Shown piece after piece: positions 1 to 64,000 of a DNA stretch of 64,000 nucleotides. The stretch comes from Xestospongia muta (taxonomy: Eukaryota; Porifera; Demospongiae; Haplosclerida; Petrosiidae), in NCBI GenBank assembly GCA_963693285.1, contig OY848930.1, positions 2,294,001 through 2,358,000 of the forward strand. The letters are read 5' to 3'. Each line of letters starts with the position of its first letter. Positions within the stretch are counted from its first letter, which is position 1. A program made the position numbers and the translations under genes. The notes below the pieces were generated by a model, which made no database searches, was not told the origin of the DNA, and was given only the letters and a program-made list of their open reading frames with translations.

Positions 1-210
1 ATGAGTTAATATATGAAGAGAGAACTAAGTTCTTCAGGCAGAGAGAGACAGCTAGAGTTTGAACACCATTGTGTAAGTTACAGAGATCAAGATTGAATCC
101 ACTAGTCTACAAAATGATAGATGTATGATTGAATGGATGGATGACTGGACAAACAATTGGATGGATGGAATGAATGGATGGACAGATTAAATGTTACAAT
201 CAATGCTAAC

Positions 211-3200
211 CTGTATTTTCAGCAGTGTATTAGCTTCTCTCAAATGTACATCAACTGGAGCCACAGTCAGAGCAAAGAGTTTGTACTTGAGTAATTCAGA
301 GAGGGGTTCTGCTGGAGGTTCTATTAGAATAGGACCAGGAGCTTTGTATGTACTATCTCCATGACTTGTGACAAGGCCAAGAGCTGAATGGAGAAAGTCT
401 ATCACTGGGAACAGCTAGATAAATAAAAAAATTCTAATGAAAGCGACACTTTGTACATCAAATATGACTAGGGAAAAATTCTAGAATGGGACCACATAGA
501 TACAGTGTAAGAGAATAATCCATGTTAATAAAAACTGATAACATGATACTTTTATTGGCATACCTGTTCACCGGAGATAGAGCCTACAATCTTGCCCAAA
601 TCAAGCTTCATCATCCATGCATATTCTACTCTCTCTTTTAACATGAACTCTGTAAGACCATGACAAGTAAACTTGAGTCCAGAGAGAACCAGATGGCCTA
701 GACTGTACTCCTGACTATTACTACCTCCAGAACCCTGAAACAAATAAGAATAAAATAAATTGATAAAGACATGAAGAGACAGACGCATAAACAAACAAGC
801 ATGAATGAAAAGAAGAGGATATAAACATTCAGGGACAAACAGCTCTCAATAGATACACACATACTAGTGATGGAAGATGAAGTGTGACAGATTCCATATC
901 AAGTCTGACAGTTGTCTCATGGCCTCTGTACTCCAAGTAAATAGCGAATTGATTGGAACGAGCTGACGGAAGAGGAAAATTTTTTGGATATCCTTCAGGA
1001 AGATGCTAGACAATTAATACAAATCACATAATCAAAATAGTACTCATCAGCTTCAGCATATAACATGCACATGGACATATAGTATCAATATATACATCTT
1101 TAATCCTTATAGCACAAGCATTGCACAGTCATGAACATAAGATACTTTGTCTAGATTTACATTTGCTTACAGTGGGAAACTCTGCAGTGATATTGCGCAA
1201 CTTAAAATGGACTATTACATCTAAGAACCGTTCATCTGGATGATGTGAACCATTACTGAGATCAGGTTCAAGAGTGAAGTCTGGAGAACCTGAAATTTCT
1301 TCTTTAACAGCACATTCAGGTGGTGAAGTACTTTGTGAAGTAAAGGTTTTAAAGAACATGTACTCTCCTGGGTAGTTTTCCTAAGAGACAGAAATACAAT
1401 GAAGTTGTTATGGAAAATATGTCTACATGTATAAGTAAAATATTCTAGTAACAATAAAATGTTCTACCATAATTCAATACATTTGAGGCAATGATTACCT
1501 TCAGAGCTAATAAGTCTCTGGCCAGTGATCCAAATACTCTAAGTAGAACACATGGAGCATCAACCTCCACTTTCAACAAACTTGGTACCATATTTTTATT
1601 TTTCGAACCCTCTTCCTCATGAGTAGCATCAGAATTATGGCCAAGATAAGTAATATCTATGGTAATACTGGGACCACACCCCAAATCCAACCAACCAGCA
1701 TCATATAAAGTTTCAGACCGGTAACCCATTGGAAAGAGTTCTCGATTTGAGACCTTGACAGGTGACACAATCCTCTGACCATCAAGTTGTTCATCACTTT
1801 CTTCAGTAATACCCTCCATAAGTCCAGAATCATATTTTGGTACCAGTGGCACATGACGGACTTGTGAATGTGACAGTAATGGCTCACTTCCTCTTCTACG
1901 ATGAGTCCTAATAAATTCTTTGTCTATAAGTCCACTGCCACTCCCACTCCTCTCTCTTTGAGAAAATGGAAGCAGTGGTTCAATAGGCTGACTCATACTT
2001 CGAGTAAGAGGGTGATAAGAATGTGGTGATCGATCTTCAGGTGGTTCCATGATCCTCCATCGGTCTCTGTTAGCAGAGGAGAGTGCAAATGCACATTCTC
2101 GAGTGGCTGATGAAGGAGGGAAATAACGTCGTACCACAATATTGTGACCCTGTGACAGATAAATATATGAATTCTTAACAAGTATCGTCTACATGTACAT
2201 TGTAACCAATATGGTATTTATTGTTTGGTCCAACAGAGTTGTTAGAGTGATATCATGCAACTATACTGTCCAATTTTAGTTTGGAAAGAAGCTAGGGAGA
2301 AATGGTTTACACTATTCAACTGATCTTGTAACTCCACTTAAAAAACATAAAATTAGAGCCTTAGCTTTTTGGGTCTTCTGTTTTATAGCACTCAAAATGT
2401 CAGATATGCTGTTTGCTGTCACTGAATAGCTCTCAGTAGCAAAGATATATGCAGTTAATGTCAAAAATGACAGACAATTAGAACTCTTTGCATTCTACCT
2501 TAACATAACACATACTATTAGACAGTAAGAAATGTCTTTAAAACATACATTAGATGGAAACAAATGCAGAACTATGAAGAGGTTCAACAAGACTTGTGAA
2601 GAATTTTGACATTATGAGGTATGCTCAAGTTAGGTTGATAATATTATTCATTCATCAGCATCATCAAAATTTCAGGCCAAATTATAATTTAAACTAGTTT
2701 GTAAATGTAATATATGAGTAACGATTAACATAGTAGACACTTACATGAGCTGAAAAAATAATCTTTTGTTCATTTGGTACAAACTCCACAAATGGCAACT
2801 CGATCGCAATGTGACCTGTCTTCCCACAGAAAGCTAGATGACCTGTAAAAATAAAAAAGGCTTGGTACCTGGTTTACAGATCATTACAGAAATATTATTA
2901 CTACAAACTATAAACATCATCTAATGTAGTGATTATCCAAATGTAGTCATATAACAAGGAGGTTATGAAAGCATAGGACAGCAAGCAAATTACCAATCGT
3001 TTATGCTTATTAAGACATCGTGTTTATTACAATTGATGGCAACTTCATCTCACCATTATCTCTCCCATCTGGTGACACATCTATCCAGTTATAACGAGTA
3101 GTAAAGAGATAGATTTCATAATTATGCACATCAATACCAATATTCCAGTTCAATGGAACAAAGTTGATCAAATCTGGTGGATCATTACCAACCCAATCAT

Positions 3201-6200
3201 CAATCAAAGCATTGAAGAAGTCAACATAACTGAACAGTAAATTCACTTGAAAATGTGAGGCTGTGAACTTCATGTCCCATGTTTGAGTAGCATTCCATAC
3301 TCGAGGAAAGTGAAGTGATGTTGATATCTAGAGAGGAAAGGTGAAGGAAACCATTTCTGCTAAATACAATAGTCTAACAATTATTATTCTCACTGGCAAA
3401 AAGTGAGAAAGGTCAACCACCAAGATTCTATGCAATCTTTATTCACTGACAGGAGTAGCGCTTATAGTGCTGGTTGATATTTACTCATAAAAAGGAAGGC
3501 CATTTAATACATGTTGCCAAGGGGAGATTGTTAAATGACTCTATAATAATACTGCTTTGGGAAAAACTACTGTATTCCAGAGTTTGCTTAATCTACATTT
3601 AGATAAAAGGTTCATGGCCTTCTTATTAATTGGAGTTCTTAAATGACCTGTGCTTGACTCTTCCCACAATTAAACAAAGAGGAAAATCTAGCTCATTCAG
3701 TTATAAACAAGACTTATACAATTAAACACAAGCTGTTGTTAAGCAGTGTTGGCTCTAAAATAGTCTTTAAGAGGAATAGATTGGGAAAGCCTTACTCTAA
3801 TAAAAACTAACTACAACATCAGAAACCCTAATTCTATACAACCTTTTTATAAAGAATGACTTACATCAAGTGTCTGGGCTTTACCAAGAGGTCTAAAAGG
3901 CAGACTAGTGAATGCCTCAAGATTAGATAATCTCCCAGTGATAGAAGTAGTATAGCCATCCTCTTTAGTAATCCAAGGTTGGTGAACTGTGATGTGACTG
4001 GCCCCACTCACAGAAAACGACAAATTACTCATGTCCTATAAGAAGATAAGAGAGAATAGAAACAAAGAAATTATATAATGAGTAAAATGTACTAATAGCG
4101 AGGCTTAGTGACTTGTGAATTTAATATGACAAAAGCTTACTTCATTTTCTTGAAAGAACAACTTCATTGTACCAGGAGTAGTCAAGAACACAGACACATC
4201 AAAAGAAGTGTACACTCTATAATAACATTATTTAAGAAGATAAAATCATTACTAACCTTTTCTCTCCTGGTTGAGGTACCTTGTCAACTGGTCTTACAAT
4301 GTAGTCATTAGGGAAGAAAAATTTTTGCAAAGCAATCCTAATAAGACAGATAATCAAATTAAAATGACTGTAGATGTACAATATACAGTAGTATAGCACT
4401 ACATCAATAGTTATACTCTCACCTTTGTCTATTAACAAATGTACCATAGTTGAGAACACTGTTACTTCCCATATAAACATCAATAGCATACTTAGGTGAT
4501 GACGTATCATCCAGTGGTACTAAACCTAACAATTATAATGAGTACATAAAGGAGTGATTGACTGACAGAACAAAGACAGGGTAATAAAGAGGTTACTAGA
4601 TTTTTGCTAGCTTAAAGATTAGTGAGTTAACAAACAAGATTATAAATAATCCTAAAATTATTTTGATGGTATTGTTGCTGTAAGAGACTATAGTTAGCTA
4701 AGTTTTCTCGAGTTACAAACTCTGTAGCTTCAATCAGTCATAACCAACTGAACAAGCTCATGGTAAAAGAGATGATATTCATTGGTTGATTGGTTGCTAT
4801 GTGCATCAGTGTTTACTGTATATGGGTTAATCTCACTCATTGTAAGGCACATGCAACAACAGACTGAAATTATGAAATAGACATACTGATATGTGTATAT
4901 ATACCATGTGGTTCAAAAAAAATCTCAGGACAACCTGACATGATGTATATGCCAAGTAGAAAAAGTGTTTCTTAAAGCTATATGCTTTAGCCCACACTTG
5001 TAATTAAAGTAATCTGATTTAATGGTTGTGTCAGCAGGAAGGGTGGGCATTTGGTTCAAAACAATCTCAAAGGGTATGTGCTACCAGAAAAATAAGAGAC
5101 AAAGGTGGTTAGAAGGACAACCTTGATTTATTTCCTTGATTTTAACAATATTAAGCACAAAATTTGCATTGATCATATGACATTCACTCAAAGCTTTACT
5201 ACACAGATGTGTACAGACATTAAAATCAGATGTATTATGAAAGGAGATATCATACCAGGCATGTCGTAGGAATAAACACAATCAATATAGTCACTTTTCA
5301 TAACAAGATAACCATCCTCTCCAGTTGTAGGACAAGTCACTTCAGTGAATCCAGTAATAGGTGGACTATAATTAAAATACAATAGTAATTCATACTCTCA
5401 AATATTATGAATGAAGAAAGTTCTAAACAAAATTGTGAACCTAGTAATGTGCAGTGGGAATCAGTCTCAGTTTTAACTGAACTTATGTGATTGCCTGATT
5501 CATTTATCATATTAAATACTTTATCAATGTGTTTTCTGTCACTCATTAAATACTTATGTTAAATATTTATATCATTCTTATTACTTGTTAAATAATATTA
5601 ATTCTCAGTTGTAACACTAAGCTTCTATAGGTCAAAATACAATGAACCATTAAAATAGTCAAAAATATACTATCATAATGGAGTCAAATGTTTGTTTATG
5701 ATATACATGTTGGTGGTAAAAACAACACTAAAGTATCATTAACAATTATAAAGATCATCTTCCAAAGAGATTAACTTTTCTCTTACTTTTCAGAGATGGG
5801 ATTAGAGTAGCCACATGAAGGTTCAAATATAGCTCTAATATTGTCTCCATGGATTTTAATAACATGCATCAATTCATCATAAGGATTAGATGCCTATAGT
5901 ATCAAATAACACAATAAACAATATATGTACATTAATAACTAATATTTCTCATTTAATTCTTTATGTGTGTTATACCTAATTCTAATTACCTCTTTACTAT
6001 AATACTTTTATTCATGACTATAATTTGAACACTAAACACAATATAGTCCAGCCCACATAAGCCACATCAATGCTATACTGACCTCAAATTAAGTAAAAGT
6101 ATTGTAAGTCCAGCTGTGTGTTGATATAATACTGACAACAAATGTTTTACACTACACGCACAGGTGTACTACACATGCTACTTCAAAGTAAAGTTGGCAT

Positions 6201-9200
6201 AATGCACATTAAAGTAACCATTTGAACATTACATGGCAAAAATTATACCTGAGTCATTGAGTAATGGCCTTCAGCATGATCAAAATAAAGAACTAAAGTT
6301 TTCTCCAACAACTGATTACCAAACAAGAGTCGACCTTTGTTAATAGTACAGTGAAATGTAGGTTGAATTGCTGTAATCCAACCACCTCCTGTAGTGTCAT
6401 CCAGATCTGTAGGACATAGTCAGAGTTTTCTTGTAAAAGATATCAAGTTAATATATAAACAAAGACGACTACATTATAACATTCATCTATCTATACCTGT
6501 GTCATCTGCTTTTGGTTTGCCCCACTGATCATATATATCACTCCTAGATAAATAAAAAAGTCGTTTATTATCTCTTTGCTTATTTATTTAATCATTCATT
6601 TACCTGTTATACCAATGATATTCAAGCCCATTCAATTGCAAAAATATCAATGAACTTTTCTTGTTAGCATATGCAGAAGTTTGAGCTGAACAAATCTTGC
6701 AACGTACTTCATTATCTAACAATAATATTGACAATATTGTAAATTTGTCCTATAATTCTCCATTATAGTACTTGCAATAGAAATTCATTTGTTATTGTGT
6801 GGTCAAAATATTCAGTTATACTCAATTTGTATATTCAATAATTGCATACAACAACAGAATAAGAAGTTGTGAAATAGCATACACAACACACAGTCTAAAA
6901 CAATGATGACTGTCTGTGGCTGGTCAAATTTCTTTCATAATGATTTGATAAAAACTTTTATGCAGTGTCAGCTTCAACATTAGTGTTAAGAGTAGCAATA
7001 TTAATGACAAACTAGCTTGTATCAAGTCTATAGTATTCCTCTGTGATTACTATAGCCACACCACAGCTTCAGCTAACTCTAATTCTCAATATTAGTAAAA
7101 TGATCCTATCATTCTCATTAGGTTCATACTACAGAATTAGTAGTGAGGAATGAACTAATCACACCAAATAAGGTACTAAACAATCTTAACATTGTGGTCA
7201 TGTAAACATAATTAATACATAATCATTTTATAGCTACAAAGTGTGTTTTTACAACATAGCCAGTTATCTATACTTTACTGCATTGCACACCCACAAAGCA
7301 CACATGCACACACACCCACAAAGCACAGTACAAATATCCAAAAAGCAAATGTATACAGTGAGAGACATATCATCCATACTTCTATTATGCTCATAACACA
7401 TCGACCAATGAAATCTTGATAAATATTATAGTAATCACCTGAAGGTTGTAGCTAGCATCAATCATTCCAACGATATTCTTCAATTATTCATCAACCTCCC
7501 AGAAAAACACTTAACGCTCAGGGTATCATTTTACATAGCGTTTGCAAGGTAGAAGTCAGTTATACACATTAGTAAAGTTTCTACTGATTTCTCAAACATT
7601 ACACCTTCAATAAATTCAATACAAACCTTTATCTAAGTGTATAACATATACTACTACTTAAGTTTTGGTCTGTGACTTTATGTACACACTAAGACAATAT
7701 CATTGTTACAGGCAACTGTCTATAAACATGAAGAGATTGTTGCAAAAACTGTTGCTTACAATCAATAATTCAGATAATATTCTAAACCAAAACAATGTAA
7801 ACAGTTTCATTACATGAGACAATTAGACTATAAACTAACTTGTCACTTTGCACACATATACTGTACATTAACATCAGGTGGTTTATAACACAAGATACCA
7901 AGAAACAAAGGACAGACATTAGTGGAGATCCATTATAAGTCTGCAAGTTCAGTACAAATTACTAGTATGCAGACACTATAATTATGTTACATTCCTGTCA
8001 GATTGACACTCATTACTATGGCTACAAATTATAAATGTCAAATGTATTAATGAAAATATTATAAAACAAAGGTCAAGATTATTACAATGGAAAGTACTAT
8101 TATTATAACTTCCCTTTATACTTGAAAGGTTCATTGTAATTATGTAAGTTATATTATGAGTTAATCAAACAATCTCATTTATACTTGTCTGTGCCAGCTC
8201 AAGAAGGCACTAGTTTTGTGGTACTCTGTAACTATCTCTGACACTGAAATACTCTCAAATAACAAGTAGGTCTTTAGAATGTGACATTATTATTAAACAA
8301 GTCAACTATCTCAGTAACTGCGATCTGTAAACCAAATGCCAGATACAGGCTCATTTGGATTAGCAAATCATAACATTCCTTGGCCCCAGTGGCCTGGAAA
8401 CCATAGTACAAATTGTAGTTATTACCTCAAAGAAAAAGGAAATACAAAGAAGCTACAGGTATTTACTGGGAACAAAGTCAGACAACAGTACAAGATCTTT
8501 GTTTATTGTTTGTGTTTTATGGTATGTAGTGTTTACTTCATATCTCTTTCATAACAAACATATTTACCTCTAATCACTGGCTTTTTCCACCATCTCAAAG
8601 TACCATAGCCATCAGCAATACTGAAGTAAGTAAAAACAAAAACATATAGATTTTGTACCAGGTACTAGATAAAGGTTCAAGACTACATGGCAGGCATTAT
8701 GTAAATTATTTCATTCACAACACTCAAAAGTTGTATACAACAAAAGATTAGAATTGTAAAAGTGTATGTATTTATACATATACACATGTTTCATAACAAT
8801 CTAAGTACCACCTGACAAACATACTGAGCCATGGGGAAAAACTCTAGACCCACACTTAATGAATATAGAAAGTGCTTAGTCTTACCGAATGCTGTCATCT
8901 CTCCGATAAATATGAAGGTTTTTGAATATAATTCGACCCGTAAATAAATTGACACGTAATTGACCTAAATAATTGTAAAGGTATGATGATAAGGTCTATT
9001 CATCAATATAACACTATTGACCAAATATGGTCAAAAGAGGTGGAGAGAAGACCTAAATTCATTTAGATGATAATTATAGATTGAGTTTTAATGACATAGT
9101 CCCACAAAATGTATTTTATTATTCAACTGCTTACCTATCCATCCATCTGTCCATTCAACCATATATGTTTATTCATTGACTAATCAATCAAACTTATTAA

Positions 9201-9528
9201 GAAATCCCCGTGATAAAAGTCAAACTATTCTTGCTCCTTGTAATCAGCAAATCTCCTAGTTACATAACCTACTCACTTCTCTATATTATTTACATAGTTA
9301 AACTTCGACTTCTGTACATGTAAATTATCTTCACACCTGAAGGTAAAACTTACCAATATGGATTCTAGATTCTTTTAGAAAGAGATTCAAAATAAACTTA
9401 GTAAAAAAAGCAAGGAGATATGAGCTATAGAACAAGTCCCAAAGAATCCAGACAGTTGATAGCACCACTGGAAGAATTAGTAAGGGATGGAATTCACTAG
9501 CAGTTTGGTTGCCTCCTATCCTTTCCAT
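211..9528 (-). CDS. BLTP1: BLTP1/KIAA1109/Tweek N-terminal part, 19 exons, 3' end outside window
   Basis: Bridge-like lipid transfer protein: a ~5,000-residue membrane-anchored tube that moves phospholipids at membrane contact sites and acts in endocytosis (family knowledge). Exons in coding order: 9354-9528, 8886-8964, 8568-8620, 6604-6715, 6497-6543, 6249-6406, 5787-5893, 5256-5365, 4433-4525, 4257-4337, 4141-4216, 3865-4035, 3054-3327, 2745-2842, 1499-2149, 1171-1380, 865-1005, 564-734, 211-414. All junctions are GT-AG and keep phase, giving ~1,003 codons. Exon 1 has the N-terminal membrane segment (WILWDLFYSSYLL) followed by RIHIG. Exons 2-3 give the family signature around GRIIFKNLHIYRRDDSIR and LRWW. 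Later blocks are FFFPNDY, FVPLNWNIGID, NWID and EYAWMMKLD, in the same order as human. The start is the ATG at 9528; a TTG lies just upstream in frame. The serine-rich linker in exon 1499-2149 is less conserved. About 4,000 residues lie beyond position 1. Orthology is a strong inference from motif order. Confidence 0.92.
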
Positions 9529-9694
9529 ATCCTGCAACAGCAGATATACTTCTTTAGCTCTAGTGAGCTATTCTTGAGGTTATATTATACACTATCTGTG
9601 TGAAGTTGGACTTCAGAAAGATGTGGTTTATCTGAGGTCTTCGCCTCAAGGAAGCCTGCAGGAGGAGTTACAATTATTCACATTGACTGATGAC
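9529..9694. promoter_or_regulatory. Short divergent promoter between BLTP1 and the ankyrin gene
   Basis: Only 166 bp separate the two divergent start codons, so this stretch must hold both 5' leaders and a shared promoter unless one gene has an unseen upstream exon. I see no clear TATA box. The ankyrin reading frame is open back to a TGA at 9575, so a non-coding leader or spliced upstream start remains possible. Confidence 0.5.
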
Positions 9695-11017
9695 ATGGAC
9701 TCAGTCCCGATCTCTCAGACCACATTCAGGAAATGGGCGTGGCTCAAAATTTGCATTTCTAGGTGGGGCTGTACTCAATTCTCACCTATAACAGTCATGT
9801 CTCATAGATTCAAGAGCAGATCTGGCAAGTTCGGAAGAGGCCTTTCTTCTACTAAACAAGGTCTACTGTCACTACAGGTAGATATTCTGTTAGAATCAAC
9901 TACAGTGACTAAGAAACTTGTAAATATTAGCCTAAAAACCAAAATCTCCTCTTTGAAGATTTTAATAGAACAAGATTTGGGTATCCTACCAGAGATGTAC
10001 ACACTGTCGTACTTAGATGCATGTCCTTTGTTAGAAAAGTCAAGCCTGCAAGAAAATTTTGTTGTTAATGGAGCCACTTTGCAACTAAGACCATGGAGAC
10101 AATGGGAAGATCTGCTTCTTTATGCTTACTTAGGTGATCATGAACTTTGCCTACAGACTATGCATATAAGAGGTCCTACTGAATGGAACAAGTATTGTGC
10201 ATGGGCTGCTCTTTATATTGCCTCACACCAGGGGCACTATCTCTTAGTAGCTAATCTCCTTGAAAAGACTGGTGCTACTATCAATTCAAAGAGCCCTTGT
10301 GGATGGACTGCATTACACGCCTCAGCTAGGACAGGGCAATGGAAAGTGTTATGTATTCTATTGGACAAAGGAGCAGATGTACGATTAAGGGATGCTAATA
10401 GCCTCACAGCTTTTGATTTGGCACGAAAACATGGCCACAAGAAATGTGAGAACTCACTCAACTTCTGTCAGTGGAATTTGCAAAAGCATTATATAGTACA
10501 AGAAAGAAACAAGGAATGTGATCCTACCAAAGCTCGCAGAACAGCTGCAAGACAGAGTCACCTTCAAATGGATTCCACTCTAACACCTTGGCTACATGGA
10601 ACCCAAGGTCAACTTTACATGGCTCAGCTATCCAATCCAGTCTCAATTAAGGAGGTAGCTACATATAAACCAGCCAAGGAAGATAAAGTGCAATTTCCAT
10701 CAATTATGAAGACAAAGGATGATACATCTTACAGCAGTTTAAAAACAAAAACACCATCTGTTCCAAAAACACCAGATATAGCTGATGAAGATACCTTGGA
10801 CAATGATGAAAGATTTGACTTTGACTATGGGTGGTTTGATACACTACGAGCACAACAATTGATACCATCAACTAATGATATTTTCACCTATGCTAATCCA
10901 TCTTCTAATTCGTTAAGACCTCGTTCACTTCTTAATCCTGAGGGGTATACAACTCCTATAATGAACTTTCGTCCTATTCCCACTATTCCAAGGTATTGTC
11001 CCATAGAATATCAATAA
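9695..11017 (+). CDS. Ubiquitin-like plus ankyrin-repeat protein, ANKRD60-like
   Basis: Single-exon gene of 440 codons from the ATG at 9695. The frame opens earlier (stop at 9575), but 9695 is the first in-frame ATG; a second candidate ATG is at 9797. Residues ~57-134 have a ubiquitin-like pattern, ending with a YLD motif, 'LQENFVVNGATLQLRPW' and a hydrophobic strand. Residues ~135-246 carry two to three ankyrin repeats, recognisable by 'ALYIASHQGHYLLVANLLE' and 'GWTALHASARTGQW'. The C-terminal ~190 residues are low in recognisable domains, basic then acidic, and proline-rich at the end. The UBL-then-ankyrin order matches vertebrate ANKRD60, which has no well-defined function. The gene is divergent from BLTP1 and convergent with the coiled-coil gene. 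An AATAAA at 11242-11247 is a plausible polyadenylation signal. Family assignment is moderate; the gene itself is well supported. Confidence 0.8.
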   Translation: MDSVPISQTTFRKWAWLKICISRWGCTQFSPITVMSHRFKSRSGKFGRGLSSTKQGLLSLQVDILLESTTVTKKLVNISLKTKISSLKILIEQDLGILPEMYTLSYLDACPLLEKSSLQENFVVNGATLQLRPWRQWEDLLLYAYLGDHELCLQTMHIRGPTEWNKYCAWAALYIASHQGHYLLVANLLEKTGATINSKSPCGWTALHASARTGQWKVLCILLDKGADVRLRDANSLTAFDLARKHGHKKCENSLNFCQWNLQKHYIVQERNKECDPTKARRTAARQSHLQMDSTLTPWLHGTQGQLYMAQLSNPVSIKEVATYKPAKEDKVQFPSIMKTKDDTSYSSLKTKTPSVPKTPDIADEDTLDNDERFDFDYGWFDTLRAQQLIPSTNDIFTYANPSSNSLRPRSLLNPEGYTTPIMNFRPIPTIPRYCPIEYQ

Positions 11018-11302
11018 TTATTATACTCTTAACAGCTCATGATCTATAGAGCTTCAGTGTAGCATGTAATTACAATTCTGCATATCTTCAATTTAGAGAG
11101 AAGAAGGCAATCAGTTACTCTGACTGGATGACTCTAAAGAGCTTCAAAAAGCAAAGTTAATAGTTACAACAGATATAATTTAATCTCATGTATTTTTTAT
11201 TAACATCTTATATAACTCATATGAATTGTTTGAACATAAAAAATAAAAACTTTACTACATATCATGTCACAGTTTATTAGTAGGAAGTTAATTATAGTGT
11301 AT
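11018..11302. terminator. Convergent 3' ends with polyadenylation signals on both strands
   Basis: This 285-bp spacer separates two converging genes. AATAAA at 11242-11247 (plus) serves the ankyrin gene. TTTATT at 11273-11278 (AATAAA on minus), 25 nt past the stop at 11303, serves the coiled-coil gene. The predicted transcripts nearly meet or overlap. Confidence 0.55.
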
Positions 11303-14300
11303 TCAAGCTGAGCTAATTTCAGGAAGTTGAGCCTTGAGGGAGACCAGCTCTTCATCTAGTTCAGCTAAAAGAAAACGAGAGAAACCATCATTACAAGTAA
11401 ATGCCCAACAGCATTATTATAAATGTTTTAACATCAAACAACAAAGTAGTGCTAATTAATGGTACTAATTTCTTGAACATTGTTTTTTAATGATATCAAT
11501 AAACAATTGCAATAGATGTGGAATTTACAAGTAACAGCAATGTTAGATTACATATATCAGGTGATGAACGTTTGCAGGTGCTCAAACAGAGTTATCAAGA
11601 AAGAAAAATGGTAACTAGCTTAGACGTAGATTGTTTTATTTACTCCATAAAATACATGGCCAAGGAGAGCTCAATTAGTCACAACTATTATTACAAAGTT
11701 CATGAGAAAGGCTCACTAGCTGCCAAGTATGTTGGTGATTAACAAATACAGTTTAATTTCATATGTTGCTATTAATTGCTGCATACAATAAATGATCATA
11801 AATGGACTTATCTGTTATATTAGTTATAATTATACATACATATGTAGACAAGTAGCATTAGACCCAAAGCAATTATATGATTAACAGGTATGTTGTGCAT
11901 GCTAGTTAACAAAATCGTGTTAAGGTTGTTGTGAACCTGAAATTCAGTAAGATTGAGATGTGAGAGTATGTAATAACTGTAGTAAAAGTTTAGTAGCACA
12001 TGAAAAATTAAGAAAAATTCATTCAAAAATCTGTTACCCTGATCAACATTGTATCTTTTATGGTTGGATAAATGAAATCATAGGATATGGTGTGAGTGGG
12101 CTGCCAAAGGAACCCATAGCCTTGAGAAAGAATTGCAATTCTTTAGTAGACAGACAAACTGCAATAGTTAGCTCATGACCACATTTGGAAACTTAATACA
12201 TAGTATTACACATTGAACACTTCGTTATAGTAATACACTCCTTCGTCCTTAGCAAGGCTCTAGGTTCCTGGGAGTCAGTATGTGTACAAAATCTGGTTAA
12301 ATATAGCAGTCTTTCGAAATGAGTTGTGTGTGGTAACAATAATTTGGTCACAGACTCAAACTAAACAATATCCCTTCAGTAGGTGATATTGTATTGATTT
12401 TCCATTTACCTGCTAATTCAAAGTTCTCATCTTGACAAGCTTTAGCAATCTTCATTTCAAGTTCAACCACCTTTGCTCTAGTTTCTTTTGTTAGAGTATC
12501 TTCTTCTATATCTTTCTGTTCAGGCTCTTCCATTCCTACACCAGGTGTACGTTCCTATCAGAGAACCAAAAAAAAGGAGGGAGGAGGGTAAAATTCAATT
12601 ATAATTCCTAGTAATAATTTAATGAACCTCAGGACAACTGGTTTTTTGAACTTCCGTCCTGTCCTCTACTTCTGTCACAGAGCCTTCAGATGTTGACAAG
12701 TGTTCATTGTTATGTTTTACACCCTGCAGAACCTCTTCTGTCAAAAAATCATTTGTATTCAAATCGTGCTTCGCACATAGGTTTTCAATCAACAACTACA
12801 AGAAAAATTATCAAACTAACATCAACAAAATTTAAAGTCAATAAACTGAAAGATAATATGCTTGAGACTCTCAGAGTAAAGAAACAGTGTCTAAATTACA
12901 TATTGTACAAGACAATCTAAAATAAATTGATACAGTAAATATCAGTAACCTTGAAAACACAAACAAATTTATAGTTTCTGTAGACGTGTACACAAATCTA
13001 TAAACTTGTAATTTTTATGACTATTCATACTGGAGGACCAGAATCAACTTTATCGGACAATGATCGAGAATGATGACTCTTACAACATTAACTCCAGCAT
13101 GTTATTAACATACATGTACCCAAAATATTTAGCCAAATCCTATATATACCTTGAATCTTAAGATGCTAAATACATAGCTCTAGACATAACAAACTGAATG
13201 TCTGAGATAACATATTAAAAAGTTGGTATTAAGTAGGTACCTACATAGTAGCACTGCCTAAGTGTAGGGATGGTAGAATTTCCTTTTTCTTTCTAATTTA
13301 TGTTAGTTCACAATAGCTCCAAAATATTGAGGTAATTTTTACATAATTCTTATATGTTTCAAGCAACACAATAATGACTTCATTGGTAATTAGTGTCTGA
13401 GACATGTCATTTTACTCAAATTGAATAGGTATAAGGTATTTACTATCCATGAGAAAACAATCACCCATAACTGATGGTCAGTAGATTCAGTAAATTTGTA
13501 TCCTATTCTTACATGAGGCCTATTCTCACAGAATTAATTTGAGTGTATCCTCTGTTTATAAACATATCTTACAATAATCTCAAAGAAAGACAGAATCTGT
13601 GCTTTGATAAATATTCTAAGCATAGGCATTTTGAGATGACATTTTTAGCAGTTGATATTATGTGAAGAAATTACACTTTCTTCCCAGGATCTACTAAAAT
13701 ATTCACACGTCTCCAATTCAATGAAACAAGTCACAAGATATACTGATGGTAAACACTGTATACCACAACAATTTACCTGATGGAATGTACACCATTGTTC
13801 TAGAACAGAGTACAAAGAACCATTACCAACACTAAAATAAAAAGAGGTTACAATAACACAAGTACTTCATATGACAGTCCATTACAGCACAATATGAGCA
13901 ATACATATTAAGACAGTTATTTATAAGTTGTCTTACCTGGACTGCCTAGATCTCTGCAATACAAGCGAGTTAACAAGCTCATTAATGTGTCCAATGTCTG
14001 AAAATTAAACAAAACCAATTCATTAGACATTCCCTTAGATATGAGATTAAAAAGTAGTTTGGTTGATTCTGAGCATGAATATTATAGGAAATACAGATTA
14101 ACAACACTTTCTGAGCCTTACAACTTTCATTAAATTTAAGAACAAAATCACTGTAGTCATTTAAGTAATGTAATGTATCCCTTCCTCTAATGTTCAGTAG
14201 ATTCAATAATTCATGATGGACCTTAAATAGTTAGAATGACACACTAAAAGTCATTTCTCAAGTAGTTGCTTAGTAATGCCTATCAACATCAATAGTATGG

Positions 14301-17300
14301 ATTAAGGTGGTAGGTAGTAAGTGGTGTCAATAACATTCGTAGTATAAGTTCTTTTACATCTTTATTATTTTTCTACCTTCCTTTAATCATAACAATATAT
14401 CAATGATGTTTGCCTTTGTTAAAAATAAATGTTAAGCTAATTGTACATAGTGACCTGAGTTATTAAAGTGACTCAATACAACACAAAAGTACATTTTCCT
14501 AAAACATCTTCAAGACAGAGATTAGTAACTTGCCTCGCTAGTATAGTGACACAAGACCTAAAATCCTATGAAGTCTTTTTTGGGCTAACTGTTATTGTTT
14601 CTGAAATATGATAATCATCATTATTGAAACTTTGAGCATCTTTGGAAACCAAATGCCATTTTTAAAAAATAGCTTTGTAAGACTAATCATAAAAATGCTG
14701 GGCAGAAATATTAAAATTTTGAAGCTGTACTTACTATTAAAGCTGAACAAAAGGTACCTTAACACCACCAGTACTCTTTTCTATTCTCTGTTTGTTTATT
14801 AAGGTATGAACATTTGTTAGCAGGCTCCATAATATGACCACCTTAATTGATACTAAGATGAATGTCTATACGTATATGGATATGTCTATATGTGTCATTA
14901 GAAATGTGAGTGTATGTTAGCCCATTCACTTAGCATTAGGAGTGGGTGTTAGAAAACAGTATAATAACACTATCACAGTACTGTCAACATAAGTGCATAT
15001 TTTGAACAAACAATAGGCCATATGTGTATATATATCATGTCGTCTAAAGCAATCATACCATGTGATTATTGCAAACAACAAAGTATCCTCTATCACATGT
15101 TTCAATCAATTTCATACCTGTATCTATCTTTACTGACTTGCATTCAATAACACAACTTATTTACCTTCTTCTTTCTCCATAATCACTCTTTCATCATGAA
15201 TGCTACTTAAATGGTCATTTAGACTAGTTAACATTGTATTCTCTGTTAACAGCAGGTCTTCCATCTTACTAAGTTCATCTTTCTGGGTCTCTAACTTGTT
15301 TACCAACTCTTTCTCTTCATTAGATATTCTAGCAGCCTCACGATATTGTCGAGCTATACAAAACATTGACACAAATAACTACTTTACCCATCAACAGAGA
15401 AGGCACAACACTAGTAATCATTTAATTTGATGGAATTGGGAGAGTTACATGTGAAAATAGCTATATTATCAGTTTGAGAGTTACAATTTAAGAAGTAGAG
15501 AGGTAAACCACTTGCATCATGCTGATATAATAGGTAAATGTGTGTTTAATGTATAAATAACACTCACCAGTGACAGCTGTCTTCTTTGTTTCTTGCAACT
15601 GTGGTAACTGACCTTCCATATCAGATATTTTCTTGCGAAGGGCAGACATTTCAGACTGTATTGATAATACCTAGAAAGGGTGGGAGAAGAATAAATTGTT
15701 AAAAAAGAGATACGATATAAGACTTTACCTTTGAAGTAATCCCTTTCACTTCACTGTCAATTGATTTTTCCTTATCTAGTAAACTGAAATCAGAATTTAA
15801 AACATTGACAATAAATTGTAAATTCTTACCCTTTTAGTTGTTCAGAGGGCTTTAAAAGGACTGTAATCAGTTCTAGATGCCACTTTTCAGACTGAGAGTG
15901 AGCTTGTTCTAGTTCTTTATTCCTACTGATTATTTTGGATATACTTTCATCACTATCATTAATGATAGACTGAATACTAAAGGAAACATCAAAGCCAGAT
16001 CACACCATCAACTGTATTAATGTACCTTTCTTTAGTGCCATTATGGTCTTCCATGGAAGATGAATATGTGCGTTCAAATTCATTGAAAACATTCTAGTTA
16101 TGTGAATAATGAAATCAAGATTACACAAAATATATATATTTATTTATTCTATAGCTACAAATTCAAAACAAAAACACAAGTGTCACAATTCCATATATCT
16201 TACCACTTGTTGGTGTAATTCTTCTTCTTTTAGAGTAATTGTAGTTCTTTCCTGATCGAGTTGCTCATGAACTGATGATAGTTCTTTATGAATTTCATTT
16301 ATCTTATCATCCTCTTCAGCTATCAATGTGGTTAACTCCCTAAATATAGAGATAACTTACACACCTGCTTATGTTCTTAAATGAACTAAAACATAGCATA
16401 GTACTACAAATACTAAATGCCTAGACATTACATACCACAGTGACATAGTCATATCATGTACATTCTGCACAATACTAATATCCATGTTACATGGACCAGT
16501 TATTAAGTCATAACACTGACTTTTGTCTTTCTTGTAGTTGCTGGAGTTTAGCTTTTAGATCTTCAATTTCTTTTTGTACTCTTTCTTCATCTTCTTGCAA
16601 CTGTTTCTTACAAGCAATGAACTCTGCAGCTCTTTGAGATACCTCTTCCTACACAATAGATAGACGAATGGATAATCAAAGGACAAATGGATGAATAAAA
16701 GGAGACAAACTGTTAAATACAGACAAAGAAGAACAACATACCTGCAATAACTGTTCCTTTTTCTCAAGATGTTCTCTGTCAAGAGCAATATGTCTGTGAA
16801 GCAAACAATTGCAAGAAGTAGTAAAAAGTGTCATCAAAAATGAACATAGGCTACCTCTGCTCTTTCTCTATTTTGTCCTTCATTGTATGTAATGTCATTT
16901 TGTCTCTATAACAAAAAGAATAATAGCATATTGCTACTGCTACAAATTAGTAAGCAATCACTCAACATTTTCAAATGCTTGAACTCACTTGGCATTACGA
17001 GACAAAAATTCCTTCTCAAGAGAAGAAAGTTCTTTCAATTGCTCGTCCTAAAAATAGTAGTACATTAGATTATACTAAGAGTAAATGCATAACAATAAAG
17101 TTCTATTTTAAACCACATCTATATTTCTATTTACATTTTGTATCCAATTTAATTGAAGAACATCAATAATCATTAATAAAATAGAAATATAAACATCTGT
17201 ACCCTTTATGAACACATAATAACAATGTAGGTTCTAGTAATCATCAAAGACAAAGGCATTAAATGGTTCGTTATTTTTCATTCTCATTTTTTAAAATTCA

Positions 17301-20300
17301 ACTGAAGTGTTCTCAATGAATGTTCAAATGTGGTATACATCATCTCTTTATCTTCAATGATATTTCTTAATACAATATGAATACACTATAACACACAATA
17401 TCTAAATACCAATTCCAAACAGAAGAGTCCTAAAACTACAATTCAATTTTTTAGCCTATTTAATGAATACAGTGAGAAAGAAAGAGTCAATAAAGCTCTG
17501 ATGTTAGAGGAGATCAACAAGCTCCATTAATAAAATTAGGAAAAACTTGTTCTTCTTCGTCAAAAGAATTACCTATGATAATTATAATTATGACAGCACC
17601 TGATATACCATATTTGGCAATGTTAAGAGACAGTTCACATGTACTATACTAAAAACAATAGTTGGTAACTTGTAATAAGGCTCTAAACCACAACAGCCAT
17701 AAACCAAGTTTAATACCTTTATCTCACCCAATCTTTACATCAGTTAATCATCCTATTAACAGAAATGCTAGAAAAAACACTACCTTTGAATAATAGCTAC
17801 TTAGTAAATTGCAACAGTGTTACTCTCTAGTAATGGAGTCCAACAAGACTCCTCATCTGGATTAATAGTAAATGCAATAATAAATTCAAGACACATAGCT
17901 GCATCTATTGCTACTGCATAAGCAATAACTAGGCCAGCTGAGAAAGGAAAAGCTCTAGCCTTCAGTTCTAAGAGGTATAAATGTCAACAATGTGTATAAG
18001 ACCATGACTTGTTTACTAAAATGTCAGTCGATGTTTGAGATATGTGGGCAATGATTTGACAAACTTTGAGTCTCATTGGAACGAGTTTCAGTTCAATATC
18101 ACAACTCAATTCTTAGAGACTTTCACTCCTTTGTCTGGTTGTTCATAAAGGCTGCTATCTACAATTCATGAAGACACTGAATACATACTAAAGGGGTGTG
18201 GTAACAGATAACCTCAGTTGAATGTTACAATTCATGTCATATTCTACCTGTCAGTGACATGTTATTATAACATCAACATTGCTAATGGCTACAGAATTTA
18301 ATGACAAAAAAGACAATAGCAGGAATAATCAGACAAATATTTTACACAACAAACATGCACTATTGTAACAAGGAAAAGCAAAGCAAGGTGGTATTAATCC
18401 TGAGGATGAGTGTCAGATTTTTATAAGACAAAGTCAATTACTTAGTTAAGGAACAAATAACTTTGCTTCAGTAGACTTTACTTTTCACATATGCAGGCCA
18501 ACAGTCTGTTTGTCTTTTATTGGCTAAGCAGATGCACAATCAACTTGGTAAAGAATTGTGAGGCCAGTACCAGTGTTAAGACAGATTACTGCTAGTGAAA
18601 CACACATTTAAAATTGTACTGACTACATAACATCAGAGAATGGATCTAATTATAACAGCATAGTGGTGTAATATCTTTCAGTAGCTACATTCATTCATTC
18701 ACCGAGCAAATTGCTATGTGATAATTATCAAATGGTCTTTAGCATAGAGTAAGAAACATAAAGCATATCACTTATGTCATCTATTTCAATGGCTTTGTCT
18801 TAAAGAAGTAATCCATTAAAGAAAAATAACACATTCACTAGATCAAATCAGCAATGTGGATCAGTATAATAAATTGCAACAGTTATATGGCTAAGACAGT
18901 GTAACCCCAGAGGGTTAAAAACATGACCAACAAATTAGTCTGTTTTCCACTCTCTATAGACTACTCTAATTAATGCTCTCTCAGGCATAGCCCAATAACA
19001 CTTTCAAAATCATTATAACATATGTTATTAACAATAGTAGAGTGATATCTCTAGTGATTACACAGGTATCACAAACCAACAACAGTGGCTTTCCTAAATG
19101 TGTATATTGAACAAAGTAAACATTACACAATGGACTAGCCATAAAGCTAACAAGATAATTAAAGAGTCCAAGAGAACAAGAATGCTTATACCTTTAATTG
19201 GATGAACTGTTGTTGTACTTCATGTTGTAGAGTGAGCTCAGAAGAAAACAGATTTTGACATTGTGTAATCCATTCTGTAATCTAAAATGACATACAGAAA
19301 TGAAATCAGATAACAAACTAATATTGACTTACAGCTAAATGTGCTTTATCAGCAAGTATTAATTCTTCTGTCACAACAACTCCTTCCAACTCTTTACTAA
19401 GTTCCTCAGCTATAGGAGGGAGAGAGAGAGAGAGAGGGGGGGGGGGGGGGAGGGAGAGAGAGAGAGAGGGAGGGAGGGAGGGAGGGAGGGAGAGAGAGGG
19501 CTACATTACTAAAACTAAAAACATACAATGTTGATACTTACTAAGTACTAATACATAGTAATAGATACCATACTTATACTACTGATGAGGATGACATGCC
19601 CAGAGTCTTCAAAATCTTACCTAGTTCATAGTTTTCCTCAGCAAGCGCAGATTCTTCTTTGACTTTAAGTTCTTTCATATGTTGTTTTCTCTATAGTGAA
19701 AGGTGCTTGGTTAAAAGTTCTGGAAGACATAACTTACGATAATACATTGTCTAAGAGCAGTTATGCTCTCTTCCATTACTGATCCATAATGTTTTTCTAA
19801 GTCATCTGATTCCAATCTATAAAAACATATATACAATTTGCTACTGACCAGGAATGTAACTTAAGCTATTTGTGATTTTACAACTTTCATGACAATTAGT
19901 GGTCTCACAAAACTACATGAACTATAGTAATTAAATTAACAAAGGACACATACTACATCCATGGACTAAGCACACACATAATAATGTAAGTGGTTCATAA
20001 TATCCATTCCTGCTTTGGTAAAGCTATTAACACACTTACTAACTAATGGCTAATATGGCCTATCATTTGAATTAGTCTGTTTAATATACCTGTTAATAAT
20101 AACTTTGCTAATGAGTGTAAAGTCACTTCATGAAGTGAGCATTCCTTATAATGACAACTTGTTTGTAACTTGAAGTGTTCAGTTTAGTCTAGCAGTAAAT
20201 TAGTACATATTACAACCTAGCACAATTAGCCTGCTATACATTGAGTAACTATAATGTCAGATAAGTATTTCTATAATGCCAGTCTCAACAATAACTCATG

Positions 20301-23021
20301 GTCATTGAAACTTCAATTAAGTACATGTAATTACAATTCTTTAACTTTTGTCAGATAATTTGTGTAAAATGTCACAATATATCAAGACAACAAATGGTAT
20401 AATCGATAGCCAACAGTAGGCCTATGAGACACACACAATCATTACAATTATCTTTGTGTACATAAATTAAATACATAGACACACAGGTGAGTTGAGGGAT
20501 AAATAGTATTAACCCACATCCTGTAATTGTATAAACCACAAACCACAGGTGGCTACATCTTGGACATTAGCCAACACTTTACTAACTCAGCTGTGTATCA
20601 GGGGTGCATAACAGCGCTCCTGGAATATACAGTCTTACTATCTTGAAGAAATTGAAAACACCTAATTATTTACAGTTAGGAAAAACAATATCTATAGTAC
20701 AATAGACATGTTTTGTACTATATTGAGTGTAAATAAGTAGTACTAATAGCAACAAAAATAACGTAGAAATGACAGTACAGTATTCCCATTATCACATGAT
20801 TGCATTCAACACTACTGTCAACACAATGTTTCTTTACACACTTCAACATCTATAACTATGTTACAGTAAGCTTTGATCAGTTACTCTACAGTAATACCAT
20901 ATATGGTAAATGCCAAGTCATCCTTGAATGTAATAACACAACACAACATAACCAACACAAAATTTAGGACTCTTCTTCAAATTTAGTTATAGACTCAAAA
21001 TTTTGTTAGACCATTCAAAATTAAGTAAAATTGAAAGGGTACATTCAACTATATGTAGCATTAACCTGATCTTTTCGTTGTTATTTTCAAACACTTCCTT
21101 CAGTGCTATCAGTTTTTCAGATGGCAAAAGTTCCACATCATAATTACTTGTAGAGGTTGCTTCATTAGAGGGAGTTTCAGTGAACACTTCAGTCAAGTCT
21201 TCAGAAATGATTGGCTCTTCGAACTTTTGGGGTGTTAAAGTTGTTTCATTTTCTTCTTGATTGTCCACAGACTTGACAGAATCTACACTTTCTCTGTTAT
21301 GTAATTCTTCAGCAATATTTACTGCCTCATTCTCAGGTAGTGAGATTTGAACCTCATTATCCATCGTACAAACAATGGTTTCAGGTATGGTATTTTCAAT
21401 GGGAGTTACCTCAACCAAACTTTCAGTGGAAGGATTTATAAATTTATATTGGTCAATGTCAGTCAATACTTCCACAGTTACGCTATCTGGATTTTGATTG
21501 TCTGTATCACAGGTTTCATGAACTGGTGGATCAGTGGTATTTATCAGACTACTATAAACTTCATCGTGTCTTTCCTGACCAGGTCTTAAAGCTTTATGTT
21601 TCTTTTTCCTTGCTGAGGGTGGAGCTTGTCGACTAACTTTTTGAATAGGTTGGAAATGTCGTGGTGTTTCTGAAGCTGATGATGATGATGATGATGTTGG
21701 AACTACATTTGTACCTGACACTGAGTCATCATGTGATTCCTTTGATAGCTTACTAATATTGGTTTGAGATAGTTCTTTTTCATCCAGAGGACTAGTAAGA
21801 ACTTCAAAACCACTAGATATATCCTCCTTTTCATTTGCATTCTCAGTTAAAAATGAAAATGAAGAGTGTCCAAATTGTTGTTTATCTACATCTGTTAGAT
21901 CATCAACTTCAGTAGACATAATTTGAGTAGCTTTAATGAAAGAGAAACCCAGCTGGCTAGTATCAACCTGCCCAGTGTCTTCTTGTGATGAATCTTCTAA
22001 CAAAAAACAAATAAAAATCACATAATTAAATTATTTACTTGAATTTAAAAAAGAGAAGGCAGGTTGCTCAACCTGGCAGTCTTCATCATGTCCTGCTGAA
22101 TCTGAATAAGAAAATAATACATCAGTCAACTCATCATGAGCAGTTTTCGATTGATTAATTGTGACACTTACAGTATGTTCTACTTCTAATGTACAAATAA
22201 ACTTAATATTTAATAGTCAGAAGGGATATATCTTAGACAGGAACATTTACTATGATGAGGGACTTATTAAAAACAAGAGGCAGAGTTAGCTCAGCCTCAG
22301 AATCAAAGAAAATAATGAGAGTAGTAATAAGAATAGATGTGTTTTTGTGACTGGATAGTAGTATCTAAGTCCTTTTTCATCATTCATTCAAGGCCAAATG
22401 CAGATGTTCAGTTTATACTTAGCAAAACAATTACCTATCCTAGTAATTCTGCCTGACACACTGTACATGTCCTTAAGATTGTTTTGGCAGTTACTTTATG
22501 TGTGTCAATTTCAATTGTTGGTCTTAAGGGTAGCATAGAATAAAACAAACAATGACAATGGACATAACCACATAACCATACACAAACATAGTATGTGGGC
22601 CAACGCAGCTCAAAACCAACACATCAATTACTGTGACTAATAAGTAACCATACCTCACATTTATCTTACATATACATACCAAAGAGTACATGTAAGTACC
22701 TAACCTACCCAGTCTTCGTTTCTGTAAATAGGGAGATGAGTCATGCTCTTGCTTTCGAGCTACTTTTGTTAACGTTAGTCCAGTAAACAAACTGCCTGAT
22801 ACAGCAATTGGTGGATGCTCAGGTGAAAGATCTGAGTCAGGACTATTTCCAGACTAAAAAGGTTAAAGCAAATTATAATCTAGAAGACAACTATCACTCA
22901 CTGATTGATCTGGCTTCAATACTAAAGTAGTGTTACGTTCATAATTTACCTCAGGTGGGGGTTCTTGAGTAACCGTAGAGTCTTTCCCCTTATTTTTCAA
23001 TCGCCTAAGCAGACCAGCCAT
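11303..23021 (-). CDS. Long coiled-coil protein with UVR-like helices, 23 exons, function unknown
   Basis: Exons in coding order: 22902-23021, 22709-22853, 22039-22101, 21066-21996, 19738-19816, 19621-19690, 19333-19409, 19192-19281, 16989-17047, 16855-16905, 16742-16793, 16521-16648, 16204-16339, 16026-16093, 15830-15976, 15729-15783, 15568-15670, 15165-15353, 13937-13997, 13777-13831, 12628-12795, 12410-12554, 11303-11364. They join in one frame (3,054 nt, 1,017 residues), which strongly supports the model. The start is MAGLLRRLKNKGKD at 23021. Residues ~100-420 (mainly one 931-nt exon) are acidic, Ser/Thr-rich and low-complexity. From ~420 on, heptad-rich coiled coil dominates. Two segments resemble UVR helices: 'ARQYREAARISNEEKEL' and the C-terminal 'KACQDENFELAAELDEELV'. 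I do not recognise an orthologue; a scaffold or trafficking role would be guesswork. The start is 242 bp from the divergent alpha-tubulin start. The 2.1-kb intron at 17048-19191 and the smaller introns hold no other gene that I can see. Confidence 0.8.
19417..19499. repeat. Purine-rich simple repeat (GA/GGGA)
   Basis: An ~80-bp strand-biased purine tract of GA, poly-G and GGGA units lies in an intron of the coiled-coil gene, just upstream (minus strand) of the exon ending at 19409. On the coding strand it is a long polypyrimidine tract next to the acceptor. It may influence splicing or form triplex or G-rich structure, but length instability is its most certain property. Confidence 0.85.
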
Positions 23022-23263
23022 TTTAATAGTGAGTCTGTGACCCCGCCCTTAAAGATCTTTTTTTATGTGGCAAACGTTCATAAATAAAATGGGAATACGT
23101 ACTTGTACTTCCGGTGATTCTTTATAAAGAAGAACATAACGTAATAACCTTTCATTCCAGCAAGCAGAACCCGTTACTGTCCTGTTTGCTGCGAAGCTAA
23201 CTCGAATTTTAAATTCGTTACAGTCAATACCTTTTAACTTTTGTAAAGCACGAATCGGTCAAA
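23022..23263. promoter_or_regulatory. Divergent promoter: coiled-coil gene and alpha-tubulin 1
   Basis: A 242-bp spacer between divergent starts. On the plus strand it contains TATAAAG at 23123-23129. Beginning 37 bp after the start of that box is a 21-bp element (23160-23180) that recurs before the second tubulin gene. This layout fits a TATA promoter whose transcript begins just before the shared element. No TATA is evident for the minus-strand gene. Confidence 0.6.
23160..23180 (+). promoter_or_regulatory. Shared 5' leader element, alpha-tubulin 1 copy
   Basis: 21-bp block beginning GCAAGCAGAAC and ending CGTTACTGT, 20/21 identical to 24803-24823. The two tubulin upstream regions otherwise look largely different, so conservation of just this block points to a core-promoter, initiator or leader function, or to a short relic of the gene duplication. 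Confidence 0.6.
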
Positions 23264-24622
23264 ATGCGTGAGGTTATTTCGTTACATGTCGGCCAAGCTG
23301 GCGTTCAAATTGGAAATTCTTGTTGGGAATTGTACTGCATCGAACATGGAATCCAGCCTGATGGTATAATGGCAGAAGAAGATAAAACTGTGTCTGGAAG
23401 GGAACAGTCTTTCTCTACTTTCTTTAGCAGTACTGGGTCTGGGAAATTCGTGCCTCGCGCTGTTTTCATCGATCTGGAACCTAGCGTTGTCGACGAAGTG
23501 CGCACTGGAAAGTACCGCCAGCTGTTCCATCCCGAACAACTTGTCACTGGCAAGGAAGACGCTGCTAACAATTTTGCTCGTGGCCATTTCACTGTTGGAC
23601 GAGAGATGATAGATAAGGTTGTTGATAAAGTCGGCAAACTTACTGAACAGTGTAATTCCTTGCAAGGCTTCTTCATTTTCCGTTCATTCGGTGGTGGCAC
23701 CGGCTCAGGTTTCGCTTCTTTGCTGTTGGAACGCTTGTCTGTTGAATATGGGAAGAAGTCCAAGTTGGAATTCACTATATATCCAGCACCTCAAGTTGCA
23801 ACTGCTGTAGTTGAGCCATACAATGCTGTACTGACTAGCCACACCTCTTTGGAACATAGTGATTGTGCTTTTATGATGGACAATGAAGCCATATATGATA
23901 TCTGTCGTAAAAATCTTGATGTTGAGCGACCTTCATATACTAATCTCAATCGTCTGATATCACAGGTTGTTTCATCTGTCACATCTTCCCTTCGATTTGA
24001 AGGATCATTGAATGTTGATCTGACCGAGTTTCAGACCAATCTTGTTCCTTATCCCCGTATCCATTTCCCTCTTGTGACATATGCTCCTATTGTATCTACT
24101 GAGAAAGCTAATCATGAGCAGTTTACAGTGGCAGAACTAACCACAGCTTGTTTTGACCCTGCAAACCAGATGGTTAAGTGTGACCCACGCTCTGGAAAGT
24201 ACATGGCATGTTGTCTTCTGTACAGGGGTGATGTTGTGCCTCAAGACGTCACTAAATCTATCAGCAACATCAAGACTAAACGTACTATTCAGTTTGTCGA
24301 TTGGAGTCCCACTGGATTTAAGGTGGGTATTAATCATCAGCCTCCATGTGCTGTGCCTGGAGCAGATCTTGCTCCAGTTAAGCGTAGTGTCTGTATGCTC
24401 TCCAATACTACTGCTATTGCTGAAGCATGGGCTCGTCTGAACCACAAGTTTGATCTAATGCATGCAAAACGAGCTTTCATTCATTGGTATGTTGGTGAAG
24501 GAATGGAAGAGGGAGAGTTTCAAGAAGCTCGTGAAGATATGGCTGCCCTTGAGAGGGATTATGAAGAAGTGGGAAAAGATTCTAACGATTTGGAAGAGGA
24601 AGGAGAAGGCGAAGAGTACTAA
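23264..24622 (+). CDS. Alpha-tubulin 1, intronless, acetylatable lysine retained
   Basis: 452-residue alpha-tubulin; with beta-tubulin it forms the GTP-bound microtubule dimer. It begins with the canonical [18 protein letters not shown] and carries the glycine-rich nucleotide loop GGGTGSG. It keeps the alpha-type catalytic glutamate region ([20 protein letters not shown]) and ends in EEY, the substrate for tyrosination cycling. The luminal loop reads AEEDKTVSG: with one extra residue the lysine is at 41 but aligns with the acetylated K40 of other animals. The 5' leader has a TATA box and an element shared with the next gene. The start ATG at 23264 is fixed by the invariant MRE N-terminus. It lies head-to-tail with a second alpha-tubulin 271 bp downstream, so this is a tandem duplication, though the proteins have diverged in the luminal loop and tail. 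Confidence 0.97.
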
Positions 24623-24893
24623 CTTATTTCTAGCATTCTAACTATCGTGTGTACTTGTATTGTTAATAGAATAATAATTATTAATTTAATAATTAGTATT
24701 ATTAAGTGATAGGTGGAGAAGACACCGCCTGCAAACGTAAGCAGTGATGATAGGCGCGCTAGTATAAAACTCTTTGTTGCGTGCACTTTTGTTCAGTGTA
24801 ACGCAAGCAGAACTCGTTACTGTAGCTGTTTGTGGTCACCCTATATTAATTGGTCTCGACTTTCGACATTCCCATCAAGCATCACAGATTACA
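24623..24893 (+). promoter_or_regulatory. Inter-tubulin spacer with TATA promoter of alpha-tubulin 2
   Basis: The first ~90 bp are AT-rich 3' region of tubulin 1 (AATAAT-type sequence near 24668). The second half contains TATAAAA at 24763-24769 and the shared 21-bp element at 24803-24823, 40 bp from the TATA start. The frame of tubulin 2 stays open upstream into this leader, but the invariant MRE start at 24894 decides the initiation codon. Confidence 0.65.
24803..24823 (+). promoter_or_regulatory. Shared 5' leader element, alpha-tubulin 2 copy
   Basis: Counterpart of 23160-23180, with one difference (C/T at position 12). Its spacing from the TATA box is 40 bp versus 37 bp in the first gene, so element and box form a conserved pair. 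Confidence 0.6.
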
Positions 24894-26243
24894 ATGCGTG
24901 AGGTGATTTCTCTACATGTAGGACAAGCAGGTGTTCAGATTGGCAATGCCTGTTGGGAACTATACTGCCTTGAACATGGCATCAAGCCAGATGGTCTACT
25001 CCCTGAAGATGTGTCACCACGGGAAGAAAGCTCTTTCAGTACCTTCTTCAGTAATACAAGAGCTGGGAAGTATGTTCCCCGAGCTGTTTTTGCTGATCTT
25101 GAACCAACCGTCGTTGATGAAGTCCGAACAGGCCATTATCGCCAACTTTTTCACCCTGAGCAACTCATAACCGGTAAAGAAGATGCCGCTAACAATTACG
25201 CAAGAGGCCATTATACAGTTGGCAGAGAACTTGTGGATTCCGTCCTTGACAAGATTCGCAAACTCGCCGAACATTGCGTTTCAATGCAAGGATTCTTCAT
25301 TTTCCGCTCTTTTGGCGGAGGTACTGGCTCCGGTTTTGCCTCGTTGTTGATGGAAAGACTCTCTGTTGATTATGGCAAAAAGTCCAAGCTTGAATTTTCC
25401 ATTTACCCTGCACCCCAGGTGGCAACAGCTGTTGTTGAACCATACAATGCAGTACTTACAACCCACACTACATTAGAACACTCTGATTGTGCGTTTATGA
25501 TGGACAATGAAGCTATCTATGAAATTTGCCGCAAGAACCTGGACATCGAGCGCCCCTCCTATACCAACCTTAATCGGCTAATTTCACAAGTTGTTTCATC
25601 AGTCACTGCTTCTCTTCGCTTTGAAGGGTCTTTGAATGTTGACCTCACTGAGTTTCAGACTAACCTTGTACCATATCCTCGTATTCACTTCCCTTTGGTT
25701 ACATATGCTCCAATTGTCTCTGCTGAGAAGGCCTATCATGAACAGCTCTCTGTTGGAGAAATTACCACTGCCTGTTTTGAGCCAGCAAATCAAATGGTCA
25801 AGTGTGATCCTCGTCATGGCAAGTACATGGCCTGTTGCCTTCTCTATCGTGGTGACATTGTTCCAAAAGATGTTACTGCTGCCATTGCTAATATCAAAAC
25901 CAAGCGTTCTATCCAGTTTGTTGATTGGTGCCCTACTGGTTTTAAAGTTGGTATAAATAATAGAAAACCAGAAGCTGTCCCTGGTGGAGACCTTGCTCCC
26001 GTTACACGAAGTGTTTGTATGCTGTCTAATACTACTGCGATTGCTGAGGCATGGGCACGTCTAGATCACAAATTTGATCTTATGTATGCTAAGAGAGCCT
26101 TTGTGCATTGGTATGTTGGTGAAGGTATGGAAGAAGGAGAATTCTCTGAAGCTCGTGAAGATCTTGCTGCTCTAGAGAAAGACTATGAAGAGGTTGGAGC
26201 TGATTCTGGTGATATGGAAGAAGAAGACACTGAGGAATACTAA
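24894..26243 (+). CDS. Alpha-tubulin 2, intronless, lacking lysine 40
   Basis: 449-residue alpha-tubulin with all core features: [25 protein letters not shown] start region split by the usual motifs, GGGTGSG loop, GEGMEEGEF helix region and EEY terminus. The luminal loop after PDG reads [18 protein letters not shown], so residue 40 is valine and no lysine is available for TAT1-type acetylation. The rest of the body is very close to alpha-tubulin 1. The acidic tail is EEEDTEEY, different from its neighbour. Head-to-tail tandem with tubulin 1 and its own TATA promoter suggest separate expression control. Microtubules made with this isotype would be non-acetylatable at that site (inference from sequence plus known biology). 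Confidence 0.97.
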
Positions 26244-27504
26244 GCAACTGTGAGCATTCAAACTACTCATTAGGAAATTTTGTTTTAGGACAGTTTTTCA
26301 CAATGTATTAATTAATTATATTATGCTTCCATTTCTGATTATTGAATATAAACTTTTGAATAATTAACATTGATATTGACTTTTATATGGAAGCCTTGCA
26401 TGATCTTTTAAGTAAACTGTCACATCCCACTGTGGTTTAGTTTGTCCACCTGTGTATATGTGGGGAATCCATTGACCTTTCAGGTGTTCAATAGTGATAC
26501 CATATATAAATTAGCAGCTAATTGTTTCTGTTCTCACCTCAATTTTATCACTTGTGTATTTGTTAACTATTACAGTTAACAGGAATACTTACTTACCTGG
26601 GTATGTCTATGTTGCATTATAAAAAATATAGCATGTGCAAGGAATTCAATAAGCAACAATGAGTTTCCTGTAGATTTTCTACTTATGGAACATACCCTAG
26701 TAGGTGATACTTAGACATGGCATGTTTTATAGTTTGAAACTTAATAGGAAGCCTGTTTGGAAATCCAAAACTTTCATTTTGGAAATGTATTTAGAATTGC
26801 CATCTTGAAGCACATGGCACACAAAAATCAAAATAAAAAAAACATCAATTCTAAAGATACAATACTATTGTGGAAGATTGGTCGACAGTAACTCTTTATT
26901 CCAATCAAAATAATTTGCTTCCTGTTACGAATGTATGAATAATAGAAATAAGTTACATCTGCTTTATATTCCCATACCTTTCAGTGTGACTATATACAAA
27001 GTACATGATTCAAGAAGTAAAACATAATTACATAATATAACGTCTATCATTATTTTTAATTTAACTTGACATAAAGACCTAGTTGACTATTTATCTATAG
27101 CAAAAGCAAATTCTATTAATTTAAATCAAATATATACCTTCGTTCTTTTAAGGTGTCTGTCATAAAATTTTTTATTATGTAGATCTACATCAAGAGAGTA
27201 TCTGAACTGTTTCCATGTTGCAAACAGAATAATGAATCATATTATTTTTTTAATTTGGTACATACCTTTTATTATGGCGGAGGTCAAGTATACAAAGAAT
27301 TGACGATGATGTTTACTAATGAATATGCTTATCTTTCCATACAATCTATATGATTGTCAAACTTACACCTTACAAGTGCTTGACATACCAGATATACTTT
27401 GTGTTCTGGCATATTTCTGTCACATTTTCATGTACTTTTAATAAATTAACTCAATAAAATAAGAGTCAACAATAATTACTGGACATAAAGACAGGTAGAT
27501 ACTG

Positions 27505-27573
27505 CCTAGTCTCGCGTAGCTAGCCCCTCCCCCTGCGGGTAGGAAGGGAGGGGCTGGCTACGCGAGTCCAGGC
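27505..27573. repeat. GC-rich near-perfect foldback (possible tiny MITE)
   Basis: Arms of ~29 bp: the left arm starts GCCTAGTCTCGCGTAGC and runs into AGCCCCTCCCC; the right arm is its reverse complement with about 4 mismatches, and the loop is ~11 nt. It stands out as strongly GC-rich inside very AT-rich DNA. The form is that of a minimal foldback transposable element; no coding content. Confidence 0.8.
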
Positions 27574-28789
27574 TCTGCCTATAGGTACAGCAGGAAGTTA
27601 TAATGTGGCTTTAGGGGTGGGGATTCATATATTAATTAATCACAATTATTAATTAACATAGTTATGAATTTATAAATAATGATTATGTATCTATAAGACC
27701 AATCGTACCACATGGTAGATATATGTATTCACTATAGATTTCCGTTTGCATCAAAATATAAACTTACTTTTCATTATTTATAATACATTTATAATACATT
27801 AGTAATATATTATAGTGAATGATTATAGATATAATTCATGATATGCGTTACTTAGATATGTAATTACAATACATGATTTAGATATAATGTATTCTTTAGA
27901 TATATATAATTTGCGATTTTGATATAATGTATTTTTAGATATATATAATGTATGATTTAGGTAATTATAATGTGTGATTTGGTATTGTATTTGTTTTTAA
28001 TAAATTAACAAACATGTGGCCTGTTGGTTATAAATAATTCATAATGTATTCTGGTTAGTCAATTGTTGAAAACGTTTGGCTAACTACATAATTACTGAAC
28101 TGATTAGATAGGCAGATAATAGATCCCATGTAACTAACTGAGGTTATCGACGCATACATTGATCTCAGTCTCATATAGATTGTAATAATGACTATAATCA
28201 ACACAATTAAATCAATCAGCCAGATTTTAAGAAATCCTTCATTTTCATGTATACATACTTTGTTAAATATATGTGATAACCACATCAAAGAGCTCAAGAA
28301 TCTCAAGAATCGAAGATCTCTAGGCTTGTGTTGCATTATGCATAAGAGTTTAATGATGATTCAATAATTAGCATTACATATGACGTCAATCCTGTTTGTC
28401 TGTGTTCTTTTAACATAAACATGTAAGCAGATCGCATGTACTCAAGTCAAATAGTCAGTTGAAATTGCCAATCACACAATCACCCATTAAGTCAGTCAAA
28501 TAGCGAAATGCTGTAAGCAAACCAGTCAAGTACTTGGTTGAATCCTTTGGTGCCTTAATCATAATCTCTCTCTCCATCTCTCTCTCTCTTTCAAAGTTAC
28601 AGTTAGCATATTACAAATGCCACATGAGTGAAATGGGATCATTGGACAGTGCTAATATTGTACAATGAAGGTATTACGGACAATTTGTAAAGTGTAAATA
28701 TACATGTACTTGTGTCACTGCAAGATAAGCATTTATGACCTAATTATCCTGAAGACTCTGATAAAGTTCTTAGCAGACAATAAGTTTAA

Positions 28790-29430
28790 TGACAGTTAGT
28801 TGAAGAGGCAGTTAGTCAAGTAGTTTAGTTAAATGATCAGATTGTCAGGCAGTCAGTAAAATCAATGAAATAGTCAGTTGAATTATCATTCAGACAATCA
28901 CTTATGACATCAATCAAATAGACAAATGCCTAGTTGAATACTCAGTCAGTTAGTTCCTAAATAGCCAGTCAGTCCAACAGTCAGTCGATACTATTCAGTC
29001 AGTTAGTCCAACAACAGTCAGTCAATAGCCAGTCAGTCAGTCAGTCAGTCAATGAACAGTCAGTCAATCCAACTGTTACAATCAGTCGATAGCCAGTCGT
29101 CAGTCAGTCAATGAATAGTCAGTCAATAGTCAGTCAATCAAATAGTCATCAGTCAGACAATCTATTCATCAAGTCATCCAATAGCCAAATGTTTAGTTGT
29201 ATGGTCAGTCATTTAATTGCTTCACTGAAGGATCAGTTAGTCTGTCAATCAATCAGTTGAATAAGTTGAATATAGTCAGTGAACAATCAAAAAAACAGTC
29301 AAACAGTTGGAGTCTGTCTGTCATTCTAATAGTCAGTCAATTCGTCAGTCCAATCGTCAGTCAGTAAGTCAATCAAATCCTCAGTAAGTAGTCAGTTCAA
29401 TGGACAGTCATTTAGCAAGTCAAATGTAGT
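28790..29430. repeat. Degenerate CAGT/CAAT-rich minisatellite
   Basis: Dense, imperfect tetranucleotide words (CAGT, CAAT, CCAA, TAGT) in runs such as CAGTCAGTCAGTCAAT repeat over ~640 bp, consistent with decayed tandem-repeat expansion. No coding signal on either strand. Confidence 0.75.
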
Positions 29431-29689
29431 TAGTTAAATAGATTGATAGTCTTTTTGTAATATAGAATTTATGCTGACAGCCTGACAACTATATATGATT
29501 GTTAGCTACTTATAAAACATGACACTATTTTGAGGTAAGAACAGAGAACTTGATAAAAACACCACAAAAATAGACCAAACTTCAGCATTAGTATGCTAAG
29601 GAGGTAGTTAGTATGATGTAGGTAGGCTTGTCTCTGTTCTTGAAATACTATACTAATATACCTTAAAATATTTCCTGTTTTGTGTCTGC

Positions 29690-29900
29690 CTGTCCATTCT
29701 TCTGTTTGTCTATCTTTCAACTGATCTATCTATCTATCTGTACATTTACCTCATATCTATCAATCTACCTACCAATTCTTGATTTATTGATGCATCCATA
29801 TCCAACCATGCTTCCATCAATCTATCCACATATCCACACATCCTTTTATCCATCCATTCATTCATTCATCTATCTACCACCCATCTATTTATCCACTTCA
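29690..29900. repeat. CTAT/CATC simple-sequence DNA
   Basis: Imperfect CTAT, CATC and CATT tetranucleotides. The open frame through it (Ile/Tyr/Ser/Leu-rich) is a by-product of the repeat. Confidence 0.75.
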
Positions 29901-31664
29901 TATAAATGTCCCTTAACTTAATTCACAGAATATTTTATACAATAGTATTTATAATGAAACATACTAAAATATAGTTTCTGTTGCTGCTTACTGCTTGAGT
30001 GAGGGTTACAGTACTTGTTTGTGCATGTCTGTTAGCTATCAATATTGACTGACGGATTGTGTATACTGAGAGATACAATAACTTGGTGACATTTTAAACC
30101 AGAGAGAAATGGAATAATGATCATAAGGTATAAAGTAACACAATTTTATAAATGGCTTCTTACTTGAAAACTGCATTTCTTCTTAAATGAATAGCAACAA
30201 GAACAAAATCTTTTTCAAACTCAAACCTAATCCTGTCAGAGATAACAGCACATCTACTCATTATGTAACTGATTGGAATGAATGTTGATGGGCCAGTTGC
30301 ATCCACTACACAAGGAGGGCTAACAACAAGGATAGGTAATGGAAACTAATTCTCTCCAACATGAAGTTAGATATAGTACATGACCTTTCCAAGTCACACA
30401 GTTGACAGTTTCACTACATATTTTAACTCTTGTATATGCCCAGCATGTAATGATATAAGGATATGCGATAACATTTGTTTTAGAAGATATATAATTCTCA
30501 CAAAGTACTTCCACTTCATAATTACTTCACAGTTCACTGCAATATGAGTTAATGTATAAGTTCAGGAAATCCTTTCATGCACTTCGGTAATCCAGCACAC
30601 ATCTTCTGGTTAAATACATTTCTAACATTGCTTGATGTACATTTCTCTCTGAATTATTGAGTGACAATGTCTAACAAAATGAGTATTTGGTATACTCTTG
30701 CAATGCCAGACTGTCAATGTGGGGTAAGTAAACAGTCTCATCCTAAATAAGCTCTATTACTTTTCTTTTTACACTTGCTGTGTATGTCCTTAAGATCTGA
30801 TGGAAGAGAAAATGGAAAGTCTAAAGTCAACACATTGTGAAAATTGAGAAACTTAGACAGTAGTTGGACTTCAGGATAAATCTAAATCTATTGAAAAGAT
30901 TCAAAACATTATGTTTATCTTTCAAATGCGAAACACCAAGTAGAAACATAGGCCCATAATTAAGTATTGTTTTTTTGATGTGAAAGTGAAGGTGCATGCT
31001 TGACATACATTTTATTGAACCATAAAGTAGGTGAAATGTTTAACAAAATGTAAGGAGCTAGTTATCAGGCTCTTGAAGATCATTCATAAAGAGATAGCAG
31101 ACTGAGGAAAAATAATACATGCCTATGACAGCAATACTCAACTGTTATAGTGGTTTATGTGCCGGAATGTTTCTTTGCAGAGCACAGTTAAAAGAGTAAT
31201 GTAATTTCACCACACTATGTAAACATGGCATACTTTTAACTTAACAATTCTGCTAAATAATAAACTTTTGTTGTTGTATTAATACTACAACCTGTCATGA
31301 CATAATATAGATTAATGTGAACATGGCCTGGTGAGATTACCTTAACAATGACTTACATATAGAAGATGATTGTGCTGTATTACAACATGGTATCATTTCA
31401 GCAACATTTACCATGCTATGTTACATGTAACAACCTTGTCGTTATTGCAAGTTATTACTTTAAACAAGCATAATACAAATATCAATTTAAAAATAGAAGT
31501 AGTTACGTAAATTCTGTAACAAACAGAACTTTACATTTTGTGTAATTGAGTTTCTAAGTAATGCTAACTAATGAAATGTTACTAACAATATTGACAACTG
31601 TCATGATTATATATAATTTAAATTGCTGTAGCCACAAAACAGTAGTGTTATTGAAACGTAATTA

Positions 31665-32158
31665 CTATTTATGATAACGTTGCTTATTCTGATCATGTAA
31701 ACTGTCAGTGTGAGAGATAGCAGCTTCTTTTCCTTTACGAATAGAATAAATAGAGCCAACAGCACAAAAGATCATCATTACTACCATCAAACCAACCCTG
31801 AAGCGAGAGTTAGCTTTATCCATGGTCTCAAAGCTACAAAAAGTTCAAAGAACATTAATAAAGTAAAAAACACTGTTTGTTAATCACATTAGTAAAATGG
31901 ATAGAGAGCCAATACCAGAACACAACAATGTAAATTAATGGACTTGCTTGCTGCTTGCTAATTTGATTACAGTAGTAATTCACAGTTTCCAGCTACACCT
32001 TCTATTTTTTAATTGCTCTTAATTGCTCTTGATCAGACAATATTGTAGGGCAAAAGAACAATTTTACTTATGTTATACAGGAATTAGAATAGTATTGTAA
32101 TCACTTGCTGCCAATTCAGTACATGTCAGTCATATCACATAATTCAGTAGCTGTATTA

Positions 32159-32198
<40 letters not shown>

Positions 32199-33048
32199 TG
32201 AGTTTCATGGAAAGACTAGTAGATTTTGTCTGAGATTAAATACTACTAACTACTAAAATTAAAAATAAGTAACATTACAAGAATCTAGTCTAACCAGACC
32301 CTTTTATAGAATGTTGGAAAATTGAAACATGCCTTTACAATTTGCAAATGCAAAGAACTGCTATATTTTTACTGATTCAACTGAAGATGGTGGAGATTTT
32401 CTCCAGTCCAGTCCCAATCCGGCCCTTCTTTTAGCAACAGTTGAATTAATAAATGAGCAAAACTAATGTGGTATGTTGCATAAAAGAATTGAAACCACAT
32501 TGGCTGCTTGAACTTGACTGTATATAGGGGCCAGTGTCAAAAAACAATATCATAACTCATACCTGATTAAATTACACATTGTATTTAGTATTGCAAATTG
32601 CCTTCACAGTCCTAACTACGCTTCTTGAATGTACCATATATTAAATGTTAGATGAACAAAGAAATCTACAGTCACATGTTATCTATCTACCCAACAATAT
32701 AGCCTACTGATCAAAATATAGCAGAAGTAACTTTAAAACTAAAGGAATAAAGTAGCTCCATAATCCTCCATTTACATTTATATTTAGGCTCGAGTTAAGG
32801 GTATAGTATCAATTCTCAGTATGGCTCTCTTCCAACTGCCTTGTATCGTTTAGGGGAAATAAAAACTATGTATAATTAGCACCTCCCCATGCACTAAATC
32901 ATAGAACAAACAAAACAGAATCCTACCTTACTTCCAAAGGCACACTCGGATATGTGGTTCTTGTTATTTTGAGTATGAACCTATTGAAAGGGGTTACTTT
33001 GTGTTTGGGAGTGAAGCTACGACTTAAACAACGAACAAGAAAATGCAT
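31665..33048 (-). CDS. FAM162/UPF0389-like small mitochondrial membrane protein, 2 exons
   Basis: Coding exons 32927-33048 and 31665-31833 join in phase (40 codons plus 2 nt, then 1 nt plus 56 codons including stop) to give 96 residues. The N-terminus MHFLVRCLSRSF is Arg/Ser-rich with no acidic residue, as expected for a mitochondrial presequence. Then follow a short basic block, the FAM162-type join 'VPLEVSFETMDKANSRFRV', one transmembrane segment (GLMVVMMIFCAVGSIYSI) and the typical 'GKEAAxxxxSL' after it. Human FAM162A is linked to hypoxia-induced apoptosis; the family role is otherwise poorly known. The donor choice matters: the first GT (32931) breaks the frame, whereas the second (GTAGGA, 32926-32921) restores the family motif exactly. 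Intron 1.09 kb, containing a (TA)n tract. Confidence 0.75.
32150..32196. repeat. (TA)n microsatellite
   Basis: An uninterrupted TA dinucleotide run within the intron of the FAM162-like gene, flanked by related ATTATATA sequence. Confidence 0.85.
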
Positions 33049-33680
33049 AACTATACCAAAGACTCAGCCTGCATCACCGCCCAAGATTGTTTCCTGGCTC
33101 TGGAGGCGGGGCAAGGGGCGTATGCCTGACGTAGGAAATGCATATTGGTTTACAATACCGGTCGTAGTCCATCCGGATCGAACTATAATGAGCAGCTATA
33201 TCTTTCAAATCACTGGGTTACCAGGTGTGGAAACCTCCGTTTTCAACTTTGCTCTTGGCCACAACAATAAGATAACGAACAACTTCTGACCGTCTAAGTT
33301 CAGATGAAATATTGTATTGTCTTACACTTGGTTTTTTTATTGAATGTGTAACAAAATTGTTGGGACCTAATAGTAAACGAATGTCCTATTAAACCTCTAC
33401 AGATTCTACTACAGAACGTTTGAGTTTATTAGTCGCTTTTGCAAAGTCCGTGATCCAAAAGTAGAAGGCGTGGATGTATATTCCTACTAAAACAAGTACA
33501 GTACTAATAAATCAACACAATTTAAAAATGTTGACGTCAAGTGTCAATCGGTCAGTATTAAAAAATTGTTCAGGTAAGAATACATTACTTTTTACAATTA
33601 TTATATTTAAAATGCAAGTCAGTTCTTTGAGCATCCAAAATAATTTATTTTCATGCACAAACATGCAGTGGTACCACCCG
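33049..33680. other. Spacer upstream of the FAM162-like gene
   Basis: This holds the 5' leader and promoter of the minus-strand FAM162-like gene and, further on, the 3' end of the micro-exon gene. The plus-strand open frame at 32954-33289 lies antisense to exon 1 and has no conserved motif. A plus-strand ATG at 33529 with a GTAAG donor 47 nt later could be a first exon, but I found no partner exon. Confidence 0.4.
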
Positions 33681-34356
33681 TCACAGTAAGGAGACTGTAC
33701 ATAACATTTTGTAAACTCATGGATGACACCAGAAATGACTCAAGCAAGCTGTTTCTAGATAAATTGATATAATGTAGTCATTATCACACTGCTATCATGT
33801 CTCTACTTACCAGTAGTAATGTCATCCATTTCACAAATGGACTGGGGAGACGCATTTAGTTTACCTATATATAATAATTATAAATGAATAAATATTATGT
33901 TTATTTACCAGTAGTAAAACTGGTTCCAAAGTCACTAACAGAGGGACGAGATACACTTTGTTTACCTGCCTATAGTAATTATAAATATATATTAAATAAA
34001 TATATATTCATTTACTGGTAGTAGATCTGGCTCTAGTCTTTTTAACAGAGGGACAAGATACATTTTGTTTAGCTTATGAAAATAAAAATACATTGTAATT
34101 GAATATTATAGTTTTTACCAGTAGCAGCTCTAGAGTCACTGACGGAGTGTTGGGATGCACTTTGTTCAACTAAAAATAATTGCAATGCATTGTAACCAAA
34201 TATTATATTCATTTACCATTAGTAAAGTTGGCTCCAGAGTCACTAACTGAGTGACAAGATACACTTTGTTTACCTAAAAAAAATTATAAATACATAGTAA
34301 AAGATATATTCATTTACCAGTAGCACCTGTAGACTCTGTAGATATATTTTCTTTAT
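33681..34356 (-). CDS. 3' end of an unknown gene made of six tandem symmetric micro-exons
   Basis: Exons in coding order: 34318-34356 (39 nt), 34217-34273 (57), 34119-34169 (51), 34016-34072 (57), 33909-33965 (57), 33811-33864 (54), and terminal 33681-33694 with TGA at 33683-33681. Every intron is GT-AG and 44-52 nt except the last (116). All six internal exons are multiples of 3 and phase 1-1, so any subset can be skipped without breaking the frame. The peptide unit is about 17-19 residues, best seen as GKQSVSRPSVSDFGTSFTT and GKQSVSCHSVSDSGANFTN; others are diverged. This is tandem exon duplication. Upstream exons were not found; transposase relics begin just beyond 34470 and may sit in an intron. 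Ser/Thr-rich, no recognised domain, possibly a cytoplasmic tail or extracellular linker. Confidence 0.55.
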
Positions 34357-34484
34357 CTAAAAACAATTACGTATGCATTGTAAACAAGATATTTTCATTG
34401 GAAACAAATATTTTCCGTTGTCATGCTTTGAGTCCATGCACGTCAAAAAACCTGACAAAATGTAAACCTGGTTTGAGCTTAAGT

Positions 34485-34965
34485 AATCATGGGACTCTTC
34501 TTGCCAATAATATCCTTTTTAAATGGAAAAAAAACCTTGTTGAGGAGCTGAGCCAAGTGTGTAGAATGGGGTGGTAAACAAAACATAATTATTCCTTCCT
34601 CTGCAGCTTTATTAATAACAGATGGAGTATAATTAGATGAATGTTCATCTAACAATAAAAGCAATGGCCAATGAGGTGGAATATGAGACAGAAAATGATG
34701 CCTGAACCACAGATAAAACAGTTCACAATCAATCCAGCCACTCTCTGTCTCTGACATCCACTGACCCAGGCACCTCGCCTACAGTCATTTCAGCATTTAA
34801 TATTTTTTAGTCAAACACTATCATAGATGACAAGATATGACAACACAGTAATTTGAGTTTTGTTAGCAGTAGTAATGGATTGATTATGCTTTTGCAATTG
34901 CCTTTTCTGAGTAATGACTCTGGGAAGTGCTGGGTCTAGTAGCATACCAATTTCATCACATATGA
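34485..34965 (-). mobile_element. pogo/Tigger-like DDE transposase relic (minus)
   Basis: Two blocks of one DDE_1-type transposase with the middle deleted. The N-side block at ~34965-34850 reads CDEIGMLLDPALPRVITQK..., containing the first catalytic aspartate. The C-side block at ~34780-34490 contains GWIDCELFYLWF, LLLLDEHSSNY (second aspartate) and PPHSTHLAQLLNKVFF. The third acidic position of pogo enzymes (usually LD or LDxG after the Gln-Pro) is an asparagine here. There is no intact ORF and no complete element, so it is not expected to move. Confidence 0.75.
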
Positions 34966-34992
34966 GAATCAGATGATATATTCAATAAATCA

Positions 34993-35665
34993 ATGAATAT
35001 TTTAACCTTCATGTTTCCCCTAAATCCTAAATGCCTGAAGGTTTTGTGTCAAAAGCATGCAAAGCATCCAAATTACTTAACTAGTGATTGTAAGTCTCAG
35101 CTCACTGTTTTAGCCTGTACAAGTGTGTCATGGTTTTCTCTGCCACCATTTGTTATGTTTGATCACAAGACACTTAATTCAGAATTCGCAGTAGGAGAAC
35201 TACCTAGCACATTATATGGACTTTCTTCTAAAAGTATGGATTAATAAAGAACTGTTTTCTGACTGGTTTTCTGTCACCTTTTATTGTACGCACCACCATC
35301 AAGACAACTGTTACTATTGATGGACTGTCATTCCTCACACTACTGTCCAGAAGTCATCAGGGCAGCTGCTGCTATAAAGTAATTCTTTTGTTGTTTTTCC
35401 TTCTAATACAACTCATCTTACTCAACCACTCAACCAAGGTGCATTCTATGCCTTAAAAGTGGCTTGGAGGCAGAAATGTTATGACATTCTCTGCCAGAAT
35501 CCTGGCAAGATTATTTTTAGGTATGATTTTTCAAGGTTTTTTCCAGTGCTTGGTTTACACCAATGACTATAGGGGTTTCAAAGTGACAGGAATGCGCCCA
35601 CGCACAGCGAGGTTAATTGATATATCAAAAGCACTAATATTGACTATAACAGTTATAGTGAACAT
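34993..35665 (+). mobile_element. Second pogo/Tigger-like transposase relic (plus)
   Basis: Runs opposite to the preceding relic and is clearly a different copy. The segment from 34993 is open for 83 codons and holds the DDE_1 motifs around KSQLTVLACTS, 'LPPFVMFDHKTLN' and GELPSTLYGLS. It then decays: catalytic block MDCHSSHYCPE near 35320, then TTHLTQPLNQGAFYALKVAW near 35420, in different frames. A last block NDYRGFKVTGMRP near 35565 resembles the GF-TG-P block of these enzymes. The third catalytic position is again asparagine. Several frameshifts and stops show it is dead. Confidence 0.7.
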
Positions 35666-37491
35666 ATTTGTTTACTGTGTCACTTATGAGGTACTTAGTA
35701 GAGATAAGTTAGCATTCCTGTTTTGCACAAATATAGGCATGTTGAACTTAATAATTTTGACACAGATCTCACCCCATAGTCACATGCAAAAGTAAACATT
35801 TTAAAAATGAGAATTAAAATACATTAAAATATTTAACACGTTTAACAGTGGATAATTCTTAATGTTTAACACAAATAACAAAGAACACTTATTACTCTGT
35901 GTAAAAGTTGGGGGGGGGGCTCTGCTCCCTCTTTATAAAAGTTGGGGGGCATTAGCCCCCTTCGTCCCCACCCTTAGCCTCCTATGTAACTACCTCTCTT
36001 TGATTTGAAAGAGAAGTTAGTAAGAAACTCATGGGCATCTTTTGATCACCTGCAGACCAGTATGGAATGAATTCTATAAAATATGCTATTTGGTTCATGT
36101 TAGTTTTGTCAATTACTGTTCAGTTGACTGTAGATCTCTGTTGGCTATATAACCTTAGTATACTCATGCCTGGAGAGACTCTGCAATCTTTTCATCAAGC
36201 ATCTGCTGCTTAATGTAGCTAAGAGTACATTTATATCATTATGATATCAACAATAACAATTCTTAATTACTGCATTCTTTGTGTTTATTTATAATATTTT
36301 TGTAGGAAAGAAATATGAAGGATTGCCTGAAGAGTTGCATTTGCAAAGCACATGTTTCATAGATTTGTTAATCGTGAGGGAGGAGTTGAGTCCATCACAG
36401 CTCTCAGTGATCTTAACTGAGCACAGTATAATTTGCATTATGTTTTATTACTGTTTATTATTCATTAAAATTATCATATAATAATTAATGGAAGACTACG
36501 CCCATTGTGAATATTAAGTGCTTGTTCCTCAGGCTAGGAGCTGTCTTTGATGTTAACACAGATCCTGTTGATTGCAAGTGAAATTATTGTAATAATATAT
36601 TTGGAACAACAATTATTGAAAGACAAAACATGTTTAATTTATACATTGTTTGGTTTGATAATTGTGCCAGTAATACCACTCTTCACATAAGTTACATTGT
36701 ATCATATTCATTGTTGTAGAAAAATTGTTGCATATTTTATAGGCCCATTCACATTTCTTTCATTTACTATATCAAAAAATATGTAAAATAAAAAATTGTT
36801 TACAGTCCATATTTTGATATACCTCTCTGTGGTAATTCACACCACACATGATCAGTGAATAATGCTTCACATTATTAATGGTATTGTCATTGATTTCATT
36901 TGGTAATGATGTTAAAAGGCTATTTGTTGTAATTAGTTGTCCATGTTGCAACAGGTTTCTATACTTCTTTGATTGACAGTCATGACTAGTTTTTCTATGA
37001 AACAAGATTATATGTAGTAACAAATTCATTGTTTATGTTACCACTGTGGTATCAACCGTTATTCTCAATTTTTGTGCATAATTACACATGCAACAGCTTT
37101 TCTGGAATGTATTCCCATACTGTAAGTAATAGCTGATATGATACATACAAGTAACATCTCTCTCTCTTTCTCTCTCTCTCACACACACATATACAGTCTG
37201 GCACATTATATATGAGGTCTTTTTTCACTAATATAATCAGTACTACTTTCTCTGCTCAGTGCAATAGAGTTCAGAGTGTTTATTGTGTTAGACAAATTTT
37301 GTCTTAGATTGTTTTTCAAATTCCTGGTCTTGTTGTCTTAATCATTAGAAATAAGTATATAAGTTATTTGAATCATTAATACATGATCAAGATATACCAA
37401 TGCTAATTTTGGACAATATTGTTCATAAATAGTCTGTCTAATCTGTAAAAACTATAAATCAAGTGTATATCTATTAGCCAAAACACTTTAC
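35666..37491. other. Spacer between transposase relics and GPCR pseudogene
   Basis: Mostly AT-rich. It has a duplicated G-rich word at 35905-35955 (AAAAGTTGGGGGG, twice). One exon-like minus segment (about 36831-36994: acceptor TTTCATAG, donor GTATATC) encodes a polar stretch beginning KTSHDCQSKKYRNLL. It could be a cytoplasmic-tail exon of the GPCR-like gene, but in the phase left by the TM7 exon it stops after two codons. CT/CA microsatellite at ~37155-37195. Confidence 0.45.
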
Positions 37492-39440
37492 CTTTTCATT
37501 TCTGATGATTTTAAAAAGAAAAATAAAGTAACACTGATTGAAACATGCAGTCATCATAATTATAAGTACCGTGCTCTAGCTCTTACTTGTAAAGTTGAAG
37601 ACAGAGCGAAGAGCCATGCAAACACTGTAGTTTGCTGATTGATTAGTAATATCCAGGTTAAACCCAACAATCAAAACAAGTGTCCCAACAACAGTTTGGC
37701 TATGAAATTAATCCAATTACTTGCACACAATACATTTATATAACTTACTTAATGATATCAATTTTTTTTCTTTTCAGTGAGTCTGTGGTGCTTTGCCTTC
37801 TTAGATGAAAATGCACTAAAGCTTGTAAAACTATCACTAGAAGCGTTGCATTGATCTAAAATAATTCATGATTGAAGAAATAAATGTTAGTCCGTAAGTT
37901 TATTATATGCTTTACACATTATTTTCCAACTGTCTCATTTGTGTTCATCCATCCATCCTATTTACCAATATGATCAATAGTGCTGATCCTAGAAAAGCCC
38001 ATATGGCAACACATTGACTAAAATCTAGCCAGCTACTTTATATAGAAGTTAATTATAATATTATGGCATTATGGTAATTATAAATCAACATACTGTTTTC
38101 CAAGTACATCATAATTGTCATGAATAATACCTACAGATATACTGACTGGGAGAATTTGGATAACTATATATGGAACAAACACAATAATGAAATCATCAAC
38201 GAAGTTATAGTGTTAATTACGCCATCCAACAATGAGGTAGAGGTAGCATTTCTTTGACAATGTAGTGAATACAATAACCAACTTTAAGACCAACATTATG
38301 CTTCTGCATAACATTCAACAGAAAGCAACCAGAAAAAAGTAATGGAGAAGAGCTGCTATGAATGCACAACCAATCTATATTAAGTACACACAATATAATT
38401 GAACATGTTTGATATACACCCTTGAATTTTTGAGATCAATAACTTTATGATCAGTGCCAGATGTGAAAATGAGATAGCCACAGAGCAAAGCTATACTCAA
38501 ATTGAAATGCATGAAGTACTGAACACTTTGAATCAGTTCTTTTCTATTAAAATAATTTTATCAAAAAAAGATATGAGTCGAACTTCAATGACTTACTTGA
38601 GTGTAAGCAAACAAATAATGGTGAAGATACAACAGACACTAGAAATACTGAGACCAATATTTGTAACAGCCTCTAGGGGAAGGAATTTAGGTTTCGGAAT
38701 CTGGAATAAAAACGATCAAGGTGGGATCACATAACTATACCTCAACTCTATATTATATCAACTAGTACACCAAAGGGAGTAATGTAACTGCTGTTACAAA
38801 CAAGAGTATATTAAACGTATTCTATGTCTCCAATCAACATTGTTGTAGTCTTGATAGATACTAGCTTGATACCTTCCATAGACGAGGTACCATTACCACT
38901 AGCCCTGTAAAATATTATAATTTCTAAAAATGTTCATAATTGTTAGAATATATTACATTGGGAATTCCAAGAAAACACATCGTGGATTTCTTGCATTCTG
39001 ATACTAAATTGAGAAATGTTTAGTGTTATCATTTAGTTATTTACATATTATTTCTTCATGTATATAACTTGAACAATTATAAATGCTTGACAATGTGGTT
39101 TACTGGTACAGTAGTGAAGTTAAAAATAGCTGGTATTTAGGTAGATTTGTTTCTAGAGATGACTTGAGTTGTAATGACTTCTGTCTCTGGAACATCTGTT
39201 GTTGTACTACTAGAAATATATAAAATATTTCAAGAGGATTTAGAGCTAAAATATTAGATACTTACTTTGGTAGACTTAAAGGAAGAAAATTTGCTATGTT
39301 CTTAATTAATGCATTTATTGCAACAATATTTACATCTATGGCACTTAAGATTTTGTTAAGTTTTGATCTTTTAAATACAAACCTTCTTCTTGTTCTTCAA
39401 GATATTGATATGGTATTCTCACTTGTGAGATGCTATCATT
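37492..39440 (-). pseudogene. Adhesion-GPCR-like seven-transmembrane gene with disabling changes
   Basis: Exon-like blocks in coding order: GAIN-like pieces near 39440-39380 (SQVRIPYQYLEE) and 39344-39268; GPS-like 'TLVCNSSYITPFGVLV' near 38760; TM1 38597-38700 (AVTNIGLSISSVCCIFTIIC); TM2 38420-38543 (MHFNLSIALLCGYLIF); TM3 38221-38374 (IAALLHYFFLVAF); ECL2 38094-38163; TM5 37966-38017 and 37749-37855; TM6/7 37587-37699; TM7 end 37492-37533. Splice sites and phases fit from TM1 to TM5, and order and motifs match class B2 receptors. Disabling features: TGA at 38317-38315 exactly where TM3 has its conserved Trp; a TAA just before the GPS strand; and a one-base frame shift within TM6, since GTLVLIVG and LTWILLI are in different frames. 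Best reading is a pseudogene; sequencing errors or a recoded gene are alternatives. The N-terminal ectodomain beyond 39440 was not resolved. Confidence 0.65.
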
Positions 39441-41770
39441 AACAATGTAGATAAGGAACTCAGAAGTAAGAGGAAAAACACATCATTAAGATGATTTTTA
39501 TCTTGAACATTGACTTAAAATACTGTGGAAGATTGCCATGTCATTATAGTCCATCACATGCAAGTATAAAAGTAAGCTAATTTTTTTTCTGCTGCAAAAG
39601 TATCGTTAGTGATATTTTCATAGACAACTAAAAATTACATTGTTCATTAGCTTTTCACTACCAAACTCTTCCTAAGTGTCAGTACATATATAAAATGACT
39701 AACATCTCATTAAAAGTTCTTATAGGGTATATTATAGTAGTATTTTTAAGTTTTGCCCAATCATCAATGTACTGATTGTCCATGAAGTTGTTAAATACCT
39801 CAAGAATCCCCTATAGTGCAATTATATTCTCAAATCAACATTTGACAGTTATATGTGTATTGAACATTAGATATATCATGGCGCATTGGTTTATATGCAT
39901 TATATAAACCACTTGCTAATTTTCTGAACAAAATGGTGAACAGATTAGTCATGATGAATTTCATTATCAATATCACGGTTTATTTTTTGTATGTATATAT
40001 ATAAAACTGCTAACTCAAAATTTTGGTAAAGATATTGCCTGAAGGCAATATGTTTTTCCTGATTAATGAAAAATATTGACATCTGCATGAACAATAATAT
40101 AATAACACACACACATGTTTATACAATTAACTGCATACATATATGTGTCTATTATGTATATAACTTACTAATTTATATACAGGACCATTTAATAACAAAC
40201 AAACACTTAATCCAGACTATTGCCATCGAGATGATCTGATATAAATCTTTTCGTAATTCGTTTAGATTTTGAATCACTGGCTATTTAATTGAATTGAAAG
40301 TTCACACCATGATAATGTTAATATTAGTTAATAGTTAGTGAAAACAAACCCCAAGTTAATTTCACCTGCAGTACGTTAACATTTTGTACAGGTTGAGGAG
40401 TTCAGGGTGAGTAGAGTTTGAATAATTAATATTGGGTTAAGTGATAAGTGTTTATAATATAAATATTATGACTTATGGTTTGTGCATTCATTTAATGCAT
40501 TAATTAAGGTCAGGTCATTGATCAAGAGTGAGGGTGGGGGGAGTCAGTGTTGTGGTTGTATAGTGCCTGGTTCTATTTCTAGAGCACGTAAAACTGTAAT
40601 ACAATGTGTACATTTTTGAATCCACCAAGGCTTTCCCTATTGTTTCCCTTCATTTTTGGCATTTCTGGAATGTACATACACTAGGATGAAGACAAAATAG
40701 AAGAGATAGGTTATCTCAGAAGTTTTTTTGATTACATCCTGCCTTTTGCATATAGAGTTAAATCAAAGTTGTTGTTCATTCTTTTTACCAGGTAGGATGG
40801 TGTTTGAATTCTGTATTTTAGTAAAGTTTCATTAGAAACTTATGTTGACATTAAAGTAGTTTGACATAGTAGTACATTGATTGAGCTTTCATAAGGATGA
40901 ACAGTACATTGTCCTTGGTATTTTAAGTTTTGTAACTTAAAAAGGGATGTCGAGCCTCAACTAGCTGATGTGATGGCTCTACAAAATTATATTCATGTAT
41001 AAAGATCAAGTAACATTGTCATATGGGACAACTTGTTTCAATATTATCTTTTTCTTCTGTTATAACGATTGATTGTTCTTCATCAAGTACAGAGATACAG
41101 ATAACCCGTATATTGTAGAGATAGATACTCAAACAAGAGTTAGGATGTTTTCCCACAGTGAGTGATGTTGTGTCAATGAGATGAAGTTATATACACCCAC
41201 CCACATTTTTCCTTTGCCTAAAGATGACATAAATGTAATAAAGCATGACAACATTTTGTTGTTCTAGTGAAACATTCCAACTTTCTGGAATTGAGGAAGA
41301 TTGAAATACCTTGTTTCAAAGTGTTAACAAAGTATCCACTTGTGGACAAAAATGAATATCCAAGGGAAGTAGATAGAAAATGAATGATACATCAGGTTGA
41401 GTGGAATTGATATGAGCAAGCTTGAATACATCTTGTTGAGTGAATAGGAAACAATTAACTTTTACTTGTGATTGTGAGTCCTTTTTATGACTACAAAGCC
41501 ATAACATTCTTCCCATCTAATGCTTAAAAGGTGAATTTAGGTAATTATTATGTTATCACTCCATTGCTATAGCATGGATGTTACAATATATCTAAAAATG
41601 TACTAATTATTTGTAATATATACAATGTGATAGTGATTGAGTCCTTATAACCTAAGCAAGAGTTTAGCATTGTATAGCAGAATCTACACACGAAAACACA
41701 ATCTTTATTGTTTTATTGCACTACATCACTCATCATACTATCCATCCAACATCAAATAGTGACATTCGGG
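39441..41770. other. AT-rich interval without supported genes
   Basis: It may contain further ectodomain exons of the GPCR-like pseudogene at its left end, but I could not identify them. The remainder shows only short chance reading frames; no conserved motif or RNA gene was seen. Confidence 0.4.
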
Positions 41771-41776
41771 CTTCTA

Positions 41777-42431
41777 CCGTATATCGGCTTATTTGTGCTA
41801 TGATTTTAAACGTGCTATATAAAACATGCGTTTTTTGGGCAATGGCACATTTTAACATACGCATTAATTTGCACTCCAAATGGCCACACCAATTTTCGTT
41901 ACAACAAAGCACGTGGTGTACATGACCAGAAAATGTCAAGCATACTGAACTATTTCAAGAGAAATGCTCCACAGGATGTTGGAGAGTTTCTTTCAGATCC
42001 AACAGATTCATCGTCATCAATCATTACGCTCACAAATGATGAGGTATGTACGCTAACAGAAGCTAAGCCTAAGTGGAGAATGACGGAGCAGTAGGCTTAC
42101 TGTGAGAAGACAAGAGCTGAAATAGGCGGGTATGCTAGCACCAACAGGCGTTACTTGTCATCATAGATCAATGTTTTCACTTACATGTTCATTATGTAAA
42201 GCCACACAAAATAATAACCCCATAACATAATATTTACAATAATCTTGTGAAATTGTACAAATTTACATTTGTATGAATAAAGCTGTCTACGGTATACATC
42301 AGTAGAGGTACATTATGTAAAGCGGCACAAAATAATAACCCCATAACATAATATTTACAATAATCTTGTGAAATTGTACAAATTTACATTTGTATGAATA
42401 AAGCTGTCTACGGTATACATCAGTCGAGGTA
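41777..42431 (+). mobile_element. pogo-like element fragment with transposase N-terminus and duplicated right end
   Basis: Left end TACCGTATATCGGC at 41777; right-end sequence GTCTACGGTA (reverse complement TACCGTAGAC) at 42287-42296 and again at 42408-42417. An ATG at 41932 opens a coding stretch 'MSSILNYFKRNAP...' that resembles the N-terminal (L)xxYFKR block seen before pogo-type transposases in marine invertebrates. A frame-shifted continuation RAEIGGYAST near 42108 resembles the following 'ERAxIGKYA' block. The DDE domain is absent. The last 242 bp are a 121-bp tandem duplication. This is probably a non-autonomous, internally deleted copy; family assignment moderate. Confidence 0.5.
42190..42431. 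repeat. Two tandem copies of a 121-bp unit
   Basis: 42190-42310 and 42311-42431 differ at only three positions or so. Each carries AATAAAG and the element end GTCTACGGTA. The near-identity indicates a recent duplication. Confidence 0.9.
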
Positions 42432-43997
42432 CACAAACATGTACTATCATACAACATTGTAAGCTAATTTTTTTAAATTCTGAAATGAATAATACTTGAG
42501 ATATCAGCTTTGAGACATAACCTCATTTCACCACCAACTAAATGTAGGTTTGTTATTGTTGTATGACATTTTCAATACTTACAGGGCATCATCCATCAGA
42601 ATTCATGACAAGCAATTGGTCAGACACAGAGGGACTCTCACCAGATTTTCAATAAGGTATTCAATACTAAGTATGCTATTAAATACTTACCACTAATTAG
42701 GTAATGACTGTTATCTCCTACATGATTTTGGCCAGTCTTAGTAGTCAGCATGCTATCATTTGACAAAAAGGTTTAGTTAATATTTGCAGACTTTCATTCT
42801 TAGCACTAGTTAGATAATGACCTTGGTCTCCCATATGATGTTGGCCAGTTGGAGTAGGCATGTATGCTGTCATTTGACGAAAGGTTTATTTCACATTTGC
42901 ACACTTTCATTTTATGATTATCAATTTTATGATGTAACCATTTAATGGTTTCATCATAAAATTGATAATTGTAAATCATTAAAAAAATAATCTCTTACCA
43001 TATCAGAAATTTACACAACCATGTATCACCTTTTTTGCTCCATCTCTGAAAGGGGGAGCCTAAAATATAAATCATAAATTACTGTCCATAATAGTCAAAT
43101 AGCTATTTCATTGTACATTTTGGCTATATACTTACTAAAGGGTTGACTCTGAGCAAGCTAAGTCATCTCTAAGCAGCCACAGTTCTTTGTTTTTGGAGCT
43201 GCACGTCATGTGCTAGTCACATGATATAAGGAAGGTGGAGCTAATGCTTCTTTTAGCACATTCACAATAAAAGTAGCTACCAAGAGAGATCTCTCTCATA
43301 TCTCCTTGATTTCTCACGTGAAATGTAAATGAGAATTACTGACTATGTGTTCACAAGTGGTATTTAATTCTTCTACTTCCAGATTTGTAGTATACCAAGC
43401 GGGCATGAGATAATAACATTCAAATCTCACATTTTTTAATAAACATTATTCTGATATATCTTTTCTTAACCTACAGATTAAAACACAGCATTGTCATTAG
43501 TAGCAGTATCAGCTTATAATGGAGGTATGCAATGTCTCACATTCTTATCCCTGATCCTGTGACTTTATTGGAACTATCCAGCAATTATTATTAAGTAGTC
43601 GTCCTCTTATTATACTTCTAGATTGTATAATTTAAAGAAAGTGATCTTTGCCATTGATTAAAGCACATTCTACAAACACAACTGTAAAATATAGACATCA
43701 GAGGCGTGTACATCAATAATACTGATTAATAACTTTTGTGATTATTGTGTCAATTATAATTAGTATCTTTGTTATATTGATGTGATTTTATATTTATACT
43801 GTTTCAACTAATGTTATGCAAAAATGTTTAAACTATTGTTCGTTGGGAATGATACTTGGGATATGTGCTCAATAGTTCCTAATGCTAGGCAGTAACTCTT
43901 CTCATTGTAACAAGATGATAACATGCTTCATTACAATAGCAGGGCTCCATATATGTGTGTTAAATAAACTTACATTCAGACAGACAATGTTCATTGT
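42432..43997. other. Non-coding interval with diverged direct repeats and a hairpin
   Basis: Two ~110-bp diverged direct repeats at about 42697-42806 and 42807-42912 share GGCCAGT, ATCATTTGAC or GTCATTTGAC, and CTTTCATT words. An inverted repeat at 42915-42972 has ~28-bp arms (ATTATCAATTTTATGATG and its complement) and a one-to-two-base centre. No gene evidence. Confidence 0.6.
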
Positions 43998-44369
43998 GTG
44001 TTAGATAACATACAGGGAGTTACCTTGTTGTTACTATCACGGCACGATCTTGGTGATCAACTGGGCATGCTCAGTTCGACTAGCCACTCTAGTGGCGCCA
44101 ATGCTGTACTAGAAAATAATAAACTTAGACGCCATTACTTCATTTTAGCAACCAGTCTGTCAGATGTTACTTCTGCAGGGCTGTTTAGCAAAACAGAAAG
44201 AAGGAACTGGAGTCCATGTAGTCGAGTCATTCAGATAGTCTTCTATCCAGGAAATACTGAGACAAAGCTGTTCCTGGCTACAACAAAAATGGAAGACAGT
44301 AGTAACCAATACGGTCAGAGTAGCAGTATATATCCATGTGTGTCAGTATATTTAGCTTGTCCCACTTAG
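43998..44369 (+). CDS. Possible isolated exon or reading frame, unknown
   Basis: The frame is open for ~120 codons with more balanced composition than the surrounding DNA. It is preceded by ACATACAG (possible acceptor at 44013) and has a possible GTCAGAG donor at 44314. The translated part (GVTLLLLSRHDLGDQLGM..., ending near KMEDSSNQY) matches no family I know. No partner exon was found, and the first ATG position is uncertain. It could equally be a chance ORF in old repeat DNA. Confidence 0.25.
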   Translation: MLDNIQGVTLLLLSRHDLGDQLGMLSSTSHSSGANAVLENNKLRRHYFILATSLSDVTSAGLFSKTERRNWSPCSRVIQIVFYPGNTETKLFLATTKMEDSSNQYGQSSSIYPCVSVYLACPT

Positions 44370-45530
44370 CTTTTCTACTCAGTGAGCTTTTATTCACTTT
44401 TAGCCCTTAATCTTAGTGCATTGGTAGTCTTGAACTAAGCCTGTCATAAAATCATTTATAAACACAATACCTGATCAGTCCTTTTCAGTGTAATATATCG
44501 AATTTTTGTTAAGCAGTATATTTGGTACAATACAGCAAGTATGAATAAAACCAGTCAAGTATCTTTATTTTGTACAAGCCTATTTCTTCTCCTTGGGTCT
44601 ATATTTGTATTAGTATCAGCTATCTCTATAGTGATGTGGGTATTTTTTTTCTGCAACATATTTCCTGATAACAGTTTGTAAGTTCACATGTTGTAGATGT
44701 AAGAGAGGTCTTTAGTTGCCTCAGGAGTGTAAGTCATATTTATGAATAATATGATATAGGTATGACCAAAACACATTATGGAACTTTATGTCCAGAAAGA
44801 AAAACTTGATTGTATTTCACTAACAGACGTTGCAAAAGACTTTATAGCAGGTCACAAATCTAGGCTCTCTCATTTTGGTAGATTTGATTAATTAACATTT
44901 TATTTTTAAAAGTTAACACCTGTAATGAAAATTAAGTGGACCAAATTTTTTTCATGGTACCTTCCTGTGTTTTGGAGTAATGTCTTCTTTAACTATGTCT
45001 CTAATGATGTTGGTGTTCTGTTTCTGCAACAAAGATGATGATCTTGGCAGTGACAACGTTTTCTGGTATGAATTTGTAAGTTCATAGATGTAATTATTAT
45101 TAATTTGATATGTTGTAGATGTAATTAATTTGTTCTCCTACAACCATATGTATATATAGTAGCTATTATATAAGATCTGATAGGATATTTTGCACAACAA
45201 AGATGTCAGCAGAAACAAAGGCTGTACTGCCTACAAAAATGAGTGACAAATTTGGTCAGAGTACTGAAATCACAAGCACATAAACATGCATGCATTAACT
45301 GCCAAGCCTTTTTCTTAGTTTTTATAAAGCTTTTAATTTAGCTTGAGTTGGTGCATACATAGACACTATATGGAACAAGCCTTGAAGTACACACATAATA
45401 CGTTTATGACTTAGCATTCTTGTTAATAGCATATAGTATAGGTCTGGTGCATGTACGGTATAGAACTTGCCTTTACAACTCAAGGGTTAACTGTTGAAAA
45501 CTACTCTATAACCAATAGCATCCTCTATAT
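44370..45530. other. Intergenic DNA with weak repeats
   Basis: Short repeated blocks around 'TTCTGCAACA' (44651, 45023) each followed by TTTGTAAGTTCA and TGTAGATGTAA suggest an old duplicated segment. No coding support. Confidence 0.4.
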
Positions 45531-45534
45531 TGTC

Positions 45535-46245
45535 TAGTCAATATTGTATTTTAAATTATTAGCTTAGAGCCAGTCTGCTGCGTATAGTACAAGTACATCC
45601 TCCCTGTTTTGCAACAAGTTCATCCATCTTGTACTAGCCTACTTTTAGTAGTGTAGTTATATAGCATTACTAGTCATAACTTGTATTATGACAAAAATTA
45701 TTATTATACATGTACATGTACTAATTTTTTACTTCTGTGTTTTAATACTGCATCTGGATTACTCTTTTATTCAATGTTCCCTAATGTAACCCTCGTATGT
45801 TGCAGTGTCAAAGCATCGAATGTAGCCAATATTTTGTTAATTGCCTAGCCAATATTTTATTATTAGTTATTAGCTTGGAACCAGTCTGCTGGCTATAGTA
45901 CAGGTATATCCTCCCTCTTTGAGTGTCTTAAGGTTAAGTTTTGCAATGTAATTGCTTACTTTTAGTAGTGTAGTTATATATCATTATTACTCATATCTTG
46001 TATTATTTAATAACATTCTCTACATAAAATGTACTAGAGTGCCTAGCCAATATTTTGTTATAAATTATTAGCTTAGAGCCAGTCTGCTGCCTGTAGTACA
46101 GGTATATCCTCCCTCTTTAGGAGTGTTAGGGTTACGTTTTGCAAGAAGTAAATCCCATTATGTAATTGGCTACTTATAGTAGTGTAGTTTATATCATTAG
46201 TAGTCGTACCTTTTATTATGAAAAGAATTATCATACAAGTATCTG
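45535..46245. repeat. Three diverged direct repeats of ~200-300 bp
   Basis: Copies start near 45535, 45842 and 46041. Each reads AGCCAATATTTT-like sequence, then ATTAGCTTAGAGCCAGTCTGCTG, the block (TATAGTACA)GGTATATCCTCCCT, and TAGTAGTGTAGTTATAT. No ORF. Confidence 0.8.
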
Positions 46246-46269
46246 TACTAATTTGTGTCTAATGTCATT

Positions 46270-46900
46270 CTCATGTTAACTGCATCTGAATGACTCTTGT
46301 ATTCAATGTCCCCTAATGTAACCCTCATTATGTCCCAGTCTTAAAATCACTGTCCCTTAATGTAACCCTCATTATGTCCTACTGTCAATGTAATCTTGCA
46401 TATATCCTTGTGTCCTACCTATTAATCTTTGTTAAGTCCACTATGTTTGCTGTGTCCAAATGACTCTTCTATCCATTATCCCCAAATGTAACACTTATTC
46501 CAGTGTCAAAGTAATCCTGTGTCCAACTGTCCATACCTATTATTGTTCGTTATATCCTATTATTGTTGTTGTTATGTCCACTGTGTTCACCTTTTCAAAC
46601 AACTCTTACATTCACTACCCCCTAATCTAACTGTCATTATATCTTTGTTTCTCCTTATTTAAGTCTACTAGATTCACTGTGTCTGAATCTACTGTACCCA
46701 TAGTAACGTGTGTCCTTTAGATATTATGTGCTAAGTCTACTATGTACACTGTGTCCAAATGACTTCTATTTGTATCCTAATTTACCCTTCAATCTATCCT
46801 TGATTGCTTTTACCTATTATTTTATAAATTCCATTATGTTCAATTGTGTCAAAACAACCATTCTATTGACTATCCCCTGATGTAACTGTCATTATATTCC
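46270..46900. repeat. Degenerate minisatellite of GTCC/ATGTCC words
   Basis: Imperfect repetition of 'CACTGTGTCCAAATGACTCTT' -like and 'CCCCTAATGTAACCCTCATTATGTCC' -like words over ~630 bp. Non-coding. Confidence 0.7.
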
Positions 46901-47673
46901 TTAGGTATCCATTTATCTCTTCAATTTTTCAATTGAACCCTATAATTTATCATGTCTGTCCATGCCAACATCCATTCATCTTTTCAAGTGATTCCTATAT
47001 GAAGATTGCTAGGCATTTATCAGTCTCTACTATTTATCAAATGGAGGAAACCTCAATTAAACAATCTTTGTTCTATGACTTCTGCATTGAGGTAGCCATA
47101 ATATTAATGTCGTTCAATGCATGTAGGTTTACATACCCAGTATTAATCATTTTAGATTAATTAGTACTGCATTGACAATACATTTTAGTTGGTAGCCTAA
47201 TGCTTTCTCTATTCTTTTATTCCTTTACAGTACAACTCTGCTGTGAATACTATCAAAATGTCTTTAATTCTGTCCTTGTAAGTAGACTGAATGGGTGGAT
47301 AGATCACAAGCATATGAATATATAGTACCTGTACAATGTATCTTTGATAGCTATGTATCAATCCATTTATTCAATTATTTAACATGTCTGTCCATGCTTC
47401 CTGAATCCATCCATCTATCTTTTCAAGTGATTCCTATATGAATATTGTTAGGCATACATCAGTCTCTACTATTTATCATGGAGGAAACCTCAATTAAACA
47501 GTCTTTGTTCTATGACTTCTGCATTGAGGTAGCCATAATATCAATGTAGTTCAATGCATGTAGGTTTATGTAATATTGTGTTATTATGTATGTGGTATGA
47601 ATATGATTATTGTTCCTGTCCCACAATAACTTATACTGTGTATGTCTAATATGTTGAACTAAAATCAATTTAT

Positions 47674-48700
47674 CACATATTGACAATGAGGCCAGATTTG
47701 TCAGTAGTCACTAATGAAGAGGAGTGGTTGACATATGTGGAACACTTTCAACAATATTGTATGGCTAATGATATCATTGAGGACAAGAAATTGGTGGTTT
47801 TATTTAGTGTTTGTGTTCCGTTGACATACAAACTAATCAAGAATTTGGCATCGCCTAGAAATCCATCTGATTTATCCTTTGATTCAGTTGATTTGGTGTA
47901 GGAGGATTATAGACCCAAGTCTACAGTAACTGTCCAACATTTTAATGAGACAATAGCAACATTTGTAGCTTGTGAAGTGCTTGTGAGCCATCAAGGGAAT
48001 CAAAAGAAATTACCATTACTTATTGTGGAGTCTGAAGGAGCTAATCTACTTGGAAGAGACTGGTTGATGAAGTTGAAACTGGATTGGCACATGGTAAATC
48101 AGATCAGAATGAAAAAAAGAGTTAACAACACTCGTGGAAAGACACTAATGAACTAGGTACCATCAAAGGTGTATCTGCCAGCATCATAATAGAAGAAGGA
48201 GACACTCCAAAATTTTGTCGTCCACACCCAGTACCAATTGCACTCTGTTCAAAGGTAGATAAGAAACTCTAAAGACTAAAGTCTATAGGAGTACTGGAAA
48301 AAGTGGAATTTGCAGACTGGGCAGCACCCATTGTTCCAGTATTGAAGGATGATGGTAATGTTTGAATTTGTGGTGATAAAATGACCATTAATAAAACATC
48401 AAAAGTGGACCTGTATCCACTCTCGAGAGTGGATGAGCTTTTCACAGCAATGTCCGGTGAAGTGTTTTTTTCAAAGTTAGACGTAACACATGTGTATCTT
48501 CAACTACAATCATAAAGACAGTATGTCACAATAAACACCCACAGAGTACTCAATAAATACACAAGTTTACCGTTTGGAACCAACTGTTAATTTATGTATA
48601 TCCACTCAAAGAAGGAATTTACCAGACTGGTATCATAATACTATTTAATTTGGTTTTAAATGTGCAAGTTTTTTTCTAAGCGGGGAAGGAATGTAATAAG
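47674..48700 (+). mobile_element. Gypsy-type retrotransposon fragment 1 (gag, protease edge, RT, 3' end; deleted)
   Basis: gag N-terminus from ~47683 (EEEWLTYVEHFQQYCMANDI), interrupted by TAG at 47899. An abrupt join near 47972 leads to the pol segment with LLGRDWLMKLKLDW. Reverse-transcriptase N-terminal half follows near 48160-48590 (KVDLYPLSRVDELFTAMSG) with several stops. It then jumps to the element's 3' end (RRNLPDWYHNTI) and purine tract GGGGAAGGAA at 48683, followed by an LTR-like TGTAATAAGTGTTATTA. Internally deleted and inactive. Confidence 0.8.
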
Positions 48701-49337
48701 TGTTATTAAGTATGTGTTATGAATATTATTATTGTTATTGTCCCACCATAACATGATATTGTGTATGTTATAAGTGTCTAATGTGTTATTGTCTTTTACA
48801 GTTGGTACAACTTACAATGAAGAATGTTCTAAACTCTGATGTAAATATTATCAATATCTGTTCAATATTTGTCCTGGTAAGGAGAGTGAATGTCTGGATA
48901 GATTGCTGAGCATATGAATAGATGCCACAAGTATAATGTATCATTTAAAAGCTATGTATCAATCCACTATCATGTCTTGTCATTACATCCATCCATTTAT
49001 CATTTAACAGATGCCATTATGAATATATTATGAGATTTAGCAGTCTTGACTATTATCAAATCATGGAACCCTCAATTAAGCAGACTCTATTCATGTTCCA
49101 CAACTGGTCATGTAAATTGTTCTTTGTTCTATGACTTCTGCTTTGAGGTAACCATAATATTAATGTAGTTCAATGCATGTAAGTATACATACCCAGTGTT
49201 AACTACTTTAGATTGATTAATACTGCATTGACAATACATTTTAGTTGGTAGTCTAATGCTTTCTCTATTCCTTTTGTTTCTTTACAGTGTATTTTGATAG
49301 CTATGTATCAATCCATTTATTCAATTATTTATCATAT

Positions 49338-51745
49338 CTAAATTTTGTCGTCCAGGCCCAGTACCGATTGTTCCAGTATTGAAGGATGATGAGAATGTTT
49401 GAATTTGTGGTGATTATAAGATGACCATCAATAAAACATCAAAAGTGGACCTGTATCCACTCTCGATAGTGGATTACCTTTTCACAGCAATGTCCGGTGA
49501 AGTGTCCTTTACAAAGTTAGACTTATCACATGTGTATCTCCAACTACAATCATCAAGGCAGTATGTCAATAAACACCCACAGAGTACTCTATAGATACAC
49601 AATGTTACCGTTTGGAGTGTCGTCAGCACCAGGCATTTTTCAATTAGTCATGGATAACCTCCTGCAAGCGATGACACATGTTGTGGCATACTTTGACGAC
49701 ATATTGATCTCTGGTAGGTCAGAACAAGAACATCTCGATAACCTAGAACGTGTTTTCAAGAAATTTTTGGAAGCAGGAATGCGTCTAAAGAGTGAGATAT
49801 GTCAATTCATGCTGCCAGAAGTGGATTATCTGGGACATCGAATCACAAAAGAAGGTATCAAACCAACGGACAAAAAGGTCAGGGCAATCACGCATGCACA
49901 TACACCCAACAATGTATTTGAGTTGAGATCATTTTGGGGCTTATTAATTTTTACAATAAATTCTTACCAAACCCTTCTTCTGCTTTGAGTCCCTTATATC
50001 AGGTACTCCATAAGTCGAGAAGATGGCAGTGGAGGAAAGACCAAGATAAGATAGAGTGTTTACAGAAGCCAAGTTGTTGTTAAAGTACCCTGCCTATTAA
50101 CTCATTATGACTGGAGCAAACACCTCACCCTCACATGTGATGCTTCACCCTATGGGATAGGAGTGGTACTGTCATGTAAGTTAGACAATGTGATGAAAAA
50201 CCCATAGCATATGCTAAATATAGCAGAATTGAAGTATGCTCAGATCAACAAGGAGTCGGTCGCCATTATTTTTGGTATAACTAAATTTCATAAGTACCTT
50301 GTGGGTCACAAATTTACTATTTATACAGATCATAAGCCTTTAATATATCTATTTGGAGAAAACAAAGGCATTCTTATGACAGCATCCAGATGGGGTTTTT
50401 AGCAGCTATGAGTATTTGGTTCAGTAAAAACCTGGGAAGGAGTTGGCGAATGCGTATGGACTCACCCATCTTCCATTGTCGAACATGGGTCAAGAGATTC
50501 CACAACAACGGAGCTAATTAATCTATCAAGAGTGAGGCAGGTGATAAGACACGGGTAGGAAGATAATGTTGAAGGAGATGTAGACTTGAAGCCATATGTA
50601 AGGCATAATTTGGAGCTAAACGTATTAGACAACTGTATCCTGTTTGGATCTCATGTGGTTGTTCGACCATATTGCAGAAAGATGGTCTTAGATGAACTTC
50701 ATCTATGTCACCCGGGAATATTAAGAACGAAGGCATTGCCAAGGTCATATGTTTAGTGCCCAAGTATGGATGCTGACATTGAAAGGAATGTAGGGAGTGT
50801 CATGTATGTCAATCTAATAGGAACTCTTCAGCATCAGCACCACTACATCTGTGGGAGTATCCAACAACCCCTTAGAGCCGGATTTACATTGACCATGTGG
50901 GTCCAGTTTTAGGTCATACGTTACTAATTGTGGTGGATGGTTATTCGAAACAGAGAGACGATGCCTGTAAACTCGAAATCATCAGCAGATGCGATTGAGA
51001 AGCTCCAACAGTTGTTTTCAAATTTTGGAATACCTGACAAAGTGGTTTCTAATAATGGTACAAAATTTTCTAGTTGTGAATTTAAAGAATTTATGGACAA
51101 CAATGTCATTGTCCACACAGTTGCACCTTATCCATCTAGCAATGGCCAAGCAGAAAGAGCAGTACAAAGGTGTCAAACGTAGAAACAGAACCAGACTGAT
51201 GGAACTGTGAACATGAAGATTTTTTAGTTATCGTAATACACCCCAGAGTGTAACAGAACACTCACCTGCTGAGTTAATGTTTGGTTGTAAGCTAAAATTG
51301 TGGTTAGATCAGTTACACCCAGACTTCAACAGAAAAGTTCAAGCAAAAATGATTAGGAAAAAAGAGTGTTATGATAGAGGTACTAAGTTATGCAAGTTTA
51401 AGATTGGAGATAACGTGTACCTGAAGAATTTTCATAGGGAGACCAATGGCTACCTGGAGTAATGTCAAGTAAACGGCCTGGCATCTTATGTAGTTAGGTT
51501 GACTGATGGGATGAGAGTTAAAACATCATGTAGATCATCTTGTTGGGATGGAGAAGAAAAAAAAGCTCAGACCAACACCAGTTACTCAGACTGATCCAGT
51601 TAATTACAATTCAATTCAGATGGGAGTCGAATTCACTGAACCTCGATTAAATCAACCAACTGTTAATTTACATAGATCCACTTGTCGAAGGAATTTACCT
51701 GACTGGTATCATAATACTATTTCATTTCGTTTTAAATTTGCAACG
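49338..51745 (+). mobile_element. Gypsy-type retrotransposon fragment 2 (RT, RNase H, integrase)
   Basis: The longest pol relic. RT includes an open 152-codon stretch with LPFGVSSAPGIFQ and the catalytic YFDDIL at ~49690-49710, then the RNase H region with 'KYAQINKESVAIIFGI' and 'YTDHKPLIYLFG' (50225-50360). The integrase H2C2-like region near 50640-50760 is followed by the core with SNGQAERAVQ near 51140-51165 and the C-terminal region ending near 51720. Several stops and shifts separate these blocks. No complete LTR pair was found around it. Confidence 0.82.
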
Positions 51746-52999
51746 TGTTATTAAGTATGTTATGAATATGATTATTGTTCCAGTCCCACCTTAACTTGAT
51801 ATCGTGTATGTTATAAATGTCTAATGTGTTGTATTAAAAACATGTTCTATATCTCTGTGACTCAAGTTATCAGAGTTTACATACCCAGTATTATTAGTAT
51901 TGTATCGACAATCCATTATAGTTGGTAGCCTAATTCTTTCTCTATTCTTATTGTTCTTTTACAGTTGGTACAACTTACAATGAAGAATGCTCCAAACTCT
52001 GCAGTAAATACTATCAATATCTGTTCAATATTTGTCCTGGTAAGGAGAGTGAATGTCTGGATAGATTGCTGAGCATATGAAGAGATGGCAGAAGTATAAT
52101 GTATCATTTAGGAGCTATGTATCAATCTATTTATTCAAGTATTGCATCCATCCATTTATCTTTTAACAGATACCATTATGAATATATCTTGAGATTATCA
52201 AATGGTGGAAACCACAATTAAACAGACTCTATTTATGTTCCACAACTGGTCATGTAATTGTTCTTTGTTCTATGTTCTATGACTTCTGCTTTGAGGTAAC
52301 CATAATATTAATGTAGTTCAATGCATGTAAGTATACGTACCCAGTGTTAACTACTTTATATTGATTAGTAATGTACCCATTGTTAACTACTTTAGATTGA
52401 TTAATACTGCATTGAAAATACATTTTAGTTGGTAGCCTGAAGCTTTCTCTATTCCTTTCGTTTCTTTACAGTGTATTTTGATAGCTATGTATCAATCCAT
52501 TTATTCATTTATTTATCATATCTGTCTATGCATCCATCTATTTAGCTTTTCAAGTGATTCTTATATGAAGATTGCAAGGAATTTATCAGTCTCTACTATT
52601 TATCAAATGGAGGAAACATCAACTAAACAGTTTTTTTCTATGACTTCTGCATTGAGCTAGCCGTAATATTATTGTAGTTCAATGCATGTAGGTTTACATA
52701 CCCAGTATTAATAATTTTAGATTGATTAGTACTGCATCAAAAGTTTGTAGCCTAATTCTTTCTATATTCTTATTGTTCTTTTACAGTTGGTACTTACAAT
52801 GAAGAATGCTCCAAAAACTCTGCCATAAATACTATCATTATCTGTTCAATGTTTGTCCTGGTAAGGAGAGTGAAAGTCTGGATACATTGGTGAGCATATA
52901 AATAGATGGCGCAAGTATAATTCATCATTTGAGAACCATGTATCAATCCATTTATTCAACTATTTATCATGTCTGTCCACGCATCCATCCATTTTTGAA

Positions 53000-53965
53000 A
53001 GGAAGGGAGTGTCATGTATGTCAATCTAATCCTAGGAACTCTTCAGCCCCAGCACCACTACATCCATGGGAGTATCCAACAACCCCTTGGAGCTGGATTC
53101 ATGCGGGTCCAGTTTTGGGCCATACGTTATTAACTGTGTAGAATGCTTACTTGAAATGGATAGATGTGATGCCCTTAAAATGGACGTCATCAGCAGAGAT
53201 GATAGAGAAGCTCCAACAGTTGTTTTCAAATTTTGGAATTCCTGACAAAGTGATTTCTGATAATGGTACACACTAGAATTGCACCTTACCATCCATCTAG
53301 CAATGGCCAAGCAGAAAGAGCAGTACCAATTGTCAAACGGGGAATACAGAACCAGACTGATGAACTGTGAACATGACGATCTGAAGATTTTTATTTACTT
53401 ATCGTAATACCCCCAGAGTGTAATAGGACACTCACCTGCTGAGCTAATGTTGGTCCTAAGCTAAAATTGTGGTTATATCAGTTACACCCAGACCTCAACA
53501 GGAAAGTTCAAGCAAAAATGATTAGGAAAAAGGAGTGTCATGATAGAGGTACTAAGTTATGCAAGTTTAAGATTGGAGATAACGTGTACCTGAAGAATTT
53601 TCATAGGGAGACCAATGGCTACCTGGAGTAATGTCAAGTAAACGGCCTGGCATCTTATGTAGTTAGGTTGACTGATGGATGAGAGTTAAAACATCATGTA
53701 GATCATCTCACATCTTGTTGGGATGGAGAAGAAATAAAGCTCAGACCAGCACCAGTTACTCAACTGAACCAGTTAATTACAATCTAATTCATACGGGAGT
53801 TGAACTCGTTAAACCTCGATCGAAGCAACCAACTGTTACTTTACGTATATTCACTCTTCAATATCCACTCGTCAAAGGAATTTACTAGACTGGTATCATA
53901 ATACTATTTGATTTGGTTTTAAATGTGTAAGTGTTATTATATATGTCTCTAAGGGAGGAAGGAAT
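53000..53965 (+). mobile_element. Gypsy-type retrotransposon fragment 3 (integrase to 3' end)
   Basis: Integrase zinc-binding edge 'CHVCQSNPRNSSAPAP' (~53014), then core pieces including SNGQAERAV near 53300, C-terminal region near 53500-53880 and purine tract with LTR start TGTAATGATGTG at ~53967. It has internal deletions relative to fragment 2 and numerous frameshifts. Confidence 0.75.
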
Positions 53966-54691
53966 GTAATGATGTGTTATTATGTATGTGTTATGAATAT
54001 GATTATCGTTCCTGTCCCACCATAACTTGGTATTGTGTATGCTATAAGTGTCTAAATTCTTTCAATTCTGTCCTCGTAAGGAGAATGAATGGTTGGATGG
54101 GTCAGGAGCATATGAATAGATCGTACCTGTACAATCTATTTTTGATAGCTATGTATCAATCCATTTTTTCAATAATTTATCATGTCTGTCCATGCATTCA
54201 TCCATTTAGCTTTTGAAGTGATCCTTTATGAAGATTGCTAGGAGTTTATCAGTCTCTACTATTTATCCAATGGAGAGAACTTCAATTGAACAGTCTTTGT
54301 TCTATGACTTCTGCATTGAGGTAGCCATAATATTAATGTCGTTCAATGCATGTAGGTTTACATACCCAGTATTAATCATTTTAATTTTATTAGTACTGCA
54401 TTGACAATGCAATGTAGTTGGTAGCCTAACTCTTTCTCTATTCTTATAGTTCTTTTTTGGTACAACTTGCAATGAAGAATGCTCCAAAAACACTGCAGTA
54501 AATACTATCAATATTTGTTCAATGTTTGTCCTGGTAAGGAGAATGAATGGCTAGATAGATGACTGAGCATATAAATAGATGGTACATATGTAATGTATTT
54601 TTGACAGCTATGTAGCAATCCATTTATTAAACTATTTATTATGTCTGTGAGACATATTAACTTACATGTTCATGTATAATGTTATAAATAG

Positions 54692-54840
54692 TTGGACATG
54701 GTTGGAGTGAAAGTTACCATGGATGGATTCTATATATTCAATCCTATGCAACTGATGCAATTGGCTATATGGAAGATAACATCCTTCAAAATGGATATAA
54801 ATCTTCTGTGTTTTACCTTACATCGTTGATATTTTTTTAG
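54692..54840 (+). CDS. Possible terminal exon after the Cys-rich unit array
   Basis: It follows an ATAAATAG acceptor. Starting in phase 1, the phase left by the Cys-rich cores, it reads 49 codons to TAG: VGHGWSESYHGWILYIQSYA then a polar segment ending YLTSLIFF. It is Tyr/Trp/Gly-rich and unlike the surrounding repeat DNA. No homologue is known to me. It could be the 3' exon of a gene using one of the Cys-rich exons, or a chance open frame. Confidence 0.28.
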
Positions 54841-54867
54841 TTACAGATGTTAATGGAGTAGAAAATA

Positions 54868-55310
54868 TATCGTATATCGGGAAATATTCACGTTGCTAAA
54901 TTTTTGCAAATTTCACGAATTTAACTCCATCATAAAAATATCCCTCGCCAATTCCTTATAATTATGGGCGTGGCAAATGATTACGCAGAAAATTCGATGG
55001 GTGTGTTTAAATATTTCAAGAAGGAAGAATGTTTTCCTTTACCTGATCATATGGCACCACTATCAACTAAAGTTCCGTCTTCTCCATTGGACGTCCATGC
55101 CTCTTTATAGACATGGTATCAGGAGTCTATTTCAAACGTCTCCATTGTCGAGTGCAGGCGTGAGAAAACGTGTTTTGGGTGTGGTCAAACATTAATAATT
55201 GCAAGTAGGTGGACAACATGGTGTAAATTCGCAAAATTTATATTCGCGAAAAACCACATTTCACCAATTCACAAAAATATCCCAACGTGAAAGTTTCCTG
55301 ATATACGGTA
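54868..55310 (+). mobile_element. Non-autonomous pogo-like element (443 bp) with terminal inverted repeats
   Basis: The left end TATCGTATATCGGGAAATAT is an imperfect reverse complement of the right end, which read from outside is TACCGTATATCAGGAAAC; similarity continues for ~28 bp into TTCACGTT. Inside, near 54991-55110, it encodes 'MGVFKYFKKEECFPLPDHM' followed by PLSTKVPSS, the N-terminal block of the same pogo-type family as at 41932, ending at TAG. It is an internal-deletion derivative lacking the DDE domain. Confidence 0.68.
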
Positions 55311-55990
55311 GTCAGACTGAATTGCTAATTCCTGGATAATGAAGAATATCTAAGATTGTGTTATAATTAATGTTGTGTTTTCTCCATGTGTATCACTGAT
55401 CTATAGTAAGTTTTGTAAAAATTGGTTAGCCAAACTTTTCTCTTATGTCAGTAGGAACAGACTGGAGTTTATATACTGGCACTGGTCTGTGGAATATTTG
55501 TAAGAGTCTAGTCTGTAAAATCTTGTGCAATGTTCTATCTATCTTACAGAGTGTAATAGGTCTTTCATCTTACTTCTTGATTACTTGTGTCTATATATTA
55601 CATTACTCATGATAAGTTCATTCTATTCATTGATATCTCACTTTACTATATCTACAGGTATTAAATATTACACATAAGAGATTGTGGATTACCTTTTACT
55701 TATATCTTTATGTATCATAATTAAGAAAGTAAACATTTTTTCACATAATTTTGTTGTGTTCTCTTTCTTTATAAATCTAGCCCTACCTTCTAGATAATAA
55801 CGAAAGTTTAAATAAATATTCTTGATTTATATTCAGGTTTATATAATATACTGGATAATGCCCATTTTTTACCAGTTTATATGTTATCTTGTATATCACC
55901 CATACACACACTCACATACAAGCAGATGAAGCACTTAATAATTGGTAAGTATATTAATAATATATAAACATTAACTGTTACTTTGACAAT
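55311..55990. other. AT-rich spacer before the 13-exon array
   Basis: I saw no coding exon here with confidence. It precedes the inverted repeat at 55998. Confidence 0.4.
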
Positions 55991-55997
55991 ATAATTT

Positions 55998-57946
55998 AAT
56001 ACTACCAAATGTAATACTACCAAATGTAACACTGCCAAATGTAATACTGCCAAATGTAACATTGTCAATATAATATTGTAACATCAGTGTAAAATACGTT
56101 ATTACTCTTATTTCTGTTTTGTTTCTATAGCATCGTTGGACATCAGGATCAAGGCTCAAGACACTCATCTATCTCAAACAGCCTGAGGGTGTAAGTTTAC
56201 AGCATACACTACTAGTTAGATTAATTCATAATACATCATTACTCTTATTTCTGTTTTGTTTCTATAGCATCGTTGGACATCAGGATCAAGGCTCAAGACA
56301 CTCATCTATCTCAAACAGCCTGAGGGTGTAAGTTTACAGCATACACTACTAGTTAGATTAATTCATAATACATCATTACTCTTATTTCTGTTTTGTTTCT
56401 ATAGCATCGTTGGACATCAGGATCAAGGCTCAAGACACTCATCTATCTCAAACAGCCTGAGGGTGTAAGTTTACAGCACACACTACTAGTTAGATTAATT
56501 CATAATACATCATTACTCCTAATTTCTGTTTTGTTTTTGTAGCATCGTTGGACATCAGGATCAAGGCTCAAGACACTCATCTATCTCAAACAGCCTGAGG
56601 GTGTAAGTTTACAGCATACACTACTAGTTAGATTAATTCATAATACATCATTACTCTTATTTCTGTTTTGTTTCTATAGCATCGTTGGACATCAGGATCT
56701 GGGCTCAAGACACTCATCTATCTCAAACAGCCTGAGGGTGTAAGTTTACAGCACACACTACTAGTTAGATTAATTCATAATACATCATTACTCCTAATTT
56801 CTGTTTTGTTTTTGTAGCATCGTTGGACATCAGGATCTGGGCTCAAGACACTCATCTATCTCAAACAGCCTGAGGGTGTAAGTTTACAGCATACACTACT
56901 AGTTAGATTATAACTAATACATCATTACTCTTAATTTTTGTTTTGTTTCTGTAGCATCGCTGGACATCAGGATCAAGGCTCAAGACACTCATCTATCTCA
57001 AAGAGCCTGAGGGAGTAAGTTTACAGCATACACTACTAGTTAGATTAATTCATAATACATCATTACTCCTAATTTTTGTTTTGTTTCTGTAGCATCGCTG
57101 GACATCAGGATCAAGGCTCAAGACACTCATCTATCTCAAAGAGCCTGAGGGAGTAAGTTTACAGCATACACTACTAGTTAGATTAATTCATAATACATCA
57201 TTACTCTTAATTTCTGTTTTGTTTCTGTAGCATCGCTGGACATCAGGATCTGGGCTCAAGACACTCATCTATCTCAAAGAGCCTGAGGGAGTAAGTTTAC
57301 AGCATACACTACTAGTTAGATTAATTCATAATACATCATTACTCTAATTTCTGTTTTTTTTTATAGCATCGTTGGACATCGGGATCAAGGCTCAAGACAC
57401 TCATCTATCTCAAAGAGCCTGAGGGAGTAAGTTTACAGCATACACTACTAGTTAGATTAATATAATTCATAATACATCATTACTCTTAATTTCTGTTTTG
57501 TTTCTGTAGCATCGCTGGACATCAGGATCTGGGCTCAAGACACTCATCTATCTTAAAGAGCCTGAGGGAGTAAGTTTACAGCATACCCTACTAGTTAAAT
57601 TAATTCATAATACATCATTACTCTTAATTTCTGTTTTGTTTCTGTAGCATCGTTGGACATCAGGATCAAGGCTCAAGACACTCATCTATCTCAAAGAGCC
57701 TGAGGGAGTAAGTTTACAGCATACACTACTAGTTAGATTAATTCATAATACATCATTACTCTTAATTTTTGTTTTGTTTCTGTAGCATCGTTGGACATCG
57801 GGATCTAGGCTCAAGACACTCATCTATCTCAAACAGCTTGAGGGTGTAAGTTTACAGCATACACCACATTTTGACATGTAATGACTGGCAGTGTTACATT
57901 TGGCAGTGTTATATCATTGGTAGTAATACATTTGGTAGTATTACAT
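55998..57946. repeat. Inverted repeats bracketing the 13-exon array
   Basis: Left arm 55998-56060 is built of AATACTACCAAATGT / AACACTGCCAAATGT words. Right arm 57887-57946 is the reverse complement of the same words (GGCAGTGTTACATTTGGCAG, GGTAGTATTACAT). The arms are ~1.83 kb apart, with the whole array between them. Pairing in the transcript would loop the array out. Confidence 0.75.
56131..57845 (+). CDS. Tandem array of 13 near-identical 60-nt phase-0 exon-like units
   Basis: Units: 56131-56190, 56268-56327, 56405-56464, 56543-56602, 56680-56739, 56818-56877, 56955-57014, 57093-57152, 57231-57290, 57367-57426, 57510-57569, 57648-57707, 57786-57845. Period 136-143 bp, mostly 137-138. Each is preceded by a pyrimidine-rich acceptor (TTTCTATAG, TTTTTGTAG or TTTCTGTAG) and followed by GTAAGT. 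The 20 codons read HRWTSGSRLKTLIYLKQPEG. Variants: Arg8 to Gly in units 5, 6, 9 and 11; Gln17 to Glu in units 7-12; Pro18 to Leu in unit 13. No stop in any copy. Spliced end to end they would encode a 260-residue repeat; being symmetric they could also be skipped or chosen singly. No 5' or 3' constant exons were recognised, so expression is unproven. Confidence 0.6.
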
Positions 57947-57949
57947 AGT

Positions 57950-58940
57950 TACAGTAAAATGTTATGTATCTGTATCTATACTTCCCTATATCCTATATCT
58001 TGTATATCATACACTATTATATAATCTCCAACAGTAGGTGACAGTGAGTATTAAAAATTAAAATTTAAAGTATTAAACAGTAATGCACTTTAGTGCAAAG
58101 GACAAAGGTGAGTATGTCAGCCGGTCAGCCAGAGGCAGCTAATGAAGTCAGAAGCAACTAAATAATTATACATACCAAAGTTTATTAGATGGGAAATGAG
58201 GATTAATTTAATCTGAGGTGTGGTCAAAATAAGCCACACCCTAAATATTTAGTGGGTGTGGCTATCAAAGCTTAATGAGCAGGTGTGGTATTTCCAGTTA
58301 GATTTGTGGGTGTATTTATAATTTGGGTGTGGTTATAATACAACTCGCCCATTGCCATACTTTTTTTAGGTTTATTATGATATGGTTCTCTGTTGATATT
58401 ACAGTACTGCATGTGCTTTTTGTGTGCCTTAACAAAATTGTCTTTTAAAAGGTTATGGTAAGGTCAGCTTTAATTTTATTACTGTTTGTACTGTACTTAA
58501 ATATAACTAAATTCAAATGTTATGATTCATTTTTATAAGATATTAAATTATGTTTTTGAGCATATTTGGCCAATCTAAAGGTTGGAAGGGTGGGAGAATG
58601 GCAATACAGCACCACCTCTGTATGTCTGGAGTATCATATGTATCTTAGCTATCATGTACTGAGAGTATTGTTGATCCTCAGTTAATTCTTAAAGAGAGTT
58701 TTATCTTTAAGGGATTGCATTAGGAATATTACTAAGCCTTTATTAGTCTTGACTATTTATTCCTCAATTAAACGTAGTCTATTTGTTATCCATGACTGGT
58801 CATGTAAATTTTTTTGTTCTATGACTTCTGCTTTGAGGTTTACTTACCCAGTGTTAAACTACTTTAGATAATAGATTAGTACTGCATCAACAATGCATTA
58901 TAGTTGGTAGCCTAATGTTTTGTCTATTCCTTTATTATTT
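57950..58940. other. Spacer between the 13-exon array and the next Cys-rich unit
   Basis: Non-coding, with repeated GGTGTGG / GGGTGTGGC words near 58215-58335. From ~58660 it rejoins the flank of the 0.8-kb units. Confidence 0.45.
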
Positions 58941-59064
58941 ATTTACAGTACAACTCTGCTGTGAATACTATCAAAATTTCTTTAATTATTCCTCGTAAGG
59001 AGATTGAATGGCTGGATGGATCAAAAGCATATGAATAGATAGTGCCTGCACAATGTAATTTTGA

Positions 59065-60680
59065 TAGCTATGTATCAGATTTGTCAGTAGTAACTACTAG
59101 GGAGACAAAGTGAGATGGCTCTCCACAGTAGCATAGGAGAATTATGCCCTAATGAAGAGGAGTGGTTGACATATGTGGAACGCCTTCAACATTATTGTAT
59201 GGCTAACGATAACGTTGAGGACAAGAAATGCTGAACCCAACCTGATTCTGAAATGTGCTCTTGAACTCGTACTTGCGATTGAGTCGGCAGAGAAGGACAT
59301 GAGAGATATTCAGAGAGCAAAGGTTAATTCCACCCTGACACAAGTTCATATGGTGGACAAGAGAACTCAGAAATTAAAAAGCCTACTTTTTATCGTTGTG
59401 GACGAAACCACTTAGCACCAAGTTGCATATTGAAAGACTCTGTTTGTCATGCAGAAGCCAAGTCGTAGTTAAAGTATTAACTCATTATGACTGCAGTAAA
59501 CACCTCACCCTCACAAGTGATGCTTCACCCTATGGGATAGGAGTGGTACTGTCACATATAAGTTAGACAATGTGATGAAAAACCCATAGCATATGCTAAA
59601 TATAGCAGAATTGAAGTATGCACAGATTTACAAGGAGTCGCTCGCCATTGTGGGTCACAAATTTACTATTTATACTGATTATAAGCCTTCTTATGACAGC
59701 ATCTAGTAACCAGATGGGCTTTACGTTTAAGTGGCAACCAAGGAAGGATTTGGCAAATGCATATGCACTCAGCCACCTTCCATTGTCAGACATGGGTCAA
59801 GAGATTCCACACCAACAGAGCTAATTAATCTATCAAGAGTGAGGCAGCTGATAAGACATGGGTAGGCAGATAATGTTGAAGGAGATGTAGACTTGAAGCC
59901 ATAAATTGGAGCTAAGCATATTAGACAATGCATCTGTTCGACCCTAATGGAGGAAGATGGTCTTAGATGAACTTCATCAATGTCACCTGGGAATAGTCAT
60001 ATGTTTGGTGGCCAAGTATGGATGCTGAGATTAAAAGGAAGGTGTGGGAGTATGATGTATGTCAATCTAATAGGAACTCTCCAGCACAAGCACCATTACA
60101 TCTGTGGGAGTATTGAACAACCCCTTGGAGCCTGATTCACATTGACCATGCAGGTCCAGTTTAGGTCATACATTATTAATTGCGGTGGATGCTTATTCGA
60201 AATGGTGAGATGCCATGCTTGAAGAATCGACGTCATCAGCAGAGGCGATAAAGAAGTTCCATGATAGAGGTACTAGGTTACGCAAGTTTAAGATTGGAGA
60301 TAATGTGTACCTGAAGAACTTTCTTAGGGGAGACCAATGGCTACCTGGAGTAATGTCAAGTAAATGGCCCGGTATCATATGTAGTTAGGTTGACTGGTGG
60401 ATGAGAGTTAAAACATCATGTAGATCATCTCGGATCTCATTGGGATGGAGAAGAAAGAAAACTCAGGCCAGCACCAGTTACTCAGACTGACCCAGTTAAT
60501 TACAATCCAATTCGGACGGGAGTCGAATTCATTGAACCTCGATCACATGAACCAACTGTTACTTTACGTAGATCCACTTGTCGAAGGAATTTACCAGACT
60601 GGTATCATAATACTATTTGATTTGGTTTTAAAAGTGCAAATGTTATTATGTATCTTTCTAAGGGGGGAAGGAATGTAATA
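59065..60680 (+). mobile_element. Gypsy-type retrotransposon fragment 4 (gag, RNase H, integrase end)
   Basis: gag N-terminus NEEEWLTYVE at ~59152; gag C-terminal part with a degraded zinc knuckle 'FYRCGRNHLAPSC' at ~59389-59430, in which the first Cys is Phe; RNase H scraps near 59480-59720; integrase scraps near 59940-60250; C-terminal stretch near 60260-60620; purine tract AGGGGGGAAGGAA at ~60660 and LTR start. Many deletions, inactive. Confidence 0.75.
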
Positions 60681-61384
60681 ATGTGTTACTAAGTATGTGT
60701 TATGAATATGATTATTGTTCTAGTCCCACCATAACTTTGTATTGTGTATGCTATAAGTGTCTCAAGTTATCACAGTTTACATACCCAATATTAATCATTT
60801 TAGATTGATTAGTAATGTATCCACAATGCACTATAGTTTGTAGCCTAATGCTTTCTCTATTCCTTTTGTTTTTACAGTTGGTACAACTTAGTTTTCAATG
60901 AAGTTGGCTGCAACAACTCTGCTGTGAATACTATCAATATCTGTAAAATGTTTGTCCTGGTAAGGAGAGTGAATGGCTGGATAGATAGGAGAGTGAATGG
61001 CTGGATATATTTCTGAACTTATGAATATATTGTACCTTGTATTGTATCTCTTGATAGTTATGTATCAACCCATTTATTCAACTATTTATCATGTCCGTCC
61101 ATGCATCCATCTAGTTTTCTTTTAACTGATCCCTATATGAACATTGCCAGACATTTATCAGACTTGACTACTTATTGAATGGTCATGTAAATTGTTCTTT
61201 GTCCTGTGACTTCTGCTTTGAGGTAGCCATAATATTAAAGTAGTTCAATGCATGTACCTTTACGTACCTAGTATTAATAATATGAGATAGATTAGTACTA
61301 CATGGACAATGCATTTTAGTTTATAGCCCTATGTTTTCTCTATTCTTATTATTCTTTTACAGTTGGTACAGTTTTTGATGAAAA

Positions 61385-61935
61385 GGAAGGTGTGGGAGTA
61401 TGATGTATGTCAATCTAATAGGAACTCTCCAGCACAAGCACCATTACATTTGTGGGAGTATTGAACAACCCTTTGGAGCCGGATTCACATTGACCATGCA
61501 GGTCCAGTTTAGGTCATACATTATTAATTGCGGTAGATGCTTATTCGAAATGGTGAGATGCCATGCTTGTAAAATCGACGTCATCAGCAGAGGCGATAAA
61601 GAAGTTCCATGATAGAGGTACTAGGTTACGCAAGTTTAAAATTGGAGATAATGTGTACCTGAAGAACTTTCTTAGGGGAGACCAATGGCTACCTGGAGTA
61701 AAGAAAACTCAGGCCAGCACCAGTTACTCAGACTGACCCAGTTAATTACAATCCAATTCAGACGGGAGTCGAATTCATTGAACCTCGATCACATGAACCA
61801 ACTGTTACTTTACGTAGATCCACTCGTCGAAGGAATTTACCAGACTGGTATCATAATACTATTTGATTTGGTTTTAAATGTGCAAATGTTATTATGTATT
61901 TTTCTAAGGGGGGAAGGAATGTAATAATGTGTTAC
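61385..61935 (+). mobile_element. Gypsy-type retrotransposon fragment 5 (copy of the 3' part of fragment 4)
   Basis: Nearly identical to 60030-60680 except for a ~110-bp deletion (missing the stretch after CTACCTGGAGTAA). It starts inside a Cys-rich core at 61384, so it inserted in or was joined to that exon-like core. Confidence 0.8.
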
Positions 61936-62235
61936 TAAGTATGTGTTATGAATATGATTATTGTTCTAGTCCCACCATAACTTTGTATTGTGTATGCTAT
62001 AAGTGTCTCAAGTTATCACAGTTTACATACCCAGTATTAATCATTTTATGTATCCACAATGCACTATAGTTGATAGCCTAATGCTTTCTCTATTCCTTTT
62101 GTGCAACAACTCTGCTGTGAATACTATCAATATCTGTAAAATGTTTGTCCTGGTAAGGAGAGTGAATGGCTGGATATATTTCTGAACTTATGAATGTATT
62201 GTACCTTGTATTGTATCTCTTGATAGCTATGTATC

Positions 62236-62329
62236 AACCCATTTATTCAACTATTTATCATGTCTGTCCATGCAAAGAAAACTGGATGGATGCATGGACA
62301 GACATGATAAATAGTTGAATAAATGGGTT
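62236..62329. repeat. Perfect 39-bp inverted repeat
   Basis: 62236-62274 and 62291-62329 are exact reverse complements with a 16-nt loop. The left arm is the normal unit sequence (AACCCATTTATTCAACTATT...); the right arm is the same stretch inverted, as produced by a fold-back replication error. Confidence 0.9.
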
Positions 62330-63469
62330 TTCTTTTAACTGATCCCTATATGAACATTGCTAGACATTTATCAGACTTGACTACTTATCGAATCGAGGAA
62401 ACATCAATTAAACTAACTGCATTTGTAATCCACAACTGGTCATGTAAATTGTTCTTTGTTCTGTGACTTCTGCTTTGAGGTAGCCATAATATTAAAGTAG
62501 TTCAATGAATGTACCTTTACGTACCTAGTATTAATAATATGAGATAGATTAGTACTACATGGACAATGCATTTTAGTTGGTAGTCTAATGTTTTCTCTAT
62601 TCTTATTATTCTTTTACAGTTGGTACAGTTTTTTAAGAAGAATGCTCCAACAACTCTGCTGTAAGTACTATCAATATCTGTAAAATGTTTGTCCAGGTAA
62701 GGAGAGCAAATAGCTGGATAGATTGCTGAGCATATGAATAGATGGCACAAGTACAATGTATCATTTAAGAGCTATGTATCAATCCATTTATTCAACTATT
62801 TATCATGTTTGTGCATACATCCATCTATTTATTTTTTAACGAAGCCTCAATTTAACAGACTCCATTTATGATCCATAACTTGTCATGTAAATCGTTCTTT
62901 GTTTTATGACTAATGCATTGAGGTAGCCATAATATTAATGTAGTTCAATGCATGTACCTTTACGTACCTAGTATTAATCATTTTAGATTAATTAATACTG
63001 CATTGACAATACATTTTAGTTGGTACCCTAATGCTTTCTCTATTCTTTTATTCCTTTACAGTACAACTCTGCTGTGAATACTATCAAAATGTCATTAATT
63101 CTGTCCTTGTAAGTAGACTGAATGGGTGGATAAATCACGAGAATATGAATATATAGTACCTGTACAATGTATCTTTGATAGCTATGTATTAATCCATTTA
63201 TTCAATTATTTAACATGTCTGTCCATGCTTTCTGAATCCATCCATCTATCTTTTCAAGTGATTCCTATATGAATATTGTTAGGCATACATCAGTCTCTAC
63301 TATTTATCATGGAGGAAACCTCAATTAAACAGGCTTTGTTCTATGACTTCTGCATTGAGGTAGCCATAATATCAAGTTCAATGCATGTAGGTTTAAGTAA
63401 TATTGTGTTATGTATGTGGTATGATATTGTTCCTGTCCCGCAATAACTTGATACTGCGTATGTCTAATA

Positions 63470-64000
63470 TGTTGAACTAAAAACATTTTCTATATCTCAA
63501 TGTCCCTCTCTCAATTTATCGCATATTGGCAATGAGGCCAGATTTGTCAGTAGTCACTACTAGGGAGACAAACCGAGATGTTTTTCCACAGTAGTATGGG
63601 AGAATTAAGCCTTAATGAAGAGGAGTGGTTGACATATGTGGAACACCTCCAACAATATTGTATGGCTAATGATATCATTGAGGACAAGAAATTGGTGGTT
63701 TTATTTAGTGTTTGTGTTCCGTTGACATACAAACTAATCATGAATTTGGCATCGCCTAGAAATCCATCTGATTTATCCTTTGATTCGGTTGATTTGGTGT
63801 AGGAGGATTATAGACCCAAGTCTACAGTAACTGTCCAACATTTTAAAGAGACAGTAGCAACATTTGTAGCTGAGCTGAGATGACTATCCCAGTTTTGTGA
63901 ATATGAGGAGACATGCTACGTGATCATTATTGTGTGATATTCAACAACTTAATATTCAGGGAAGTCTGCTAGCTGAATCCAACCTGATTCTGAAATGTAC
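63470..64000 (+). mobile_element. Gypsy-type retrotransposon fragment 6 (gag), continues past the window
   Basis: The LTR-like end ('CGCATATTGGCAATGAGG') is followed by gag from 63533: DLSVVTTRET, then NEEEWLTYVEHLQQYCMAND and on to TAG at ~63800, then VQHFKETVATFVAELR. Unlike fragment 1 it is not deleted at that point and reads further into gag before the window ends. Confidence 0.78.

Follow-up and report, generated by a model that had tools for sequence, protein, structure and literature searches.

Foldback elements with internally repetitive inverted repeats are known from sea urchins as the TU elements. Circular RNAs are driven by flanking inverted repeats, and pseudogenes derived from circular RNAs exist; SNORD116/SNHG14 are host genes of tandem non-coding exons. 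To our knowledge, subtelomeric and satellite RNAs have mostly been described as unspliced repeat transcripts. Tetris of Drosophila virilis is described as a foldback element able to seed satellites (PMC4079207), avian PO41 as a subtelomeric repeat that is transcribed and has short double-stranded regions (PMC4301066), and human TERRA promoters as a source of subtelomeric transcription toward the telomere (PMC6600276, PMC12242772).

The element that we describe here was found in a 64,000-nt stretch of the sponge Xestospongia muta (the window), which lies on contig C14, and it resembles each of these systems in part. With Tetris-like foldback elements it shares arms made of short tandem units, an association with satellite arrays and the lack of a conserved open reading frame, but its arms are internal, flanking an exon-like array, no target-site duplication was seen in a non-systematic look, and an exon-only copy implies a spliced RNA. 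Like TERRA and PO41, it belongs to subtelomeric repeats of fixed orientation, facing the chromosome end, from which no protein is expected; unlike them, the sponge family has exon-intron units and many interstitial copies, and is known here from DNA alone. The circular RNA loci and pseudogenes offer a parallel in exons placed between complementary arms and in an exon-only genomic copy, although back-splicing is only putative here and, in an array of repeated units, would leave a junction difficult to distinguish from an ordinary one. SNORD116/SNHG14 also consist of repeated non-coding exon-intron units, but a search of seven loci of the sponge family against Rfam gave no family at or above the gathering score, and the only match in the window stretch was to SNORD45, far below threshold (20.1 bits against a gathering score of 42). 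Finally, the Dscam exon clusters, like the window, have tandem exons of one size class, whereas the sponge units offer almost no choice of sequence and have no conserved frame.

As to the host, the 18,990-base contig C28 encodes a COX1, and over 447 translated residues it is 100% identical to a Demospongiae cluster of 19 members, the representative of which has the Xestospongia muta code; this indicates a demosponge, either X. muta itself or a relative. The preliminary description of the window reported 13 exon-like units of 60 nt at 56131-57845, each with a pyrimidine-rich AG acceptor before it and GTAAGT after it, and direct reading of the sequence confirmed both the units and their signals (Table 1). 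Each unit has the form CATCG...GGGT or CATCG...GGGA, the preceding tract ends in ATAG or GTAG, and successive units start 136-143 nt apart. Tandem Repeats Finder delimits the array at 56093-57864, with a period of 138, 12.9 copies, 94% matches and a score of 3044. Variable aligned sites number 8 of 60 in the exon-like part and 14 of 61 in the intron-like part, so within this array the exon-like part looks somewhat more uniform.

Table 1. Features of the repeated element in the window (positions are those of the window)
Feature	Position	Strand	Basis
Whole repeated block (5' block, arm, array, arm, 3' block) common to distant loci	55309..58377	+	blastn limits against loci on other contigs
Conserved exon-like stretch of the 5' block, AG/TAGGAACAGACTGG...GAATATTT/GTAAGA	55452..55499	+	MAFFT alignment of flanks; putative exon
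Exon-like 19 nt, CAG/ATGAAGCACTTAATAATTG/GTAAGT	55926..55944	+	Direct reading and flank alignment; putative exon
5' inverted-repeat arm, 15-nt units	55993..56070	+	Repeat finding, arm and duplex comparison
Exon-like unit 1	56131..56190	+	Direct reading, unit alignment
Exon-like unit 2	56268..56327	+	Direct reading, unit alignment
Exon-like unit 3	56405..56464	+	Direct reading, unit alignment
Exon-like unit 4	56543..56602	+	Direct reading, unit alignment
Exon-like unit 5	56680..56739	+	Direct reading, unit alignment
Exon-like unit 6	56818..56877	+	Direct reading, unit alignment
Exon-like unit 7	56955..57014	+	Direct reading, unit alignment
Exon-like unit 8	57093..57152	+	Direct reading, unit alignment
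Exon-like unit 9	57231..57290	+	Direct reading, unit alignment
Exon-like unit 10	57367..57426	+	Direct reading, unit alignment
Exon-like unit 11	57510..57569	+	Direct reading, unit alignment
Exon-like unit 12	57648..57707	+	Direct reading, unit alignment
Exon-like unit 13	57786..57845	+	Direct reading, unit alignment
3' inverted-repeat arm, complementary to the 5' arm	57886..57946	+	Repeat finding, arm and duplex comparison
Exon-like 14 nt of the 3' block, TAG/TGCAAAGGACAAAG/GTGAGT	58094..58107	+	Direct reading and flank alignment; putative exon
GTGTGGTCAAAATAAGCCACACC motif, close to the element's 3' end; served as tag for finding subtelomeric copies	58218..58240	+	Motif search

The array in the window is not unique; it sits in a larger repeated block (approximately 55309-58377) found at many loci, in which the order 5' block, inverted-repeat arm, tandem array, complementary arm and 3' block is conserved. 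We searched the assembly (158 Mb in 28 contigs) with a 270-base query of about two units and obtained at least 227 matches, those listed lying on C14, C3, C12, C13, C4, C15 and C9; when the unit was searched at the protein level, weaker places appeared on C1, C2, C5, C6 and others. The 5' block gave at least 59 matches (40 of 90 candidates were scored), including diverged ones near the ends of C1 to C4. Among the C14 copies similarity is continuous from about 55129, and to the left of that point it is only piecewise. The 19-nt exon-like piece upstream of the array is 16 nt long in the C13 and C15 copies.

We aligned 234 units from 19 loci, and a further seven loci brought the total to 251. The number of units per array ranges from 1 (locus L037) to 20 (L022). 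Unit length, counted over these 251 units with the 14 units of L033 standing outside the count, is 60 nt in 173, 59 nt in 39 and some other value in 12, with 27 unreadable by the pattern. In both C4 arrays every readable unit is 59 nt long (35 of 35; 36 units, one unreadable).

Several other features of these loci were recorded. The element in the window is surrounded by retrotransposon-like coding pieces (47650-54216 and 59170-63802) that are broken and that by eye resemble reverse transcriptase and integrase, and CAGT-rich tandem repeats, along with two copies of a 121-bp unit with 97% matches, occur at 28960-29410 and 42190-42433. Upstream of the C4 and C12 arrays (L022:1926-3852 and L014:1800-3167) a relative of the subtelomeric element is present in inverted orientation, which places two elements head to head. 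The minus strand of L014 has open frames of 240 and 77 aa (7506-8225 and 9768-9998), whose membrane-anchor-like ends are similar; they may belong to a small gene family. L027, the C9 array, has no arm pair and carries ATAAGC in place of the GT donor in at least five of its 15 units; it is perhaps a decaying copy.

The most direct indication of splicing comes from contig C1. Here L033 contains 14 units head to tail and 58-61 nt apart, intronless, with AGT/CATCG junctions exactly at the predicted AG/GT boundaries. A pattern for joined units matched 10 times at one mismatch or fewer, always on C1. The best reading of L033, and the simplest account of it, is that it is a DNA copy of a spliced RNA, and RNA of the family thus seems to have been spliced into the joined-up form at least once. 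The proposal that the units are used as exons and concatenated is in this respect indirectly supported by the 14 units joined at the predicted boundaries, while the protein readings attached to it are not. An alternative for the exon-only array on C1 is that introns were gained in an older minisatellite; however, because the subtelomeric relatives described below carry intron-flanked exon-like units, introns seem to be the ancestral state and the C1 copy a derived one. A second, short exon-only copy, L040, lies approximately 7 kb from L033 and has the same 3' flank, so that the exon-only copies are probably the product of one event. A pattern search of the genome for a joined exon pair of the subtelomeric type found no match; the evidence from exon-only sequence is therefore confined to C1. 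Direct repeats beside the exon-only array were considered as target-site duplications and dropped, since several copies of the stretch are found in this region of C1. Just upstream of the short copy, L040:1-660 is a coding piece, part of which recurs at C1:28152901, and which by eye we take to be hAT-transposase-like.

The splice signals themselves are widely retained. AG is present in 246 of the 251 units and missing in five, and GT is present in 243, with AT in its place in the other eight. Over the consensus sequences of 14 locus groups, the invariant columns amount to 3 of 4 for the splice dinucleotides, 25 of 48 for the intron, 7 of 13 for the tract and 29 of 60 for the exon. The dinucleotides do not clearly exceed the other columns in conservation, and conservation alone is thus no proof of selection on splicing.

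The motif near the 3' end of the element has 83 matches at two mismatches or fewer, against none for the reversed motif used as a control. Fifteen chromosome-size contigs, C1 to C15, make up the assembly except for 259 kb at most, and 45 of the 83 matches, picked from the match list, lie near contig ends, at 25 of the 30 ends of these contigs. All 45 point toward the end, on the minus strand at left ends and on the plus strand at right ends, and among the 83 matches there is no near-end match that points the other way. The distance to the end is known for 38 near-end matches: 31 are within 26 kb, and the four farthest, on C9, C13 and C2, are at 64-120 kb. We read four of the 45 end copies (C4 right, C1 left, C14 right and C8 left). 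These copies are 91-99% alike where they align best, and four to six exon-like units of the pattern CTACAG...GTRAGT, 113-297 nt long, were recognised in each. The subtelomeric relatives keep the exon-intron layout while their exon contents differ. A 23-nt repeat (CATCTCTCCTTCTGAGGGTACAA) expands inside subtelomeric exon-like units at L038:2838-4088 and is present in both L038 and L039; 23 is not a multiple of three. Our search of the open-licence literature turned up no description of comparable subtelomeric repeats in sponges.

Inverted-repeat arms are a regular part of the element. For 27 loci (the test leaves out L032, L033 and L036) we compared the arm match with 100 shuffles; in 22 it exceeded all of them, and no arm pair was found in L027, L029, L030, L034 or L035. 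The arms are built of 15-nt units in the window, L018 and L022, and the predicted duplex energy of the window arms is -92.0 against a shuffle mean of -20.5. The subtelomeric copies have arms as well (98% over 41 nt in L038, L039 and L045, and 36 of 36 in L044), yet a subtelomeric arm agrees with the window arm at only 32 of 45 positions. Such comparisons indicate that the two arms change together, via pairing constraint or conversion; gene conversion can be enough to maintain their complementarity.

Arms of 15-nt tandem units around a repeat array raise the possibility that the element is a non-autonomous foldback-type DNA transposon, in which 15-bp-unit inverted repeats enclose an internal satellite and the splice-like signals are incidental passengers. 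C13 holds family copies in both orientations and family-wide coding constraint is absent, as such an element would allow, and Tetris links foldback structure with satellite arrays (PMC4079207). However, the arms are not terminal, with homology extending several hundred bases past both, and many copies lie in local clusters or close to chromosome ends, as segmental duplication would give. Neither a target-site duplication nor a transposase of its own was noticed in a non-systematic look, and this reading would not account for the exact splice-boundary junctions of the exon-only copy on C1. We consider a foldback transposon possible but unlikely.

The preliminary description offered a 20-residue repeat protein as one product of the array and pointed to a phase-0 open frame in every unit. 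That frame is indeed open in 13 of 13 window units, but it is not the only one; frame +1 is also open in all 13, and frame +2 has a stop in all 13. On C14 frame 0 is open in 33 of 33 units and frame +2 closed in all, whereas on C13 frame 0 has stops in five to six of the 11-14 units per array and frame +2 is open in nearly all units. No frame is open in all loci, and the 59-nt units of C4 are a further obstacle to a 20-residue repeat. The preliminary description had named equal divergence of exon-like and intron-like parts as one of two conditions that would together refute it, and this is what the comparison between the consensus units of the 14 locus groups gave family-wide, 14.4% for the exon-like part and 14.1% for the aligned intron-like part. 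Nor was there a codon-position bias of substitutions across groups, where minor alleles at the three codon positions of frame 0 number 19, 26 and 28. We examined the flanks of L018/L024 and L014/L022 for codon periodicity and take the result as none, the best window having p of about 0.02 among 604 and 1116 overlapping windows. The preliminary description knew of no described family with this unit, and an eight-unit concatenate had no homologue in 5.8 billion proteins.

Two residual signals of coding were observed. The first is a frame-0 synonymous excess in the C14 and C3 arrays, with 10 synonymous and five non-synonymous variants where 27% synonymous is expected (p = 0.002, uncorrected, in 18 tests); the window alone gives p = 0.039, and C14, C13, C15 and C4 give 0.12 to 0.38. 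The second appears when translation starts at the ATG in the exon-like piece upstream of the array and continues across the readable units, joined together. This reading is open for 285 aa in L017, 245 in L018 to L020, 321 in L023 and 185 in L026 (some units omitted), spanning 12-14 units at L017 to L020 and 16 at L023, and the frame is open in four of the seven C13 arrays and one C4 array. It stops after 24 aa in the window, 13 in L009 and L010, 24 in L012 and L013, 101 in L015 and L016, 229 in L022, 161 in L024 and L025, and 1 in L027; the upstream piece of L014 has no ATG, and the pattern found no upstream ATG-bearing exon in L021, L029 to L031 or L035 to L037. The frame of the synonymous excess is not the frame of the long ATG readings. 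Weighing the open frames and these two signals against the early stops, the C13 and C4 arrays, the equal divergence and the missing homologue, we judge the family to be probably non-coding, and tandem exons encoding a 20-residue repeat protein, even at some loci only, to be improbable.

The equal divergence of exon and intron between loci, together with the near identity of units within an array, is what untranscribed satellite DNA would produce if the exon likeness were due to chance and homogenisation. Such an origin is very improbable given the exon-only array on C1 and the subtelomeric relatives, which retain an exon-intron layout despite different exon contents. A Dscam-like cassette of mutually exclusive exons, suggested by the tandem symmetric exon-like units of the window, can hardly be entertained: no frame is conserved, the sole spliced-looking copy joins 14 units rather than one chosen unit, and the window units are near-identical (8 of 60 sites vary), so choice among them would add little diversity.

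We favor the reading, with a probability of roughly 0.6, that the copy in the window is an interstitial member of a multi-copy family of spliced and probably non-coding RNA elements, with relatives in the subtelomeres. The element would be transcribed left to right, that is, toward the chromosome end, and its repeated exons would be spliced together into a tandem-repeat RNA, one molecule of which may have been copied back into C1. Unequal exchange would have changed the number of units, and exchange among chromosome ends may have kept the end copies alike. With less certainty, the arms may form a duplex in the precursor RNA, so that the first unit's acceptor would come to lie near the donor of the last unit, which would favor circular RNA or skipping of the whole array.

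A more far-reaching version, which we put forward tentatively and think rather unlikely in full, is that a telomere-pointing transcription unit lies near almost every chromosome end, its repeated non-coding exons standing between co-evolving arms so that the array would be spliced into a tandem-repeat and possibly circular RNA; such an RNA would have been copied into the genome at least once, and the unit would have seeded the arrays on chromosome arms. The case also cautions that neither open frames nor good splice sites are enough to infer a protein from a tandem array. If true, a subtelomeric unit of repeated exons and introns with jointly changing arms would connect, in a non-bilaterian animal, the amplification of satellites with splicing and with the ends of chromosomes.
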